NCBI GenBank assembly: GCA_030041535.1 | Contig: JASHNR010000030.1 | Span: 1 to 61,688 of the forward strand | Length of the DNA stretch: 61,688 bases | Reading direction: 5' to 3' | DNA from: Nitrosopumilaceae archaeon | Lineage (GTDB): Archaea; Thermoproteota; Nitrososphaeria; Nitrososphaerales; Nitrosopumilaceae | Part shown: one piece after another, positions 1-61,688 of the stretch | How positions within the stretch are numbered: the stretch's first letter is position 1 | How the letters are laid out: each line of letters starts with the position of its first letter | Translations under genes and position numbers: made by a program | The notes under the pieces: model-generated | What the model saw: only the letters and a program-made list of their open reading frames with translations | Databases searched by the model: none | Told to the model about the DNA's origin: nothing

Positions 1-303
1 TCTCATGGCCTGGTATCCCACGTCTATGAGGCAGGTGACGGTCTTGCCGCAGTGGAATCATACAAGCAATTCAAGCCCGATATAGTGACAATGGATGTTA
101 ACATGCCGCGAGCAGATGGAATTCAGGCACTGAAATCTATCATACAACTCAATCCAAAAGCCAAAGTGGTGATGGTGACGTCTGTTGAACAAAAACATAT
201 TGTGCAAGATGCCATAAAATCTGGTGCAAGAGACTATGTGGTAAAACCATTTGATAGATCCAATGTAGCTATGGTGATAAGCAAAGTTATCAGGGCGAAA
301 TAG
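1..303 (+). CDS. cheY: CheY-type response regulator, 5' end outside window
   Basis: This is the C-terminal ~100 residues of a single-domain receiver. The frame is open from base 1, so the GTG at 52 is internal and not the start. Visible marks are the phospho-acceptor aspartate in MDVNMP, the switch threonine in MVTSVEQ and the conserved lysine in VVKPFD. The protein ends right after the last receiver helix, so there is no output domain. CheC and CheD follow on the same strand, so this is very probably the chemotaxis CheY that carries the signal from CheA to the archaellum. The first ~20 residues with the acidic pocket are not visible. Confidence 0.93.
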   Translation, partial: SHGLVSHVYEAGDGLAAVESYKQFKPDIVTMDVNMPRADGIQALKSIIQLNPKAKVVMVTSVEQKHIVQDAIKSGARDYVVKPFDRSNVAMVISKVIRAK

Positions 304-367
304 CATGATGGTTGCGTCTGAATTGCTCATGGATGGCCAGAAAATTACTTGTACTAAACGATAAGAT

Positions 368-964
368 ATGAATTTAAAATCTAATCACGATGATTTGAGA
401 CAATTAGACCGCGTCATAAACTCATTTATTGTTTCAAAAACAATCCCTTCTCTTAATGTGATCCTTGAAGAACCTATACAATATTTTCATAAAAAAACAC
501 AAGCAATTCAAATTACAAATCTAGATTTACTTATTTCAAATTTTGAAGAAATGGATGTAATGTCTGCAGTATATGTAAAGTGTGGTGGAGATTTGAATAT
601 TGGTGTATTGTGGTACCTGTTGGAGGAAGAATCAAAACCCTTGGCAGTCAAACTACTTGGAAAATCACACTTGAATGAATTTGATAAACTTGCCATTTCA
701 TCTATTTCTGAAATTGGAAATATATTGACTGCATCGATTGTCAACGCTATCTGTAATGAAGCAGGGTGTAAGATTTACTCCTCTGTGCCTGGTTTTGCGA
801 TTGAATCGCTGCGAATATTGCTTGAAGCAATCGTATCTGATTTTGGAGATCTGTCTGATACTATAGTTGCATCTGCTGTAGAGTTTTATGGCCTCAATTC
901 TGGAATCAAACTACAAATGCTTCTTATTCAAGATCCAAAAGAGGCAAAGAAGATCATAGCATAA
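368..964 (+). CDS. cheC: CheC-like chemotaxis phosphatase
   Basis: 198 residues, the usual CheC size. CheC dephosphorylates CheY-P and partners with CheD. A phosphatase helix of the S-x-x-E-x-x-N type is visible at about residues 113-119 (ISSISEIGNI), followed by the typical small-residue helix. The second, symmetry-related site (near ESLRILLEAI) lacks the E/N pair, so probably only one active site works. It lies 64 bases after cheY and 11 bases before cheD, consistent with one operon. The ATG at 368 is the first in frame. Confidence 0.85.
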   Translation: MNLKSNHDDLRQLDRVINSFIVSKTIPSLNVILEEPIQYFHKKTQAIQITNLDLLISNFEEMDVMSAVYVKCGGDLNIGVLWYLLEEESKPLAVKLLGKSHLNEFDKLAISSISEIGNILTASIVNAICNEAGCKIYSSVPGFAIESLRILLEAIVSDFGDLSDTIVASAVEFYGLNSGIKLQMLLIQDPKEAKKIIA

Positions 965-975
965 ACGGTTGATTT

Positions 976-1476
976 TTGATGAATAGTATTATTGAAGTGA
1001 AAATGGGCGGCTTGGCAATAATACATGGGGAAACGGATGAATTGAAAACTTTTGTAGGTTCATGTGTTGCAATATGTCTTTTTGATATTAACGCTAAAAT
1101 TGCAGCCATGGCGCATGTCATGCTTCCAAAGAAAATAAATGGTAAACAGCGTGTTATCGAAAATGAAGTTGGAAAGTTTGCAGACACTGCATTTGCATAT
1201 ATGCTAAATAACATGATTCAGATGGGCGCAGATCCTAAAAGGATTCAAGCAAAGATGGCGGGAGGTGCCACAATATTTTCTCACGAATCTGAAACTAGCT
1301 TGTCCAATATTGGATCAAGGAATATTGCAGCTATAAAACAGATTTTAAAAGAAACTGGTATACCACTTATCTCTGAAGATACAGGAGCAAATTTTGGCAG
1401 ATGGGTAATATTTACTCTAAGTTCTGGTGACATGACTATAATATCAAATCTCAAAAAAACTAGAAAAATAATTTGA
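976..1476 (+). CDS. cheD: CheD chemoreceptor glutamine deamidase
   Basis: 166 residues. CheD deamidates receptor glutamines and binds CheC. The catalytic cysteine lies in FVGSCVAI and the catalytic histidine in AAMAHVMLP, and the N-terminal GGLAIIHG strand is typical. The start may be TTG 976 or ATG 979; ATG 979 gives MNSIIEVKMGG and is the simpler choice. Order CheY-CheC-CheD is a standard archaeal chemotaxis layout, so receptors and CheA/CheW/CheB should lie upstream of the window. Confidence 0.92.
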   Translation: MMNSIIEVKMGGLAIIHGETDELKTFVGSCVAICLFDINAKIAAMAHVMLPKKINGKQRVIENEVGKFADTAFAYMLNNMIQMGADPKRIQAKMAGGATIFSHESETSLSNIGSRNIAAIKQILKETGIPLISEDTGANFGRWVIFTLSSGDMTIISNLKKTRKII

Positions 1477-1632
1477 ATTTATTTTAACATCTAACTTAGC
1501 ATCTAGGTAACAAATACTGTATATTTTTGTAATTTTTTCATGGTTGTAATGAATCATTATTTACATTAAAGGGCAATTTTTTAGATAGATAAATAACCTA
1601 CTTCAAAGAAGTGCTATTGGGATGATAGGAAC

Positions 1633-2247
1633 TTGGGAATACAGCTACTGGATATTAGAAATAAATTAATTGTGTTCGTTGCTGTAACTGGACTCTTTCT
1701 TCCTGTTAGAATGGTTTTCTATTCTTATGTTTCATCGCATTGGATTGGCAGTTTGGGCTTGACCTCTTCTATACTGCTTGTTATAACATTTCTTGCTCAC
1801 AAGAATAAGCTTGGTCGTTTTGGCTCTATCTTTGTAGAGCAAATGACAAAAACAATGAGAGGAAGATCTGGCAAAATAACCATATGTTTTTCATTACTTT
1901 TGATTATTTATCTCGGGAGCACCCTTCTCTGGATTGAAAGAGGAGATACAACATATTCTGATGAAAAGCAAATTGTTTCTCAACTTGTATTCTCACATTC
2001 TAATCTCAGTCCATCTCAAGTACAAGACATGAATAAAATATTACAAGTGCATAAAAATGACATCTTTTTTGTTGTCTCGCGTTTTGATCAAATCGTCTCA
2101 ATGACATATGCAATAATGAATGATGCAATGGGAGGGTGGCTTGTCAATCTTGATACAATATTATTAATTGAGCAATTCGAAGTTTTAGGTCTGGTATTTT
2201 TCTACAGGAAATTATATGTTAGTCCTTTACACGTGCATATGACGTGA
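1633..2247 (+). CDS. Multi-pass membrane protein of unknown function
   Basis: 204 residues from a TTG start (MGIQLLDIRN). Hydrophobic segments lie at about residues 11-32, 38-55 and 83-101, and a weaker one near 165-190. Between the third and fourth lies a polar ~60-residue stretch, probably extracytoplasmic. I recognise no family. It is separated from cheD by 156 bases containing an AT-rich TATA-like stretch, so it may have its own promoter. Its place between chemotaxis and histidine kinase genes hints at signalling, but nothing in the sequence proves this. Confidence 0.6.
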   Translation: MGIQLLDIRNKLIVFVAVTGLFLPVRMVFYSYVSSHWIGSLGLTSSILLVITFLAHKNKLGRFGSIFVEQMTKTMRGRSGKITICFSLLLIIYLGSTLLWIERGDTTYSDEKQIVSQLVFSHSNLSPSQVQDMNKILQVHKNDIFFVVSRFDQIVSMTYAIMNDAMGGWLVNLDTILLIEQFEVLGLVFFYRKLYVSPLHVHMT

Positions 2248-2515
2248 CATATTATGTACATGGATTGAAACGAGAATTTTAGCTTGTTTTCTTTTTATAC
2301 CATGATCTAAACATATTTCATCTTAAAATGGGCAGCTTGTTTATTGTAGAAATACGAAATCTTAGTAGATGATCCTATGGAATACATTCATGGACACTAA
2401 TTTTATTATATATGAAGCATGTTTTCTGAAATTAACTTTTGTAAATATGAAACACGTTCGTTCATTTCATACAACCATAAGAGTTAATGTCTCGTTCTAA
2501 GCATAAGAGGTTGGG
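2248..2515 (+). other. Intergenic region without a recognisable gene
   Basis: I see no convincing ORF on either strand. Its end carries a good ribosome-binding site for the following kinase: GAGGT about seven bases before ATG 2516, which supports that start. Confidence 0.5.
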
Positions 2516-3610
2516 ATGACGCAGCAACCTATAGAACCTGAAAAAAAATCTCTGGTAGAAGATCTAAGCACTCTTACCGGTAGGGCATTTAAAGAACTGG
2601 ATTCTACAAAGACGGAACTTCAGGAAAAAGAAAAACTTCTAAATCATTTAGCAGCTGAATCCATGGAGAAAATCAAGGAGCTATCAAACATAAATCATGA
2701 TTTACAAGATAAAGTTGGTTTTTTACTTGATCTTAGCGCATCGTTGAACAAAAAAAATGATGAGCTTGTCAAGTCTAATCGTGATCTTGAACAACAAAAA
2801 TTTCAATATAATAAAATGACGGTAGAACTAAAAGAAAAACTTGACAGAGTCCTTGCTAAAGAAAAGGAATTGTCTATGCAACGCGACTTTCTAGCAAGGC
2901 AAGTCGATGAAAAAACTCAAGACTTGATAAAGGCAGCAAAATTCACTGTTATAGGAGAATTAGCTGCACGATTGGCTCATGATCTGCGTAATCCTTTATC
3001 CATAGTAAAAAATACCATGGACATAATGCGTGTAAAACCAAACATGAGAGTAGACGAAAGGCTCCAGCATTTTACTAGGTTTGACAGAGCTGTACAAAGA
3101 ATGACTCACCAAATTGATGACGTCTTAAACTTTGTAAAAAGATCTGATTTAACACTTCAAATCGCCTCGATTCTAACTATACTTGATAGTGCTATTGTTG
3201 GTGTTATGATTCCACCTGAGGTAAAGATATCAAAACCTGCCTTTGACATACAGGTAAATTGTGATTCGAGAAAACTTGAAGCTGTCTTTTCAAATCTGAT
3301 CATTAATGCCATTCAAGCCATGGAAGATAAAGGGACGATAAAGATTGGGATGGTAGATTTGGGATCAAACATCCAGTTAGAATTTGAGGATACCGGGCTT
3401 GGCATACCTGCTGACATACTTCCAAAAATATTCGATCCTCTGTTTACAACAAAACAAACAGGAACCGGTCTTGGACTATCGATTTGTAAAAGTATTATAG
3501 AACAACACGGTGGTACAATATCTGTAAGATCTACTCCAACCGTATTTACTGTAAGACTACCAAAAAACATCGCGCCAAAATATGAGGTACGTTCTCCTTA
3601 TACTGCGTGA
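2516..3610 (+). CDS. Soluble histidine kinase with long N-terminal coiled coil
   Basis: 364 residues with no membrane segment. Residues ~20-135 are a charged, heptad-like coiled coil. The dimerisation/phosphoacceptor helix follows, with histidine 155 in ARLAHDLRNPLS. The ATP-binding domain shows the N box (NLIINAIQAME), G1 box (DTGLGIP) and G2 box (TGTGLGLSICK). No PAS or GAF sensor is seen, so input must come through the coiled coil or a partner. No receiver gene follows on the same strand. The nearest partners are the neighbouring stand-alone receivers on the minus strand or the receiver at 9977. Confidence 0.93.
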   Translation: MTQQPIEPEKKSLVEDLSTLTGRAFKELDSTKTELQEKEKLLNHLAAESMEKIKELSNINHDLQDKVGFLLDLSASLNKKNDELVKSNRDLEQQKFQYNKMTVELKEKLDRVLAKEKELSMQRDFLARQVDEKTQDLIKAAKFTVIGELAARLAHDLRNPLSIVKNTMDIMRVKPNMRVDERLQHFTRFDRAVQRMTHQIDDVLNFVKRSDLTLQIASILTILDSAIVGVMIPPEVKISKPAFDIQVNCDSRKLEAVFSNLIINAIQAMEDKGTIKIGMVDLGSNIQLEFEDTGLGIPADILPKIFDPLFTTKQTGTGLGLSICKSIIEQHGGTISVRSTPTVFTVRLPKNIAPKYEVRSPYTA

Positions 3611-3696
3611 TCCAGAAATGTTTTACTTATTGAAAGAAATACTTAACGTAGTTTACTCTATCGTATGATATGAATTACTCTGCCGTCATTTGACGT

Positions 3697-3856
3697 CTAT
3701 TGGATAGAGACTATCTTATCTAAAGGGATTTCTTTTGATATGTCATCTGATTGCTTTTGCATGTCTCTGCATTCATTTTTGTATACTTTAGGTTCTGGGC
3801 TTGACTGATCAAAGAGAAATTTTGTAATTGCTAATTTTATAATGATATCACTTCAT
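3697..3856 (-). pseudogene. Possible small frameshifted ORF
   Basis: In one minus-strand frame, about 51 codons are open from GAT 3849 to TAG 3697. They read as a plausible hydrophilic protein (end KEIPLDKIVSIQ), but no start codon is in frame and two TGA codons precede it. An ATG at 3856 gives ATG AAG and then needs one base skipped (position 3850) to enter the frame, giving a 52-residue protein. Either a decayed gene, an assembly indel or chance. No family is recognised. Confidence 0.25.
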
Positions 3857-4020
3857 CAGTTCTTGCTTCTTGATAGGTTATCTATACACATTATCATAGA
3901 CGCGGGCATAGTTTATGCTCTCATTACTTTGTCCAATATGTGTATACTCTTGGTATGTAAGATAAGATCTATGGAATTTTTATTCCACGTTATATTCAAA
4001 AATGGAACTATCGATAAGGT

Positions 4021-4425
4021 TTAATGTATGTTCTTTAGGGCACACGAATTTTCTATCTTTTTGACTAAAAACTCTAATGAAAATGGCTTTTGTAATATTT
4101 CGATAGAGTCTTTTAGGATGGCAGAGGCATCATCTAGAACTCCGTTTCCAAATGCAGAAGCAAATATGATTTTTTGATGTGGACGTAAATCAAGTATATC
4201 TTTTGCTACTTGCACCCCATTTTTCTTTGGCATTACAAAATCTAACAAAACTACATCAAATGGATATGAATCGGCAGAACAGTTTTCTAAGACTTTTTTG
4301 TATTTTAATATGCACTCCTCGCCGTCTCTTGCTATTGTGATACTATGCTGATTTTTTTCAAATATTTTTCTGTATTGTAGAGCTGCAAATTCATTATCTT
4401 CGCCTGATAGTATTCTGAGTCCCAT
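4021..4425 (-). CDS. Stand-alone response regulator receiver
   Basis: 134 residues, receiver only. The phosphorylation aspartate is in VVLLDFVMP, the switch residue is Ser/Ala-like (IIFASAF) and the lysine is in LQKPFS. The acidic pocket near the N-terminus reads SGEDN instead of the usual ADDE/D. Between the second helix and the third strand it carries a longer loop than CheY, shared with the receivers at 5985 and 9977; all three share a (K/R)DGE(E/Q)C motif or close variant. It is last in an RR-HK-RR operon, 64 bases after the kinase. Confidence 0.9.
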   Translation of the reverse strand: MGLRILSGEDNEFAALQYRKIFEKNQHSITIARDGEECILKYKKVLENCSADSYPFDVVLLDFVMPKKNGVQVAKDILDLRPHQKIIFASAFGNGVLDDASAILKDSIEILQKPFSLEFLVKKIENSCALKNIH

Positions 4426-4489
4426 GCTGTGATTTTATTTGCATAGTTGATAAATTAACACTAGTCTGTTCATGGCGTACAAACATCTA

Positions 4490-5956
4490 CTAGTTAAAAA
4501 GGGATCTTTGAAACTCCTCATTATTTTTGTGATGCGTTACAGGGATGGAAAAAAGTATGGTGGCTCCGCCATGTGGATTGTTGTATGCTTGGATATTTCC
4601 ATCATGAGCGTCTATGATTCCCTTGCAGATGTATAATCCTAGACCATTGCCATCCAGATTCTCTCTTTTGTGACTTTTTGTGGCAAATTTATTGAATATT
4701 TTATGGAATATCTCAGGGTGTATTCCAATACCAGTATCACTGATTCTGACCTCTACCATGTTGTTATCGTTGAGAGAAGATGTTATGATTATGTTTCCAT
4801 CATGTGTAAATTTTATCGCGTTATTGAGTATGTTTCTAATGACTTGGCCAATACGCACCTTATCAGCTTCAATCTCTATGTTTTCTGGTAATTCTGTTTT
4901 TATTGATACATTCTCATTTACACTTAATCGTGCCGCTTCTGATATGTCAGATATGAGTGTATTGAGATTAAATTTTTCAATCGATATCTGTAGTTTACTG
5001 TTATCTATTTTTCCCAGGTCAAGCATTTTGTTTGCTACTTCTTCAATTTGGCGAGCCTGTTTTACGATTCCCGAAAGAGCTTCTTCTTTGTCGATGTCTC
5101 CACATTTTGCAAGTTCCACAAAGCCGTATATGGGATTAAGCGGACTTTTAAGTTCGTGAGATGCTTCACTAATGAATTCGTCTTTTAATCTGTTTAATTT
5201 TTTGAGCTTTTCATTTACTTTTTGAAGAGATTTCGTTTTCTTGATTACCTCGTCTGTTAAATCCCTATTTATCTGATTTACAAAGTAACCTGATATTAAA
5301 GAAATGACTCCAGCTGCTATTATCATGATAATTTCCAATGTTAATGATTTTTGTTTGTTTTCATCTACCGCTGTTTCTATATTTTGATATGATGATTCTA
5401 AATCTCCTAAAAGTTCATTTTGCTTTGCATATAGTGATTCACCCTTGATCTTTAAATCTGCGGCAAGGATGTCTAGTTTAGTACTATCAATCTTATCAGC
5501 TGATTGAAAAATATTGCTTGCCAACCGTTCATATTCGGTATTGAGTTCCTCTATCTCAGTCATCTTCGTTAAAGTTAGATTAAATTGTGAACCTACGTAC
5601 TCTTGAGGTAATGCATCTATTCCTATTTTTACAATGTTTTCTGCTTGCATGATCTGGTTGTTCATAAGATTATTGTAATTTTGAAATTCGCTTTCTGATG
5701 ACTGAAATCCCTGTGTATCTTTTATTTGTAAAGATCTTATTGCATTGTTGAATACACTTTCTTGATTTTTTTGAATATCACTCATCTGAATTATTGTCTT
5801 TTCAAGCGGTGTGTTAAAATCTGTTACAATTCTCATTTGGTTGCTAAAGGTATAGGTAGCGGAGATACTCAGAGCTATTGCAATCCCTAGCATTAATATT
5901 ATGATACCAACAGATGCGCCAATTCTAAAACCATTACTTGCCTTTTGATATTTCAT
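4490..5956 (-). CDS. Membrane sensor histidine kinase
   Basis: 488 residues. Membrane helices at about 14-35 and 207-227 bracket a ~170-residue, helix-rich extracytoplasmic sensor. A short coiled coil follows, then the phosphoacceptor helix with histidine 267 in SEASHELKSPLNP. The ATPase domain has IRNILNNAIKFTHDG, DTGIGI and NGLGLYICKG. There is no obvious HAMP signature. Flanked in the same operon by a receiver 28 bases upstream (5985) and another downstream (4021), it probably phosphorylates both; this is an inference from gene order. Confidence 0.94.
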   Translation of the reverse strand: MKYQKASNGFRIGASVGIIILMLGIAIALSISATYTFSNQMRIVTDFNTPLEKTIIQMSDIQKNQESVFNNAIRSLQIKDTQGFQSSESEFQNYNNLMNNQIMQAENIVKIGIDALPQEYVGSQFNLTLTKMTEIEELNTEYERLASNIFQSADKIDSTKLDILAADLKIKGESLYAKQNELLGDLESSYQNIETAVDENKQKSLTLEIIMIIAAGVISLISGYFVNQINRDLTDEVIKKTKSLQKVNEKLKKLNRLKDEFISEASHELKSPLNPIYGFVELAKCGDIDKEEALSGIVKQARQIEEVANKMLDLGKIDNSKLQISIEKFNLNTLISDISEAARLSVNENVSIKTELPENIEIEADKVRIGQVIRNILNNAIKFTHDGNIIITSSLNDNNMVEVRISDTGIGIHPEIFHKIFNKFATKSHKRENLDGNGLGLYICKGIIDAHDGNIQAYNNPHGGATILFSIPVTHHKNNEEFQRSLFN

Positions 5957-5984
5957 GATTATTGTCTCTACCTAACTTCTAAAC

Positions 5985-6464
5985 TCATGCAGATCTACTT
6001 GGACCTACAGGTACCGAAGTTCCAGAATATCCGTCCCAGTCTTTGAATCCTCGTCTTGTCTGCTCTCTCCACATAAAAATAGGCCATCCCTCAATTTGAA
6101 TAATCAAAGCTTTTAATGTAAATGGTTTATTCATAACCTCTACTTCTTCTTTAAGACCGCGTAATTTCTTGATAACTTCTGTTCCATATCCTGTAATGAA
6201 GATTATTCGTTGTTTTGAGTTTACTCTTTGAATTTCTCTTGCTACGTCTATTCCATCCATTCCAGGCATTTGTTGATCTAGTATTATAACATCAAAAAAT
6301 GATTTGGCTTCTTTGTTGGTATTTTTTAGAAAATCAGAATATGTTTGAAGACATTCTACACCGTCTCTTACTGTTGTAACAATATGGCCTCTATTTTCAA
6401 GTGCGATCTTGTATGTTTCTGCTAAGTCTTGACTATCATCTGCAACAAGTATTCTTAAGACCAT
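5985..6464 (-). CDS. Response regulator with unusual C-terminal tail
   Basis: 159 residues. The receiver is complete: acidic pair in LVADDSQDL, phospho-aspartate in IILDQQMPG, switch threonine in FITGYGT and lysine in MNKPFT. After the last receiver helix the protein continues with ~28 Trp/Arg/Gly-rich residues (from GWPIFMWREQ to GPSRSA) that look like neither DNA-binding nor enzymatic output. First gene of the RR-HK-RR operon. The tail could be a docking peptide or a read-through of non-coding sequence. Confidence 0.88.
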   Translation of the reverse strand: MVLRILVADDSQDLAETYKIALENRGHIVTTVRDGVECLQTYSDFLKNTNKEAKSFFDVIILDQQMPGMDGIDVAREIQRVNSKQRIIFITGYGTEVIKKLRGLKEEVEVMNKPFTLKALIIQIEGWPIFMWREQTRRGFKDWDGYSGTSVPVGPSRSA

Positions 6465-6566
6465 TTTAATACATCTAAGTTATATGTAAAATATTTCCAT
6501 ATAGTGTCTTGTTTGTTTGGAACAAACATATGGTGATGAAATCATGACACGATATTTTTTAGAACT

Positions 6567-7973
6567 TTAATTAACTAACCTAGAGAATCTTTTGTCGATC
6601 TTAAACTCGTCTAGATCTTTTTCATCTCTTAATACATCTTTATATCTTGAATCCATTGAAATCATGACTTCTAATAGGTTAAAAGATTCTTCTTCTCTTC
6701 CACCCTTTAACATGGCGCATGATTTGTAATAAAGTGCGTTTGTATTAATTGGATTGGATGAGAGTATCTTGTCAAAGCACTCTATTGCATCGTTATATCT
6801 TCCAATTGATGATAACAATCTTCCTTTCTGGCACAATATATTTCCATAGTTGATGTCGCATTCTATTATTTTATCGTAACATAATATTGCATCTTCAAAT
6901 AGATCCAAAGATTCTAGTGCTAGTCCTTTGTTGTATAATGCAGGTATGTGAGTGGGATTTATACTCAATATCTTGTCAAAGCACTCTATTGCCTCTTCAC
7001 GTCTAGTCATTTCTGAAAGCAAGATTCCTTTGTGGTATAGAGCTAACATGTGATTTGGATTAATATTCAATACCGCATCAAAAGATGCCATAGCTAAATC
7101 TGAAAGACCAACTTTTGTTAGTATGATTCCTCTGTGAAACAATGAAGGTAGATGATTCGCATTGATACGTAACACTACATCATAACACATTATGGCATCA
7201 TCGAAATGTTCTAGTGATTCACACATCAGTCCCTTGTTATATGCTGCAGGAATATTGCCTTGATTGATCCTAATTACTTTGTTGAAACAATCTATAGCTT
7301 TTTGTGGGTTGATTTCAGATAATGCCATTCCTTTATTTTGCCAAGCTAGCTCATGAGTGGGATTTATACTCAATATCTTGTCAAAGCACTCTATTGCCTC
7401 TTCACGTCTAGTCATTTCTAGTAATACCAGTCCTTTGTTGTATAATGCAGGTATGTGAGTGGGATTTATACTCAATATCTTGTCAAAGCACTCTATTGCC
7501 TCTTCACGTCTAGTCATTTCTGAAAGCAAGATTCCTTTGTGGTGTATTGTACTAGTGTTGTAACGATCTATGCATAATATTCTTTCACAAGATACTATTG
7601 CTTGTTCGAGTCTACCAGCTGATTCTTGAATAATTGCTTTACAGTAAATTGCTTTTGTATTGGCAGGCTGTAATTTTATTACGTTGTCTATTTGTTCAAG
7701 TGCGTCATCGTAATTTTTTGTATTGTAAAAAAAATTACATAATCCAAATTCTGTTTCTGTAGATAGTTTAGTAGATTTTATATTGCAATTATTTTTCTCT
7801 GTTAACTTTTTATAAAGCCTCATCAAGGATTCTAACTCCTCTTTTTCTTTGTGAGGAATTTCTATTTTTATAAGGTCGTAATTAGTAATTAATGCTGCCT
7901 TTTTTACAATACGATTGATAATGTTTGATATGATCAATATTTGTAATTGGGATTTTTCTAGGTCTGAATACAT
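6567..7973 (-). CDS. Tetratricopeptide (TPR) repeat protein
   Basis: 468 residues, nearly all 34-residue TPR units of the form ALYNKGLxLxxxxRxEEAIxCFDKILxINPxH; I count about ten from residue ~85 onward. The first ~80 residues are helical and not repeat-like. No signal peptide or membrane segment is seen, so it is probably a cytosolic scaffold for protein interactions. Several units are nearly identical at DNA level (see the repeat entries), showing recent internal duplication. It lies between the two-component operon and a secreted propeller on the same strand. The partner is unknown. Confidence 0.88.
   Translation of the reverse strand: MYSDLEKSQLQILIISNIINRIVKKAALITNYDLIKIEIPHKEKEELESLMRLYKKLTEKNNCNIKSTKLSTETEFGLCNFFYNTKNYDDALEQIDNVIKLQPANTKAIYCKAIIQESAGRLEQAIVSCERILCIDRYNTSTIHHKGILLSEMTRREEAIECFDKILSINPTHIPALYNKGLVLLEMTRREEAIECFDKILSINPTHELAWQNKGMALSEINPQKAIDCFNKVIRINQGNIPAAYNKGLMCESLEHFDDAIMCYDVVLRINANHLPSLFHRGIILTKVGLSDLAMASFDAVLNINPNHMLALYHKGILLSEMTRREEAIECFDKILSINPTHIPALYNKGLALESLDLFEDAILCYDKIIECDINYGNILCQKGRLLSSIGRYNDAIECFDKILSSNPINTNALYYKSCAMLKGGREEESFNLLEVMISMDSRYKDVLRDEKDLDEFKIDKRFSRLVN
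6922..7036 (-). repeat. 115-base internal duplication, copy 1
   Basis: Bases 6922-7036 are identical to 7429-7543 within the TPR gene. They encode slightly more than one TPR unit. Identity at synonymous positions means a recent duplication or gene conversion. Confidence 0.9.
7355..7419 (-). repeat. 65-base third copy of the TPR duplication core
   Basis: This core is identical to 6950-7014 and 7457-7521. It codes for the end of one TPR unit and the start of the next (around EAIECFDKILSINPTH). Three identical copies lie inside 600 bases. Confidence 0.88.
7429..7543 (-). repeat. 115-base internal duplication, copy 2
   Basis: Identical to 6922-7036, at a distance of 507 bases, which is a multiple of three, so loss or gain by recombination would keep the reading frame. 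Confidence 0.9.
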
Positions 7974-8133
7974 TTCATCACATCTACTAGCCGAAACAAG
8001 AATCTCTCATTCTGTTTCAACCGTTGATATTAGACAATGTGAATCATAGTTTAAAAACGATTGATCGTGCAAATCGAATGAGCTTATGAAGACAGAATAG
8101 TAAAAATCAACGTTTATTGAAAACTTGTGTGAC

Positions 8134-9744
8134 TCACTCATTAATTTTGCAATCTGATAACGGTATTGAAAAATTCTCAAAAAACTTTCCCATGTCTGTC
8201 TTTTTAATAGTACATGTAACATACAAAAGATTTAAGCTGGAATCATTTTCCTGCGTGGTATTATCTGTCTGGTTTTCAAACTTACTCAATAAATCGGTAA
8301 GATTTCCCAATTCTGCTCTTGAAAATGATAAATTCGTACTGTTGTCAATTGTAGAATTTCTATACAGCGCATTTTGTAGCTCTTGTGGAGTTATACCAAA
8401 CGTAGTGTTTTTTCCAATGATCTGTTGTAGTTCATCAGTGGTCATATTGAGAGTAGCATTATTTCCTACTATCTCTTGTAGCTCTTGTGGCGTTATGCCA
8501 AATGTATTGTTATTTAAGGAAAGTTCGTCTGACGACATATTGTTGATAGATTCTCCAACGAGTTGTTGTATTTGCATCTGTGTCATATTGAGAGTAGCAT
8601 TATTTCCTACTATCTCTTGTAGCTCTTGTGGAGTTATACCAAACGTAGTGTTTTTTTCAATGATCTGCTGTAATTGATCGGGGGTAATGCTGAGTTTGGT
8701 GTTATTATATGCTGATATTTCAGGATATGAGGCATTAGTCTGATTTGTAGATAATACATCAGAAGAAGAATTTGAATTGGAAAGATCTATTGAAACAACA
8801 TTGTTTGAGAAAAGACTGGATACGTAGAGTTTGTTGGTAAGAGAATTTACGGCAATATTTCTAGATGACATGCCAGAATTAATCTCATCTAATATCTTGT
8901 TTGAATTTCCATCTATTTCAAAGATGGTCCCCGTTTGCTCATTAGCTTCGTATATCCTGTTAGTTATTGGGTTAATTGCCATTGATGATGACCCTGACAT
9001 TGTTGGTATGGAGGTTATCAAGCTATTTGTGGTTCCATTGATCACTGATATGGAACCATCATTCCAGCAAGTTACATAAACCAAATCACTGATTGGATTT
9101 ACTACAACTTCCCATGGGCCTCCATCTACCGGGATGGTAGAAATTATTTTGTTTGTGTTACCGTCAATTACAGTAAGAGAATTTGACAGACTATTTGGCA
9201 CGTAAATTCTATTGGTGGAAGGATTTACTGCTACCCCCCATGGACCATTTCCTACCGGTATATCTGTTAATACTGTATTATCAGATCCATTGATAACTGA
9301 TACTGAATTGGATATCAAATTTGTAACATAGATTAGATTGGTGGAAGGATTTACTGCTACCCCCCATGGACTGCTTTGTACATGTATGTTTGTTACAATC
9401 TTGTTTGTATTGGCATTTATTATCGATACCTCGTTTGAGAATCGGTTAGTAACATAAGCCATATTTGTAAGTGGATTGATATCTATATGTGCGGACCCAG
9501 AGCCAACTAGAAATTCATTTTGATCAAGCGGTATGTTGGTTATTATTTTATCTGCTGATCCATCTATGACTGTAACAAAACTGAATACGTAGCTGGTGAC
9601 GTATATTCTATCGGTAGTCGGATTTACCGTTATTCCGCTGCTTCCCCATCCCACATTTATGTTTGATATTGAACCTGAGGCATATTGAATGGAAAGAATG
9701 CTTACTATGCAAGCTAATGTTAAGGCATACGAACCTTTTCTCAT
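8134..9744 (-). CDS. Secreted YVTN-type seven-bladed beta-propeller with Q/N-rich repeats
   Basis: The frame is open to 9798, but I choose ATG 9744 because it places a clean signal peptide at the N-terminus (MRKGSYALTLACIVSILSIQ). About seven ~42-residue units follow, each with (G)VAVNPSTNxIYVTN and xVSVINGxTNxxxxxIPV, enough for a seven-bladed propeller. The C-terminal ~200 residues are different: short helical repeats FGITPQELQEIVGNNATLNM and similar, rich in N, Q and T with many possible N-glycosylation sites. No membrane anchor or PEFG signal is visible at the end. Probably an extracellular or S-layer-associated binding protein. The ligand is unknown. Confidence 0.88.
   Translation of the reverse strand: MRKGSYALTLACIVSILSIQYASGSISNINVGWGSSGITVNPTTDRIYVTSYVFSFVTVIDGSADKIITNIPLDQNEFLVGSGSAHIDINPLTNMAYVTNRFSNEVSIINANTNKIVTNIHVQSSPWGVAVNPSTNLIYVTNLISNSVSVINGSDNTVLTDIPVGNGPWGVAVNPSTNRIYVPNSLSNSLTVIDGNTNKIISTIPVDGGPWEVVVNPISDLVYVTCWNDGSISVINGTTNSLITSIPTMSGSSSMAINPITNRIYEANEQTGTIFEIDGNSNKILDEINSGMSSRNIAVNSLTNKLYVSSLFSNNVVSIDLSNSNSSSDVLSTNQTNASYPEISAYNNTKLSITPDQLQQIIEKNTTFGITPQELQEIVGNNATLNMTQMQIQQLVGESINNMSSDELSLNNNTFGITPQELQEIVGNNATLNMTTDELQQIIGKNTTFGITPQELQNALYRNSTIDNSTNLSFSRAELGNLTDLLSKFENQTDNTTQENDSSLNLLYVTCTIKKTDMGKFFENFSIPLSDCKINE
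8441..8490 (-). repeat. 50-base repeat in propeller gene, copy 1
   Basis: Identical to 8582-8631. It encodes part of the TPQELQEIVGNNATLNMT helical repeat. A near-identical relative of the adjoining segment lies at about 8377-8425. Confidence 0.85.
8582..8631 (-). repeat. 50-base repeat in propeller gene, copy 2
   Basis: Second identical copy of 8441-8490. The distance of 141 bases is a multiple of three. Confidence 0.85.
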
Positions 9745-9976
9745 ATGATCTGAGATACTATGAAACATAATTAATTGGTTGGTGAATGTTATGAACAAAA
9801 AAACCAGTTTGACCTTTTTACGTAAAAAAATAGGACTGGGAACCGGTAATATTGGGAATGATAGTATGTCCCCAGTACTTAAGTTCTGAATGTATTATGA
9901 CTAAATTAACATGTGTTTGCATGAACTGCACAAACTCCACAAATAAAATATAAGGTTAAACCTACTTGTATTAGCA

Positions 9977-10486
9977 TTGGAAATACTCATAGCTGACGAC
10001 GAACCCGATCTCTTAGACCAATACAAACTCGCTCTTGAAACAGAAGGTCATAGCGTCATAACCTGCAAAGATGGAGAACAATGTCTTAAGATATATCTAA
10101 TTGAATCTGAACAGCAAATCGCAGATAGTTCTACATCGGTATTTGATGCAGTGGTCTTAGATTATCAAATGCCTGAAAAAAATGGCATTGAAGTAGCAAA
10201 AGGAATTTTGGCAATTAATCCGCACCAGAGAATCATATTTGCTTCTGGCTACATCCAAGAAACTTTCTTGGATTCGATAAAACAATTAGGGCAAATCACA
10301 GAAATAATGCAAAAACCATTCTCATTGCAAGCATTAGTTGATACTATTGAGGATAAAGATATCTACGCGCAACTAGAAAAACTAAATGTTGATGTAGCTG
10401 TAATCAAAGAATTGAATCCATCACATGCGCAAATAAAGGCATATTTTGATGTTTTGTGCAGGCTACAAAAGGGTAGGACCTTTTAG
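9977..10486 (+). CDS. Response regulator with short helical extension
   Basis: 169 residues from TTG 9977 (MEILIADDEPD). The full receiver set is present: DDE pocket, phospho-aspartate in AVVLDYQMPEKNG, serine switch in IIFASGY and lysine in MQKPFS. It is closest to the receivers at 4021 and 5985 (shared CKDGEQCLKIY block and long loop). About 40 helical residues follow the receiver, too few for a known DNA-binding domain. No kinase is adjacent on its strand, so it is an orphan that could take phosphate from either kinase in this region. Confidence 0.91.
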   Translation: MEILIADDEPDLLDQYKLALETEGHSVITCKDGEQCLKIYLIESEQQIADSSTSVFDAVVLDYQMPEKNGIEVAKGILAINPHQRIIFASGYIQETFLDSIKQLGQITEIMQKPFSLQALVDTIEDKDIYAQLEKLNVDVAVIKELNPSHAQIKAYFDVLCRLQKGRTF

Positions 10487-10540
10487 AAATTCATGTTTGA
10501 CAATGTTGTGCTGTGAATGTTAAAAGTTTTTGATGACACA

Positions 10541-11575
10541 CTATTGGATATCATTACAAAATCCATTATCAGTGTTGTTGTATAGTGACTGTATGGCAGC
10601 AACATCGCATTCTGATATGTATGGGTAATCTGTTTGAATTGTAGCATGCATAAGATCTTGAGGATCGCTTGTATGTGGAAGGCCTAATGCATGCCCAAAT
10701 TCATGTCTTACTATGGTGGCAAGCTGATTGTCTGTAAGCTTATCCGCGTCATAGATAGTAATAAAAGATTTTAAGATCTGCGAATTATCAACGATTGATC
10801 TAGTGTATCCAGAATATCCATCTGGATCTTCAAGCTGGGATAAAACTATGACAATTTGACCAGGTCCATCATTAGATTCTACAATGTTAAAGTCAGTTGG
10901 AACATAGAATTCGGTATCTGGTATTGTACTTAGAGCGCCTTTCCAACCCTTGAAGTATTCAGATTTTCCATCTGATGGGGTCTTGCCTAGTAGGGAATTG
11001 TCTATGTATAGTGCATCCGTTGATAAAATAGCATCTTCAACAGTGTTAATTTTTTCTTGGCTTAGTTGGTCTGGATTTATTATGCTCACCGTTAACGGCG
11101 TACCTTTAGCAATGTTCCAGTATTTGTGGGTGACGTCGGTCTGTCCTTGAAGATTTTCTATCAAATATCGTGTTTTTATATCGTTAGATATATCTGCAGA
11201 ATTTGCCTGGTAATGGTTACTGACCACATAGAATATCAGAACTGCAAGTATTGGCAATACTATCAATTCTGCTTTTAATATGGTTCTTGCACTAAGCTTT
11301 TGAATTTTCTTCTTTACTGTAATAATTTCATGTGAGATTTTATTCTGTTTTCTAATAAGATCGCTGATTTCTTCTGGTGGTGCATCATTATCTAATAAAT
11401 GATTAGAACTCTCTTCATGAATCTCTAATAATTGTAGTTGCTCTGTTGTCTTGTTGAGTTCTTTTGTTAATACTGATAATTGTAATTTTAGCTGTTTTAT
11501 GGATCTTGCTTTATCTGATGTTTGTTGATCTATTTGCATTTTACAAAGACAACTCCTTATTTTTAGCCAATCCAT
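10541..11575 (-). CDS. Membrane-anchored matrixin-like zinc metalloprotease
   Basis: 344 residues. Residues ~20-95 are a coiled coil, ~99-118 a membrane helix, and the rest is probably outside the cell. Histidine 291 begins HEFGHALGLPH, the met-zincin HExxHxxGxxH zinc site, followed by a methionine turn (QDLMHATI). This fits the M10 matrixin-like family. The start at 11575 gives a cysteine-containing N-terminus; ATG 11539 is an alternative. The CBS gene upstream ends four bases before this start, so the two are probably one operon. No pro-peptide cysteine switch is seen. Confidence 0.87.
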   Translation of the reverse strand: MDWLKIRSCLCKMQIDQQTSDKARSIKQLKLQLSVLTKELNKTTEQLQLLEIHEESSNHLLDNDAPPEEISDLIRKQNKISHEIITVKKKIQKLSARTILKAELIVLPILAVLIFYVVSNHYQANSADISNDIKTRYLIENLQGQTDVTHKYWNIAKGTPLTVSIINPDQLSQEKINTVEDAILSTDALYIDNSLLGKTPSDGKSEYFKGWKGALSTIPDTEFYVPTDFNIVESNDGPGQIVIVLSQLEDPDGYSGYTRSIVDNSQILKSFITIYDADKLTDNQLATIVRHEFGHALGLPHTSDPQDLMHATIQTDYPYISECDVAAIQSLYNNTDNGFCNDIQ

Positions 11576-11579
11576 TCAC

Positions 11580-12473
11580 CTAGCTTAATGCCATGATGAG
11601 ATCCCATGGAGTTAAGACATTGTTTAGTGTCATAACAAAAGAATGTTTCATACCTAACATAATTTTACACATATCTGGTATCCTTGTATTTTCAGAAATT
11701 ATTTTTCCATTTTTTAGATTAAGTGTTGTTGATTTTAAATCAAAAAAATTCTTAACATTTTCAAGATAATTTAACTCTATAATTTTTTCAAATATTATCT
11801 GTGGATTGACAAATCGAGGGGTATTTTCTAATATTAAAACTTCTGTATCGTTTTGAATCATCCGCGTTATGATTGTTCCAATAGTGTCATCGCGATTAAA
11901 AGTAGGAATTAACTTGAGAGGTATATCCGAAACTCTCATACGTGTATCACATAGTACACCTACTTCTAACAAACGTCTTGCCGAAACAGTGGAATAATTC
12001 CCGTCTTCATTTTTAACCAATGCAAAATCTCTTTGTATGTGTTGCATTTTTTTAAGTAAATCATTAACCTTAGTAGTGGGGGAAGCCACATACAGATTTC
12101 TATTCATTACATTTTGAACTGTTAGATCTGAGAAGAAGGAATGATCTGGGTTTTTTGAAAACTCTTTAATGACCTCTTGTCCTCCCAACATTCCAACTGG
12201 AATATCGTTTTCCATTACAACCAAATTATTTGTAAATGTTTCTAGAAATCTAACAAGCATTGAAGTGGCAACCCACATCTTTTCTTTGCTTTCTATCGTA
12301 GCCATTGATGAATATACAAGTAAATGCGGCAGAATATCCTCTATCGTACACTCGTTCAGATGCAGATTCTTTTGGTTACTAGAGGATGGAAATAATATGC
12401 ATTCTCTAGTTGTCCTAATAGTATCATTCAGGCGCAATTTACTCTTCAAATTAAATATGAAATCAATATTCAT
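11580..12473 (-). CDS. CBS-domain protein
   Basis: 297 residues, no membrane segment. At least two CBS-like modules are visible: one around residues 85-170 (LTVQNVMNRNLYVASP, then a loop-helix FALVKNEDG), and one around 180-290 (MRVSDIPLKLIPTF, DTEVLIL). CBS pairs usually bind adenine nucleotides and control a partner. The partner here is probably the downstream membrane metalloprotease, four bases away, though the protease's catalytic domain is predicted outside the membrane, so control would have to act on its cytoplasmic coiled coil. That link is inference. Confidence 0.78.
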   Translation of the reverse strand: MNIDFIFNLKSKLRLNDTIRTTRECILFPSSSNQKNLHLNECTIEDILPHLLVYSSMATIESKEKMWVATSMLVRFLETFTNNLVVMENDIPVGMLGGQEVIKEFSKNPDHSFFSDLTVQNVMNRNLYVASPTTKVNDLLKKMQHIQRDFALVKNEDGNYSTVSARRLLEVGVLCDTRMRVSDIPLKLIPTFNRDDTIGTIITRMIQNDTEVLILENTPRFVNPQIIFEKIIELNYLENVKNFFDLKSTTLNLKNGKIISENTRIPDMCKIMLGMKHSFVMTLNNVLTPWDLIMALS

Positions 12474-12673
12474 TTTAAATCACAACTGAAATACGCTGAA
12501 ACGTCACCATTTGTAAAGATCACGCCAAACATGTTTTTTTATTGATGAATTAGAATGATATTTTCTAGTATGTTCACATTGAACAGACTTGCGTCTGATT
12601 TTATTGTACCAACAGAAAAATTACTTCAATATATTTAATGTATAGTGTTTATGTTATTAATTAATTTTAAATT

Positions 12674-15187
12674 CTATTTTTTAACGTTGGTTGTATTTGT
12701 AGCATTTCTCTTTAACAAATGGATGTTTTTCTTTTTTATTAGAATTCCTCCAGCTGCTATTGTTCCCATCACCGCGAAAGGTAAAGGATCTACTCCATTG
12801 ATTTTGAATGATTTGAAATTTGGTGGTGTAGAAGCAGATGTAGTGTTAGTGTTATTTGTTACAACTTGGGTCGAATTTATTTTAATCAAATCTCTGATCT
12901 CCGTAGGGTTGAATCCTGAACCCGTTACCACAGAATCAAGGTTAATTATTCCTGTAGAGTTTGACATGAGAGATATGCTGGCAACACCGTTTTGGTCTGT
13001 TGTCTTGTCAGAACTCTGTATGCTTGCTCCTTCTGCTTTCCAATTTACATTCATATCTGGAAGGGGATTTCCATATCTTTGTGCAGTTATGTTGGCAAAG
13101 AATGTTTCCTCAGGTAGAACTGTTTTTGGAGACTTGATGGTTACAGTGGGAGTCATACTTTCAACACTAACTTGGTATGTTGCAAGCGGTAAGTTGTTTG
13201 CTATTACTGAAACTGTGGCACTTCCAGGCAACTTTGGAATTACATCAAAATTGGAATAATAATTTCCTTTGGAGATGGTTATATTTGATGGAGGTAGTAT
13301 AACTGAATCATTACTTGAAACTAACCTCATGTTGGTATCTTCATCGGTATACCTTGGATTAGAATTTGAATCAAAAACTTGCATATCCATAAGATTGGTA
13401 AAATTGGCAAGCAAAGGATCAGGATAATCCAAATTGGCCATTGCGGGAGATGAACTGACGGAACTTAATGTGAGGCTGGCTGGATATCCGCCTGTAATTA
13501 TATTGAGAGTTGTGGATCCATCTTTCAATGATTTGGCATTAAACAAATCTATAGAATCTCCATTTGATATTTTTTTAGATTCTACACTAAAATAATCATT
13601 AGGTAATATGGTTGGAGTATAATCGCTTGGAAAGTATGTTAGTGCACCTGATGAATCCACTAGATATAAAGCCAGAGGAAAATTTGATTGGCTCAACGCT
13701 TTTGGTACCAGCGAATTTGCAACAAGATTGAGTGAATTCACTGAAGATGCATTTATTGCTGCTTCTACAATTGTATCATTATAAGTAATAACATGTAGTG
13801 GTATTATAGACGGTAATCCAGCTGCTCCTGAGATAGCAGATGGTGGCGGAGCAGTATTTCCTACCTTGCCAAAGACTAGTGCAGATCCTTGGCCTCTGGC
13901 CATGTATACTGGGTCCACTGAAAGATAGTTTGAGTCTGAAGAATCAACCTCAATTTGGAGATCTCTGCTTGCAATAACTGGATTACCTTGAGGATCTTCT
14001 AAATGCATTATTCCTATTAGTTCATTATTTCCAGTTGCCAGTATAGGCAACATGTCAAGTTTTGCAGATTTGTCATCAAGAAACTGTGATGTGACTGTTG
14101 TCAATTGCACGGGAGTAGACAAAAATGTAGTGGTGTCTGGTGCGATACAGCCTGTAAGCTCTATGCAATCTGCAGGCCAAGCGGTATGATTTGATACGCT
14201 GTATCCTTGGGGGGCAGATAGACCAATGTTGAATGTTCCCACTACGCCAGCTTTTATTTCAATTGTAGTGTATCCTTCATAATCTCCTTTCTTTATGACC
14301 AATGGAGTATTGGAACTCATGAGTTGGTCTTGGGGGCTGGTGTTAACTAACCCTGTAGCTGTCGCATTTGATATCAATACTGAAACAGGGATATCTTGAT
14401 TTGCCACCACTTCATTGTTCGAATTATCTTTTAGCTGTGCTACGACGTATGCAATTGACCCTGCAAAATCATTAATCTTTGCTGGATATACATAGGCCTG
14501 AATAGTTGGCGTGTCTGTAGAAGTTATGGTAACTGTCGTACTTACGGACTGAAATGAAGCGGCAGACGCAAATATATTGGCTGAACCTGTCTGCCCTATT
14601 TCAAACCGTCCTATTGTGTAGTAGTGACCGCTCTTTATGGTGAGATGAGACGTAGTTAAACTAAGAGTTTCGTTGTCAGTTGTTGCAACCGTAATTGGAA
14701 TGTCTGTTTCTGCAGTTGCTGGAAGTCCATCGTTATTAGCTAATTCTATTGAAAAATATCCTGTCTTTGGACCGTCGATTGAAAATGATGAAGGCGTAGC
14801 TTTGATGAGTAATCTAGTTGGAGCAGATTCATCACTGTATACTGTAATGGGGAATTCCTGAGATGAAAACCCTGGTGCGGCAAGTACTATGCTTGCAGTA
14901 CCTGGATTATTTGCCCTAATTTCTATGTGAGTTATGAAACTTGTATCATTATCTTCCACGCCAACAACTTGAACTACGGTAGAATCTGTAGAAGAAAATA
15001 CAATGTTTTGAATTTTTGTAGGATATACATGCCCATTGTAAAGTGCATATACCTCCAAGGTCCCATTTGAGTTTTCAATCATCTTATCTGGTATGAGCCT
15101 AATTCCAAAGGTAGATGTATCTTCAGCATACGATTTAATTGTTGCAAGACCAACAATGAGAATTACTACTATCAATAATCTTCTCAA
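12674..15187 (-). CDS. Large secreted multidomain Ig-like surface protein with C-terminal anchor
   Basis: 837 residues. A signal peptide is at the N-terminus (MRRLLIVVILIVGLATIKSY, cut near SYA-ED). The body is a series of ~90-100-residue beta-rich segments with motifs such as GTASIVLAAPGF, TGSANIFASAASF, GSATVSVIANNLP and NGVASISLMSNSTG, as in bacterial Ig-like (BIG) or invasin domains. A membrane helix near the end (DPLPFAVMGTIAAGGILI) followed by KKK anchors it. Only two cysteines (…DCIELTGCIAP) lie close together and may bridge. It is probably an S-layer or adhesion protein. Confidence 0.82.
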   Translation of the reverse strand: MRRLLIVVILIVGLATIKSYAEDTSTFGIRLIPDKMIENSNGTLEVYALYNGHVYPTKIQNIVFSSTDSTVVQVVGVEDNDTSFITHIEIRANNPGTASIVLAAPGFSSQEFPITVYSDESAPTRLLIKATPSSFSIDGPKTGYFSIELANNDGLPATAETDIPITVATTDNETLSLTTSHLTIKSGHYYTIGRFEIGQTGSANIFASAASFQSVSTTVTITSTDTPTIQAYVYPAKINDFAGSIAYVVAQLKDNSNNEVVANQDIPVSVLISNATATGLVNTSPQDQLMSSNTPLVIKKGDYEGYTTIEIKAGVVGTFNIGLSAPQGYSVSNHTAWPADCIELTGCIAPDTTTFLSTPVQLTTVTSQFLDDKSAKLDMLPILATGNNELIGIMHLEDPQGNPVIASRDLQIEVDSSDSNYLSVDPVYMARGQGSALVFGKVGNTAPPPSAISGAAGLPSIIPLHVITYNDTIVEAAINASSVNSLNLVANSLVPKALSQSNFPLALYLVDSSGALTYFPSDYTPTILPNDYFSVESKKISNGDSIDLFNAKSLKDGSTTLNIITGGYPASLTLSSVSSSPAMANLDYPDPLLANFTNLMDMQVFDSNSNPRYTDEDTNMRLVSSNDSVILPPSNITISKGNYYSNFDVIPKLPGSATVSVIANNLPLATYQVSVESMTPTVTIKSPKTVLPEETFFANITAQRYGNPLPDMNVNWKAEGASIQSSDKTTDQNGVASISLMSNSTGIINLDSVVTGSGFNPTEIRDLIKINSTQVVTNNTNTTSASTPPNFKSFKINGVDPLPFAVMGTIAAGGILIKKKNIHLLKRNATNTTNVKK

Positions 15188-15303
15188 TACATGTTTTTAT
15201 AAAGAAAATTATCATATAAGATACTGTATGGTTTTTTTGAACGAATTTTAGGTATTATCGTACATAATGTGAATAAACTAAATTAATATGCAAAAAGAAG
15301 GTG

Positions 15304-16116
15304 TTAGGTCGATTGATATACAACCTCTAGAGGTTTTGACTTTTTCCACAAGTGGGAACATAGGCTGTAGATATTGTTGACTATTTCTATGGAATTTGTA
15401 TGAACAATAGAATCTGTATCATCGTTTAGATCCATGGAACCTTTCATTGATCCTGACATGATGATCTGTTTGTCTTTCTCTCCGACGATTCTTCCTTTGG
15501 AAGGAAGTTTTCCAAGTCTGGTTTCACTAGCTCCCAATCGATTAACAAGCTGAATAGCTTGTTTGTTTTCAATCTCTGTTACTATTCTTACCTCGCCTCC
15601 TTTTTTAATACGCTCTTTTATCTTTTCAGGTATGGCGGTGTGATACATTCTCATGATGTCTTCAACAGTGGTCACAATGTATACGACATCCGTAGACTCT
15701 GTTATCATTTTACCTATGCGGGAATAAATATTAGATCGTCCTTGTATTATGGAAAAAGAGGATAATTCAGTTGCAGGGGTAGGTCGTTTTAATTCGTCCA
15801 AGCTTGTGATCAGCTGTCTTGAAAGTTTCTCCATTGTTACAATTTCATCTTGTTTTTTCTGGATTATGTTTTTTAGTGCTTCTTGCGGGTCTATTGCTTT
15901 ACAGATCGTAGGGTTGGATAATGTCGTTGTAATTAGCCCAAAATTTCTTAGTTTGTTCAAGGCTCTGTATGTCTTACCTCTATCCACATCTAATTTTGCC
16001 GACAAACTGCCAACTGTTACCTCTCCAGTTCTTAGTAATCCTAGGTAAATTTTTGCATCGTCACCCTCTAAACCAAAATACTTGAGTGTGGAAATAAGAT
16101 CTTCTTCGATACTCAA
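15304..16116 (-). CDS. TrmB-family transcriptional regulator
   Basis: 270 residues. A winged helix-turn-helix occupies residues ~8-80 (LEGDDAKIYLGLLRTGEVTV, SAKLDVDRGKTYRALNKLRN), followed by a coiled coil and a PLD-like effector domain of the TrmB type. The start is TTG 16116, overlapping the TGA stop of the upstream 45-residue ORF as TTGA, with AGGAG about ten bases before it. This points to translational coupling. TrmB proteins usually respond to sugars, but no transporter lies here and the ligand is unknown. The nearest downstream gene is the large surface protein. Confidence 0.86.
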   Translation of the reverse strand: MSIEEDLISTLKYFGLEGDDAKIYLGLLRTGEVTVGSLSAKLDVDRGKTYRALNKLRNFGLITTTLSNPTICKAIDPQEALKNIIQKKQDEIVTMEKLSRQLITSLDELKRPTPATELSSFSIIQGRSNIYSRIGKMITESTDVVYIVTTVEDIMRMYHTAIPEKIKERIKKGGEVRIVTEIENKQAIQLVNRLGASETRLGKLPSKGRIVGEKDKQIIMSGSMKGSMDLNDDTDSIVHTNSIEIVNNIYSLCSHLWKKSKPLEVVYQST

Positions 16117-16250
16117 ATTTCAATCGCTCCTGTGATCATGGCCTGATCTGCATGTATCTCATGGAAGGTCCTTCCACTTTCATAATACTGAGAATTAGGC
16201 ATAAATTTAATAATGCTATGACTAGACGCGTGTTTTGCCATGCAGATCAT
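16113..16250 (-). CDS. Small 45-residue ORF coupled to TrmB gene
   Basis: The frame is open upstream to 16373, but I choose ATG 16250 because a strong TATA box (16276-16287) ends 26 bases upstream, as expected for a leaderless archaeal transcript. The protein starts MICMAKHASSHSIIK and ends in an acidic stretch. It has no recognised domain. Its TGA overlaps the TTG of the TrmB gene. It could be a regulatory small protein or a leader ORF for TrmB translation. Confidence 0.6.
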   Translation of the reverse strand: MICMAKHASSHSIIKFMPNSQYYESGRTFHEIHADQAMITGAIEI

Positions 16251-16275
16251 TGAAGATCCGATCTGATCTATATTA

Positions 16276-16287
16276 GTATATAAAAAG
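16276..16287 (-). promoter_or_regulatory. TATA box for the 45-residue ORF/TrmB operon
   Basis: The minus strand reads CTTTTTATATAC, close to the archaeal consensus, centred about 31 bases before ATG 16250. This supports a near-leaderless transcript. Confidence 0.65.
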
Positions 16288-16373
16288 ATCGGTTCAAGTG
16301 AACCAATAGACTGTCTATCTCTTTTGACTTCTGGAACAGAATTGTATCTGTGGTGGAATGAGAGTAAAGTCAT

Positions 16374-17071
16374 CTCATTAGTTTACAACAATATGAGAGA
16401 TATGAGAAGATGTTTGTACAAAATAAACAAACGTTAATCCCGCATTATTATGAAAGGTAGAGGAAAAATGGGATCTTGATTGCTATTTTTACACAAAATT
16501 TAGAACGATTTTCATTGTAATGTGACGAATAATGTGAATGTGATAATTTACTAAAATTGAATATTTCATTAGGGTGCAGATAAAACCCAGGAGTGGATGT
16601 TAGGCAAATGTTTAGATTTCTTCAGCCTAGTTATCTGTGAAATACATACGATGTCTAATAGATTCGTTTCAGCCATGTGATAGATTGAGTTGGTGACGGA
16701 TTTACCGTTATAATGCAGATCTATATCCAATTGCCACATTAATTCATTATTGATGGCTGAAATTTCATTATAAATTATAAACGTGATGTGTTTTCGTCTC
16801 TTATCATACATAATGATAGTGTTTAATTGCACGAATTCAGTTGTTGACTGCGAAATTGATGAAAATCAGTTGTACGCATAAAATTTACAATATTTGTGTT
16901 TAACTCAATACTTATAGAAAACTGCATTTCACAGTAAATTTGAATTTTTGAACAACATGCTATGTGTTCCTATTTTATATCTATGCTACCTCGTTCTTTT
17001 AGCTTTAAATATTTCAGGCACTCGGTAAATAATTTTGAGATCTCTTGATTTATTGAAGATCTGGCGATTCA
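16374..17071. other. Long intergenic region with one doubtful ORF
   Basis: About 700 AT-rich bases. The only ORF of note is minus-strand 16569-16832 (87 codons, MQLNTIIMYDKRRKHI...), with mixed composition and no domain or ribosome site. I do not call it a gene, but a segment around WQLDIDLHYNGKSV is not obviously random. No RNA gene or strong dyad was recognised. Confidence 0.4.
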
Positions 17072-17776
17072 TTGCTAATGGTACTGGAAGGCAGTGTGGA
17101 TAGCATACGGGTCGTTCTAGCTTTATCAATGTTGGGTTATGCTACTTACTCCGATCTAAAAAACAGAGAAATCAGCGATTTTTTATGGGTGATATTTGGC
17201 GGCACAGCAGTTGTTTTAGTTTTCTTTGCATCTGACATGATGCATTTACTCACAAATGTCGGGGTTTCTCTAATTATTGCTCCTGTGGTGTTTGTAATTT
17301 GGAGATTGGGTTTTTTTGGTGGTGCTGATGCATTTGGACTTGTTGTACTTGCTGCTTTAGTTCCTGAATTTTCAATTTCAAATGGTTTAATCACCCCATT
17401 CACTGTACTTACTAACTCTGTGGTACTTTCTATAATACCAATTTTTTTCAATATTTCAAGAAATTTGATATCTCTAGCAAAACATGAGAATATTTTTGAT
17501 GGATTGGAGAATGAAACCAAGCGTAACAAGATACTTGCATTATTTTTAGGCTACAAAGCAAAAAATCCCAAGTTTAGTTTTTCAATTGAAAAACATGATG
17601 GTGTTAATCGGAGGCTTGATTTTTCATTAAAAAATGCTGATAATGCCGAGTTCTGTTCGTCTCAAGACACTTGGGTAACACCAGGGATACCATACATGAT
17701 CTACATTACTTTTGGATTCGTCATTCAGCTTGTGTATGGTGACATTATCTTTAATCTCTTTAGAACTTTACATTAG
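17072..17776 (+). CDS. Archaeal A24 prepilin/archaellin peptidase
   Basis: 234 residues. Several membrane helices are visible. The two catalytic aspartates of the FlaK/PibD family are present: one in YATYSDLKNREISD near residue 29 and one in FFGGADAFG near residue 84, the GxxD-type motif. A soluble loop of ~80 residues near the end precedes a last helix. It cuts signal peptides of archaellin or pilin precursors, which fits the chemotaxis genes earlier in the window. Start TTG 17072 or ATG 17078. Confidence 0.87.
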   Translation: MLMVLEGSVDSIRVVLALSMLGYATYSDLKNREISDFLWVIFGGTAVVLVFFASDMMHLLTNVGVSLIIAPVVFVIWRLGFFGGADAFGLVVLAALVPEFSISNGLITPFTVLTNSVVLSIIPIFFNISRNLISLAKHENIFDGLENETKRNKILALFLGYKAKNPKFSFSIEKHDGVNRRLDFSLKNADNAEFCSSQDTWVTPGIPYMIYITFGFVIQLVYGDIIFNLFRTLH

Positions 17777-17844
17777 ACAAACTGGCATTTTTAACTAGTA
17801 CAAACACGTTGAAAGTTTATTACCTCTCCAAAGTTAGCTAGGCT

Positions 17845-18255
17845 ATGGCTCTAAAAGCTGCTATCATAATGTCAATAATATCGATAATCATGTTGGCAAT
17901 TTACGGCATTGATGTTATTGTGGCAGGTCCTGAAGCGAGTTCAAATGGAATGACAGGCTTTCTTCCAATGGATGATAAATCCAGGGGGACTATATTTGGG
18001 ATAATACCATCTGTAATGCTGATAGCATCATTTTTCATTACACGAAAAGAACCATCAAGCACACTTGGAATTCTAATAATCATTGGAGGAGCCATGATTA
18101 TTGTTGGTACAGGCGTAATTTTGGCAATATCTGGAGGTCAATCTCAAAATACTCAAACTATGAGAGATTTTGGACCGGTGTTGGGCATAGGAGTTGTAAT
18201 AATATTTCTTGGTGGTCTTAAAATTAAAAGATCAAGACGCTCAGTTATAACCTAA
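17845..18255 (+). CDS. Four-helix membrane protein of unknown function
   Basis: 136 residues with hydrophobic helices at about 5-26, 48-66, 73-95 and 109-125, and a basic tail (KIKRSRRSVIT). No family recognised. It lies 68 bases after the prepilin peptidase on the same strand, so co-transcription is possible but not shown. Confidence 0.7.
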   Translation: MALKAAIIMSIISIIMLAIYGIDVIVAGPEASSNGMTGFLPMDDKSRGTIFGIIPSVMLIASFFITRKEPSSTLGILIIIGGAMIIVGTGVILAISGGQSQNTQTMRDFGPVLGIGVVIIFLGGLKIKRSRRSVIT

Positions 18256-18313
18256 ATTTCTATACATATCTAATAAACCAAATCTTCAAACACGAGTAAT
18301 GTCATGATAAAAC

Positions 18314-18460
18314 ATGCACATTTGCGCAAAGTGTAGGCAAGAGGCTAAGAAAGTGTATGACTGCGAACATACAAATGATCAAGAATATTGTGTTGAATGC
18401 TATACTGAATTGCATTATTATCTAACGGAAAGCACAAAAAAAGAAAAAAATCCAGTCTAG
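18314..18460 (+). CDS. 48-residue zinc-finger mini-protein
   Basis: Begins MHICAKCRQEAKKVYDCEH and ends in a lysine-rich tail. It has CxxC, then CEH, then CVEC, that is five cysteines plus histidine in a four-ligand treble-clef/zinc-ribbon arrangement. The spacing of ligands is far from random in AT-rich DNA, which is the main evidence that it is a gene. No enzyme domain fits in this length. Probably a nucleic-acid or protein adaptor. Confidence 0.65.
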   Translation: MHICAKCRQEAKKVYDCEHTNDQEYCVECYTELHYYLTESTKKEKNPV

Positions 18461-18636
18461 ATATTTTAAAAGGTTCAACTAATCCTCTTTACTTGTACAA
18501 TGTTACCTAATTCGAAATGCAGTTTTTACAAATTTGACTATTTATGTATGTAGCAATGAAAAAAAGTCCAATCGTGAGCATAGTCAAACTATTGATATTT
18601 TTACTTGTGGTTTTCCAAATCTTTTAATTCCAAGTT

Positions 18637-19335
18637 ATGGGCTGTTTGTATGTGAAGACAGTAATTCTGTCGGGCGGAATGGGAAAGAGATTAAGACCAT
18701 TGACAGATTATCTTCCAAAACCACTTCTGCCTGTAGATGGTATCCCTATAATAGAATGGCAAATACAATATTTCAAAAAATTTGGGATCAATGAATTCAT
18801 TGTATGTGCAGGTTATCGCGCAGAACAACTGATTAGTTTTTTAAAATCTAAAAATTTTGGCGTGAAAGTGAGCTTTTCTGTGGAAAAAACACCTCTTGGC
18901 ACTGGAGGCGCGATACGTAAAGCACGTAAGTATATTGGTAGTGACAACTTCTTTGTAATAAATGGGGATGTTATAACTAATTTGGATTTGAGTAGGCTGA
19001 AAAAGAAACCTAATTCAATAGCAGTAATGCCATTGAGAACAAGCTTTGGTATAGTGAATCTTAATGGGGAAAAAATTGAAAAATTTGAGGAAAAACCTGA
19101 ATTGTTCAATTATTGGATGAATGCGGGTGTCTATTATCTTCAAAATAGAGTCATAAACATGCTCCCAATGTCGGGCAATATTGAAAATACTACCTTTCCA
19201 GCACTTGCCAAAATGGGAAATTTGTACGCAACTAGATACGACAAAGCGTTTTGGCATTCTATTGATTCACACAAAGATATTGCTGAATGTACAAACCGAA
19301 TGCAATCAATTCAATATGCGTCTTTCTTACAATGA
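18637..19335 (+). CDS. Sugar-phosphate nucleotidyltransferase
   Basis: 232 residues from ATG 18637; GTG 18652 is a likely alternative, giving VKTVILSGGMGKRL. The nucleotide-binding loop is LSGGMGKRLRPLT, with KPLLPV as the second signature. GTGGAIRKA and the metal-binding aspartate in VINGDVITN are also present. It forms an NDP-sugar from a sugar 1-phosphate; mannose- or glucose-1-phosphate is typical but not resolvable. No hexapeptide acyltransferase domain is attached. It is followed within nine bases by the LLM oxidoreductase and two more coupled genes. Confidence 0.9.
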   Translation: MGCLYVKTVILSGGMGKRLRPLTDYLPKPLLPVDGIPIIEWQIQYFKKFGINEFIVCAGYRAEQLISFLKSKNFGVKVSFSVEKTPLGTGGAIRKARKYIGSDNFFVINGDVITNLDLSRLKKKPNSIAVMPLRTSFGIVNLNGEKIEKFEEKPELFNYWMNAGVYYLQNRVINMLPMSGNIENTTFPALAKMGNLYATRYDKAFWHSIDSHKDIAECTNRMQSIQYASFLQ

Positions 19336-19343
19336 AGTGATAC

Positions 19344-20318
19344 GTGTTGAGAATTGGTTTTAGTCTTGGATCTTTGCTGTCAATTACAGAAATAATAAAA
19401 TGCTCCAAAATCCTTTCATATTATGACCCAGATTCAATATGGATTCCAGAAACATGGGGAATGGAGTGTAGTTCAATATTATCTGCTGTAACACAGATAG
19501 CAAAAAAACCAAAACTTGGCTCATCAATTATCAATATTTATTCGCGTACTCCTTCACTTGTTGCAATGCATGCCGTAACAATAGATACCCTTTCTAATGG
19601 CAGATTGATTCTGGGATTGGGGACAAGTAGCAAGGCAATTGTTGAAGATTGGCATGGTTTAGAGTTTAAAAAGCCTTTACAAAGGATGCGCGAATACGTT
19701 GAAATAGTAAGGCAGGTGACATCGGGAAATAAAGTCAGTTACCGCGGTGAATTTTTTCATCTTAGAAATTTTAATCTGTTGACAAAGCCTGTAAGAAATA
19801 AAATTCCAATTTATCTAGCTGCAGTTAATAAAAAAATGGTGGAGTTAACATGGGAAATAGGGGATGGGATCATATTCTATCTGAGACCTTTGGATGAGAT
19901 GCGTAATATGATTATAACAATGCAAAAAAAGAAAAAAATTGATGTTGCTTGTCAATTGATAACATGCGTATCAAATGATACCGAAAAAGCAATAACGAAA
20001 GCAAAAAAGACAATAGCATTTTATGTGTCTGTAGGAAAAATCTACAGGGAATTCTTGGCAAAGAATGGATATGAAAGAGAAACAAGGGAAATATTTGAAG
20101 AGTATGAAAAAGTAGGGCTAGGTGAAAGTTATAAATTTGTCCCGGATTACATGGTGGACTCTTTGGCATTATGTGGAACTCCTGATTACATGCGAAAAAA
20201 ACTAGTCCAGTATGTAAGAGCAGGTGTGGATTTGCCTATACTTCAATTCAATCCTGTTGGTGATGTTACAGAGTCTTTCAAACTACTTGTTTCTGCCTTG
20301 GAGAGTGATATGACTTGA
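19344..20318 (+). CDS. LLM-class (F420-dependent type) oxidoreductase
   Basis: 324 residues. Family marks: start RIGFSLGS, DSIWIPETWGME, the non-prolyl cis-peptide-type strand KLGSSIINIYSRTPSLVAMH, RLILGLGTSS, and RMREYVEIVRQ. This resembles the MTHMPT-reductase/luciferase-like group using F420 or flavin. The substrate is unknown. The start is GTG 19344 or TTG 19347. The stop overlaps the next gene by four bases, so it is translationally coupled to the thiolase. Confidence 0.9.
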   Translation: MLRIGFSLGSLLSITEIIKCSKILSYYDPDSIWIPETWGMECSSILSAVTQIAKKPKLGSSIINIYSRTPSLVAMHAVTIDTLSNGRLILGLGTSSKAIVEDWHGLEFKKPLQRMREYVEIVRQVTSGNKVSYRGEFFHLRNFNLLTKPVRNKIPIYLAAVNKKMVELTWEIGDGIIFYLRPLDEMRNMIITMQKKKKIDVACQLITCVSNDTEKAITKAKKTIAFYVSVGKIYREFLAKNGYERETREIFEEYEKVGLGESYKFVPDYMVDSLALCGTPDYMRKKLVQYVRAGVDLPILQFNPVGDVTESFKLLVSALESDMT

Positions 20319-21424
20319 GAAGAGTAGGTATTGCATCATCAGGTCTGACCAAATTCACAAAGAACGAGATCCCACTAGAATCACTTATGGTATCATCTAT
20401 CAAACCTATTTTTGATAATGCAAGGAATTTGACTCAGAAAGACATTGATGTTGTTCTGACATCTACTAATGCTAATGAAAAATATCTGGCAAACATAGTT
20501 TCAGAATTATCCGGAATTTCACCAAAAATTTCTCATTCCGTCGAGAGTTTGTGTAACTCTGGAACGAATTGTATAGTGTCTGCATTTGCATACATTTCAT
20601 CAGGACTTGCTGATGTTGCATTAGTTGTAGGTGCGGAAAGAAGTAATAGTCCTGGTCTGGTATTTGGTTGGGATAAATCAAGAGGACAGTATAAACATCC
20701 GATATATTGGTCATCTCTTTTCACAGGTGCACACATGAGAAAATATGGAACTACGATGGATGATCTTGCACATGTTTCAGTCAAAAATCATCACAATGCA
20801 CTAGATAATCCATATTCTTATTTTGAGCGCTCTTATTCTTTTGAAGATGTTATGCAATCAAAGAGTCTTACCGATAATATCAGACTATTGGATTGTTCAA
20901 TGTCGTGTAGTGGGGCCGCGTCAATTTTACTTGCTTCTGAAAACATCATAAGAAAATTCACCGAAGATCCGGTATGGATAAAAGGTATTGGACAAAAATC
21001 GATTTCCGCTGGCTTTACAAAAAATAATGATCTTTCATCTATGGAAAGTACATCATTAGCATCTTCTGATGCGTATATGATGTCTCATAGTTCTCCATCT
21101 GACATAGATGTGGCTGAACTACATGACGCTTTTAGCATATGTGAGATAATGGCATTAGAGGATTTGAAACTTGTAGAACGTGGACAAGGATCTACCTATG
21201 TCAAAAACTTGTACGAAACAAATGACAAGAAAATCAATCCAAGGGGAGGATTAATTGGTACTGGTCATCCATTAGGAGCTACTGGCATAGCACAAACAAT
21301 AGAGATGTATCAACAACTTAAAGGAACATCTGGGAAAAGACAAGTTGATGGGGCTAAGACTGCATTAGTTCATAACATGTCGGCAGCTGCAACATCTTCC
21401 ACCGTACTAATATTGCAGTCATGA
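20315..21424 (+). CDS. SCP-x-like thiolase (acetyl-CoA acetyltransferase family)
   Basis: 369 residues. The nucleophile cysteine lies in SLCNSGTNC. The HDAF motif corresponds to the NEAF/HDCF region, and GTGHPLGATGI supplies the catalytic histidine. The usual C-terminal glycine-rich motif with a cysteine or GGSG is replaced by HNMSAAATSS, which may alter chemistry. It is coupled by four-base overlaps both to the LLM gene and the DUF35 gene. Archaeal thiolases commonly act as a complex with DUF35 and HMG-CoA synthase, but here HMG-CoA synthase lies 9 kb away. Confidence 0.9.
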   Translation: MRRVGIASSGLTKFTKNEIPLESLMVSSIKPIFDNARNLTQKDIDVVLTSTNANEKYLANIVSELSGISPKISHSVESLCNSGTNCIVSAFAYISSGLADVALVVGAERSNSPGLVFGWDKSRGQYKHPIYWSSLFTGAHMRKYGTTMDDLAHVSVKNHHNALDNPYSYFERSYSFEDVMQSKSLTDNIRLLDCSMSCSGAASILLASENIIRKFTEDPVWIKGIGQKSISAGFTKNNDLSSMESTSLASSDAYMMSHSSPSDIDVAELHDAFSICEIMALEDLKLVERGQGSTYVKNLYETNDKKINPRGGLIGTGHPLGATGIAQTIEMYQQLKGTSGKRQVDGAKTALVHNMSAAATSSTVLILQS

Positions 21425-21747
21425 ATAGATTTGAACAAGAATTAAAGAACAATAATTTCATTTGTAGTGAATGCCTAAAGTGTAAAAAACTTGTTTGGCC
21501 TCCCAGTGAATATTGTAACAAATGCTTTGGAAAAGTAATCTGGAGACCGATCTCGCGTAATGCCACGTTGTTAGAATATTCGAGTAGAAATGGGGAGTAT
21601 TTCTGTATTGCAGAATTAGAAGGACAGATAAGAATCATGGGTACGATTCAAAATGTTTCAGAATTACAAATAGGAGAAAATATGATTTTAGAAAAGTGTG
21701 ATTATGATGGCAGCGAGAAATTCATATTTAAATTAAAAAAAGATTGA
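21421..21747 (+). CDS. DUF35 zinc-ribbon/OB-fold partner of thiolase
   Basis: 108 residues. An N-terminal rubredoxin-like zinc ribbon (CSECLKC and CNKCFG) is followed by an OB fold (ATLLEYSSRNGEYFCIAELE). In the archaeal thiolase/HMG-CoA synthase complex, such a protein bridges the two enzymes and helps channel acetoacetyl-CoA. The ATG overlaps the thiolase stop by four bases. Confidence 0.88.
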   Translation: MNRFEQELKNNNFICSECLKCKKLVWPPSEYCNKCFGKVIWRPISRNATLLEYSSRNGEYFCIAELEGQIRIMGTIQNVSELQIGENMILEKCDYDGSEKFIFKLKKD

Positions 21748-21761
21748 AAATTTAAAAATCT

Positions 21762-22196
21762 TTAAACCACATATTTATCAGATTCACTCATTTTCATAAA
21801 TTCATCACTAGACTTATTGTAACCAGTTTTAAATTCTATGGAAACTTGAGAGTTACTTTTTCTAATTCTAATATTGGAATATAAAGAGACATGCTGTCAC
21901 TGCCGATTTTTTCAACGAAAGTAAAATCTCCTGTAAGACGCTTTAGTTCAATGAATTTCTTTTTTGGTTTTTCTGAAATTATGAGATAATGTACCGCTAT
22001 GCCACCAATTGCTCCTGTTTGAATAAAAATCACATCCTGATTATTCTGGTTAACATGATAAATGAGTGGAACGGCACCTAACATGGACTGGGATGAATAT
22101 AAAATGACTTTAAGAAGGTCATCATAACCCCTGTACTTTAGGTATGTAATGGAAGAATCTTGTGATGATATATCTGTCTCACTCTTATCGTGACAT
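21762..22196 (-). pseudogene. Conserved-looking small gene broken by two frameshifts
   Basis: An intact reading needs two one-base corrections. ATG 22196 gives ATG TCA; the base at 22190 must be skipped to enter the long frame (DKSETDISSQDSSITYLKYR...). The frame then runs to the sequence GAAAAAG near 21855-21865. With one more A, it continues as SNSQVSIEFKTGYNK... to TAA 21762; without it, the frame stops at TAG 21836. Corrected, the protein is about 145 residues with alternating hydrophobic strands. An uncorrected 82-residue ORF from ATG 22084 remains possible. No family recognised. Confidence 0.6.
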
Positions 22197-22216
22197 ATTA
22201 ATCCTGAGGTTATTTC

Positions 22217-22261
22217 TTATTAAGTTCGGCATGATGATGTCTTACAATATGAACTTAATAA
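22217..22261. promoter_or_regulatory. 11-bp inverted repeat with 23-base spacer
   Basis: Arms TTATTAAGTTC (22217-22227) and GAACTTAATAA (22251-22261) match perfectly. It lies in the intergenic region between the broken minus-strand gene and the plus-strand nuclease. Could be an operator or a hairpin; nothing further is seen. Confidence 0.5.
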
Positions 22262-22321
22262 AAATAATCCGTTGGTGTTATTAGAATTACCCTCTAGTCT
22301 ATTACTGAAGAGTATTTTATA

Positions 22322-22927
22322 ATGACAATTATGGCAATAGAACAATTGCGTATCAAGCAGTTTGAAAATATACAGAAAGAGACAAAAAAACCCAAAAAAT
22401 CAGTCAAGTTATTGAATCAAAAAATCGCCAGAACGAGGAGACAACGAGGATATAATTGGGAAGATACTCTAGTCAAAAGATTCAATTCGGTTGAAGGCTG
22501 GAAAGCCTTTCGATTGGGGTCTCCCAGCGTGGGATTGCCAGATGTACTGGCTGTAAGCACAAAAGAAAATACAATTTACACTATCGAGGCCAAGTCTGGT
22601 ACAAACACTACTTTGTATGTTCCTTATGACCAGATCTTGCGTTGTTTGAAATGGATTCATACATTCGAACTTTATCGCACAAGAAAGATGGTAATAGCAT
22701 TCAAATTTTTATCAAAGAAAAGGATAGGAACAGGAAAGTATGAACGCAGAGAACTGCGAGAATATTACAAGATATGGGACGAATCATGTCCTGTTACTGA
22801 TTTTTTATGTACATATGATGGAATAACACATGCGCTTATTGGTGGGAAAAGAAAACGATTGGAACTAGAAGATTGTTTTATGCCATTTCCTGTAAAAAAT
22901 AATGGCATTTCTTACGATAAAGCCTGA
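22322..22927 (+). CDS. Hjc-like Holliday junction resolvase/nuclease
   Basis: 201 residues. The PD-(D/E)xK nuclease core is at residues ~35-95: RQRGYNWEDTLVKRF (first acidic residue), FRLGSPSVGLPDVLAVS (aspartate) and YTIEAKSG (ExK). This order and spacing match archaeal Hjc. The N-terminal ~35 basic residues (KETKKPKKSVKLL) and the ~90 residues after the core are longer than in typical ~130-residue Hjc. Hjc cuts four-way junctions during recombination. Start ATG 22322 or 22331. Confidence 0.8.
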   Translation: MTIMAIEQLRIKQFENIQKETKKPKKSVKLLNQKIARTRRQRGYNWEDTLVKRFNSVEGWKAFRLGSPSVGLPDVLAVSTKENTIYTIEAKSGTNTTLYVPYDQILRCLKWIHTFELYRTRKMVIAFKFLSKKRIGTGKYERRELREYYKIWDESCPVTDFLCTYDGITHALIGGKRKRLELEDCFMPFPVKNNGISYDKA

Positions 22928-22990
22928 TTTTATATCATATGTTGTACCAGATGTTAATAATAATGTGATTAAAAGACAATAACTTCTTTA

Positions 22991-23374
22991 ATGGCTAGTA
23001 CGATAATCGAATTGATGAGTTTTGAAGACTTTGTAGATGAAAGAAGCTTAGTAAGTCACGATGCGTTGGGAACAAAAGAAATCAAATTGAAGCTTTTGGA
23101 GGTACAAGATGATACCTCAGATCATGTATGGCGATTTGGGGTACGTGTAAAGGTGAAAAAGATCCTAGTTACAATAAAACACATCAGAACGCAACAGGTT
23201 GAAGAAGGCGAATTTGACTTGCAGGAGATTGAAAAAGAATTGAAGGAAAAACGACATTATAGTTCCACAAATAGGTGGGTTCAAACAACTGATATAAAAA
23301 ATGGTTACATACTCAGTACTAGACATGCCTCATTACTAGGTGACGCTGTAGCATTAGATTATATCGTCATTTGA
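22991..23374 (+). CDS. Conserved hypothetical protein
   Basis: 127 residues, no signal or membrane segment, and a balanced composition with alternating strands (EIKLKLLEVQ, WRFGVRVKVKKILVTIKH) that looks like a small beta-rich fold. Not assigned to a family. Its end overlaps the convergent flavin reductase gene by eight bases. Confidence 0.72.
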   Translation: MASTIIELMSFEDFVDERSLVSHDALGTKEIKLKLLEVQDDTSDHVWRFGVRVKVKKILVTIKHIRTQQVEEGEFDLQEIEKELKEKRHYSSTNRWVQTTDIKNGYILSTRHASLLGDAVALDYIVI

Positions 23375-24266
23375 TCAGTGATTTTAAAACTGGATCTGTT
23401 TTAACTAACTTCCAAAAATAAAATTTAGATCTATTTTTTATTTTTCCCTCAAACAATATGAAGTTAATTCTCTGGACTCTATCTCCATTTTTCATGATTA
23501 ATCGTTTTAGTCTTGGTTCTTCTTTCAACGTTATGCTAAATTTCATACTTTGAAGGTAGTTTTCAAGTGATCTTTTGTAGTCTTGATTTTTCTTAGGTTG
23601 AATGAATGGTATGATACTAACCAAATTTTGTCCTGGATTGCTAGTGACTAACATTTTATTTTTTGATCTTACAATGACACCAGCACATTTTATAATAAAT
23701 TTATTTTCAGATTGTCTGTGAAATAAGTTAAACGTCTTTTTATTGACTATCACTTTATCTCTGATTGGTTCTATTATCGATCCAATTCTAAAGTACCTGT
23801 TACGATGATATGCCAGTGGGTTTTTTGTTTCATCATATCTTATTGAAACAACTCTTCCAACAACCATGGTATGATCGCCTATTTTTTTGATTGTAAATAA
23901 TTTACATTTAGCATTTATTAGACAATCAGCAATTAAAGGAACCCCTGTTTTCTTTAATCCTAGTATTTGAAATGAATTATGAATATTTAATTTGTCAATT
24001 TCCTTTCTAGAATACCCTCCTGCGATACTGACTAGAGTGGATTGCTTTTCTGATGCAACATTGACACCAAACTGTTTTGTCTTTCTGATATTCTTTAATG
24101 TACTAGATCCTTCATGAATGAACACGGCAATTAACATTGGCTCATATGAAATTTGCATAGTCCATTCTGCTGCCATAACATTTTGTCCATTAGGACCATT
24201 AGAAGTGATCAAACTTATGCCCGTCATGAAAAGTTGTTGTGCACTCTGCATGATTTTCTTCTTCAT
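23367..24266 (-). CDS. Flavin reductase-like protein with extra C-terminal domain
   Basis: 299 residues. The first ~165 are a flavin reductase (FMN-binding split-barrel) domain: TGISLITSNGPNG, NVMAAEWTMQIS, IRKTKQFGVNVAS, HTMVVGRVVSI. The remaining ~130 residues start with CAGVIVRSKNKMLVTSNPG, which resembles the first strand of a Nudix fold, but no Nudix box follows. The usual family length is ~160-200, so the C-terminal part is an addition whose role is unknown. It probably reduces or binds FMN. Confidence 0.82.
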   Translation of the reverse strand: MKKKIMQSAQQLFMTGISLITSNGPNGQNVMAAEWTMQISYEPMLIAVFIHEGSSTLKNIRKTKQFGVNVASEKQSTLVSIAGGYSRKEIDKLNIHNSFQILGLKKTGVPLIADCLINAKCKLFTIKKIGDHTMVVGRVVSIRYDETKNPLAYHRNRYFRIGSIIEPIRDKVIVNKKTFNLFHRQSENKFIIKCAGVIVRSKNKMLVTSNPGQNLVSIIPFIQPKKNQDYKRSLENYLQSMKFSITLKEEPRLKRLIMKNGDRVQRINFILFEGKIKNRSKFYFWKLVKTDPVLKSLIK

Positions 24267-24532
24267 ACTATTATGATCTAGTTACAACTAGTATTAGTTC
24301 TTTAGTTGCAATTGTTGATGCTGTCAAGATCTAAGGTGATTTATCTTATTTATGAAGGAAAAATGAAATTTCTAGTAATTCTTACATTTGTCTTTTTCTT
24401 CAAGAATCTGAAGGTAGTTACTTGAAACTATTGAATCTGACCGTATTTAGGCAAATGTCTTAAATCATGACATTAAAGAAACATAGATTAGGGTAAGATA
24501 TTAAAAATCAGAAAGCTGGAAAAAGATGATTT
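24267..24532. other. Intergenic region, nothing recognised
   Basis: AT-rich spacer between divergently oriented genes, probably holding both promoters. A 20-codon hydrophobic ORF here was not accepted. Confidence 0.4.
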
Positions 24533-25102
24533 ATGGTCAAAAAAACTAAGAAAAAAGATGCGCCAATTAATTTTGAAAAAGAACATCGCAAGGATAGAAA
24601 TACGATAATTGTAGTGGTAATTATTATTGCAGTAGTTGCTACGCTAGTATTTGCTTTTCATGGACTAGGTAATACCCCAACAGATTCTGGTCAAGCTGCG
24701 GTAATAGATGGAATACAATGCAACAACATTACATATGACAGTTTTCACATAAACGCACACTTGGATGTGTTCGTAGATGGAAAACCATATGCAGTTCCAG
24801 CAAAAATTGGAATTATAAATGATACATGCCTATACTGGATTAATACACAAGACAATACCGGGATTATACATATTGGTGCGCCAAGTGACAACCAATTCAC
24901 GATAGGTCAATTGCTTGATATCTGGAAGGCCACTGGAAGTGGTCTTCTTCCTCAAGATATTCCAACAATTTACATGAATGGACAACAAGCAACTTCTAGT
25001 CTAAATGCCACTGTAATAAAATCCCATGATGAAATTACGGTCGTCTATGGAATTAAGCCATCGATCATACCGGAGTCTTATCAATTTCCACCTGGTCTTT
25101 AA
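24533..25102 (+). CDS. Membrane-anchored extracytoplasmic protein, unknown function
   Basis: 189 residues. A basic N-terminus is followed by one membrane helix (~26-43, TIIVVVIIIAVVATLVFAF), so the rest is outside. The domain has the pattern FHINAHLDVFVDGK, CLYWINTQDNTGIIHI and FTIGQLLDIWKATG, which I recall from an uncharacterised family of secreted bacterial and archaeal proteins in which HxHxDxxV and CLYWxHT positions are conserved. Here YWINTQ replaces the usual YWLHTH, so two putative metal-binding histidines are missing. A poorly conserved divergence or loss of metal binding is possible. Confidence 0.72.
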   Translation: MVKKTKKKDAPINFEKEHRKDRNTIIVVVIIIAVVATLVFAFHGLGNTPTDSGQAAVIDGIQCNNITYDSFHINAHLDVFVDGKPYAVPAKIGIINDTCLYWINTQDNTGIIHIGAPSDNQFTIGQLLDIWKATGSGLLPQDIPTIYMNGQQATSSLNATVIKSHDEITVVYGIKPSIIPESYQFPPGL

Positions 25103-25165
25103 GATCTATTGACCATAGTCGCTTTTTACAGAAAACTTTATGAAAGCAGAACTGAGAGTCCATGC

Positions 25166-25510
25166 ATGATAATTCAGGAAATAACACTAAATGGTAAAAA
25201 ATACAGGTTAACGCTTACTGATCAACTGCTTTCGGATGTAAGACGACTTAAGGCCCTTTATAATGCAGCATATGAGGACCCAGAAAGCTTTGAAGAGATA
25301 AGCTCGGCTATATCTGATACCATAAACCAAATAGCAAGTTCAGTGGAACCGGCCGTTTCGGATAGCGATCTAGATGCCTTGATTCAAGCTGTAATGAAGG
25401 CTGTGGACGAGAAGAGTAAAGAAACTGAAGAAGCAAAAGCTAAACATGCCGAAGAGCGAGCAAAAAGCGAAAAAAACAAGATATCAAAGCCTAAAAAATC
25501 AAAAAAATAA
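25166..25510 (+). CDS. Small charged helical protein
   Basis: The frame is open from a TTG at 25109, but ATG 25166 (MIIQEITLNGKKYRL) is the better start since the upstream codons look non-coding. The 114-residue protein has a short beta-rich start, a helix-rich middle (SDVRRLKALYNAAYEDPESF) and a very charged Lys/Glu C-terminal tail. No domain recognised; a coiled-coil adaptor is possible. Confidence 0.65.
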   Translation: MIIQEITLNGKKYRLTLTDQLLSDVRRLKALYNAAYEDPESFEEISSAISDTINQIASSVEPAVSDSDLDALIQAVMKAVDEKSKETEEAKAKHAEERAKSEKNKISKPKKSKK

Positions 25511-25580
25511 TACAAATTGAGTGCCTAATCAGAAAAGAACCCTCATATTGGTTAAATGTAAATACATACTCAGAAAATAC

Positions 25581-25694
25581 ATGCAAACTCATTGTGAATG
25601 TGGCATCTGTGGTCACGTGTCTGAGCAGGATTGCATTTCAAATGAATGCAAATGTTGTGTAAACTTTCACATGCGTTCCGGCCCTAAAAAATAA
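25581..25694 (+). CDS. 37-residue cysteine-rich zinc mini-protein
   Basis: Starts MQTHCECGICGHVSEQDC. Seven cysteines and several histidines in 37 residues (CECGIC, CISNECKCC, NFH) make it likely to be a metal-binding mini-protein, and this cysteine density would be improbable by chance in AT-rich DNA. Ends in PKK. Separated by 70 bases from the gene before it. Function unknown. Confidence 0.65.
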   Translation: MQTHCECGICGHVSEQDCISNECKCCVNFHMRSGPKK

Positions 25695-25699
25695 TTTAT

Positions 25700-25942
25700 T
25701 TACTTTTTGGGTTTTCGTAATATGCCAAATACTATGATTCCAGCACCCAATATGCCAATAATCGCGGATGTGGTTTGTATGTTTGATAGAATTTGACATC
25801 CTATTGCATAGTCTTGAGAAGTATATGTGGAGACAATTCCGCCCATAGAATTACAATTGTCAATTCCGGGTTTTACTAGGTAGTGAACTATTGAAGAGAT
25901 TATCATTATGGCAACACCATAAGATATAGTTATTATTTTCAA
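25700..25942 (-). CDS. Small two-helix membrane protein
   Basis: 80 residues with helices at about 4-23 and 52-73 and a loop containing two cysteines (NCNSMGG and GCQIL) that could form a disulfide outside the membrane. Basic C-terminus (RKPKK) suggests both ends are inside. No family recognised. Convergent with the cysteine-rich mini-gene, six bases away. Confidence 0.6.
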   Translation of the reverse strand: MKIITISYGVAIMIISSIVHYLVKPGIDNCNSMGGIVSTYTSQDYAIGCQILSNIQTTSAIIGILGAGIIVFGILRKPKK

Positions 25943-26098
25943 TACGGGGCATTCACTTACATTGCATTTATGTTAATAGTTAATCAATGGTTTCAGGTTT
26001 ATTATTTTGAGTCTAAATCAAATTTTACAAATACGCGGTCAATTGGTTGATAGTTCGAGTTCTGTAACTTTAAATAAGTACTATCTAAATTTTTTATA

Positions 26099-27430
26099 AT
26101 GAGATCTGCAGCATTTCAGAAATGCATTGATCCATCATGCAGCTTGGAATACCCAATTACAGACATCCGTATAGAATGTGATCGCGGGCATCTTCTTGAT
26201 ATAATGTATGGATCAAAACCACCTTCCTCACTAAAAGATACCTTCTACAAAAGAAGAAATCATTCAAACAACATATTTAACGAAAGTGGAGTTTGGAGAT
26301 TCAGAGAGTTACTGAACTTTTGCCAGATTGATTCTGAAAATATTGACGAATGTTCGAAATATCTTGTATCCCTTGATGGTGCAGAGGGGAGATTATCAAA
26401 ACCATATCACATGTCAAAGGTTTCTGATTATGTAGGTGTGCAAAACCTATGGCTTCAACCAGAAGGATATAACCCAAGCGGATCTTTTAAAGACAATGGC
26501 ATGGCTACGGCCGTGACGCATGCGAAGCTTGTTAACATAAAGAAAATAATCTGCGCCTCGACAGGAAATACGTCTGCATCAGCTGCGATGTATGCCGCAA
26601 ATGAGAATATGGAATGTGATGTTTACATACCTGCTGGTGAAGTAGCTCCTGGAAAACTAAGCCAAGCTTTTCAGTTCGGTTCTCAGGTGATTGAAATTAA
26701 AGGAAATTTTGATGACGCTCTTTCAGCTTCGCTTAAACGAGCCAGAGAAATAGGCGGTTATACTGTTAATTCTGTAAATCCATTCAGAATAGAGGGACAG
26801 AAAACAATTGTTTTCAGAGCTCTCGAATCGCTTGACTGGAATGCCCCTGATTGGATTGTATATCCAGGAGGAGCTCTTGGAAATACATCCAGCTGTGGAA
26901 AAAGTTTGATGGAGTTATATGAGTGGGGATGGATCAAAAAGATTCCGCGTATTGCAGTAGTTAATTCTGAAGGAGCAAATACTCTTAACACCCTTTACAA
27001 TGGAAAATTTGAAGAATCAGAATTACGATGGAATGAAGGGAAACCGGATACAAATTTGATAAAAAGATATTACAAGTTTATGGATGAAAAAGAAATAAGG
27101 CCCAAGACAAAAGCGACTGCAATTCAAATTGCAAAACCTGCTAACATACTAAAAGGGATTAGAGCATTAGAATTTACTAATGGAGTGGTCACTCAAGTCT
27201 CAGATAGCGAAATGTTAGATGGGATGGCACTTGTTGGTCTAAATGGATTTGACTGTGAAATGGCTTCAGGTGCTGTTCCTGCAGGAATAAGAAAACTAAT
27301 GCATGAAGGAATAATCAAAAAGGATGATACCGTGATAGGGATTCTAACTGGGAGACAAAAGGATTCTAGCATACCAGTAGACTATCACAAGAATTCACAG
27401 AACAAATTTGCCAATCCGCCTAGATCTTAG
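26099..27430 (+). CDS. thrC: Threonine synthase
   Basis: 443 residues. An N-terminal segment (CIDPSCSLEYPI, CDRGHLLD) resembles the zinc-ribbon-like head of archaeal threonine synthase. The PLP lysine lies in PSGSFKDNGMATAV, the phosphate-binding and structural motifs in ASTGNTSASAAMYAA and YPGGALGNTSS. It makes threonine from O-phosphohomoserine. Its stop overlaps the convergent cation transporter by four bases. The C-terminal ~20 residues (QKDSSIPVDYHKN) are less conserved. Confidence 0.92.
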   Translation: MRSAAFQKCIDPSCSLEYPITDIRIECDRGHLLDIMYGSKPPSSLKDTFYKRRNHSNNIFNESGVWRFRELLNFCQIDSENIDECSKYLVSLDGAEGRLSKPYHMSKVSDYVGVQNLWLQPEGYNPSGSFKDNGMATAVTHAKLVNIKKIICASTGNTSASAAMYAANENMECDVYIPAGEVAPGKLSQAFQFGSQVIEIKGNFDDALSASLKRAREIGGYTVNSVNPFRIEGQKTIVFRALESLDWNAPDWIVYPGGALGNTSSCGKSLMELYEWGWIKKIPRIAVVNSEGANTLNTLYNGKFEESELRWNEGKPDTNLIKRYYKFMDEKEIRPKTKATAIQIAKPANILKGIRALEFTNGVVTQVSDSEMLDGMALVGLNGFDCEMASGAVPAGIRKLMHEGIIKKDDTVIGILTGRQKDSSIPVDYHKNSQNKFANPPRS

Positions 27431-28326
27431 TCGTGTTCTGGCTCAGGAATTATGATAACCCTTGCCAAGGCTATCTCATTTTTTACCACTGTGGATATTG
27501 TTTTGACAATTCTACTTGTTTCGTCAAGCCTTGTTTCATTTGGAAAAACTATGTGTATCTCTGCATTAAATTCGCTACCAACAGGTCTTAGAAATATCTC
27601 CCTTGTCTTGATTTTAAATCTTGAAAATATGAGATCTCTTATGTCGTCTGTCATCTGTGGATTATTTACAGCGTCGACTAGAACAAGCGTTGATTCTCGA
27701 ATAGCGGTGTATGCCATCAAAAATATATATCCTGCAATTATTATTCCTCCAATCGCATCCATGAATTTGAAACTAGTGTAGGTGCCCACGAGCACGCTAG
27801 CAAATCCGACAAAAGACGCAGTGCCATCTTTGATTGAATTTTTAGCATCAAGCTTGAGTGATATGAGATTGGATTCCATTGCAACTTTTCTTATTGAAAA
27901 TGCTCGATGTAATGATAAACCACCAGCTATGACAAGCGTAAACATGGTTATCTCAGGATAGTGACTAGTAGTATGATTGAACAAGATTTCAACTGCATGA
28001 TATGTTATCAAGGCACCCAAGACAACAATTATTATAGCTGCAGTAAAAGCTGCTAGCACCTCTACCTTGCGATATCCAAAAGGAAACAACTTGCTTTTGG
28101 GTTTTCTAATCATGCTAATGCCAAACCAAACTATGAACGAGATCATAGAATCCGCAAGCGAGTCTAATCCATCTGCTGTTAAAGTAACGCTTCCTGTGAA
28201 TATAGTTACAATTAGCTCTGCTATGCCTATTGCAGCAAGCGTAATTACTGATTGTTTTGCTGCAAGTTGAGCCTTGTTTAAAACATCGTGATGACTAAGT
28301 TCTTTATTTTTTTCTGTAGATCCCAA
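27427..28326 (-). CDS. Cation diffusion facilitator family transporter
   Basis: 299 residues, six membrane helices expected. Motifs: TADGLDSLADSMISF with the metal-site aspartates of helix 2, and PFGYRKVEVLAAF after helix 2/3. A C-terminal cytoplasmic domain (EIFLRPVGSEFNAEIHI) is the usual CDF metal-sensing ferredoxin-like fold. In the classic family, zinc, iron, manganese or cobalt leaves in exchange for protons. The metal is not resolved here. Confidence 0.92.
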   Translation of the reverse strand: MGSTEKNKELSHHDVLNKAQLAAKQSVITLAAIGIAELIVTIFTGSVTLTADGLDSLADSMISFIVWFGISMIRKPKSKLFPFGYRKVEVLAAFTAAIIIVVLGALITYHAVEILFNHTTSHYPEITMFTLVIAGGLSLHRAFSIRKVAMESNLISLKLDAKNSIKDGTASFVGFASVLVGTYTSFKFMDAIGGIIIAGYIFLMAYTAIRESTLVLVDAVNNPQMTDDIRDLIFSRFKIKTREIFLRPVGSEFNAEIHIVFPNETRLDETSRIVKTISTVVKNEIALARVIIIPEPEHD

Positions 28327-28385
28327 TTAGAATTTGATCAACATTAACATGCATTTTGCTCTTTTTAAACCGTATTGTTCATTCA

Positions 28386-29429
28386 TTATTTAAAATGTTC
28401 TTCTAACATTCTCTTTTTCTCTTCCATGTGAAACAATTCTTCAGTGTGCTTGAATGCATCTTCCTTTTTTCTCTTAAACAACATTGCTTGCATGAGAAGG
28501 TGATTTTCTGGTACTACTATTCCAGTTTGATCGTCAGAATAGGTTAGTTTTACCACGTCATCTTGAACTTCTGTAAGATCTCCATGTATGTGGATCATAT
28601 TAGTATCTTTGAAACTAAACTTGATTGATTCAGCATAATCTCGAATATCTTTGGTTCCTTTTACACCGTACAACGTTGCCACACCATACTCATTTTTGTA
28701 GAGATCGAGTATCTCAGACATACTTGGAGCAGGACCATTAAATCGTATATCCATTGCATGTACATGCATCTGTCTTGTTGGTACCTTAAAAGCACGAATA
28801 AACAAAGGTGTATCTGCACCCATGTAGCTTTTCACATCTTCGTCGTGATGTGGCTTGTAACTCCATTCAATTGAATCTTCTACCTCCGTCTTTGAATCTT
28901 CTAAATCTGCCCACCTTCGAATCAATATTGCATCTAGCCTCCTTATTTTTTTACCATATTTTTCCTTCAGGGGCTGGATGATTCTCCCCATTCCAGTAAC
29001 GTTACAGCTTCCTTGCATTACAAACTGTTTGTCAAATGCTTCCTCATAATTCACTCTGGAATTGAAGATGAATGGCGCCACAGCTTTTTCTCCAATAATT
29101 TTTTCTCCTCCTTGAAATATAACACGTGTATTTTTTGGTTCATAAAGTATTTTTTTATTTGTATGTCCCATACCTCCAGGAGACGCATCTATTACAAGAT
29201 CACACTCTGAAATTTTATCTTCTATAGTTCCAGAAATATTAAAATTTTTAAAATGGGCCACTCTGTTTTTTGGAACATAGACCTTGAAGCCTCGCGATAT
29301 TGCATCATTAACTTTTTCATCTGGAGAGTATTTTCCTATTCCTGCTACTTCGATATCACAATCATCTTCTATGAACTGTACTATTCTACTTCCTATTGAT
29401 CCATATCCATTTACAAAAACACGTTTCAT
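28386..29429 (-). CDS. gap: Archaeal type II glyceraldehyde-3-phosphate dehydrogenase
   Basis: 347 residues. Rossmann start VFVNGYGSIGSRI, then DASPGGMGHTNK and IFQGGEK, typical of archaeal GAPDH. The catalytic cysteine lies in GSCNVTGMGR, where archaeal enzymes usually read SCNTTGL, a small change next to the nucleophile. It interconverts glyceraldehyde 3-phosphate and 1,3-bisphosphoglycerate, mainly in the gluconeogenic direction in these autotrophs. It runs divergently from the DsbA gene. Confidence 0.92.
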   Translation of the reverse strand: MKRVFVNGYGSIGSRIVQFIEDDCDIEVAGIGKYSPDEKVNDAISRGFKVYVPKNRVAHFKNFNISGTIEDKISECDLVIDASPGGMGHTNKKILYEPKNTRVIFQGGEKIIGEKAVAPFIFNSRVNYEEAFDKQFVMQGSCNVTGMGRIIQPLKEKYGKKIRRLDAILIRRWADLEDSKTEVEDSIEWSYKPHHDEDVKSYMGADTPLFIRAFKVPTRQMHVHAMDIRFNGPAPSMSEILDLYKNEYGVATLYGVKGTKDIRDYAESIKFSFKDTNMIHIHGDLTEVQDDVVKLTYSDDQTGIVVPENHLLMQAMLFKRKKEDAFKHTEELFHMEEKKRMLEEHFK

Positions 29430-29507
29430 ATTTTCATGATAAATGATTCCCTCTTATTTACATACCCTTGATAAGAACTAAATAGACTTCAGATTTTGTT
29501 AGTGTAG

Positions 29508-30212
29508 TTGAAGATCCATATGCCGTCACTTGGAATTGGTGTTGGTTTGGTCATAGCTGTAATTGTGGTGGTCTTTTTAGTGTATGGGCAAGGCATGTTG
29601 AAAGCCCCCTCACCGGAAATTTCCTCTCAAAATATACAGAATGCTAGTCAAACAGTAGGTCTTGATATGATAACAGGTAACGTATCTCCCGTTCTAGGCT
29701 CAGATAATGCCCCGATTACAATGATAGAGTTTGGAGATTACCAATGTTTTTATTGTAACAATTTTTTTCATAATACTGAATCTGACATAGTAAAGAACTA
29801 TATTGACACTGGCAAAGTCAAAATGTATTTCAAAGACTTTACAATCATCGGTCAGGATTCGGTTAATGCAGCTAATGCAGCACATTGTGCTCAGGATCAA
29901 GGAAAATTCTGGGAGTATCATGATACCTTGTATAGTAATTGGTCAGGCGAAAACACTGGTTGGGCTTCTTCTGCAAACTTGGAGCGATTTGCAAATCAGG
30001 TAGGTCTAAACCAGAACCAATTTAATCAATGCATGATTCAGGCAAAGTATATCGCAACTATTCGTAATAGCGTCTCAGATGCTAACAATCTGGGCCTTAC
30101 TGGAACTCCGGATTTCTTCATAATGGGGCCCGATAATTCTGTCACGAAGGTAGTTGGCGCTCAACCATATTCAGTATTTGATGATATTTTCAAATCTAAA
30201 CTACAATCTTGA
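29508..30212 (+). CDS. DsbA-like thiol-disulfide oxidoreductase, membrane-anchored
   Basis: 234 residues from TTG 29508. One N-terminal helix (residues ~9-27, GVGLVIAVIVVVFLV) anchors it to the membrane with the domain outside. The active site CFYC is in GDYQCFYCNNF, and the cis-proline is near GLTGTPDFFIMG. It probably introduces or shuffles disulfides in secreted proteins, of which this window encodes several. It fits the DsbA thioredoxin-fold family in length and motifs. Confidence 0.9.
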   Translation: MKIHMPSLGIGVGLVIAVIVVVFLVYGQGMLKAPSPEISSQNIQNASQTVGLDMITGNVSPVLGSDNAPITMIEFGDYQCFYCNNFFHNTESDIVKNYIDTGKVKMYFKDFTIIGQDSVNAANAAHCAQDQGKFWEYHDTLYSNWSGENTGWASSANLERFANQVGLNQNQFNQCMIQAKYIATIRNSVSDANNLGLTGTPDFFIMGPDNSVTKVVGAQPYSVFDDIFKSKLQS

Positions 30213-30285
30213 GATATTTTTTGCCTGTTTGATTGAAAAAGCGAATAAAACTGTGGTTTTGTGAGATCAAGTTGACTCTCAAAAT

Positions 30286-30295
30286 GCTTATATTT
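30286..30295 (+). promoter_or_regulatory. TATA box of the HMG-CoA synthase gene
   Basis: GCTTATATTT centred about 26 bases before TTG 30317, suggesting a leaderless or near-leaderless transcript and supporting that start. Confidence 0.55.
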
Positions 30296-30316
30296 GTTAC
30301 ATCTAAGCTCTAGCTG

Positions 30317-31711
30317 TTGGCTGCAGGTATAGATGATATAGCCATCTACGTTCCAAGGTTATTTGTAGACGCCAGAGATTTTGCAAAAGCTCGTGGTATG
30401 GATCCAGATAAACTTCAACGTGGACTAGGTGTTTCTCAGATGGCTATTGTGGATACTAATCAAGATCCTGCATGTATGGCAGCCAATGCATGTCTAAGGT
30501 TAATTGAGAGAAACAGACTTGTCCCAAAAGATATTGGGAGACTCTATGTAGCTACCGAGTCTTCGCTTGACGAATCAAAAGCTATGAATTCTTATGTTAT
30601 AGGCATGTTGGAGCAAATTTACGGTGATGATTCTTTAGAGCACTGTGGCGGCATCGAATGTAAATTTGCATGTGTTAGTGGTTCATATGCATTATATGAT
30701 AACTCAAACTGGATTAGGGCCGGCGAGGCTGAAGGAAAGTATGCAATCGTAGTTGTCTCTGACATTGCAAAGTATGATCTGGGCTCTAGTGGCGAATATA
30801 CTCAAGGCGCAGGCGCTGTTGCAATGTTATTAAGTGACACTCCAAGAATTATGACCTTCGATCCAAAGGTAACATCTACTTCAATAAAAAACGAGTATGA
30901 TTTCTACAGGCCATTTGGGAAGGAAACTCCTATTGTCAATGGACAATACTCCAATCTACTTTATATGATTCAGGTAAAGAAAGCGCTGATGGCATACAGA
31001 GAAAAAGCATTATCCACAGGTTTGATTAAACTAAAGGAAGGAGAGACAATCTTAGATTATATTGATTTCATAAATATGCATCTTCCATACAGTAACATGG
31101 GCAAGAAAGCGCTTGCCTATCTGTTGAGACATGAGTGGAGAAATATGCCATATTGGAAAAAAATAATCGAAAAGATGGGAATGGCTGAACCTGCGCCGAA
31201 AGACCCGAGAGGAACAATTGAATCCGTTCTTGCTGATGAAGATTTTATGGCAAAAGACCATGAATTTACAAAGCGATTTACACAAACTGAAGAATTTCAA
31301 GACGCGTATGATTCAAAACTTGCAAGCTCTCTGATTGCGTCAAGAATAGTTGGAAATCTATATACTGCATCTCTCTACATGGGGTTCAGAAGCTGCCTTG
31401 AATTTGAGTTTCAGAAAGGAACTGATCTAGAAGGAAAAAGATTTGGATTTGGCTCCTATGGAAGCGGTAGTAGTGCAATGGTCTTCAGTGGGGTAATAAT
31501 GCCAACATACAAAGAAATTGTAAAAGACATGAATTTAGAGTCAGAAATAGGCAACAGGGTAAAGGTCTCACTTGAAGAATATGAGGAAATTCACGAAAAT
31601 AAGCGCGGTCTAAATGATAATCTTATAGATAGCAAAAAAGAATTTGTTTTGGCAGGTATCGCGAATACTCCTGAGATGCGTGGTCAACGCACGTATGTTT
31701 TCAAAGAATAG
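30317..31711 (+). CDS. hmgS: Hydroxymethylglutaryl-CoA synthase
   Basis: 464 residues from TTG 30317. The catalytic cysteine is in CKFACVSGSYAL, and IDDIAIYVPRLFVD and FGSYGSGSSAMVFSG are family marks. It condenses acetoacetyl-CoA with acetyl-CoA, the entry to mevalonate and archaeal lipids. The protein is longer than most archaeal (~350-residue) enzymes and resembles the longer eukaryal/bacterial-type length. Unlike in many archaea, no thiolase or DUF35 gene is adjacent. Confidence 0.93.
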   Translation: MAAGIDDIAIYVPRLFVDARDFAKARGMDPDKLQRGLGVSQMAIVDTNQDPACMAANACLRLIERNRLVPKDIGRLYVATESSLDESKAMNSYVIGMLEQIYGDDSLEHCGGIECKFACVSGSYALYDNSNWIRAGEAEGKYAIVVVSDIAKYDLGSSGEYTQGAGAVAMLLSDTPRIMTFDPKVTSTSIKNEYDFYRPFGKETPIVNGQYSNLLYMIQVKKALMAYREKALSTGLIKLKEGETILDYIDFINMHLPYSNMGKKALAYLLRHEWRNMPYWKKIIEKMGMAEPAPKDPRGTIESVLADEDFMAKDHEFTKRFTQTEEFQDAYDSKLASSLIASRIVGNLYTASLYMGFRSCLEFEFQKGTDLEGKRFGFGSYGSGSSAMVFSGVIMPTYKEIVKDMNLESEIGNRVKVSLEEYEEIHENKRGLNDNLIDSKKEFVLAGIANTPEMRGQRTYVFKE

Positions 31712-31783
31712 ATAGATTTTTGATCTAAACGATCACTGAAAATTAACAAAAAAGATATAAAATCACAAAATTCTAAATAGTTC

Positions 31784-31909
31784 ATGAAAGATCGTTCAAT
31801 GCCAATCTGTTTTACCTCTGAACAATATGGTAAAATTGAGCAAATTGCAAAGCAGAAAGGAATGCTAAGCACAAGCCAGCTTATCGAAAAAATCATAAAC
31901 GAACTATAA
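31784..31909 (+). CDS. 41-residue ribbon-helix-helix-like mini-protein
   Basis: MKDRSMPICFTSEQYGKIEQ opens the protein; a strand (MPICFTSEQ) is followed by two short helices (QYGKIEQIAKQKGM, STSQLIEKII), the pattern of an RHH DNA-binding protein. Too short for any other domain. RHH proteins bind DNA as dimers. Confidence 0.6.
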   Translation: MKDRSMPICFTSEQYGKIEQIAKQKGMLSTSQLIEKIINEL

Positions 31910-31982
31910 AAACATCGATAAGTTCTTCTTTTTCATTCCAAGCCTATCAATCTTTTTTAATAGATTTGATTTATTTTGTAGT

Positions 31983-32396
31983 ATGAGTCTATTCGGACGA
32001 AAATCTGCAGTTTGTGCCATCTGTAAAAAACAGCTAAGTCATAGACATAAACCAAAAAGCGAGTGGCAGATAGAGGGTCCGCTTTGCGGTGATTGCTATG
32101 TTACCCAGATGCAGAAGTTTTATGATCTTAGTTTAAGACAAAAATGCATTATTTGTGGCATTGAAAAAGATGTTCCAGACATGTGGGAACCCAAATACCA
32201 GTGGGATATGAAGGGGTTACTTTGCAAAGGATGTTTTGATAAAAAAGACGAAGAATCCAAGAATCTGAAGACATTTTGCAAGATCTGTGGAAAAAAGCTT
32301 GGTATGATAAGGTATAATCCCAAAAGCAAATGGAATATTGGTGGTGGGAGTTTGTGCAGAGAATGCTGGGACTCTCAAAAGGCAAAATTAGGATAA
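31983..32396 (+). CDS. Three-repeat zinc-ribbon protein
   Basis: 137 residues. Three tandem modules of ~43 residues, each CxxC - KSxWxxxGxLC - xxC: residues ~10-43 (CAICKKQ ... LCGDC), ~55-85 (CIICGIE ... LCKGC) and ~98-130 (CKICGKK ... LCREC). Twelve cysteines therefore bind probably three zinc ions. The next gene, a C2H2 finger protein, begins two bases after its stop, so they are one operon. Nucleic-acid or protein binding is likely; targets unknown. Confidence 0.82.
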   Translation: MSLFGRKSAVCAICKKQLSHRHKPKSEWQIEGPLCGDCYVTQMQKFYDLSLRQKCIICGIEKDVPDMWEPKYQWDMKGLLCKGCFDKKDEESKNLKTFCKICGKKLGMIRYNPKSKWNIGGGSLCRECWDSQKAKLG

Positions 32397-32398
32397 AA

Positions 32399-32599
32399 AT
32401 GCGCCTTTTTAAGAAATACAAATGTGAGAAATGCGATAGAAAGTTTGGTCAACAAGAAGAATTAATGCATCATGAACAAATTGCGCATGATGCCTCTATG
32501 TATGATTGTAAAGAATGCAATCTTTACTTTCCTAGCATGGAAGCAATGAGAACGCATTTACAAAGAATGCATAGTTATCAAGGAAAAAGAGATTCCTAG
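32399..32599 (+). CDS. Two-finger C2H2 zinc protein
   Basis: 66 residues. Start ATG 32399 follows the previous stop by two bases (an earlier in-frame ATG at 32330 lies inside the previous gene). Two classical fingers: YKCEKCDRKFGQQEELMHHEQIAH and YDCKECNLYFPSMEAMRTHLQRMH, each C-x2-C-x12-H-x3/4-H. It is a likely DNA-binding or RNA-binding adaptor. C2H2 fingers of this canonical eukaryote-like form are less common in archaea. The stop overlaps rpoP on the other strand by four bases. Confidence 0.83.
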   Translation: MRLFKKYKCEKCDRKFGQQEELMHHEQIAHDASMYDCKECNLYFPSMEAMRTHLQRMHSYQGKRDS

Positions 32600-32796
32600 T
32601 AGGCTTTTACCGTCTTTACAACTGGCGGTCTTACTTTTGTGAATACTCTGAAACCACAGATGCACTTTATTTCTGGAAGTCTTGTCAACTCAGATTGGCT
32701 TACGCGAGTACCACATCTCATGCAAGCATAAAAAACACTGAAACTAGATGGCTTTTCTTCTTGTATGCTGGGCTCTTGTATTGTTGGTTCAGACAT
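32596..32796 (-). CDS. rpoP: DNA-directed RNA polymerase subunit P (Rpo12)
   Basis: 66 residues. The zinc-ribbon core YACMRCGTRVSQSELTRLPE, then IKCICGFRVFTKVRPPVVKT, matches Rpo12/Rpb12. The family core is ~45 residues; here an acidic, Gln/Ser-rich N-terminal extension of ~20 residues is added. It stabilises the RNA polymerase core near Rpb2/Rpb3. Third in the run EF-1alpha, S10, RpoP. Confidence 0.9.
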   Translation of the reverse strand: MSEPTIQEPSIQEEKPSSFSVFYACMRCGTRVSQSELTRLPEIKCICGFRVFTKVRPPVVKTVKAY

Positions 32797-32837
32797 GATT
32801 TACCAAAAAGTTATCTGTAATTTAAGGCTAACATAAA

Positions 32838-33146
32838 TTATTTGAGTGTCAATTCAATGTAAACATCATTTGGAATCTTGATTCTCATGAGTTGTCTGAT
32901 TGCTCGGTCATCAGCACTCAAATCTATGACTCTTCTATGTATTCTCATTTCCCATTTCTCATATGTGTGAGTTCCTTGTCCACAGGGAGACTTGCGAGTT
33001 ACAACATTGAGTCTTTTCACAGGCAAAGGAGTTGGGCCTTTGACTTTAACCCCTGTCTTCTCACCTATTCCTTTTATTTCGCTGCATACTCCATCCAGCC
33101 TTTGTAAACTTGTGCTTGTTAGTTTTATTCGGGCTGTTTGAGTCAT
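32838..33146 (-). CDS. rps10: Small-subunit ribosomal protein S10
   Basis: 102 residues. Typical features: ARIKLTSTSLQRLDGVCSEI, GPTPLPVKRLNVVTRKSPCG, HTYEKWEMRIHRRVIDL. It begins eight bases after the EF-1alpha stop, the conserved archaeal EF-1alpha/S10 order. Confidence 0.95.
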   Translation of the reverse strand: MTQTARIKLTSTSLQRLDGVCSEIKGIGEKTGVKVKGPTPLPVKRLNVVTRKSPCGQGTHTYEKWEMRIHRRVIDLSADDRAIRQLMRIKIPNDVYIELTLK

Positions 33147-33154
33147 TCAGACCA

Positions 33155-34462
33155 CTATTTTGTGAACTTTTCAGTGATCTCTTTTACTATGCCTGCGGCA
33201 ATTGTTGCACCCATGTCTCTGAGAGCAAATCTTCCAAGCTCCGGAAAGTCTTGGAATGTCTCAATTGGCAATGGTCGTACTGGCTTGATTCTAACAATGG
33301 CGGAATCTCCTGCTTTCAAGAATTTTGGATCTTTTTCTTCAATCGCACCTGATTGTGGGTTAATCTTGGCCTCAAATGCAACTATAGTAGCTGCAACTTG
33401 AGCAGTATGAGCATGCATTACGGGCGTATAACCGGGTGCAATAGCAGTTGGATGATGAATTACTATGATTTGTGCTCTGAATTCTCTTGCAACATTTGGT
33501 GGATTATCAGGTGATCCGATTACATCCCCTCTCTTGATATCTTTCTTTTCAATGCCTCTGAGGTTGAAGCCAATGTTGTCTCCAGGCTCGGCTGATTCCA
33601 TCTGAGTATGATGAGTTTCGATGCTCTTTATTTCTCCTAATGCTCCAGATGGCATGACAATTATTTTCATGTTAGGCTTTGCTACTCCTGTCTCTACACG
33701 ACCTACTGGTACTGTTCCAACACCAGTGATTGTATACACATCTTGTACTGGGATTCTGAGTGGCTTGTTAGTTGGTTTATCTGGAAGTTTAAAGTCATCA
33801 AATGCTTCATACAGCGTCTTTCCTGTCCACCACGACATGTTCGAGGACTTTTTCACCAAGTTATCACCTTTCCAACCGGAAACTGGAATTATTGGAACTT
33901 GCTCGAGTTTGTAACCTACTGATTTTAACAGCTTTTCGGCCTTTTCTTTTGCTACCTTGAAAGCTTGTTCCGAGTAGTTACTGTCATCCATCTTGTTGAT
34001 GGCTACTGCCAATTGACCTACTCCTAAGGTTCTAAGCAAGAATGCGTGTTCTCTTGCTTGTCCTCCTGGCGCAGTAGCAGTATCTGTTTCGCCTTCCTTT
34101 GCAGAAAGTACGAGTATGGCGCAATCTGCTTCTGAAGCTCCTGTGATCATATTTTTTATAAAATCTCTGTGTCCTGGAGCATCAATTAATGTAAAGAAGT
34201 ATTTCGGGGATTCAAACTTTTGAAATGCTAAATCTATTGTAATTCCTCTTTCTCGTTCGTCTTTGATATTATCCATTACCCATGCATACTTGAAAGTGTC
34301 TCCCTTGCCAGTCTTTTCTGACTCGGCAGCATGGGCAGCTATTGTTCTCTCGTCTACAAGACCCAATTCCATAAGAAAATGCCCCATTGTTGTAGACTTG
34401 CCATTGTCGATGTGACCAACAACGATCATGTTTAAGTGTGGTTTTTTGCTTGCAGCGCTCAT
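33155..34462 (-). CDS. tuf: Translation elongation factor 1-alpha
   Basis: 435 residues. GTP-binding boxes: GHIDNGKST (G1, with asparagine where most archaea have histidine), DAPGHRDF (G3), NKMD (G4). The effector region ERERGITIDLAFQKF and C-terminal beta barrels are intact. It brings aminoacyl-tRNA to the ribosome. Promoter is leaderless: TATA at 34485-34492 about 27 bases before ATG 34462. Confidence 0.96.
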   Translation of the reverse strand: MSAASKKPHLNMIVVGHIDNGKSTTMGHFLMELGLVDERTIAAHAAESEKTGKGDTFKYAWVMDNIKDERERGITIDLAFQKFESPKYFFTLIDAPGHRDFIKNMITGASEADCAILVLSAKEGETDTATAPGGQAREHAFLLRTLGVGQLAVAINKMDDSNYSEQAFKVAKEKAEKLLKSVGYKLEQVPIIPVSGWKGDNLVKKSSNMSWWTGKTLYEAFDDFKLPDKPTNKPLRIPVQDVYTITGVGTVPVGRVETGVAKPNMKIIVMPSGALGEIKSIETHHTQMESAEPGDNIGFNLRGIEKKDIKRGDVIGSPDNPPNVAREFRAQIIVIHHPTAIAPGYTPVMHAHTAQVAATIVAFEAKINPQSGAIEEKDPKFLKAGDSAIVRIKPVRPLPIETFQDFPELGRFALRDMGATIAAGIVKEITEKFTK

Positions 34463-34484
34463 ACCGAACCATTGAAGACTTGGG

Positions 34485-34492
34485 CTTTATTA
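34485..34492 (-). promoter_or_regulatory. TATA box of EF-1alpha
   Basis: The minus strand reads TAATAAAG, centred ~27 bases from ATG 34462. Confidence 0.5.
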
Positions 34493-34593
34493 CCATTTCG
34501 ATTTTTTGAAATTGTTTTTGGTAATTTTTCAATAATTTACGGTCTAACCTTTTGCTTACCATATTTTTCACATACTATAAATCGAGGATTTTT

Positions 34594-35955
34594 ATGAGTA
34601 GTGACAGAATGAAAATTACTGTAACTGTAATCAAAGCTGACGTGGGCGGAATTGGTGGACACACAAGACCGAGTGATGGATTGTTAAACGCTGTTAGAAA
34701 CATTGTAAGACCTCAAATGGTGAGAAATGGAAAAGGTCTCTTGATTGATTCTTACATTGGATATTGTGGCGATGATATTCATATCGTTATGACACACACT
34801 AGAGGGGTTGACAATAGAGAGATCCATCAACTTGCATGGAGATCTTTTGAGGCTGCTACTCAAGTAGCTAAAAACGAAGGTCTCTATGGTGCAGGTCAAG
34901 ATCTCTTAAAGGATTCATTTTCTGGAAATGTGAAAGGAATGGGCCCAGGAGTGGCTGAAATGACATTTGAAGAAAGACCTAATGAAGCCTTTACAATTTA
35001 TGCTGCAGACAAAACTGAACCAGGTGCTTTTAACTATCCATTTTACAGGATGTTTGTTGACACATTAAGCAATACTGGACTCATTGTTAATCAAAACCTG
35101 TCAAGTGGTGTAAAAATAAACGTAATGGATGTGGAGAAAGGTAAGATTGCTCAACTTCAGATGTGGCAAGATAAGCCAACCCTTGAAGCTGCATTGTTGT
35201 ATCCTGGAAGATATGTTGTTTCAAGTGTATACACAAGAGATAATCAGCCAATTCTTGCTGCTTCAACCGATCGATTGCACAACATAGCAGGAAAGTATGT
35301 TGGCAAAGATGATCCAATTTGTATTATAAGAACACAAAAAGATTTCCCAGCAACAGAAGAAGTCGGCGCCGCTTTCAATAATCCACATCTTGTTGCAGGA
35401 AATACCAGAGGAAGTCATCATGTTCCTCTAATGCCTGTCAAGTTGAATTCTCCTGCAAGTATCAATTATGCAATACCAATAGTATCTGCATTAGTGTTCA
35501 GCATGCATAATGGAAAACTTGTTGGGCCTGTGGATGGATTTGCGTCTGCTGATTGGGATTACATACGTCAGATAGCTGTGGAGAGAACAATTGCAATTAG
35601 AAGTCAAGGTTTCGTACATCCTGCAACTCTCGTACCGTCGGAACTTGAATATGCAGAAGGATACAGAGCTAGGATGAATGTATTATGGAGTAAGATGAGG
35701 CCAATTCCAAATTCAAAAGATCATCAATTCCACCATCCGAAACAACAGCAAAGACCTCAAAACAATCAGAGACCTCCACAACAACCTAATGTGTCAAAAC
35801 CAAACCCACAAACTCAAAAGCCTGTTGTACCTCAAAAACCTGTTGACATCTCACCGATAAAACCCGTGAAAAGAGCAAAGAAGCCCCATCAAACAAAGAC
35901 TTCAACTACACAGACAACAGAAACGAAGAAACCTCAATATTCAGAATCAAAGTAA
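34594..35955 (+). CDS. fbp: Fructose-1,6-bisphosphate aldolase/phosphatase with long charged tail
   Basis: ATG 34594 (MSSDRMKITVTVI) is the start; the frame extends upstream but carries no family residues. The bifunctional FBPase V signature KADVGGIGGHTRPS is present, and the core runs to about residue 375. It makes fructose 6-phosphate from triose phosphates in gluconeogenesis. The last ~75 residues are unusual: a Gln/Pro/Lys-rich, low-complexity tail (HQFHHPKQQQ, RPPQQP, KPVVPQKP). The family normally ends near residue 370-380. The tail could bind a partner or be a lineage addition. Confidence 0.92.
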   Translation: MSSDRMKITVTVIKADVGGIGGHTRPSDGLLNAVRNIVRPQMVRNGKGLLIDSYIGYCGDDIHIVMTHTRGVDNREIHQLAWRSFEAATQVAKNEGLYGAGQDLLKDSFSGNVKGMGPGVAEMTFEERPNEAFTIYAADKTEPGAFNYPFYRMFVDTLSNTGLIVNQNLSSGVKINVMDVEKGKIAQLQMWQDKPTLEAALLYPGRYVVSSVYTRDNQPILAASTDRLHNIAGKYVGKDDPICIIRTQKDFPATEEVGAAFNNPHLVAGNTRGSHHVPLMPVKLNSPASINYAIPIVSALVFSMHNGKLVGPVDGFASADWDYIRQIAVERTIAIRSQGFVHPATLVPSELEYAEGYRARMNVLWSKMRPIPNSKDHQFHHPKQQQRPQNNQRPPQQPNVSKPNPQTQKPVVPQKPVDISPIKPVKRAKKPHQTKTSTTQTTETKKPQYSESK

Positions 35956-36006
35956 ATATTTCAACTCAAATTACAATTTTTATTATCGAATTTTTAATAT
36001 TAGATA

Positions 36007-36522
36007 TTGGCTAGGAAACCTCAAATTCTGATCATAGGAAATAATGAAAATGGATTTACACCTAATCTTGAAGAGATAGCATACGAAACAGGAGTCGAAG
36101 TAGCAAAATCTGGGGCAGTTTTAATCACTGGCGGTCTTGGCGGTGTGATGAAGGCGTCAGCGCACGGTGCAAAAGATGCAGGCGGGCTCACTATTGGAAT
36201 TATTCCTCAAAATGATGCCTCTTTTGCAAATGAATACTGTGACATAGTGATTCCAAGTGGAATGGGGCTCGCAAGGGATTTTCTTACTGCGCTTTCTGGG
36301 GACGGCGTAATAATTATTGGGGGTGGATCTGGCACTCTCTCAGAGGCATGTGCAGCTTACATGCATAAAAGACCAATGGTATCTATAAAAAATACTGGGG
36401 GAATCGCGGACCGATATGCTGATCAATATATAGATCACAGGCAGCAGGTGAAAATAATTGGCGTAGCAAGCCCAAAAGAAGCAGTAAAAACGCTTCTAGA
36501 CAAAATTAATTTAGATAGATAA
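36007..36522 (+). CDS. LOG/SLOG-family Rossmann-fold protein
   Basis: 171 residues from TTG 36007. Motifs: ITGGLGGVMKASAHGA, ARDFLTALSGDGVIIIGGGSGTLSEA, matching the LOG (lysine decarboxylase-like) family in which PGGxGTxxE and the arginine are catalytic; here GGGSGTLSE. LOG enzymes remove ribose 5-phosphate from nucleotides, but the substrate in archaea is unclear. It ends 12 bases into the convergent dehydrogenase gene. Confidence 0.85.
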   Translation: MARKPQILIIGNNENGFTPNLEEIAYETGVEVAKSGAVLITGGLGGVMKASAHGAKDAGGLTIGIIPQNDASFANEYCDIVIPSGMGLARDFLTALSGDGVIIIGGGSGTLSEACAAYMHKRPMVSIKNTGGIADRYADQYIDHRQQVKIIGVASPKEAVKTLLDKINLDR

Positions 36523-37647
36523 AAGGTATGGATCTGGCTCATAAAATTTACCATAATTACTAGAAAGTGTTTGTAATTCTCTTATTATTTTTGTCATGCC
36601 AAATTCTTTTGCTGTTTCAAATATTGGTTTTCTTAATCCCATCCCTAGGTTCAACGCTTTTTCTATTTCCGGTATGTCACTTGCTTGGTTTGTTACAAGC
36701 CAAGCAGCGTTGTTAAGCATAGTTCCAATTATCTGAATCGGTTCAATTTTTTTTGCCAATTCTTCTGTCAAGTTAATACGCTCATATTTTTCTCCAGCAT
36801 ACTCATAAAAGCCACTACCTGTCTTTTGACCCAGTTTTTTCTGATCAAATAATTTTTGAATTAACGGATGCGGATTAACAACTTTCTTGTCTCTGGAATA
36901 CATCTCAATTGTTGCTTTATGAATTACATCTAGACCTGTAAAATCAGCGAGCTCAAATATTCCCATTGGAAAATGCAACTTGAATTTTATGGCAGAATCT
37001 ATCTCAGTCATGGAAGCTTTTGTTCTATCCATTGTCCAAACAGCTTCATGAACGAGAGGAATGAATATCCTATTTACAATAAATCCAACTACGTCCTTTC
37101 TGCATAAGACCGGTTCTTTTGACACAGATTTTACAAAATTCATTGTCAAATCCACAATCTCCTGTGTAGTTTTTTGTCCTGGTATGACCTCTACCAATTT
37201 CATCAGCTGAGGAGGATTGAAGAAATGAATTCCAATGAATCTTTCAGGCCTGCTTGTAATGTTGGCAATTTCTGTGATTGGAAGGGTGCTGGTATTTGAT
37301 GCATAAACGGTATTCTTATTTGCCACAGCATCAACTTCTGCGTATACTTTTTTTTTCAAATCCATGATTTCAGGAACTGCCTCAATCATTAAATCACAAT
37401 TCTTTAGTGCTTTACCAAGATCAACTTCCGGAGTTATTCTTGAAAATATTTTATACGATTCTTCTTCTGAAATTTTTTGTTTTGATACCATCTTATCTAA
37501 ACTCCATTTGATCTTTTCCATGGCCTTGTCTAGAAATTGCTGCTCGATATCACGCAGTATGACATTGTATCCTGACATAGCTGAAACTTGAGCAATACCA
37601 TGTCCCATTATGCCAGACCCCAAAATGGTGATATTTTTTATGGTCAT
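36511..37647 (-). CDS. 3-Hydroxyacyl-CoA dehydrogenase
   Basis: 378 residues. Rossmann start ITILGSGIMGHGIAQVSAM, catalytic histidine in RFIGIHFFNPPQLMKLVEV, and the signature NRIFIPLVHEAVW. The first ~285 residues are the ordinary enzyme; ~90 more at the end belong to a second C-terminal repeat of the family. In Nitrososphaerota such an enzyme oxidises 3-hydroxybutyryl-CoA in the 3-hydroxypropionate/4-hydroxybutyrate CO2 cycle; that role is inferred. A small gene (37694) lies upstream on the same strand. Confidence 0.92.
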   Translation of the reverse strand: MTIKNITILGSGIMGHGIAQVSAMSGYNVILRDIEQQFLDKAMEKIKWSLDKMVSKQKISEEESYKIFSRITPEVDLGKALKNCDLMIEAVPEIMDLKKKVYAEVDAVANKNTVYASNTSTLPITEIANITSRPERFIGIHFFNPPQLMKLVEVIPGQKTTQEIVDLTMNFVKSVSKEPVLCRKDVVGFIVNRIFIPLVHEAVWTMDRTKASMTEIDSAIKFKLHFPMGIFELADFTGLDVIHKATIEMYSRDKKVVNPHPLIQKLFDQKKLGQKTGSGFYEYAGEKYERINLTEELAKKIEPIQIIGTMLNNAAWLVTNQASDIPEIEKALNLGMGLRKPIFETAKEFGMTKIIRELQTLSSNYGKFYEPDPYLLSI

Positions 37648-37693
37648 GTTAAAATTTTGTTAAGGTATCCCTTTGTAAGTTATTCGGTCAGTA

Positions 37694-37948
37694 TCAAAGA
37701 CCATCTATTACCGACTTTAGATGGAATGGAAGTTCAGGCAGTTCACCTATGTGGCTTACGTTATTTTGAAGAATGTCCGGACCGATTCTTCTCACCTGTT
37801 GAGTAGCAATAAGTGTTGCAATACTTCGGTCTATGTCTTTTTGTTGCAATATTGGTTTTAGTTTTTCTAGTAGGATGTTTTCATTCTCATATTTGCTTAT
37901 TGCGTATTGTAAGAGTATCAATTTATCATTGTTGGATAGATCTTCCAT
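37694..37948 (-). CDS. Small helical hypothetical protein
   Basis: 84 residues, no membrane segment. Helical with motif NNDKLILLQYAISKYENENILLEKL and a C-terminal HLKSVIDGL. It precedes the dehydrogenase by 46 bases on the same strand, so may be co-transcribed. No family recognised. Confidence 0.68.
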   Translation of the reverse strand: MEDLSNNDKLILLQYAISKYENENILLEKLKPILQQKDIDRSIATLIATQQVRRIGPDILQNNVSHIGELPELPFHLKSVIDGL

Positions 37949-38060
37949 AAAGAAAATCTATTCACACTTCATAAAAAATGTTTTTAAAAATTAGTTAACC
38001 AATCGAATCTTTAGTTACCCATATTCTTAAAACCTAGCAACAGTTGAACACTATTATATT

Positions 38061-38720
38061 TTGGACATTGAGAAATTTACGGATGACGTGTACACGGTGG
38101 CAGAAAAACTAACACGGGAGAAAACTCCTGAAATGAAATCCCGAATAAATTTTGTACGTGAGCGACTCATTGAATTGTACCAAAAAAATCTTGTTAAAAT
38201 TAATCATTCTGTATTAGAAATAATTTGTGCATCAAATCTCATTGCACATGGGTATTCTGTGGATATAGAAAAACATCTTTCTGATATTCTTGTTTGCGAT
38301 GTGTTTGCTACCAAAGGGGATGGAACGTTTATCATGGAAATTGAAACTGGGTTTACTCCTCCTGATCATGCCCTTGATACTATTGACTATTATGTTGCAA
38401 GAATAGCAAGCAAAATTGCTAGGTATAGCCAGTTTTGCTCAAAGTTTGCTCTTGCTACACCTGTGGTTGGCATATTGCCAATCCCGAAGATCTTTCTTAA
38501 ACCTCCAAGCAAGAGAACAGATGATGAGATTAAGAAGATGAAGGAACTTTGCGATAGATTTTACAAAAATCCGCCAATAGAGGTAAATGACATATTGAAT
38601 GCTAGGCTGCATTCTGTTTATCTAATTAATATTGACAAATGTTTTGCAAAACAACTTGATCCATATACCTATCTTGAGATTATTGGTAAATTGCAAGAAG
38701 CAAGTGAACTAGATTTGTGA
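38061..38720 (+). CDS. Conserved hypothetical protein, nuclease-like pattern
   Basis: 219 residues from TTG 38061. Helix-rich N-terminus (KLTREKTPEMKSRI), then GTFIMEIETGFTP. A restriction-endonuclease-like fold is possible because of a segment with D...E-x-E (SDILVCDVFATKGDG, EIETG), but I cannot assign a family. No signal peptide or membrane helix. The last 12 bases overlap the convergent SRPBCC gene. Confidence 0.7.
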   Translation: MDIEKFTDDVYTVAEKLTREKTPEMKSRINFVRERLIELYQKNLVKINHSVLEIICASNLIAHGYSVDIEKHLSDILVCDVFATKGDGTFIMEIETGFTPPDHALDTIDYYVARIASKIARYSQFCSKFALATPVVGILPIPKIFLKPPSKRTDDEIKKMKELCDRFYKNPPIEVNDILNARLHSVYLINIDKCFAKQLDPYTYLEIIGKLQEASELDL

Positions 38721-39164
38721 ATCGTTTCGTAATGCTTCTATAGTTGCTTCCTTTCTATATTCAAAAATCTCAGAAAGAAACTGCATCACATACCATTCAA
38801 AAAACTTTCCTATTAATCCATAATGTAATTGAAAATCAATTTGATCTACTATCTCTGTACTAATATCGTTTATTTTATTGAATTTATGTAGATGTTTCCA
38901 TGTTTTGAATCTGCCGCTAATCATTTCATCCACATATTCGTATGGTTTCAAATATGTTATTTTTGAATGCCACTTTGAATTCATAATCAGTTTGGCTTGC
39001 AGCCAAGCTTCAGCACCTTCTTCTAGAACCTCATTCTTGGTCTCAAGAATTGTTATTTTCATTTTTTTAGGAGTAATTATTTTCAAATGATTGATGTTTG
39101 TATAGAACTTCCAGACTTTATCAACATTGGAATTGACAACAAACGTATGTTCGAAATGTTTCAT
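38709..39164 (-). CDS. SRPBCC-fold ligand-binding protein
   Basis: 151 residues. The START/polyketide cyclase-type fold is shown by the start FEHTFVVNSNVDKVWKFYTN, strand ITYLKPYEYVDEMISG and long C-terminal helix EWYVMQFLSEIFEYRKEAT. Members bind hydrophobic ligands or modify them. Last gene of a three-gene minus-strand run (39352, 39183, 38709). Confidence 0.82.
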   Translation of the reverse strand: MKHFEHTFVVNSNVDKVWKFYTNINHLKIITPKKMKITILETKNEVLEEGAEAWLQAKLIMNSKWHSKITYLKPYEYVDEMISGRFKTWKHLHKFNKINDISTEIVDQIDFQLHYGLIGKFFEWYVMQFLSEIFEYRKEATIEALRNDSQI

Positions 39165-39182
39165 TTTTTCACTCTAGTTTGT

Positions 39183-39359
39183 TCAAACATTTACATTTCT
39201 ACGAGTATTTGCGCATTTTTTTATTTCTTCTGTGGTATGATCTTTTACTGGTTTGCCACACATAGCGCATGTCGGTATTGATTGAATAGGTTTACGCTCA
39301 AATTCCAATAAAGTAAATGGCAACACATGAAAATATAATCTCTGACATTTTCTAGACAT
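39183..39359 (-). CDS. 58-residue zinc-finger mini-protein
   Basis: ATG 39359 overlaps the end of the preceding gene by eight bases and the stop is 18 bases before the SRPBCC gene, giving operon support. Residues ~31-49 read CAMCGKPVKDHTTEEIKKC: CxxC plus a later H and C, a zinc-binding knuckle. N-terminal half is basic and aromatic. Function unknown. Confidence 0.6.
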   Translation of the reverse strand: MSRKCQRLYFHVLPFTLLEFERKPIQSIPTCAMCGKPVKDHTTEEIKKCANTRRNVNV

Positions 39360-39699
39360 GACGCTTTAAAGAATTTTCAAGTTGAAGTATGGCGCGTAGG
39401 ATCAGACCAGACATTCCAAGGTGTAATGTTAGAAAAGTAGCTGCCTCTTCTAGCGCATTTTCTCCTCTATACCCTTCATCATATGTCATTTCGATTGAAT
39501 CTTCATCAGTTTCAATGTATACAGTAAGTAGAGAATAAGATCCAAGATTTGGATCCTTTTTTTGTAGGTATAGATTAAGATGTACATCTTTGATCTCATG
39601 TCCGTTTTGCATGAAACTTCCTGATGACATTAAGACTATTGTTTTGTCAGGGGATTTGGCTATTCTCTTAGGGTCTATTACATCTATTATCTTCAACAA
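39352..39699 (-). CDS. Conserved hypothetical protein
   Basis: 115 residues. Beta-rich (IVLMSSGSFMQNG, VHLNLYLQKKDPNLG, LTVYIETDED) with a C-terminal helix (TLHLGMSGLILRAIL). No signal peptide. First gene of the mini-operon with the zinc protein and the SRPBCC protein. No family recognised. Confidence 0.7.
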   Translation of the reverse strand: MLKIIDVIDPKRIAKSPDKTIVLMSSGSFMQNGHEIKDVHLNLYLQKKDPNLGSYSLLTVYIETDEDSIEMTYDEGYRGENALEEAATFLTLHLGMSGLILRAILQLENSLKRHV

Positions 39700-39877
39700 A
39701 TAAGATGCGCATATCTTTCTAAATAATCCTATTGTGTAAAAAATTTTAAAATTAATTATTTAGGTTTGAATTGCTATTTTCTATCTCTTTTATGCAATGA
39801 GAATGTGTTGATGAGAGATAAAAATGCATTATTTTGTCTAACAATAGTATATGGTTTAAGAAATTGAATCTTGGATG

Positions 39878-40129
39878 CTATTCGTCATCTACAGTACCAC
39901 CCTGACCGTATATTACCGGCATGGTAATGGTGCTTGTCACATGAGCAACGTTTCTTACCTTTGATATTGCAGCATCGACCTTTGTAGGATCTTTTGCCTC
40001 AATCTTTACAAACACGTCGTATTTCCCCATGACCCCGTTTACTTCTATCACATCTGTAAGACTTTTTGTTTTGGAAATAACTTCTTTCTCGTTTCCAGGT
40101 ATACATGTTACTAAAATGTATGCAATCAT
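39878..40129 (-). CDS. Stand-alone Lrp/AsnC ligand-binding (RAM) domain
   Basis: 83 residues. Pattern AYILVTCIPGNEKEVISK, GKYDVFVKIEAKDPTKV, ISKVRNVAHVTSTIT is the alpha-beta RAM fold without a DNA-binding HTH. Such proteins bind amino acids and assemble with Lrp relatives. Start ATG 40129. Two more copies of this domain are encoded at 56356 and 56589. Confidence 0.85.
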   Translation of the reverse strand: MIAYILVTCIPGNEKEVISKTKSLTDVIEVNGVMGKYDVFVKIEAKDPTKVDAAISKVRNVAHVTSTITMPVIYGQGGTVDDE

Positions 40130-40160
40130 ATCATCTCGACATGATTTGCTCTTAAATAAC

Positions 40161-40994
40161 TTATCTGAGATGATGAACTGATCTATTTCTGGAGAAAACC
40201 ATTATGACAGTCAGCATACTTGTTGTCAAGATCAACGTTGCAATTGTTCCAAATTCAGGAATCACAACAGTACCTGTTAGAGTAAGTTCGTTTGTTCCAG
40301 ATTGCATGGGACAATCAAGAATTCTTTCTATATCTGACTCGGTTTGAGTGCAATCAATCTCATTTCCATTCTCTTTTACATCTATCTGTCCGCCAGGTGC
40401 ATCAATCACATATTTTGGAATTTGATATTCCTCTAAGATTGAACCATTTTGTATCTTGGTCGTGTTAACCTGAATGGTAATGGAATTATTGGCTGTTGAG
40501 ACCTCTACATTTCCATATTCTACAAGGCTGGTGTTCTCTCCACGAACTCTTATCTCGCTATCAAATACCGGAATCATTTGTATCTGTCCTGCAGTTACTT
40601 GGAATTGAATTTGAGTTGTTTCATTACCTTGTCTTATGTTGACAGTATAGATGCCTCCCTGCGCATCGTCACTTAATACAAAATTATGAGAAAATGCATT
40701 ATTGAGTAATGCTGTTTGACCTACTTCATATACATTTCCAATGGGATTTCGCACTATTATTGTAACTGGGTTTTCGTTTGTTGGTTGTTGCACCGTACCT
40801 GCAATTGTCACTTTATCACCGGGCTCATAGGATTGTTTATTGGTACTTGCAGATATCCCAGGCGGGCCTTGGCCGTATGTCGAATTCGCAGATATGAGGG
40901 TCATACATAACACAAGAAAGATTCCTATCTTCAGTTCATACATTGGCAGTTTTGATAGTTTCATAGTATTTAACTGTAGATTTAAGTCATCCAC
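40161..40994 (-). CDS. Secreted protein with PEFG C-terminal sorting signal
   Basis: 277 residues from 40994; ATG 40964 is a likelier start as it puts the signal peptide (IGIFLVLCMTLISANS) near the N-terminus. The exported part begins QGPPGISASTNKQSYEPGDK and is beta-rich (KVTIAGTVQQP, Ig-like or MG2-like). The end is IPEFGTIATLILTTSMLTV followed by a basic tail: a PEFG-CTERM signal, known from Thaumarchaeota and thought to be processed by an archaeosortase. The partner protein at 48627 shares this architecture. No sortase gene is seen in the window. Confidence 0.85.
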   Translation of the reverse strand: MDDLNLQLNTMKLSKLPMYELKIGIFLVLCMTLISANSTYGQGPPGISASTNKQSYEPGDKVTIAGTVQQPTNENPVTIIVRNPIGNVYEVGQTALLNNAFSHNFVLSDDAQGGIYTVNIRQGNETTQIQFQVTAGQIQMIPVFDSEIRVRGENTSLVEYGNVEVSTANNSITIQVNTTKIQNGSILEEYQIPKYVIDAPGGQIDVKENGNEIDCTQTESDIERILDCPMQSGTNELTLTGTVVIPEFGTIATLILTTSMLTVIMVFSRNRSVHHLR

Positions 40995-40999
40995 TTTTT

Positions 41000-41307
41000 C
41001 TATGTGAATTTCTCAATTGATTTTAGTTTGTCTTCAAGAGAATGATTCTTGTCTCGTCTCTCGTCAATCTTTAGAATTGTCTCTACCCGAGTCACTCCCA
41101 TCTCAAATATTGCGTTTGTAACAACTTTTGACGCCTCAAAGATCTTGTCAATGTTGTCTGATTCAATCATTGTTCCCATAGGAGTTACCTGATATCTTAT
41201 TCCATCAATCTTCTTCAAATTCTTTAGACCGTTTGCAAGTATTTGCCTAAGCTTGGTGACGACGTACCTATTGGAAGAACTCCAATTTCCGCATGAATTT
41301 TTGTCAT
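41000..41307 (-). pseudogene. MTH1187-family thiamine-binding protein (DUF77), frame-shifted
   Basis: Two frames together spell a normal family member. Frame A, from ATG 41307, reads MTKIHAEIGVLPIGTSSPSL and on to YLQTV, stopping at TAA 41224. Frame B, open to stop 41000, contains NLKKIDGIRYQVTPMGTMIE, ALFEMG-like AIFEMGVTRVETILKIDER. Reading them with a -1 shift near GGTCTAAAG (about 41226-41232) restores KYLQTVLKNLKKIDG, which aligns with the family. So one base has been lost here, or the assembly has an indel. An N-terminus entirely in frame B (41314) is unlike the family. The gene lies between Hef and a PEFG protein. Confidence 0.8.
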
Positions 41308-41352
41308 AACGCAATTATATTTTTCGTTCTTTAAAATAATTATGCGATTTAC

Positions 41353-42858
41353 CTATAAGAATGCATCAAGACCTGTTTTTGGAGTCATGCCTTTGTTTTC
41401 AAGAATCTTTGACATTTTTTCACCCATCTTCTTTGCCGCGCTTACCTTTCGCTTACCTATCCAGTAGTAAGTTTCATCAGTTGTATCTTTGGCGATCAAA
41501 ACTATTAATTTCCCGTAACCTTTTCTGCCGGTACGGCCTTTTCGCTGGACATAACGAATTGAGCTTGGCACATTATCGAAAAAGATGACCGTATTCACTT
41601 CTGAAATATCCAAACCTTCTTCCCCTACTCTTGTAGCAATCAGCACCTTGTACTGCCCGTCTCTGAATTTCTGAACCGTCTCGATTTGTTTTTTCTGCTT
41701 AAGTCCCGTCTCTCCTGCCTTTCCTATTAGAAATCCTGCCGGTATATTCATCTCGATTAGTTTTTGATATATTACTTCAACAGAGTCTCTATAACTTGTA
41801 AATACCAAGGCTTTGCCTGAAAGACCATTCAATATTTCTTTTAATTTTATGATCTTTGAATGTTCAATGCCTTTTTGTTGAGCTTCTTTTGCCAGACGCA
41901 TAGCTTCCCCAAAGTTTAGATCGTTTTCAAATAGGTCTCGTATACCTACCCCTTTTTTCTCACTGGTTCTCTCACAAAATCGCAGAAACGAGGTTACTCC
42001 ATGTGATTCTAACACGTTCAAAGCATGAATCAGCCTTATTGACGTAAAAAGAGGTTTGGCTGCTCTGCGATTTTGTCTTAGAACAAAATCTCTAACACGA
42101 AGAAGTTCGGATAATGATCGGGTGTTAGATAAATTCAGCCCCAGTCTTCTTAGTTCATCATATCGTGAATTTATTGCTGCCTTGATATGAGATTGAATTT
42201 GTTTCATCTCATATGGCAGCTCAACACTGATCCACTGAGTATCTGTTTGTTGTACGTATGGACTTACATCAGGGCTTTCTTCTGTTCGTTGTGCAATGCT
42301 TGAAATTTTTAATGTTTGGAGTATTTCTGAAGCTTTATCTCGTTCACTTGGCAATGTAGCAGTCATTCCAAGGATTCTCACATTCATGGTTGCAAATCTT
42401 TCCGCAATACTGGCATATGCATAATCCCCTATTGTCCTATGAGCCTCATCAAATATTATTAAAGCAAATTGTGACGGCAAAACAAGTTGCCTGTCTAGAT
42501 CATTTTTCACAATTTCAGGCGTTGCACAAATTATACTGTTTATCCAGAGCTTTTTTCGTTTAGTTATTGGATCCTCTCCAGTTACGAGAGATATGTCATC
42601 TATGAGTATGTTTGATTTTAAGAATTCATAATGCTGGTGTGCCAATACTCTTGTTGGTGCTAGAAATAAAACTCCACCCATTTTTTTTGAAAGAAATTCG
42701 GTTATCACTTGAAGAGCAACAGTAGTCTTACCAAGACCTGTTGGTAGTACTATTAGACAGTTATCAGAAATGGCTTGTCTTGCCAAGTTGACTTGATACT
42801 CCCTATATTCAATAGCAGATTTTTTGACAAGTGGGTGTTCTATGTATTGTTGGTTCAA
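41353..42858 (-). CDS. Hef-type (FANCM-like) superfamily 2 helicase without nuclease
   Basis: 501 residues. Motif I PTGLGKTTVALQV, II DEAHR, III MTATLPS, V/VI ATRVGEEGLDISE and QRKGRTGRKG. This is the archaeal Hef helicase half. Euryarchaeal Hef carries an XPF nuclease C-terminus; here the protein ends after the helicase at residue 501 (GLDAFL). Probably remodels stalled forks and branched DNA. The C-terminal GMTPKTGLDAFL may be a PCNA-binding (PIP-like) end (QxxLxxFL-type); tentative. Confidence 0.88.
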   Translation of the reverse strand: MNQQYIEHPLVKKSAIEYREYQVNLARQAISDNCLIVLPTGLGKTTVALQVITEFLSKKMGGVLFLAPTRVLAHQHYEFLKSNILIDDISLVTGEDPITKRKKLWINSIICATPEIVKNDLDRQLVLPSQFALIIFDEAHRTIGDYAYASIAERFATMNVRILGMTATLPSERDKASEILQTLKISSIAQRTEESPDVSPYVQQTDTQWISVELPYEMKQIQSHIKAAINSRYDELRRLGLNLSNTRSLSELLRVRDFVLRQNRRAAKPLFTSIRLIHALNVLESHGVTSFLRFCERTSEKKGVGIRDLFENDLNFGEAMRLAKEAQQKGIEHSKIIKLKEILNGLSGKALVFTSYRDSVEVIYQKLIEMNIPAGFLIGKAGETGLKQKKQIETVQKFRDGQYKVLIATRVGEEGLDISEVNTVIFFDNVPSSIRYVQRKGRTGRKGYGKLIVLIAKDTTDETYYWIGKRKVSAAKKMGEKMSKILENKGMTPKTGLDAFL

Positions 42859-42961
42859 GCATCTTCAGGTTGTTGTCTACGGGTAAAAATGTTCGTTCAA
42901 GCTGATTGTTACTTGCAGCTCACATCTTTGTGATCTCACAGGTCTTTGTAGATCTTATATT

Positions 42962-43519
42962 ATGGCGAGTTACAATCCTTTTGTGAAAAATGAGTTTGAG
43001 CGCCCGAGTTGGGATGAGTATTTCATTCTTCAGGCAGAGCTTGCAAAATTACGATCTAATTGTATTACAAGACAGGTTGGAGCCGTCATAGTTAGGGAGA
43101 ATAGGCAGATTGCTACTGGGTATAATGGCACTCCACCCGGAGTTAAAAATTGCTATGAAGGTGGATGTAAACGATGCCAATTGCGTGCAGAAGGAAAAAT
43201 TGCCTCAGGGGAAGCATTAGACAGGTGCATATGCAATCATGCAGAGGCAAATGCCATAATGCATTGTGCAATCTTGGGAGTAGGTTCCGGTACAAAAGAT
43301 ACTACGTTGTATACAACATTTGTAACATGTTTAGAATGTAGCAAAATGGCTATAACTGTAGGTATTAGAAGAATTGTATGTCTTGGTTCGTATCCGGAGA
43401 CTGATTATCAGCTTTTAAAAGATGCCAAGGTGGAGGTAGTTGTTCTAGACAAGAGCAGAATAAATCATTGGATCAAAGTATTGCTTGAAGAACCAGCAAC
43501 TAACTTGATGCCAAAGTGA
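42962..43519 (+). CDS. dCMP/cytidine-type deaminase
   Basis: 185 residues. The zinc site is HAEANAI with the later TTFVTCLECSKM cysteines, exactly the dCMP deaminase pattern. The insert CEGGCKRCQLRAEGKIASGE and the cysteine in CICNHAEAN are typical of the ComEB-type family. It makes dUMP for dTMP synthesis. It is followed by DNA polymerase six bases later, so nucleotide supply and polymerase are in one operon. Confidence 0.92.
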   Translation: MASYNPFVKNEFERPSWDEYFILQAELAKLRSNCITRQVGAVIVRENRQIATGYNGTPPGVKNCYEGGCKRCQLRAEGKIASGEALDRCICNHAEANAIMHCAILGVGSGTKDTTLYTTFVTCLECSKMAITVGIRRIVCLGSYPETDYQLLKDAKVEVVVLDKSRINHWIKVLLEEPATNLMPK

Positions 43520-43525
43520 GATAAC

Positions 43526-46084
43526 ATGCAGTATTCTAAAGCAGTAGATGAAGTAACTACAACAATGCCTCCAGCATTGCTTGTTTCAGCTACTTATGAT
43601 GGTCAGAAAAAATCTGCTGTTTTAAAATTCTATGAGCCTATCTCTCAAAAAGTTCTCTTATGGACAGACAACACAGGGCATAAGCCATATTGCTATTCTA
43701 AACTAGAACCTGAAGAATTAAGGTTCCTCTCAGACCGAAAAGATGTGATAAAACTAGAAAAAATCCAAAAACAAGACCTGCTCAAAGATAAATCAATTAA
43801 CGTAACAAAGATCATAGTTACAGACCCCTTGGCAATAGGCGGTACACAAACTGACAAGAGTATCAGAAACATTATAGAGACATGGGAGTCTGACATCAAA
43901 TATTATGAAAATTATTTGTATGACAATTCACTTATTGTAGGAAGATACTATGTTGTAGAAAATGATAAACTAAAGGAATTCTCTTATCAGATTCCAGATG
44001 AGGTTCAGCTTGCACTAAAGGGATTACTATATGACAAGGTGACAAATACAGGAATAATAGATCAGAAAGAATTTCAAAACAACATAAGTGCATGGGCAAA
44101 TCTACTTAATCAACCCATTCCAAAGATTAGAAGAATAAGTTTTGATATAGAGGTAGAGTCTGAGACAGGAAGAATACCTGATCCAAAAATTGCTGAAAAA
44201 AAAATTACTGCCATTGGATTTTGTGGTAGTGATGATATCAAACACGTCTTTGTATTAAAGAGGGCAGACCGAAAATCTGGAACCAATGAATTACCTCCCG
44301 ACGTCAAAGTAACCTTCTATGATGAAGACAAGGAAAGTGACATGATACGAGATGCCTTTGAAATTTTAACAAGCTATCCTTTTGTTATTACATTCAATGG
44401 CGATGATTTTGATATGCCATACATGTACAATAGAGCGGAGAAGCTTGGAATTGGGTTGAAAGATATTCCTCTCATAATGATGAGAGACTCTGCCACACTA
44501 AAACAAGGTGTCCATATTGATTTGTACCGTGCTTTTTCCAATCGTTCTTTTCAGATCTACGCGTTTAGCCACAAATACAATGATTTTTCTCTTAACAGTA
44601 TATCGGAGGGACTGCTCGATGAGTCAAAATTAGAGTATGATGGGGACCTAAATGATCTTTCCCTGTATGAACTTGCAAATTATTGCTTTAATGATGCACG
44701 ATTAACAGAGAAGCTAACTAGCTTCAATAATGATCTGTTGATGGATCTACTTGTTGTCATAACAAGAATAGGCAGAATGCCAATTGATGACATATCAAGA
44801 ATGGGAGTATCACAATGGATCCGTAGTTTGTTTTATTATGAACATAGAACCCATGGTTTTTTGATTCCTCGAAGAGAAGAATTAGAACAAAAATCTATCA
44901 CTGCAACTACCGAGGCCATAATTAAAGATAAAAAATATCGAGGTGGCCTTGTGGTTGAACCAAAGGAGGGAATTCACTTTAATGTATTTGTGATGGACTT
45001 CGCCAGTCTGTATCCTAGCATCATAAAAGTGCGAAATCTGTCATATGAAACAGTAAGATGTGCTCATGACGAATGCAAGAAAAATACAATCCCTGGAACA
45101 ACTCATTGGGCATGTACGAAGAAAAACGGCCTCACTGCAATATTGATTGGTTCGCTACGAGATCTGCGTGTTAATTACTACAAGAGTTTATCAAAAAATC
45201 CAGCATTAAGCGAGGATCAAAAGCAACTCTATACAGTAGTAAGTCAAGCACTCAAGGTCATATTAAATGCAAGCTACGGTGTAATGGGTGCAGAGATATT
45301 TCCTCTATATTGTTTACCAGTAGCAGAAGCCACTACTGCAGTTGGCAGGTTTACAATTTTAGAAACAATTGAAAAATGTAAATCAATAGAAATAGAAGTT
45401 CTATATGGAGATACTGACTCATTATTTCTCAAAGGTCCTACGCGTGAACAGATCCAAAAGATAGTTGATTGGGCAAAAGAGGAATTCGGTGTTGACCTTG
45501 ATTTAGATAAAGAATACCGCTATGTTGTTTTTAGCACTAGAAAAAAGAACTATCTTGGAGTTCAGAAGGACGGCAAGGTTGATGTAAAAGGTTTAACGGG
45601 TAAAAAATCTCACACCCCGCCATTCATTCGAAAGTTATTCTATGAAATACTAGAAATACTGTCCAAGGTACAATCAGAGAATGAATTCTCACAGTCAAAA
45701 CAAAAGATAGGAGATATGATATCACAGTATGCCAAGAACCTAAAAGCAAGACAAATCCCATTAAATGATCTTGCATTCAATGTAATGATAAGCAAGGCGC
45801 CCTCTGAATATGTGAAAACAATTCCACAACACATACGTGCGGCTAAACTATTAGAACAGGCAAGAGAGATTAAAAAAGGCGATATTATCTCATATGTGAA
45901 AATAATAAACAAACCGGGGGTAAAACCCGTGGAGATGGCTCGTCCTGATGAGATTGATTCTGCAAAATATATCGAATTTATGGAAAGTACATTTGATCAG
46001 ATATTGTCATCCATGGATTTGGATTTTAATACTTTAATTGGAGCGCCACGACAAACAGGCTTGGATCAATTCTTCTGGAACTAG
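43526..46084 (+). CDS. polB: Family B DNA polymerase
   Basis: 852 residues. Exonuclease motifs FDIEVESE (I), FNGDDFDMPYM (II) and YCFNDARLT (III) are intact, so it proofreads. Polymerase motifs DFASLYPSI (A), ILNASYGVMG (B) and YGDTDSLF (C) are also complete, with TRKKNYLG (KKxY) following. Size and motifs fit archaeal replicative PolB. It ends GLDQFFWN, close to a PCNA-interacting peptide (QxxFF). It is followed two bases later by a zinc-ribbon mini-protein. Confidence 0.95.
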   Translation: MQYSKAVDEVTTTMPPALLVSATYDGQKKSAVLKFYEPISQKVLLWTDNTGHKPYCYSKLEPEELRFLSDRKDVIKLEKIQKQDLLKDKSINVTKIIVTDPLAIGGTQTDKSIRNIIETWESDIKYYENYLYDNSLIVGRYYVVENDKLKEFSYQIPDEVQLALKGLLYDKVTNTGIIDQKEFQNNISAWANLLNQPIPKIRRISFDIEVESETGRIPDPKIAEKKITAIGFCGSDDIKHVFVLKRADRKSGTNELPPDVKVTFYDEDKESDMIRDAFEILTSYPFVITFNGDDFDMPYMYNRAEKLGIGLKDIPLIMMRDSATLKQGVHIDLYRAFSNRSFQIYAFSHKYNDFSLNSISEGLLDESKLEYDGDLNDLSLYELANYCFNDARLTEKLTSFNNDLLMDLLVVITRIGRMPIDDISRMGVSQWIRSLFYYEHRTHGFLIPRREELEQKSITATTEAIIKDKKYRGGLVVEPKEGIHFNVFVMDFASLYPSIIKVRNLSYETVRCAHDECKKNTIPGTTHWACTKKNGLTAILIGSLRDLRVNYYKSLSKNPALSEDQKQLYTVVSQALKVILNASYGVMGAEIFPLYCLPVAEATTAVGRFTILETIEKCKSIEIEVLYGDTDSLFLKGPTREQIQKIVDWAKEEFGVDLDLDKEYRYVVFSTRKKNYLGVQKDGKVDVKGLTGKKSHTPPFIRKLFYEILEILSKVQSENEFSQSKQKIGDMISQYAKNLKARQIPLNDLAFNVMISKAPSEYVKTIPQHIRAAKLLEQAREIKKGDIISYVKIINKPGVKPVEMARPDEIDSAKYIEFMESTFDQILSSMDLDFNTLIGAPRQTGLDQFFWN

Positions 46085-46086
46085 AA

Positions 46087-46206
46087 ATGGATTGTCCTAG
46101 GTGCGGCTCTCCAATGGAAACAATACGTCAAGAGAATATCAAGAACCAAGATGACTCGAAGATTGACAACTATAGATGTCTTTGTTGTAATTATCAGACA
46201 AAATAA
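46087..46206 (+). CDS. 39-residue zinc-ribbon mini-protein after polB
   Basis: Opens MDCPRCGSPMETIRQENIKN and ends YRCLCCNYQTK, giving CxxC...CxxC four-cysteine zinc ribbon. ATG 46087 is two bases after the polB stop, so translation is likely coupled. A size and cysteine layout like a free-standing ribbon of polymerase or primase accessory proteins; the partner is presumably PolB. Confidence 0.7.
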   Translation: MDCPRCGSPMETIRQENIKNQDDSKIDNYRCLCCNYQTK

Positions 46207-46226
46207 TTCTTTTCAATTAAATGTAT

Positions 46227-46262
46227 ATCATCTATTCTGTATGTCATATTATAATAGATGAT
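46227..46262. terminator. Possible bidirectional terminator hairpin
   Basis: Arms ATCATCTATT (46227-46236) and AATAGATGAT (46253-46262), 16-base loop, followed by a T-rich stretch. It sits between the convergent polB operon and amt. Confidence 0.45.
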
Positions 46263-46337
46263 TTCTTAGCATTCTAATAAGTCAATAATTATTTTATTAT
46301 ATTGAAGAAAGATTTTGAATGTTGTGAAAAAATCTTA

Positions 46338-47588
46338 CTACATCTTACCAAATTCATCTTCATCAGAATACGCGCGTTCTGCATGCTCTTCTATGTCTAA
46401 ACCGGCTTCTTCAACTTTTGGAGATACACGTATGCCAATCAATACATCCAATACCTTCAGTATTGCAAATGTTCCAAAGAACCCCATGACACCTGCAACA
46501 CCAACACCTATTGATTGAACTAACAACTGATGTGGGTTTCCAAATAATAATCCATTTGGTCCCGATGGATTTACTAGTGAGCTTGCAAACAATCCTATTG
46601 ATAAGGAGCCGACTATTCCAGCTACGCCGTGCACCGAACTAACATCAAGCGCATCATCTATCTTTAATCTCTCTTTAAAGAATAGTACACCCAGATATGA
46701 TGCAATACCTACTGCGATTCCTATTACAAAGGCACTGTCCACTCCTACGTAGCCTGATGCAGGAGTAATTCCTGCTAGCCCGGCTATGGCACCATTAATT
46801 GCTGCAATTACACTTGGCTTTCCAGTTCTCATCCAAGAAAGTCCAACCCATATCAAAGCAGCTACTGCTGATGCTACTTGGGTATTGATTATGGTTATTC
46901 CGGATAATGCCCCCGCGCCATATGCACTTCCCGCATTAAAACCAAACCATCCAAGCCACAATAGAGAGGACCCTAGAACCGCAATCGGTATGCTATGAGG
47001 AATCATGATTGATGATCCATAGTTTAATCTCTTGCCCAAGGCCAAAGCTGCTGCAAGAGCCCCCATGCCTGCACTTGTGTGAATAACTATTCCTCCAGCA
47101 AAATCAACTACACCAATCTGACCTAGCCATCCACCACCCCATATCCAATGTACTAATGGATAATAGATCAAACCACTCCATGCTACAATAAAGAGAATAA
47201 ACGCACTAAACTTCATTCGTTCTGCTATTGCCCCTGTTAATAACAAGGGAGTAATGACAGCAAACATCATCTGGAATTTTGCATACAAGAGCCCCGGAAT
47301 TGTAGGGGCGTAATGTAGTCCAGTATCTTGTGGGACGTTTCTGAGAAATGCCCAATCTAGGTTACCTGATATTCCTTCGCCCGTGTCAGGCCCAAATGAT
47401 AAGCTAAATCCGAACGTAAACCACATTATGCTTAAAAGCGCTAATCCAAAAAAGATCTGCATAAAAATAGATACCGTATTCTTCTTTCGTAACAACCCAG
47501 CTTCAAACATCCCTAGTGCAGGAATCATAAGCAATACAAGACTGGATGCAATTAGCATCCATGCTGTATCTCCGGAGTCGATTGGCAA
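46338..47588 (-). CDS. amt: Ammonium transporter (Amt family)
   Basis: 416 residues from TTG 47588 (MPIDSGDTAWML). Eleven membrane helices expected. Signature blocks: GMFEAGLLRKKN, GAIAERMKF, GGIVIHTSAGMGALAAALALG, GWFGFNAGSAYGAG, SVHGVAGIVGSLSIG. The last carries one of the pore-lining histidines. Its C-terminal tail is the PII-sensitive region. In an ammonia oxidiser this is the import/sensing route for the energy substrate. Convergent with polB and divergent from two PII genes. Confidence 0.95.
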   Translation of the reverse strand: MPIDSGDTAWMLIASSLVLLMIPALGMFEAGLLRKKNTVSIFMQIFFGLALLSIMWFTFGFSLSFGPDTGEGISGNLDWAFLRNVPQDTGLHYAPTIPGLLYAKFQMMFAVITPLLLTGAIAERMKFSAFILFIVAWSGLIYYPLVHWIWGGGWLGQIGVVDFAGGIVIHTSAGMGALAAALALGKRLNYGSSIMIPHSIPIAVLGSSLLWLGWFGFNAGSAYGAGALSGITIINTQVASAVAALIWVGLSWMRTGKPSVIAAINGAIAGLAGITPASGYVGVDSAFVIGIAVGIASYLGVLFFKERLKIDDALDVSSVHGVAGIVGSLSIGLFASSLVNPSGPNGLLFGNPHQLLVQSIGVGVAGVMGFFGTFAILKVLDVLIGIRVSPKVEEAGLDIEEHAERAYSDEDEFGKM

Positions 47589-47657
47589 GATTCATCTATT
47601 AAAAAAACAGCAGTATAAAAATTAATTGTTTTTTTGCATTTTAAAAAATATAGTGAG

Positions 47658-47673
47658 AATCTTGCACAAGATT
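47658..47673. promoter_or_regulatory. Dyad in the amt/PII promoter region
   Basis: AATCTTG CA CAAGATT, a 7-bp perfect inverted repeat with a two-base spacer, immediately before the PII TATA stretch (47672-47682). Another AATCTTG half-site overlaps the amt start on the minus strand (about 47585-47592). The location between a transporter and PII genes suggests a nitrogen-regulator site; the regulator is unknown. Confidence 0.5.
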
Positions 47674-47682
47674 TTTTAATAC
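47672..47682 (+). promoter_or_regulatory. TATA box of first PII gene
   Basis: TTTTTTAATAC centred ~29 bases before TTG 47706, in line with a leaderless transcript. Confidence 0.45.
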
Positions 47683-47705
47683 GCATTAGAATTTTGTTAC
47701 CATAA

Positions 47706-48035
47706 TTGATAAAAATCGAGATCATCTTGCCAGAGAATGACGTAAGGTCCATCAGTGATGCATTGAAGAAATTATCAGTAGGAGGAATTACTGCATACAA
47801 AGGATGGGGTAGAGGAAAAACTGTCAGCCCACAAATTCATGCATCAAAGGGAACTGAGATTTTTACGCCAGAATTCGGTGAGCGATTTATAATAGAAGTA
47901 ATAGTTCCAGATGATAAGAAAAATGAAGTAATCGGAATTGCTCGCTCAAAAGCAAAACTTGGAAAGATATTCATCACACAAATTACCGAGGCTTTTGATA
48001 TACAAACTGAAAGAAAAGATGAGCAGATAATCTAA
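47706..48035 (+). CDS. glnK: PII nitrogen regulatory protein
   Basis: 109 residues from TTG 47706. The PII fold is clear: IKIEIILPENDVRSISDAL, the T-loop region YKGWGRGKTVSPQIHASKG, and the C-terminal signature GKIFITQITEAFDIQTE. The usual modified tyrosine of the T-loop is absent (SPQIHASK), as in other thaumarchaeal PII proteins. It likely gates Amt by binding ADP/ATP/2-oxoglutarate. Confidence 0.93.
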   Translation: MIKIEIILPENDVRSISDALKKLSVGGITAYKGWGRGKTVSPQIHASKGTEIFTPEFGERFIIEVIVPDDKKNEVIGIARSKAKLGKIFITQITEAFDIQTERKDEQII

Positions 48036-48085
48036 AAATTATTTTTCCATAATTGTTATTTATGCCTTGACAGTACTCTTGACAT

Positions 48086-48415
48086 ATGATTAGAATCGAA
48101 GCAATAGTAGGACAGGGAGACATTGGAGCAATCAGCAACTCGTTAAAAAAAATTCACGTAGGCGGTATTACAATAATGAAAGTTAGAGGACGTGGAAAGA
48201 ATCTCAATCCGCAAATTCACGCTGCAAAAGGAACTGAGATGTTTACGCCAGAATTTAGTGATAAATTCATCATTCAGGTAATTGTTATGGAGCAATATGA
48301 AAATGACATAATCCACATAATCAGAAATAATGCGAAAATAGGCAAAATCTTCATATCCACAATTAATCGTGCCGTAGATATTGCCTCGGGTAATGAGAAC
48401 GAAAAGGCAATTTAA
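48086..48415 (+). CDS. glnK: Second PII protein
   Basis: 109 residues, about half-identical to the one 50 bases upstream. IRIEAIVGQGDIGAISNSL, VRGRGKNLNPQIHAAKG and GKIFISTINRAVDIASGNE mark the fold. Different T-loop (NLNPQIH) and C-loop suggest a paralogue with another partner or effector response. No modified tyrosine seen. Confidence 0.92.
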   Translation: MIRIEAIVGQGDIGAISNSLKKIHVGGITIMKVRGRGKNLNPQIHAAKGTEMFTPEFSDKFIIQVIVMEQYENDIIHIIRNNAKIGKIFISTINRAVDIASGNENEKAI

Positions 48416-48471
48416 GTACGAATATCGTCATTAGGGCTCAAGCCATTATATTTGAAAATGAAAAATTCCAG

Positions 48472-48616
48472 ATGATACTGACCTGAAGAATGTCTACATC
48501 TGACAGAAAAATCAGAAACACATCTATCGGATAAAGCTAAAAAATTAAAAATCAAGATTAACACTTTGAGATTGAAAAAATATCCAAAGGGTATCATCTG
48601 CGTTAACGTAAACTAA
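48472..48616 (+). pseudogene. Possible small frameshifted ORF after PII genes
   Basis: A 43-codon frame from 48485 to TAA 48616 (ending KKYPKGIICVNVN, lysine-rich) has no start codon of its own; two TGA codons precede it in frame. ATG 48472 reads ATG ATA CTG ACC and then needs one base (48484) skipped to enter it, giving about 47 residues. Composition looks coding, but the reconstruction is speculative. Confidence 0.3.
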
Positions 48617-48626
48617 TATTTTGTTT

Positions 48627-49436
48627 TTAGCACTCTGAAATCTTGTGTTGCAATCTGGTTTTAAAATAGAGAATGGTTGACATCATAGCAATTGTAAGTA
48701 CCAGCATTGCAATAGTGCCAAATTCTGGCACTATTTGAGTACCAATTATTGTTATCTGAGCGTTATTTGGCCCAAATGGAATGGCAAGAGTTCGACTAGA
48801 GGAAGTTGTTCCCGTTTCATTAAATGCTGTTGGTACGCCATCATCTTGTACGACAAAAGGATGATCTTGACCGTTGTTTTTCGAGTCTATCAAAGATCTT
48901 GGTAGCGTGATTGAGATTGTTCCGCTACCTGATGGTTGTATTCGTATTGCCAATGATTTTGTATCAGCGTTTGGTATCATTCCTAATACCTTTCCATTTG
49001 TTATTTGATATGTTGCATTGTAAGTTTGCCCTTGGATTGTAATTGGCACGATTGGCATAACACCAGTAAACAGAAATGTACTTTTTGCAGTGTTATCTCC
49101 ACTTCCATAAGTTACATCCACCTCATAAGTACCAGGTGACGTCCATAAACTACCGCCTGCCGTAACTGTTGTAGAATATGTATTATCTGAGTTTGGCGAT
49201 ACTTGACCAAGTAGGACTATGTTTTGTGACGGATCTCTAATGACTATTGCTATTGGAATATTAAGTTGGGCACTTACTGTACCAGATATAGTCATCTGAT
49301 CACCATCAGAATAGGTTGATTTGTCAGTGGTCACTGTAACTGAAGCTGCGACAGGATTGGTCTGAGCAAAGGCAGAAATGAAGGTCAATGGCGCAATCAA
49401 TATCATCAACATGATGAAAACAGGATTAACTTTCAA
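48627..49436 (-). CDS. Second secreted PEFG-signal protein
   Basis: 269 residues. Signal peptide IMLMILIAPLTFISAFAQ, mature start TNPVAASVTVTTDKSTYSDG, then beta domains (QMTISGTVSAQLN, PGTYEVDVTYGSGDN) as in the protein at 40161. The C-terminus is VPEFGTIAMLVLTIAMMST plus a basic tail, the PEFG-CTERM sorting signal. It probably ends up in the S-layer or cell surface. Confidence 0.86.
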   Translation of the reverse strand: MKVNPVFIMLMILIAPLTFISAFAQTNPVAASVTVTTDKSTYSDGDQMTISGTVSAQLNIPIAIVIRDPSQNIVLLGQVSPNSDNTYSTTVTAGGSLWTSPGTYEVDVTYGSGDNTAKSTFLFTGVMPIVPITIQGQTYNATYQITNGKVLGMIPNADTKSLAIRIQPSGSGTISITLPRSLIDSKNNGQDHPFVVQDDGVPTAFNETGTTSSSRTLAIPFGPNNAQITIIGTQIVPEFGTIAMLVLTIAMMSTILYFKTRLQHKISEC

Positions 49437-49600
49437 TAAATAATCGAAGAGCTGTAGTTATTTAAGATTCTCGATTAATTTTACTAGTTAATATGTTGCA
49501 TTTTAGTCAGTCATCTGCAATGATTGAGTTTTTTAGATCAACCTAAAGAGATTAAACTAAAACTAGAGAATTACCTATAAAGAAAGAACTGGCTTGAAAT

Positions 49601-50365
49601 CTATCCTTCAGAGGCAGATTTCCCTCCATCAACGTTCATGATCACACCTGAAATCCAACTGGCCTCATCTGACGCCAGATATACTGCAGCGTTAGCCACA
49701 TCAATTGGCTCTCCGATTCTGTTCAGCGGCTGTCTTTCTTCAAGAACCTTTCTTGCTTCAGGATAGTCAAAATATGGCTTTATCATTCCGGCATTGATTA
49801 TTCCAGGATTTATGCAATTGCAGCGAATGTTTTTTCTTGCATATTCAATTGCTATTCCTTTGGTAAACATGTTGATTGCAGCTTTTGTAGTGCAATAAAC
49901 AGTCAAATGCACTTTCGGGATTGCTCTTTCGCTTGATATTGAACCTATGTTTATGATTGCACCTTTTTTATTTTCAAGCATCTTAACAAGCACGGATTTT
50001 GTTATCATAAAAGTTCCAAAGAGGTTAGTATTCACTAATGATACCCAGTCTGATTCTTTCATCTCGTGAAAATGAATTGGATCATTGATTGTTCCTGCGT
50101 TATTAACAAGAATGTCTATCTTACCATAATGCGCATTTATCTGATCAACTGCCTGAATCACTTGTGATTCGTTTGTGATGTCGCATTGTATAGATACCGT
50201 ATTTGAGGCATAATTATTTATTGATGATCTAGCCTTTTCCAATTTTTCTCTGTTTCTGCCAATCAAGACAACTTTTGCTCCCTCTTCGACAAATCTTTTT
50301 GAGATCTCTAGCCCTATTTCGCTTGATGCACCAGTTACTACTGCTATCTTATCTTTTAATCTCAT
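49601..50365 (-). CDS. Short-chain dehydrogenase/reductase (FabG-like)
   Basis: 254 residues. Glycine-rich TGASSEIG (NAD(P) binding), NNAG, catalytic serine in [12 protein letters not shown] and Y-x-x-x-K in YCTTKAA. It ends with [10 protein letters not shown] 3-oxoacyl-type or alcohol reductase; the substrate is unknown. Confidence 0.92.
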
Positions 50366-50466
50366 ATGATATATTCAAAACTACAGCTTAAAAAAGTCGT
50401 CTTTACTTTACAAACGCAAATATATAGATCCCATCACGACCGCCCCAAATATGACGTGTAGAAATC

Positions 50467-51696
50467 CTATGTCTTCTTGAGTTTTTGAAGCTCCTGAGTG
50501 ACAAGGGGCAAGAACGCGCCTACGTCTGTTACTATGCCTAATGCTTGCCATGTTCCTCTGTCCATGAGTTTGGTTACTGTTGGCTGGTTGATATCTACTA
50601 CAATCACCTTGACATTTGCTGGAAGCATATTTCCAGTAGCTATTGAGTGCAACATTGTTGCAATCATTATGACCATCTTTGCGTCCTTAAGAACCTCTTT
50701 GTATTTTCTCTGTGCCACGGTCATATCAGTAATCACATCTGGTAATGGACCATCATCACGCAATGATCCTGCCAAAACAAATGGAATGTTGTTCTTTACA
50801 CATTCATACATTATACCTCTTGTCAGTGTCTTTTTTTCAACCATTTTTGAGATAGAGCCTGCCTTAAAGACAGAATTTATTGCTTGCATGTGATTTCTAT
50901 GGCCCCGAATTGCAAGTGTACCATCTTTAACATTCATTCCAAGAGATGTGCCCAAAGTAGAGTATTCTATATCATGAACAGCAAGCGCGTTTCCTGCAAG
51001 TACTGCATCAATGAATCCCAGTCGGATTAATGATGCGATTGAATCTGATGCCCCCGTGTGAACTATTGCAGGACCTCCAACAAAAACTATTTTTCCGCCT
51101 TGTTTTTTTGTTTTGTAAATATCTTCTGCGACTCTTCGTGCAATGTGTTGAGTTGGCCTTTCACTTGAGCTCCCACTTCCCATGAATTGAAATAGATTGA
51201 CTCCTTCTCTTGGTCTTTCAGGGGGAGTAATCCTGATTCCCTGTTCTCCTACTACTATCATATCGCCTTTCTTGATTTCACGAATTGGTGTGCAAAAAGC
51301 TCGATTTGTTTTAACTACTATGCACTTGTCCATCATCATGTTTTCAACTCTAATCCATTTCTCTTTGTAGAAAATGTCAGTGTGATTATTTGTTGTACTG
51401 TAAAAATCATCAGGCATGACCATGTCTTTTTGGGTTGCCTTTAATACCACTTCTTGTTGTATCTTAGAGACTGCACCTTCTCGATAGACAGCTTGGAGAA
51501 TTTGATTTAGATGCTCCTTTGACTTGCCTTGTATGAGAAGTTTTGCATAACTTTCATCTTTTTTCTTTTTTCCAACTGAAAACTTTTGTACCTGAAACTC
51601 CCCCTGTAAATCCATTATTATATCAAAAATTTTAGTAAGTATCATGGAATCAATGAGATGTCCCTTTACCACTATGATATGTTGAAATTTTACCAT
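50467..51696 (-). CDS. LOR/SDH domain protein (TIGR00300-type, possible ornithine cyclodeaminase)
   Basis: 409 residues. An N-terminal regulatory-like region (FQHIIVVKGHLIDSMIL, FQVQKFSVGKKKKDES) precedes the LOR/SDH enzyme domain (KIVFVGGPAIVHTGA, HDIEYSTLGTS, RGIMYECVKNNIPFVLAGS). Homologues act on ornithine (to proline) or arginine derivatives; this is a family inference. No arginine dihydrolase domain is fused to it. Confidence 0.82.
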   Translation of the reverse strand: MVKFQHIIVVKGHLIDSMILTKIFDIIMDLQGEFQVQKFSVGKKKKDESYAKLLIQGKSKEHLNQILQAVYREGAVSKIQQEVVLKATQKDMVMPDDFYSTTNNHTDIFYKEKWIRVENMMMDKCIVVKTNRAFCTPIREIKKGDMIVVGEQGIRITPPERPREGVNLFQFMGSGSSSERPTQHIARRVAEDIYKTKKQGGKIVFVGGPAIVHTGASDSIASLIRLGFIDAVLAGNALAVHDIEYSTLGTSLGMNVKDGTLAIRGHRNHMQAINSVFKAGSISKMVEKKTLTRGIMYECVKNNIPFVLAGSLRDDGPLPDVITDMTVAQRKYKEVLKDAKMVIMIATMLHSIATGNMLPANVKVIVVDINQPTVTKLMDRGTWQALGIVTDVGAFLPLVTQELQKLKKT

Positions 51697-51756
51697 TTAA
51701 TGAAAATGAGTGAGCTGCTAATTTAACGTTTAAGACAAATTATAGGCCATACTTGA

Positions 51757-53313
51757 TTAGGTATGCTCTGAAGTTAAGATATGGCGCGTTCTTTTTTGAA
51801 GTTTGATTACAAACATAAAAAACAAGAAGCCAAAAAATAACATGTTTGCAACAAATGTAAAGGGATTGTCAAGGGATTCTTGTAAAGTTCCATAGTGAAG
51901 CGGATTTACCCACGTTGTACCTGGAGAAAAATAGATTTTCTCCCAGTATGAAAAGGCAGTGATAGAATGCACAAATATGAAATAAATGACAAAAATAATC
52001 TTGGTTTTCTTATTTGAGATTTCTTTTACAAACTGCCATAAGCCATAAGACGCAATAAAAATGACTGATATCTCAAGCGGAAGAAGATATCTCTCAAGAG
52101 AGAAATCTTTTACGATTGCTAACGTGAAAGCAAATGTACTTGCAAACCAAATTAACAATAACGCCTCTGAGGTGCAGTCTTTAAGTTTGCTAATTCTATA
52201 CACCACATACCAAAACCCAACAAAGAAAAATATTGTCAATGGTATGCTGGAATATGTGGGTGGATATGTCCAACCAAAATTACCACTCAGATTAAGATTA
52301 GGGTTGGAAATTTGTTTTTCTATAAAACTTGGAAAAAGAACATAATGAAAGACTGATACTATAGATTTTATCTGGATGTTATGAATGGACGGATATCCAA
52401 TATACCAAACATCATGGTTATAGTTATCCATGTCTGTCTTCACTACAGAGATCTCGTTTAGAGGATTCATATAAAATCCAGGCTCTGCCAAAAATAAGCC
52501 CAAAAGTGCCATTGAAAAAAATAAGAAGCCCAAGAAACCTGTTTTGACAAGACGTTTTTTCTTAAAAGTAGAACCGTCTTTCTCAGCAGATAATCCTTTG
52601 AATAATATAATTCCAAGAAATAGAACTGAGAAAGTTATGGCAAGCATCTTTGAATCTAATGCAAAACCAAATGTAATTGCGCTTAAAACCAAGTATGCGA
52701 TTTTTGTGCGTCCATTTTTGAAGGTATGAAGCAAAATTAGCAGTGATAACATGACAAAGAAGATGTAGTGCACTTCTACCATTACAGTACGACTATACCA
52801 CACCCAAAGATTATACGATAAAAAAAGGAGAGAAGTTATTATGCCAACATATCGATTGAAAAATATTTTTCCCACCATAAATGAAAACATGACGGTCAAA
52901 GATCCAAAAACGGGGGAGAGTAAACGACCATCTGTCATTTCTTGAATCGATGGACCTTTGTTATGATTATAACAATCCCAATAACACGACCAATTGTAAA
53001 AATCTCCTTTGTCCTCATTTGTAAGATACATGGGAAATCCAATCAGGATGTTTCTAACTGGACTATAAGTCAGTCCAAACGCAGGTATGTGAAATAACAG
53101 ATTGCAATGATCTAGGGATTCCAAACATGAATTGCCAAAGTCGCCTTTTTTTATCAGATCAAAGTAATTTCCGCCCCATCCAAGATAGGTAATTTCGTCT
53201 CCATGCCATGGCTGTCCTTCTAGGTTATATGAATAAATGAAAAAAGATCCTAGAAATAATGTGAGAGGTATGACATAATTTGATTTTGCAATTACAAATT
53301 GTGTCATCTTCAT
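51757..53313 (-). CDS. GT39/ArnT-like membrane glycosyltransferase
   Basis: 518 residues with about ten membrane helices. The early loop GQPWHGDEITYLGWGG carries the catalytic acidic pair typical of PMT/ArnT family enzymes, which move a sugar from a polyprenyl phosphate carrier. The last helix is followed by a short basic tail (KLQKRTRHILT). Probably glycosylates surface proteins; several targets with N/T-rich segments are encoded in this window. Confidence 0.88.
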   Translation of the reverse strand: MKMTQFVIAKSNYVIPLTLFLGSFFIYSYNLEGQPWHGDEITYLGWGGNYFDLIKKGDFGNSCLESLDHCNLLFHIPAFGLTYSPVRNILIGFPMYLTNEDKGDFYNWSCYWDCYNHNKGPSIQEMTDGRLLSPVFGSLTVMFSFMVGKIFFNRYVGIITSLLFLSYNLWVWYSRTVMVEVHYIFFVMLSLLILLHTFKNGRTKIAYLVLSAITFGFALDSKMLAITFSVLFLGIILFKGLSAEKDGSTFKKKRLVKTGFLGFLFFSMALLGLFLAEPGFYMNPLNEISVVKTDMDNYNHDVWYIGYPSIHNIQIKSIVSVFHYVLFPSFIEKQISNPNLNLSGNFGWTYPPTYSSIPLTIFFFVGFWYVVYRISKLKDCTSEALLLIWFASTFAFTLAIVKDFSLERYLLPLEISVIFIASYGLWQFVKEISNKKTKIIFVIYFIFVHSITAFSYWEKIYFSPGTTWVNPLHYGTLQESLDNPFTFVANMLFFGFLFFMFVIKLQKRTRHILTSEHT

Positions 53314-53404
53314 AGTTTTATCTTCTCCATACTGATTTCAAAATCCAAGCATAACTTAAGTACGTTTTTGACATCCTCAAAAACTGTCAGAGGTTAGGCA
53401 TTGT

Positions 53405-53752
53405 TTAAACTGGTAAGGAGACAGGACCTTTGTACTCTGATATACTGTCCTCTCGCAACATTTTTACAATTGTATCTTTATGTTCTACATTTAATCCTCT
53501 TACAATTGCTTTTGAAATACCATTTTTATCACACAGTACTACCATGTAACCACTTACATCTGTCAAAACATATCCTCCTGCATCATTTAATATAGCATAA
53601 AGATTTTCATCTCCAACTGGTTCCCACACATTTGATCTGTTGTCACGAAGAGCTAATGCAGGCATAGCTTGACCGTTAGAAAGTTTATTTAGATATTCTC
53701 TTGCGGTCTTGACTCGTTTTTCACCAATTTTAAGGGCAACAAAATACTGCAT
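53405..53752 (-). CDS. Conserved hypothetical protein
   Basis: 115 residues. Beta-rich globular pattern (FVALKIGEKRVKTAREYLN, YAILNDAGGYVLTDVSGYM). No signal or membrane helix. No family recognised. Adjacent to the HD-domain gene, 20 bases away on the same strand, so perhaps in one transcript. Confidence 0.7.
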   Translation of the reverse strand: MQYFVALKIGEKRVKTAREYLNKLSNGQAMPALALRDNRSNVWEPVGDENLYAILNDAGGYVLTDVSGYMVVLCDKNGISKAIVRGLNVEHKDTIVKMLREDSISEYKGPVSLPV

Positions 53753-53772
53753 GATATAAGTCCACGAACTTG

Positions 53773-54306
53773 TTATTTATAGGATATCTCATCTAAAATT
53801 TCTGTGAGCTCTTTTGATTTTATTTCGCGCCTAGCAGACTCTACAAATTCGTGAAGTTTTTCTTTTGGAAAACCTTCTCCATAATATTTTGCTGCTTGTA
53901 TTGCCATTTCGAATTTGTCTATTTCATGCAACAAGACAGCTTCCTTCGATGTGCAATTGATATACTCCTTCCATATTGAACAATACTTGTCAAAGAGACG
54001 TGGTGGAAGTTTTGATAAAATCTCTTCCATTACCTGATTTTCCACATTTTTCTTGTTTTCTTTTTGAATCTCTCCGGGCATAAAATCACCTATTATTGAT
54101 TCGGCAAGGTCGTGGAGTAAGGCCATCTTCATTATTCTTTCAGTATTAAGATTGCCTACATTATCTGAAAATATCATGGCCATAACAGCAGTACCATACG
54201 AATGGTCTGCCACGGATTCGGGATCTTGTATTCCTATTTTTTCTTTCCACCCTTTCCTTGGAATTTTCTTTAGTTCAGATGCAATATAGAAAAAATCAAA
54301 CAACAT
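53773..54306 (-). CDS. HD-domain phosphohydrolase (YfbR-like)
   Basis: 177 residues. The metal site is H...HD...D: ADHSYGTAVMAM, LLHDLAESIIGD and the aspartate in LLHEIDKFE. This resembles nucleotide 5'-monophosphatases of the YfbR/HD group. Start ATG 54306. Confidence 0.88.
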   Translation of the reverse strand: MLFDFFYIASELKKIPRKGWKEKIGIQDPESVADHSYGTAVMAMIFSDNVGNLNTERIMKMALLHDLAESIIGDFMPGEIQKENKKNVENQVMEEILSKLPPRLFDKYCSIWKEYINCTSKEAVLLHEIDKFEMAIQAAKYYGEGFPKEKLHEFVESARREIKSKELTEILDEISYK

Positions 54307-54408
54307 ATTCTTTGCATATAATCAAATGCCCACTAGTTTTAGGTTTTTGTTTAAAAAACGACTTGCTAGTACGATCAAGATAAAAATGACAAGGCTAACC
54401 AACATCTA

Positions 54409-54948
54409 TTGGCAAAAATATATACAAAGACAGGGGATGATGGAACTACCGGACTTGTAGGCGGAGGCAGAATAAAGAAATCTAGTCAGCGCATTATTGC
54501 ATATGGTACAGTCGATGAACTAAATTCTGCCATTGGCATATCTCTATCGTCCACACTGGATTCAGATATAGCTGACCTTCTCACAAAAATACAAAATGAT
54601 CTTTTTGTAGTAGGCTCAGATCTTGCAAATCCTGTTTTGAGTGATTCGTCCAGTAGAGTCACAGACGAAATGGTCATTTACCTCGAGAATCAAATAGACA
54701 AATTGGAGTCTGACCTTTACCCAATAACATACTTTATACTGCCCGGAGGAGATCATATTGCCTCTCAAGTACACCTAGCCAGATCCATTTGCCGAAGAGC
54801 TGAAGTAAATATTGTAGAGCTTGAAGAAAAAGAACCGATTAACAAAGTTTGTCAGGTCTATGTTAACAGATTGTCAGATCTCCTCTTTGTAATAGCTAGA
54901 ACAATAAATAAACGAAAAAAGATCAAAGACATTGCTTGGAAAAAATAA
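54409..54948 (+). CDS. PduO-type cob(I)alamin adenosyltransferase
   Basis: 179 residues from TTG 54409. IYTKTGDDGTTGLVGGGRI, KSSQRIIAYGTVDELNSAIG and HLARSICRRAEVN are the family signature. It makes adenosylcobalamin, needed by methylmalonyl-CoA mutase in the CO2 cycle of these archaea. Followed by tRNA-Phe. Confidence 0.94.
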   Translation: MAKIYTKTGDDGTTGLVGGGRIKKSSQRIIAYGTVDELNSAIGISLSSTLDSDIADLLTKIQNDLFVVGSDLANPVLSDSSSRVTDEMVIYLENQIDKLESDLYPITYFILPGGDHIASQVHLARSICRRAEVNIVELEEKEPINKVCQVYVNRLSDLLFVIARTINKRKKIKDIAWKK

Positions 54949-54991
54949 AACAGACACACTTTAATTCCCCCGGAATTGGATGATCGAATGT

Positions 54992-55068
54992 GCCACCGTA
55001 GCTCAGCCCGGGAGAGCACTCGGCTGAAGACCGAGCTGTCGCGCGTTCAAGTCCCGCCGGTGGCACCA
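54992..55068 (+). tRNA. tRNA-Phe (anticodon GAA), CCA encoded
   Basis: Cloverleaf: acceptor GCCACCG/CGGTGGC, D stem GCTC/GAGC, anticodon stem CTCGG/CCGAG with loop CTGAAGA, T loop TTCAAGT. The discriminator A is at 55065 and CCA at 55066-55068 is templated. T stem GCGCG/CCCGC has one C:C mismatch (positions 52:62), all other pairs fit. No intron. TTTAAT about 30 bases upstream is a possible box A. Confidence 0.95.
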
Positions 55069-55091
55069 CATAGTTTAAAATAATTTGAATC

Positions 55092-55466
55092 CTAATTAGC
55101 TCTGCCACTTAGGGTCAAACGTTTGTGTTGCCTGTATGCCAGATAGTTTGTAATCAAAAGCAAAACTTGTAAAACATATCCGCCTGTAATTAAGACTAGT
55201 GCATTGTAGAGAGGATGTAATGTTGTCATTATTTCAATATGTTTGTAAAATGAACTGTTTCCAACTATAACGATTCCAGATATTACAAAGTTTGGAATGT
55301 AAACATGTTTGTAATTTTTTGCTGTCAAGACTGTAAGAGAGATAAAACAGCCTTCTAACAGAAAGGCTTGTGGAATAAACTTAGGATCCCCTAGTGGAAT
55401 TCCTAAAACTCCTACGACAGAAACGGCGGCAAGAATTATCGTTGCACTTTTCTGCATTTTATTCAT
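55092..55466 (-). CDS. Small multi-helix membrane protein
   Basis: 124 residues with helices at about 9-27, 32-50, 58-74 and 84-108 and a basic C-terminus (RQHKRLTLSGRAN). No family recognised. Starts at ATG 55466, reads away from the following gene at 55585 with a short divergent spacer. Confidence 0.68.
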   Translation of the reverse strand: MNKMQKSATIILAAVSVVGVLGIPLGDPKFIPQAFLLEGCFISLTVLTAKNYKHVYIPNFVISGIVIVGNSSFYKHIEIMTTLHPLYNALVLITGGYVLQVLLLITNYLAYRQHKRLTLSGRAN

Positions 55467-55584
55467 TAGTACCTAAAAGAATGACCCATTCTTAATAAAA
55501 ATACTCGTTGTTTTCAAATTCTGTAGATGATACCATGTTAAATATATGGCAAGTACGTGACATAACTATAATGAGGACAAAATT

Positions 55585-55941
55585 ATGAGTACGCCTACAA
55601 ATATAAATAATTATTGCAAAAAAATACTCGACCTCGATCCACAGATCAGGTTTGCCGGAAAAATTGTTAACGATCAGCTAGTCTCATCTGCAAGAAAAGA
55701 TGGTGTTATCCCACTTCTTGACAAGCAACTCTCGGATCTAGCGCATCATCAGGTTCTTGTAAAAGCTATGATGGATAAAATGTTTACAGATAAGATGGGC
55801 AAAACAGACTGGGTCGTAGAATCAAAAGGTAAAGTGAAACTATTGACCATATTTCAAGAAGATGGAATACTCATAATATCAACAGAGCCCTCATCGGATC
55901 ATCATTCAATAATTGAAAAGATAAAAAAGATGAAAATGTGA
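55585..55941 (+). CDS. Small alpha/beta protein, related to the protein at 57251
   Basis: 118 residues. Pattern YCKKILDLDPQIRFAGKIVNDQLVSS, LLTIFQEDGILIISTEP resembles a roadblock/profilin-like small fold. Similar order appears in 57251-57643 (IIGLSPSIRYVGLVNEYGR, ITLVVFQSKEGIYYVSI), so the two are probably paralogues. Function unknown; such proteins can be signalling adaptors. Confidence 0.75.
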   Translation: MSTPTNINNYCKKILDLDPQIRFAGKIVNDQLVSSARKDGVIPLLDKQLSDLAHHQVLVKAMMDKMFTDKMGKTDWVVESKGKVKLLTIFQEDGILIISTEPSSDHHSIIEKIKKMKM

Positions 55942-56057
55942 ATTTATTCGTGATTTGCATCTAGCACAAAGATGATTCACGGTAAGCAATTTTTTCCCTT
56001 TAATACCATATGAGACAAGTTTAAAAGCATGATATGTATTGTTGGTTAATCGTCGCA

Positions 56058-56291
56058 ATGACCAAGGAAAAGAAAAAAGAGACAAAAAAACCTACAAGAA
56101 AGGAGATCAAAAAGAAAGATATTCCAAAAGTAAAGCCAAAAGAGAAAACCAAGCTTAAGGAAGACATTGTAGAGGAAGATTCAGGAATAATTGTCGTGGA
56201 GGATGATACTGACGTAGATAAAGAGGCAGAATTAGAAGCTAGGAAGGCATATCTTGAAGAAGCTCGATCCCAAGAAGCAAGTGACGATTAA
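56058..56291 (+). CDS. Lysine-rich, acidic-tailed small protein
   Basis: I choose ATG 56058 (MTKEKKKETKKPTRKE) over the upstream ATG 56034. 77 residues, almost half lysine/glutamate, probably disordered: basic first half, acidic second half (DIVEEDSGIIVVEDDTDVDK). No domain recognised. Confidence 0.65.
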   Translation: MTKEKKKETKKPTRKEIKKKDIPKVKPKEKTKLKEDIVEEDSGIIVVEDDTDVDKEAELEARKAYLEEARSQEASDD

Positions 56292-56355
56292 GTTCAATTC
56301 TAATTTCTTCATATAGATCATAAACACTTATCCATAATAGTGCGATTAAAAAGCC

Positions 56356-56604
56356 ATGAGAGCTTTGTGCTTGATTACAGTCAAGCCAGGAAAGGTAGAC
56401 AACGTTATAAAGATATTACAAAAAATACGAAAAATCGTTAAAGAAATCATGATTGTCACAGGAAGAGCAGACATTATAGTGGTATTACAAGGCACTATTG
56501 ATGAGATAAACAACATGGTGATAGATTTCAAGAAAATAAAGGAAATCGTATCAACAGAAACCCTGATTGAAGTGGAGGTTGATTTAGGTTGGTCAAAGCC
56601 GTAG
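56356..56604 (+). CDS. Stand-alone Lrp-type RAM domain 1
   Basis: 82 residues: ALCLITVKPGKVDNVIKIL, VTGRADIIVVLQGTIDEI and a beta-strand tail. RAM fold only, no HTH. Overlaps the next gene by 16 bases. Confidence 0.85.
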   Translation: MRALCLITVKPGKVDNVIKILQKIRKIVKEIMIVTGRADIIVVLQGTIDEINNMVIDFKKIKEIVSTETLIEVEVDLGWSKP

Positions 56605-56807
56605 TACTCGTTAAATCTCCTAAAAAGCTGATCGCCGCAAGGCTACGCATGGTAAAGTCAGTTTATGACTCTTTTGCCGTAAGTGGTCAATTTGACGCCG
56701 TAGCCCTAATTGACGTAAAAGAGCTGGCCGAGATCAAGGAAGTCACTACAGAGATTCAGAACATACGAGGCGTGGAAAGAACAGAAACCATGGTTCAAGT
56801 GGTATAG
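56589..56807 (+). CDS. Stand-alone Lrp-type RAM domain 2
   Basis: 72 residues from TTG 56589: VKAVVLVKSPKKLIAARLRM, SGQFDAVALIDVKELAEI. Similar to the previous gene; the overlap suggests coupled translation and possibly a heterodimer. Compare 39878. Confidence 0.84.
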   Translation: MVKAVVLVKSPKKLIAARLRMVKSVYDSFAVSGQFDAVALIDVKELAEIKEVTTEIQNIRGVERTETMVQVV

Positions 56808-56843
56808 CATAACGGTTTTAACATTGTAGTCTTTAATTGTCAT

Positions 56844-57254
56844 ATGAACATAAAACATCTTGGAAGCGTAATAATAGCGGTTTCCAACCTGGAAAAATCC
56901 ATCAAGTATTATAGTGAGATAATAGGTTTGCCCATAAAAAACAACAGAGGCGATTGGGCAGAATTGGGAAGAGACGGTGCCACCGTGATACTGCATCCTG
57001 CCTCGCGGCCAATCAATACTGGAACATCCATTGAAAATGGCATTGTAATAGGTCTTATTGTAGGAGACATAGAATCTGCAGTACAAGAACTCAGATCAAG
57101 TAATGTTACAATATATCGAGAAATTACCGCACATAAGGCAGGAAAGAACTGCATAGTTCTTGATCCAGACAAGTATATGATATCTTTGTTTGAACCGTCA
57201 GCTGAAGGCGGTCCGCGACAAGCAAGAGGCTTTCATGGCTTTGCGCCAGTCTAA
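56844..57254 (+). CDS. VOC/glyoxalase-fold protein
   Basis: 136 residues. Two beta-alpha-beta3 units: IKHLGSVIIAVSNLEKSIKYYSEII and YREITAHKAGKNCIVLDPDKYMISLFEP. Histidine 4 and the glutamate in SLFEP are at metal-ligand positions. Enzyme type is not resolved. Stop overlaps the convergent gene by four bases. Confidence 0.86.
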   Translation: MNIKHLGSVIIAVSNLEKSIKYYSEIIGLPIKNNRGDWAELGRDGATVILHPASRPINTGTSIENGIVIGLIVGDIESAVQELRSSNVTIYREITAHKAGKNCIVLDPDKYMISLFEPSAEGGPRQARGFHGFAPV

Positions 57255-57643
57255 ATTACTTTTTTAATTTTTGCAATAATTTTTGCAATTGTGCCTACGG
57301 TTACATTTTTGTTTATCGAGACGTAGTAGATTCCTTCTTTACTTTGGAAAACTACTAGGGTTATCTTATCATGTTTGAAGATGGCATAGTTCATCTTCCC
57401 TATTGCAATATCTATTTTGTTACGCATGTTAAACATGGTAGACACCAAAAAGAATTCATTTCTTGCAGATTCGGATTTCAAAAGAATGTTAGTTCCAGGT
57501 TTAATTATTCCAGTTAACGTCCTTCCATATTCATTTACAAGTCCAACATATCTAATCGAAGGAGACAGACCTATGATTTGCTGACACTTCTTCTTATATT
57601 TGGAAATTTCTTCGTTCCATTTTTGATTTGGTGTTTTGTTCAC
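57251..57643 (-). CDS. Small alpha/beta protein, paralogue of 55585
   Basis: 130 residues. See 55585. MNKTPNQKWNEEISKYKKKC opens with a helix, then RYVGLVNEYGRTLTGI and ITLVVFQSKEGIYYVSI. Possible roadblock-like adaptor. Confidence 0.75.
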   Translation of the reverse strand: MNKTPNQKWNEEISKYKKKCQQIIGLSPSIRYVGLVNEYGRTLTGIIKPGTNILLKSESARNEFFLVSTMFNMRNKIDIAIGKMNYAIFKHDKITLVVFQSKEGIYYVSINKNVTVGTIAKIIAKIKKVI

Positions 57644-57680
57644 AAGAATCGTAATGTGTTATGGCTTTATAAAGTTCGAG

Positions 57681-58052
57681 CTAATTTTTCTTTTCCTTGT
57701 TTTTGCCAGCCTTCAGAACAGAATTTTCCTGTCGTAGTCTTTCATTTTCTTCTTGTAATGTCTCAACTGCTTGCACTTTTGTATGCATTGGATGTCCTGG
57801 CATGAACCGATTTGGAGATAGATTAAACAGGCCAGAAGCATAATGCTGGAACATTGCGTGGTGACCATCCAATCGTCCTATCATGGCATCTTTATCACGT
57901 ACTATAACATCCTTGATTTTACTGACGTTTGATATGCCAAGCAAGGGGTTTACTTGCGGCGGGAGCCTTGGAAAAGCAAAAGGAGAGGTAATCATGTCAA
58001 ACGGTTGATTGTACAAATCTAGTATTCTTTTAGTATTGATATAATCCCACAC
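57681..58052 (-). CDS. Hypothetical protein with C-terminal leucine-zipper-like coiled coil
   Basis: 123 residues. A globular Pro/Phe-rich start (FDMITSPFAFPRLPPQ) and a clear heptad coiled coil near the end (AVETLQEENERLRQENSVLK), like a bZIP dimerisation region, but with no obvious basic DNA-binding part. Function unknown. Confidence 0.7.
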   Translation of the reverse strand: MWDYINTKRILDLYNQPFDMITSPFAFPRLPPQVNPLLGISNVSKIKDVIVRDKDAMIGRLDGHHAMFQHYASGLFNLSPNRFMPGHPMHTKVQAVETLQEENERLRQENSVLKAGKNKEKKN

Positions 58053-58196
58053 GAAAGCAAGTCAAGTCTGACCCTTATTTCATGGTTACGCACAAAATCG
58101 TTCGTTAGATAACCTGGGATGTCAAGTGGCAGTCATTTTTTATCAAATTACATTGATCGCAGATCCTTATAGAACGGCCAGATCGAGATAAAAGAA

Positions 58197-58346
58197 ATGT
58201 CAAAAATAATATCCATGAACTGTATAAAATGTAAAAAAAATATAGTTTCAACAGATTTGTATAAAATTGTAATGTATATTATTGATCAAAAGTTTACCGA
58301 TCATCATTACGAACATGTTGAATGTCCGGACAAATTTACTGTCTAA
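58197..58346 (+). CDS. 49-residue zinc mini-protein
   Basis: Opens MSKIISMNCIKCKKNIVSTD. CIKC is followed by a helix (TDLYKIVMYIIDQKF) and HHYEHVEC, a CxxC plus H/H/C zinc site. Stop overlaps the convergent cyclase-like gene by four bases. Confidence 0.62.
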   Translation: MSKIISMNCIKCKKNIVSTDLYKIVMYIIDQKFTDHHYEHVECPDKFTV

Positions 58347-59137
58347 ACATGTAACGCGTAAACATCATAGATTTTCCCAGTCTCCTTGTCATGGTACATC
58401 CATTGATTTCCATGCCATTCCATTTTTTTGAACAAGTCCTTCAAAGAGGGATGTAACTTTTCGTAAACATCTTTTCCAATTAAGATCTGGTTTGGTCTTG
58501 CTAACGCTGTAATCTTTGCGGCTATACTTACTGCAGGGCCTAAAATATCTACATGCGATCTAATTTTATCTGATCCATATCGCACAATAGCATTTTCTCC
58601 AAAGTCCATCCCTACTTTTACACGCAATTCGGGATAATCATACTCGCTTAGAATCGGGTTGATCCCTCTTTCTATTACATCAATCATGGTTTTTGCGCAA
58701 TTTACTGCATTATCAGAAACAACAAGGGGATTTTCTTCTGCAACAAAGTATCCAATCACAGCATCTCCAACATACTTGAGTACGTATCCTCCATAATTTT
58801 TTATCACATATCTCATTTCTTGTGAGAAAGAACTTATGATTATTCCTAGTTTTTCAGCTGGAAGTGTCAGAGACATTTCTGTCGAACCTACAAGATCTAC
58901 AAACATTACTATCATATGCTGTCTCTGCGAGACATGATTACGGAGAAACTGATCAGATTCATCGACCAGATAACCATATTCGTATCCTTTTTTGAGCGAG
59001 CCCCAGACCCTTTTCTGTGTCTCTTTTATTAGAGATTCAGTATCAAGGCATCCGGTTCGACCTCCACTTAACATCATGTCTACTATGCTATTGGTAGAGA
59101 TTTTCTCATCAGGAGGGGATTCTGGCGTTTCACTCAT
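58343..59137 (-). CDS. Class III nucleotidyl cyclase-fold protein, catalytic residues altered
   Basis: 264 residues. The cyclase homology domain is recognised by MFVDLVGSTEMSL (metal aspartate 1), YVGDAVIGYF (metal aspartate 2) and KVGMDFGEN. The region equivalent to GxxVNxAARL reads GPAVSIAAKITA: the asparagine and arginine that stabilise the transition state are serine and lysine. So it may be a weak or non-cyclase sensor. N-terminal ~60 residues are unassigned. The zinc-finger mini-gene lies just upstream on the same strand. Confidence 0.8.
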   Translation of the reverse strand: MSETPESPPDEKISTNSIVDMMLSGGRTGCLDTESLIKETQKRVWGSLKKGYEYGYLVDESDQFLRNHVSQRQHMIVMFVDLVGSTEMSLTLPAEKLGIIISSFSQEMRYVIKNYGGYVLKYVGDAVIGYFVAEENPLVVSDNAVNCAKTMIDVIERGINPILSEYDYPELRVKVGMDFGENAIVRYGSDKIRSHVDILGPAVSIAAKITALARPNQILIGKDVYEKLHPSLKDLFKKMEWHGNQWMYHDKETGKIYDVYALHV

Positions 59138-59146
59138 TTGCTATCA

Positions 59147-59278
59147 TCACTCCAATGGAAAATTGACTCCGCATACTGGACATTGACCTCTTTCTCCCTT
59201 GTATTTTATATCAAAGTATTGCACAATTTCTACGTCACAATTCCAACAGATTATTTTTTTAAACGAGGGTTTTGCCAT
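59147..59278 (-). CDS. 43-residue zinc-ribbon mini-protein upstream of the cyclase-like gene
   Basis: Opens MAKPSFKKIICWNCDVEIVQ; ICWNC and QCPVCG give CxxC ... CxxC. Its stop is ten bases before the start of the cyclase-like gene, so it is probably its operon partner. Confidence 0.7.
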   Translation of the reverse strand: MAKPSFKKIICWNCDVEIVQYFDIKYKGERGQCPVCGVNFPLE

Positions 59279-59357
59279 CTTCTCGTACGACTAAAGTTGC
59301 GCCCAATTGATATTTAAACTACCTATCAATTTTATTTAAGAGGAACAAAGAAAAAGT

Positions 59358-60194
59358 GTGCAAATTCCATCAAACTTGGCCGATCCGTTTGTAAAATCCA
59401 TGTCAGAGAAAGGCGAAGAAATACGCGCTTTATTTCTTGAACATATCAAGAACGCGGTCATAAAGGTACCAGTAAAGGTGATGCTTGGAGATGGAACTGT
59501 CTCAGACCAGGAATCCTTTGATCCAGGAAAAGCAAGACAGTTTTACGACTACATCCTAAGAAGACTGCCAGATTGGGCGCATGATGGCATATCAGTCACA
59601 ACCGACCAAGACCTAAGACGCAGTTTTATCAAATTTGAGGTAAAAGAGAATAACTATGTCTTGTCTGCGCACATGTCACTTCAATATCATGCCTTACTCT
59701 TTTACAAACTGGACCACAAAGTAATTGACATACAAAAGGAATTATCTGAAATAAGTAACAAAATAAAGGAACTTCAGCAAAGTATGGCGCCACAGAGCGA
59801 TAAAATAATAGAAGAAAAGATGAGGCAGAAGGGATATGAAAACATGGATCAGCAAAAACTCTTTGAGGTGCTCTTTGAGCATGATGACTTGACACAAGAG
59901 CTGGCAAAACATCTACAATCAAACCAAGAAAAAATCAACAAGTTAATTGAAAGACAGAATTTTCTTTTCAAGGAATTAGACCATATGTTGCTTGAAGTGT
60001 ATCATACAACTCCTGTGATGATCGATGAGATGAAAATGATTGCTGCAGAAGAAGGCTGTCTATGTGTCTTCAATTTAGAGCATTTGAAAAATAATTCAAG
60101 AGAAGGAAATCTAGATCCAGCAAGAATGACAGCTATGGTAAAAGATAATTTGTCGAAGCGAATGGATGAGATCAAAAGTGCGTTAAAAATTTAA
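59358..60194 (+). CDS. Coiled-coil conserved hypothetical protein
   Basis: 278 residues from GTG 59358. N-terminal alpha/beta region (RQFYDYILRRLPDWAHDG), then a long coiled coil at ~120-220 (ISNKIKELQQSM, TQELAKHLQSNQEKINK), then a short C-terminal part with two cysteines (EGCLCVFNLEH). No family recognised. Confidence 0.75.
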   Translation: MQIPSNLADPFVKSMSEKGEEIRALFLEHIKNAVIKVPVKVMLGDGTVSDQESFDPGKARQFYDYILRRLPDWAHDGISVTTDQDLRRSFIKFEVKENNYVLSAHMSLQYHALLFYKLDHKVIDIQKELSEISNKIKELQQSMAPQSDKIIEEKMRQKGYENMDQQKLFEVLFEHDDLTQELAKHLQSNQEKINKLIERQNFLFKELDHMLLEVYHTTPVMIDEMKMIAAEEGCLCVFNLEHLKNNSREGNLDPARMTAMVKDNLSKRMDEIKSALKI

Positions 60195-60199
60195 AAATT

Positions 60200-60208
60200 G
60201 TTTATATC
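60200..60208 (+). promoter_or_regulatory. Possible TATA box for the structured RNA candidate
   Basis: TTTATATCC lies about 30 bases before the 5' arm of the 12-bp stem at 60237, the right distance for a transcript starting at the stem. Evidence is positional only. Confidence 0.4.
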
Positions 60209-60236
60209 CTAGTCTTTTTTATTTATTGATACTTTT

Positions 60237-60309
60237 AGTCAAGGGGTCATGGAACTGATACGAGACGCCACATAGATTTGGGGAGTTGACGTCAAGCGAC
60301 CCCTTGACT
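60237..60309 (+). ncRNA. Candidate structured RNA closed by a 12-bp stem
   Basis: Arms AGTCAAGGGGTC (60237-60248) and GACCCCTTGACT (60298-60309) are perfectly complementary around a 49-base loop. Inside the loop lies the palindrome TTGACGTCAA (60286-60295). A TATA-like element sits upstream and no ORF covers it. No known archaeal RNA motif (box C/D, H/ACA, SRP, riboswitch) was recognised, so this is a candidate only; a terminator or operator are alternatives. Confidence 0.5.
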
Positions 60310-60383
60310 TCTTAGATCTGAGATCTGATCCAAATGATATTTAGCCTTTTCCAGATCGCTGAAAATATTAGAAAAAAAGAAAA

Positions 60384-60415
60384 TAGACACACAATTTTTG
60401 CATGAATTGTGTCTA
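60384..60415. other. Hairpin upstream of threonine dehydratase
   Basis: TAGACACACAATT and AATTGTGTCTA form an 11-pair stem with a two-base bulge around an 8-base loop. It lies 66 bases before the dehydratase start. It could be a terminator for the upstream RNA or an operator; there is no clear U-run. Confidence 0.4.
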
Positions 60416-60481
60416 AAAATCAAAAATGCTCAACGTTTTTTGTCTTTCACTATTTAAAAAACCAGATATACCGCAACTAGT

Positions 60482-61688
60482 GTGAAGAGAATATTGAATT
60501 TAACTTATGAGGATATTGTAAAATCGCAAAAGATCCAAGGAAGAGTAATTCGCAGTACACCGCTGGAACTGTCTAGTACTTTTAGTCACATGACAGGTTC
60601 TCAAGTTTATCTGAAATCAGAATGCTTGCAAAAAACCGGCTCGTTCAAAGTTCGTGGGGCATACGCAAAGATTGCTACTTTGACAGCAGAAGAAAAAAGA
60701 AAAGGAGTCATTGCAGCGTCGGCTGGAAATCACGCTCAAGGTGTTGCATTTGCATCAGCATTAGAAAAAATCCCATGCACAATTGTAATGCCTATCACTG
60801 CCTCACCTGCAAAGGTATCAGCAACTAGATCATATGGTGCAAATGTTGTACTATATGGCACAATCTATGACGAATCATGGTCCAAAGCACAAGAACTATC
60901 AAAGAAAACGGGTGCCACAATAATACATGCGTTTGATGATGAAACTGTTATCGCAGCACAAGGAGTAATAGGTCTTGAAATAATGCATGATCTTCCAAAT
61001 GTTGACGAGATCTACGTTCCAATAGGAGGAGGTGGTCTTGCAGCTGGAATTTTGAAAGCAGTCAAGTCAAAAAAACCCCATGTCAAAGTCATTGGCGTCC
61101 AATCATCTGCGTTTCCAGCTATGAAGAAATCCTTTGACTCTGGCAAACTTGAAGCGGTGAGAGGACAAAGAACAATTGCAGACGGCATCTCTGTAAAAAA
61201 ACCTGGCGAATCCACATTTAAGATAATTGACGAGTTGATTGATGATATAGTTCTAGTAGATGATTCACAGATTGTCAAAGCCATGTTTCTTTTAATGGAG
61301 AGGGCTAAAATGGTAGTAGAACCAGCAGGAGCAGTAAGTCTTGCATATCTTCTTGACAAAAAGCCCATCAAAGGAAAGAACGTGGTACCAATACTGTCGG
61401 GAGGTAATGTCGACATGTACTTGCTTGGTCAGATAGTTGCCAAAGGTCTAACAGAGATGAGAAGGATGGTCAAGATCTTCATAGTACTCACTGACAAACC
61501 AGGTGCCCTAAAGGAAGTGATAGATGTAATATCGTCCCTAAGCGTGAACATAGTTGAGGTGGTTCATGACAGATTAAGCTCAAACATTCCAGCAGGCACT
61601 GCTGGTGTAACTTTGAGCCTAGAAACTGAGAATCCCAGACATGCAGAACGCCTCATAGCAAATCTAAAACAAAGAAATATCGTGTTCA
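60482..61688 (+). CDS. ilvA: Threonine dehydratase, 3' end outside window
   Basis: At least 402 codons, open to the window end, from GTG 60482 (VKRILNLTYEDIV). PLP lysine in KTGSFKVRGAYAK, glycine-rich phosphate loop in PIGGGGLAAGI and serine/threonine in LSGGNVDMY. A C-terminal ACT domain starts near residue 325 (VKIFIVLTDKPGALKEVI), so it may respond to isoleucine. It deaminates threonine to 2-oxobutanoate. An in-frame TATA-like element lies at about 60450-60460. It is not listed as a complete ORF because no stop is in the window. Confidence 0.93.
   Translation, partial: MKRILNLTYEDIVKSQKIQGRVIRSTPLELSSTFSHMTGSQVYLKSECLQKTGSFKVRGAYAKIATLTAEEKRKGVIAASAGNHAQGVAFASALEKIPCTIVMPITASPAKVSATRSYGANVVLYGTIYDESWSKAQELSKKTGATIIHAFDDETVIAAQGVIGLEIMHDLPNVDEIYVPIGGGGLAAGILKAVKSKKPHVKVIGVQSSAFPAMKKSFDSGKLEAVRGQRTIADGISVKKPGESTFKIIDELIDDIVLVDDSQIVKAMFLLMERAKMVVEPAGAVSLAYLLDKKPIKGKNVVPILSGGNVDMYLLGQIVAKGLTEMRRMVKIFIVLTDKPGALKEVIDVISSLSVNIVEVVHDRLSSNIPAGTAGVTLSLETENPRHAERLIANLKQRNIVF

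Follow-up and report, generated by a model that had tools for sequence, protein, structure and literature searches.

The window analysed here is a 61,688-nucleotide stretch of DNA from a Nitrosopumilaceae archaeon (GCA_030041535.1, contig JASHNR010000030.1). Its plus strand carries a single tight operon of four genes, encoding a nucleotidyltransferase (NT), a luciferase-like oxidoreductase (LLM), a thiolase and a DUF35-like partner. An 8-base gap separates NT from LLM, and 4-base overlaps join LLM to the thiolase gene and the thiolase gene to the DUF35 gene; the ORF coordinates confirmed this spacing, which had been described in an earlier note on this DNA. The same note had named the four gene products correctly, the DUF35 assignment being weak by sequence and backed by the predicted fold. 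Matches in a sigma-70 and terminator scan, whose coverage leaves out archaeal promoters, were no commoner than in shuffled sequences. The features are as follows, where f1 denotes the window's own family, f8 the Nitrososphaeraceae, and f2 and f3 two further families that carry the operon:

17845..18255, plus strand: small membrane protein (TM; 136 aa), found with either this operon or bio genes in each of the four families
18637..19335, plus strand: NT, sugar-1-phosphate nucleotidyltransferase-like, operon gene 1 (232 aa, ATG start)
19344..20318, plus strand: LLM, luciferase-like oxidoreductase (324 aa, GTG start)
20315..21424, plus strand: thiolase (369 aa, TTG start)
21421..21747, plus strand: DUF35-like partner, zinc ribbon plus OB fold (108 aa, ATG start)
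22991..23374, plus strand: conserved protein h127 (127 aa), downstream of the DUF35 gene
23367-24266: flavin reductase, near the module in f1
30317..31711, plus strand: HMG-CoA synthase (NF041302, E 1e-91), outside the module, with about 8.6 kb between it and the DUF35 gene

The first gene product matched the sugar nucleotidyltransferase domain PF00483 (NTP_transferase, E 2e-31), and its nearest solved structures were mannose-1-phosphate guanylyltransferase-like proteins. With the GGxGKRL, PKPL and NGD motifs visible in the alignment, NT appears to be catalytically intact. LLM matched PF00296 (Bac_luciferase) with an E-value of 7e-68 (229.7 bits against a cut-off of 27.9), and its nearest solved structures were F420-dependent methylene-H4MPT reductases (E 3e-32); its scores lay below the cut-offs of the specific F420 subfamily models (TIGR04024, 207.6 bits; TIGR03559, 194.1 bits; Mer, 143-147 bits). 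Judging from its similarity to these reductases, LLM is probably F420-dependent, and we propose that it is the reductase of an acyl-CoA intermediate. The flavin reductase was considered as a partner of LLM and set aside, being near the module in f1 only.

The thiolase matched PF22691 (Thiolase_C_1, E 2e-32), and its AlphaFold model (pLDDT 92.6) matched the acetoacetyl-CoA thiolase of 6et9 with a TM-score of 0.93. In the tree, it fell into a separate clade (support 100/100), apart from the HMG-CoA-pathway-type thiolases. The same genome encodes, on contig C57, a canonical HMG-pathway thiolase with its own DUF35 protein, and this second thiolase groups with the archaeal HMG-pathway-type enzymes. 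The catalytic residues of the window thiolase are C80, H270 (HDxF), H318 (GHP, which reads GHS in f2) and N354, and the first three are invariant among the 20 ammonia-oxidizer sequences compared. At the C-terminus, the HNxGG motif is replaced by HN[ML][SA]A: the change of Gly to Ala at position 357 is fixed in 20 of 20 sequences, and His353, a proposed catalytic residue, is Gln in three rows of the alignment. Thus, the departure of HNMSAA from the family, as the earlier note had claimed, is real and clade-wide. The altered chemistry that had been read from it does not follow, because Cys80, His270 of HDxF and His318 of GHP are all retained. D120, R123, W132 and A357 are specific to this clade. 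Arg123, which is fixed and missing from canonical relatives, lies in a shortened loop that is partly of low confidence in the model (pLDDT < 50), and we infer that it may bind a substrate carboxylate.

For the DUF35-like protein, the zf-ChsH2 zinc-ribbon model scored 21.9 bits, just under its cut-off of 23.2, and the OB-fold Pfam model gave no match, neither curated cut-off (PF12172, PF01796) being reached. Cys18, Cys21, Cys32 and Cys35 are invariant, as in a four-cysteine zinc ribbon. The predicted structure (pLDDT 94.1), in which an OB fold comes after the zinc ribbon, had its best PDB matches among the DUF35 subunits of solved thiolase complexes, with matches to the DUF35 chains of 9skh, 7pyt, 6ok1, 6esq and 3irb. 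Together with the adjoining thiolase gene, this leads us to propose that the protein is a subunit of the thiolase.

Four families of ammonia-oxidizing archaea (f1, f2, f3 and f8) share this gene order, which is kept at nearly all of their loci having sufficient flanking DNA, so the arrangement in the window is more than a product of chance. LLM lies directly 5' of the thiolase gene in all four families, and NT, which is nearly always present, lies upstream of LLM in f1, f2, f8 and one of the two f3 genomes. As exceptions, NT sits beyond BioD, on its far side, in G054 (f3), the NT-LLM gap is 4.1 kb at locus L105, and in f2 the DUF35 gene was not found adjoining the thiolase gene. In marine Nitrosopumilus, the NT-LLM gap is wider (about 230-460 bp), and LLM, thiolase and DUF35 are more tightly linked to each other than NT is to LLM. 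TM adjoins NT in f1, BioD in f2 and f3, and NT/BioD or BioA in f8; in f3, and in one genome of f2, TM and NT are separated by a gene for a GlmS-like SIS-domain isomerase. The h127 gene, found immediately 3' of the DUF35 gene in f8 and somewhat farther downstream in f1, is possibly an accessory of the module.

Linkage to biotin genes was tighter outside f1. Of the 51 Nitrososphaeraceae genomes that have both the thiolase and BioB, 35 carry them on a shared contig, always with a separation of 3.0-18.1 kb and in four different arrangements of side and strand. One genus of this family (g8) shows, in the genomes mapped, the order BioA-BioB-BioF-NT-LLM-thiolase-DUF35 on a single strand. In f2, no more than about 6 kb separates BioD and BioA from the operon, and in G054 BioD, BioF, BioB and BioA all lie within about 14 kb of it. 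For f1, 53 of the 56 genomes with both genes on the same contig have BioB at most 75 kb away (median 20 kb), a loose neighbourhood that plain synteny could explain. The bio genes of the window's own genus are 27-67 kb off or on other contigs, so the biotin link is visible in relatives only.

This thiolase clade is missing from those families of the order in which BioB is missing, and f1, f2, f3 and f8 have both. A few nearly complete f1 drafts showed a mismatch: G012 and G152 keep the thiolase with no BioB seen, and G157, G174 and G215 have BioB with no thiolase ortholog seen. Draft gaps may account for these cases. When apparent thiolase losses were checked, G208 had an apparently frameshifted copy and G117 a fragment; in G121, the operon is on a different contig from BioB. 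amoA was present in all four carrier families, so presence alone cannot tell biotin from other ammonia-oxidizer traits, and only the neighbourhood can. Presence or absence alone was therefore dropped as evidence, both genes being nearly universal in f1.

BioW was found in none of 61 genomes, with the positive controls Bacillus subtilis and Methanocaldococcus jannaschii detected, and no BioC/BioH-like genes were found adjoining the bio cluster of the window genome. The operon resembles bioZ in its linkage to bioFADB where known pimelate genes are missing, the absence of BioW coming from the search above and that of BioC/BioH from published work. Because it is conserved and lies beside bio genes in most lineages outside the window's family, the operon probably supplies the C7 building block from which biotin synthesis starts. 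According to a study on Nitrososphaera gargensis, the bioA, bioB and bioD genes of this archaeon complement E. coli but BioF does not, which its authors read as possible specificity for pimeloyl-CoA; the same study states that a known pimelate gene was not found and that the pimeloyl source was unknown (PMC6138646).

We consider it fairly likely that the operon is the missing early biotin module of ammonia-oxidizing archaea, with the thiolase/DUF35 pair condensing on CoA to reach pimeloyl-CoA. The link to biotin comes from gene context, and the reactions, substrates and cofactor are proposed. The thiolase with its DUF35 subunit would carry out a CoA-based Claisen condensation, in which a short dicarboxylic acyl-CoA primer (glutaryl-CoA, or malonyl-CoA over two rounds) would form a thioester on Cys80 and be extended by acetyl-CoA to 3-oxopimeloyl-CoA. 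LLM would contribute one F420-dependent reduction, and the resulting pimeloyl-CoA would pass to BioF, BioA, BioD and BioB, so that acyl-carrier protein, BioC/BioH and BioW would all be dispensable. More tentatively, and at slightly less than an even chance, ammonia-oxidizing archaea may have an ACP-free pimelate pathway of their own, unlike the BioC/H, BioW/I and BioZ routes, in which a dedicated thiolase/DUF35 enzyme would lengthen a dicarboxyl-CoA primer to the C7 chain on CoA, together with an F420-dependent reductase and perhaps by way of an intermediate activated with a nucleotide. Such an intermediate, if present, would account for NT; a sugar nucleotidyltransferase fits no pimelate route that we know of, which counts against the main reading. 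A specific, conserved candidate of three to four genes is now named for the pimelate step in these archaea, one that would explain the missing known pimelate genes and fits the failure of archaeal BioF in E. coli. Carbon fixation in ammonia-oxidizing archaea uses biotin-dependent carboxylases.

Alphaproteobacterial BioZ, which condenses glutaryl-CoA with malonyl-ACP to build the pimeloyl chain (PMC7645780), is likewise a bio-linked condensing enzyme with a Cys, and like it the window enzyme would extend a dicarboxyl-CoA primer and bypass BioC/BioH. However, BioZ is a KAS III (FabH) homologue using malonyl-ACP, whereas the window enzyme belongs to the thiolase family and, with DUF35 and LLM, would use acetyl-CoA and no ACP. 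The archaeal acetoacetyl-CoA thiolase/DUF35/HMG-CoA synthase complexes (6et9, 6esq) share with it the thiolase fold, the DUF35 partner and the HDxF and GHP motifs, but the window thiolase differs in its separate clade, in a loop about 10 residues shorter with fixed D120/R123/W132, in the Gly-to-Ala change in HNxGG, and in being unlinked to HMG-CoA synthase outside f1. BbsAB (7pxp), PhlABC (5m3k) and Ltp2-ChsH2 (6ok1) also combine a catalytic subunit of thiolase fold with a DUF35 protein made of a zinc ribbon and an OB fold, although they serve toluene, phloroglucinol and steroid pathways at 21-26% identity; they show that such a pair can form or cleave C-C bonds in a wide range of substrates. 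An F420-type LLM gene also stands beside thiolase genes in mycobacterial cholesterol catabolism, where Rv3520c is an F420 oxidoreductase, Rv3521 a conserved protein and Rv3522 the Ltp4 thiolase (PMC6429209). The window LLM scores 194 bits against the Rv3520c family cut-off of 335, and the Rv3520c pathway is a different one. Rv3521 is presumably a DUF35 protein. For N. gargensis itself, a hypothetical reverse beta-oxidation for pimelate has been drawn from scattered general genes, with Ngar_c17490 as a possible ketoacyl-CoA thiolase; the passages of that study consulted here mention neither the conserved LLM-thiolase-DUF35 module nor its cross-family bio linkage (PMC6138646). By gene count from the bio cluster of G085, we infer that Ngar_c17490 is the ortholog of the window thiolase.

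The same bio gene context would suit an oxidative role, in which LLM, as a flavin monooxygenase (BioI-like or Baeyer-Villiger), would cleave or add oxygen to a precursor that is longer or cyclic, and thiolase/DUF35 would trim the product to pimeloyl-CoA by thiolysis. Some luciferase-like enzymes are monooxygenases, ammonia oxidizers live in the presence of O2, thiolases work in either direction and a flavin reductase is nearby in f1. Yet among solved structures LLM is closest to F420-dependent reductases rather than FMN monooxygenases, the flavin reductase was not found adjoining the module outside f1, and archaea are not known to have a source of the acyl chain, which makes this role quite improbable. 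The apparently intact and nearly always present NT, the SIS-domain isomerase and the many other traits common to ammonia oxidizers would fit another product, such as a nucleotide sugar or lipid with a glycosyl or acyl modification, with the bio adjacency being regulatory or due to chance. We regard this as unlikely, as the operon has stayed close to bio genes through multiple rearrangements in f8 and is again close to them in f2 and f3, NT is the more loosely linked gene in marine Nitrosopumilus, and no glycosyltransferase was recognised among the neighbours searched. The earlier note had suggested a different pathway, perhaps making a modified lipid or cofactor: a cofactor fits the biotin context, although that link itself had escaped it, while the lipid idea finds no support, no lipid or glycosyltransferase gene being consistently linked.

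A function as acetoacetyl-CoA thiolase feeding HMG-CoA synthase for isoprenoid lipids would agree with the fold, closest to 6et9, and with the HMG-CoA synthase gene nearby in f1. This partnership is largely refuted, and we rate it as extremely improbable: the canonical pair on C57 bears out the suggestion that the window pair acts apart from HMG-CoA synthase, the window thiolase is in another clade, and HMG-CoA synthase was unmatched in the f2, f3 and f8 stretches, lying near the thiolase in f1 loci only. It is also very unlikely that biotin synthesis starts by a BioH-like route through the esterase EstN1, with the operon unrelated to pimelate. EstN1 does complement bioH mutants of E. coli and bioZ mutants of M. 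loti; however, the authors of that study allow promiscuity as the basis, and state that a BioC analogue was not found in the N. gargensis genome and that acyl-carrier proteins are not known for archaea (PMC6138646).

Beyond the ammonia oxidizers, the thiolase clusters revealed by a contig scan for distant relatives were of the canonical or another type, and bio genes were detected in none of them. A 3-kb contig labelled Woesearchaeota (L109) carries a relative and looks like misbinned ammonia-oxidizer DNA. In G046 (family f11), which has no BioB, LLM-thiolase-DUF35 adjoins two CoA-transferase genes, and this module is perhaps a catabolic sister system.

The four genes that the earlier note had placed at 18637-21747, all on the plus strand, were borne out, and they are separated by one 8-base gap and two 4-base overlaps:

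18637-19335, plus strand, nucleotidyltransferase (NT; NTP_transferase, strong domain score)
19344-20318, plus strand, luciferase-like oxidoreductase (LLM; Bac_luciferase, strong domain score)
20315-21424, plus strand, thiolase (Thiolase_C_1, strong domain score)
21421-21747, plus strand, DUF35-like protein (zinc-ribbon model just below cut-off; predicted fold)

In the domain search, the DUF35-like protein had no match to the OB-fold domain model and a zinc-ribbon score only just under the cut-off. Its structure model (pLDDT 94) showed both a zinc ribbon and an OB fold, and nearly all of its best PDB matches were DUF35 subunits from thiolase complexes. The thiolase model (pLDDT 92.6) matched the Methanothermococcus acetoacetyl-CoA thiolase at a TM-score of 0.93. 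The LLM protein fell below the cut-off of every specific subfamily model searched, and its nearest solved structure was the F420-dependent Mer. Between NT and an upstream gene for a small membrane protein lies a 48-aa Cys-rich ORF (18314-18460, plus strand) with two CxxC pairs, possibly a zinc microprotein. A flavin reductase (23367-24266, minus strand), found near the operon only in the window's own family (f1), carries an extra C-terminal stretch of about 140 aa without a Pfam match.

The window's genome has two amoA copies, and its source is therefore an ammonia-oxidizing archaeon. A thiolase search over 61 related genomes, with a loose cut-off that also caught the canonical paralog, gave matches in 59; the ortholog proper was found in f1 (including Nitrosopumilus, Nitrosarchaeum and Nitrosotalea), Nitrososphaeraceae (f8; including Nitrososphaera and Nitrosocosmicus) and two further archaeal families, f2 and f3. 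The earlier note had proposed looking for the same gene order elsewhere, and NT-LLM-thiolase-DUF35 was indeed kept in nearly all loci with enough flanking DNA. The exceptions (no DUF35 gene found adjoining the thiolase in f2, NT displaced from the operon in the f3 genome G054, and an NT-LLM gap of 230-460 bp in marine Nitrosopumilus and 4.1 kb in locus L105) indicate that the tight core is LLM-thiolase-DUF35. The thiolase gene of one single-contig Nitrosopumilaceae genome (G208, locus L174) is apparently split by a frameshift, possibly a sequencing error.

The operon thiolase and DUF35 could have been the HMG-CoA pair, but we rejected this reading because a second thiolase-DUF35 pair exists on another contig (C57) of the same genome, the operon thiolases form a separate clade, and HMG-CoA synthase lies near the operon in f1 only. 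Maximum-likelihood analysis of 43 thiolases placed the 20 operon copies from ammonia oxidizers in one group (support 100/100) and the C57 thiolase with archaeal HMG-pathway-type thiolases. The sister of the operon group comes from G046 (family f11), where an LLM-thiolase-DUF35 set (L050:6135-10411) without NT sits beside two CoA-transferase subunit genes; no BioB was found in this genome, and the set is perhaps a catabolic relative.

The gene neighbourhood is what suggests a role of the operon in biotin precursor synthesis. In one f8 genome (G043), BioA, BioB and BioF precede the operon on the same strand. Thiolase and BioB shared a contig in 35 of the 51 f8 genomes with both, 3.0-18.1 kb apart in all 35, and BioB was seen upstream and downstream, on the same and the opposite strand, in all four combinations. 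In f2, about 6 kb at most separates BioD and BioA from the operon, with BioB and BioF elsewhere, and the order in G054 is thiolase, LLM, integrase, BioD, small membrane protein, GlmS-like SIS-domain isomerase, NT, then BioF, BioB and BioA. The link is looser in f1, where 53 of the 56 genomes with both genes on one contig have BioB no more than 75 kb away (median 20 kb), and the window's own genome has BioA-BioB-BioF on a different contig, C3. Related families without BioB also lacked the thiolase clade; two nearly complete drafts had the thiolase without BioB, and three had BioB without the thiolase. Since the carriers are ammonia oxidizers, presence alone would also fit other shared traits. 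A search for the pimeloyl-CoA synthetase BioW detected both positive controls and gave no match in any of the 61 genomes. The small membrane protein (17845-18255) accompanies the operon or BioD/BioA in all four families.

One of the genomes compared, G085, is presumably N. gargensis. Chow et al. 2018 (PMC6138646) report that N. gargensis bioA, bioB and bioD function in E. coli and that bioF fails, possibly owing to its need for pimeloyl-CoA. In their paper the pimeloyl source is given as not known, the promiscuous esterase EstN1 is put forward as a BioH analogue, Ngar_c17490 is listed as a possible ketoacyl-CoA thiolase of a hypothetical reverse beta-oxidation, and the bio cluster is tagged Ngar_c17540-17580. 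Starting at this cluster in G085 and stepping back gene by gene, we infer that the thiolase is c17490, LLM c17500 and NT c17510. Our literature coverage was incomplete, and in it no paper was found that names these genes as one module or reports that they are linked in several families.

In the proposed route, the best supported of those considered, a dicarboxyl-CoA and acetyl-CoA would be condensed by thiolase/DUF35, a reduction step would be performed by LLM, and pimeloyl-CoA would be taken up by BioF. This condensation has its closest functional parallel in the BioZ reaction, a condensation of glutaryl-CoA and malonyl-ACP (PMC7645780); BioZ is a KAS III enzyme whereas the operon enzyme is a thiolase, so the latter would work in a BioZ-like manner without being BioZ. 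Cys80, His270 and His318 are fixed in the operon clade. Compared with canonical relatives, the clade has one loop shortened by about 10 residues, with fixed Asp120, Arg123 and Trp132, which most or all of those relatives lack. These active-site features agree with the proposed condensation. Arg123 might hold the free carboxylate, which is a guess because loop residues 121-126 are of low confidence in the thiolase model. The departure of the HNMSAA motif, taken earlier as a sign of altered chemistry, is real, with Ala replacing Gly at position 357 throughout the clade, but it removes no catalytic side chain.

The proposed route offers no step for NT, the small membrane protein or the GlmS-like isomerase seen in f2 and f3. 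The isomerase gene lies between the membrane protein gene and NT in f3 and one f2 genome (L045:4529-5560, L049:11755-12819), a position suggesting that NT was formerly part of an amino-sugar module. Between BioA and BioB, two Nitrososphaeraceae genomes carry a serine-recombinase (resolvase) domain gene (L070:12797-13660, minus strand; L084:12985-13590, plus strand), which may be a regulator instead of a recombinase, and many other f8 genomes have similar-sized unidentified ORFs at the same spot.
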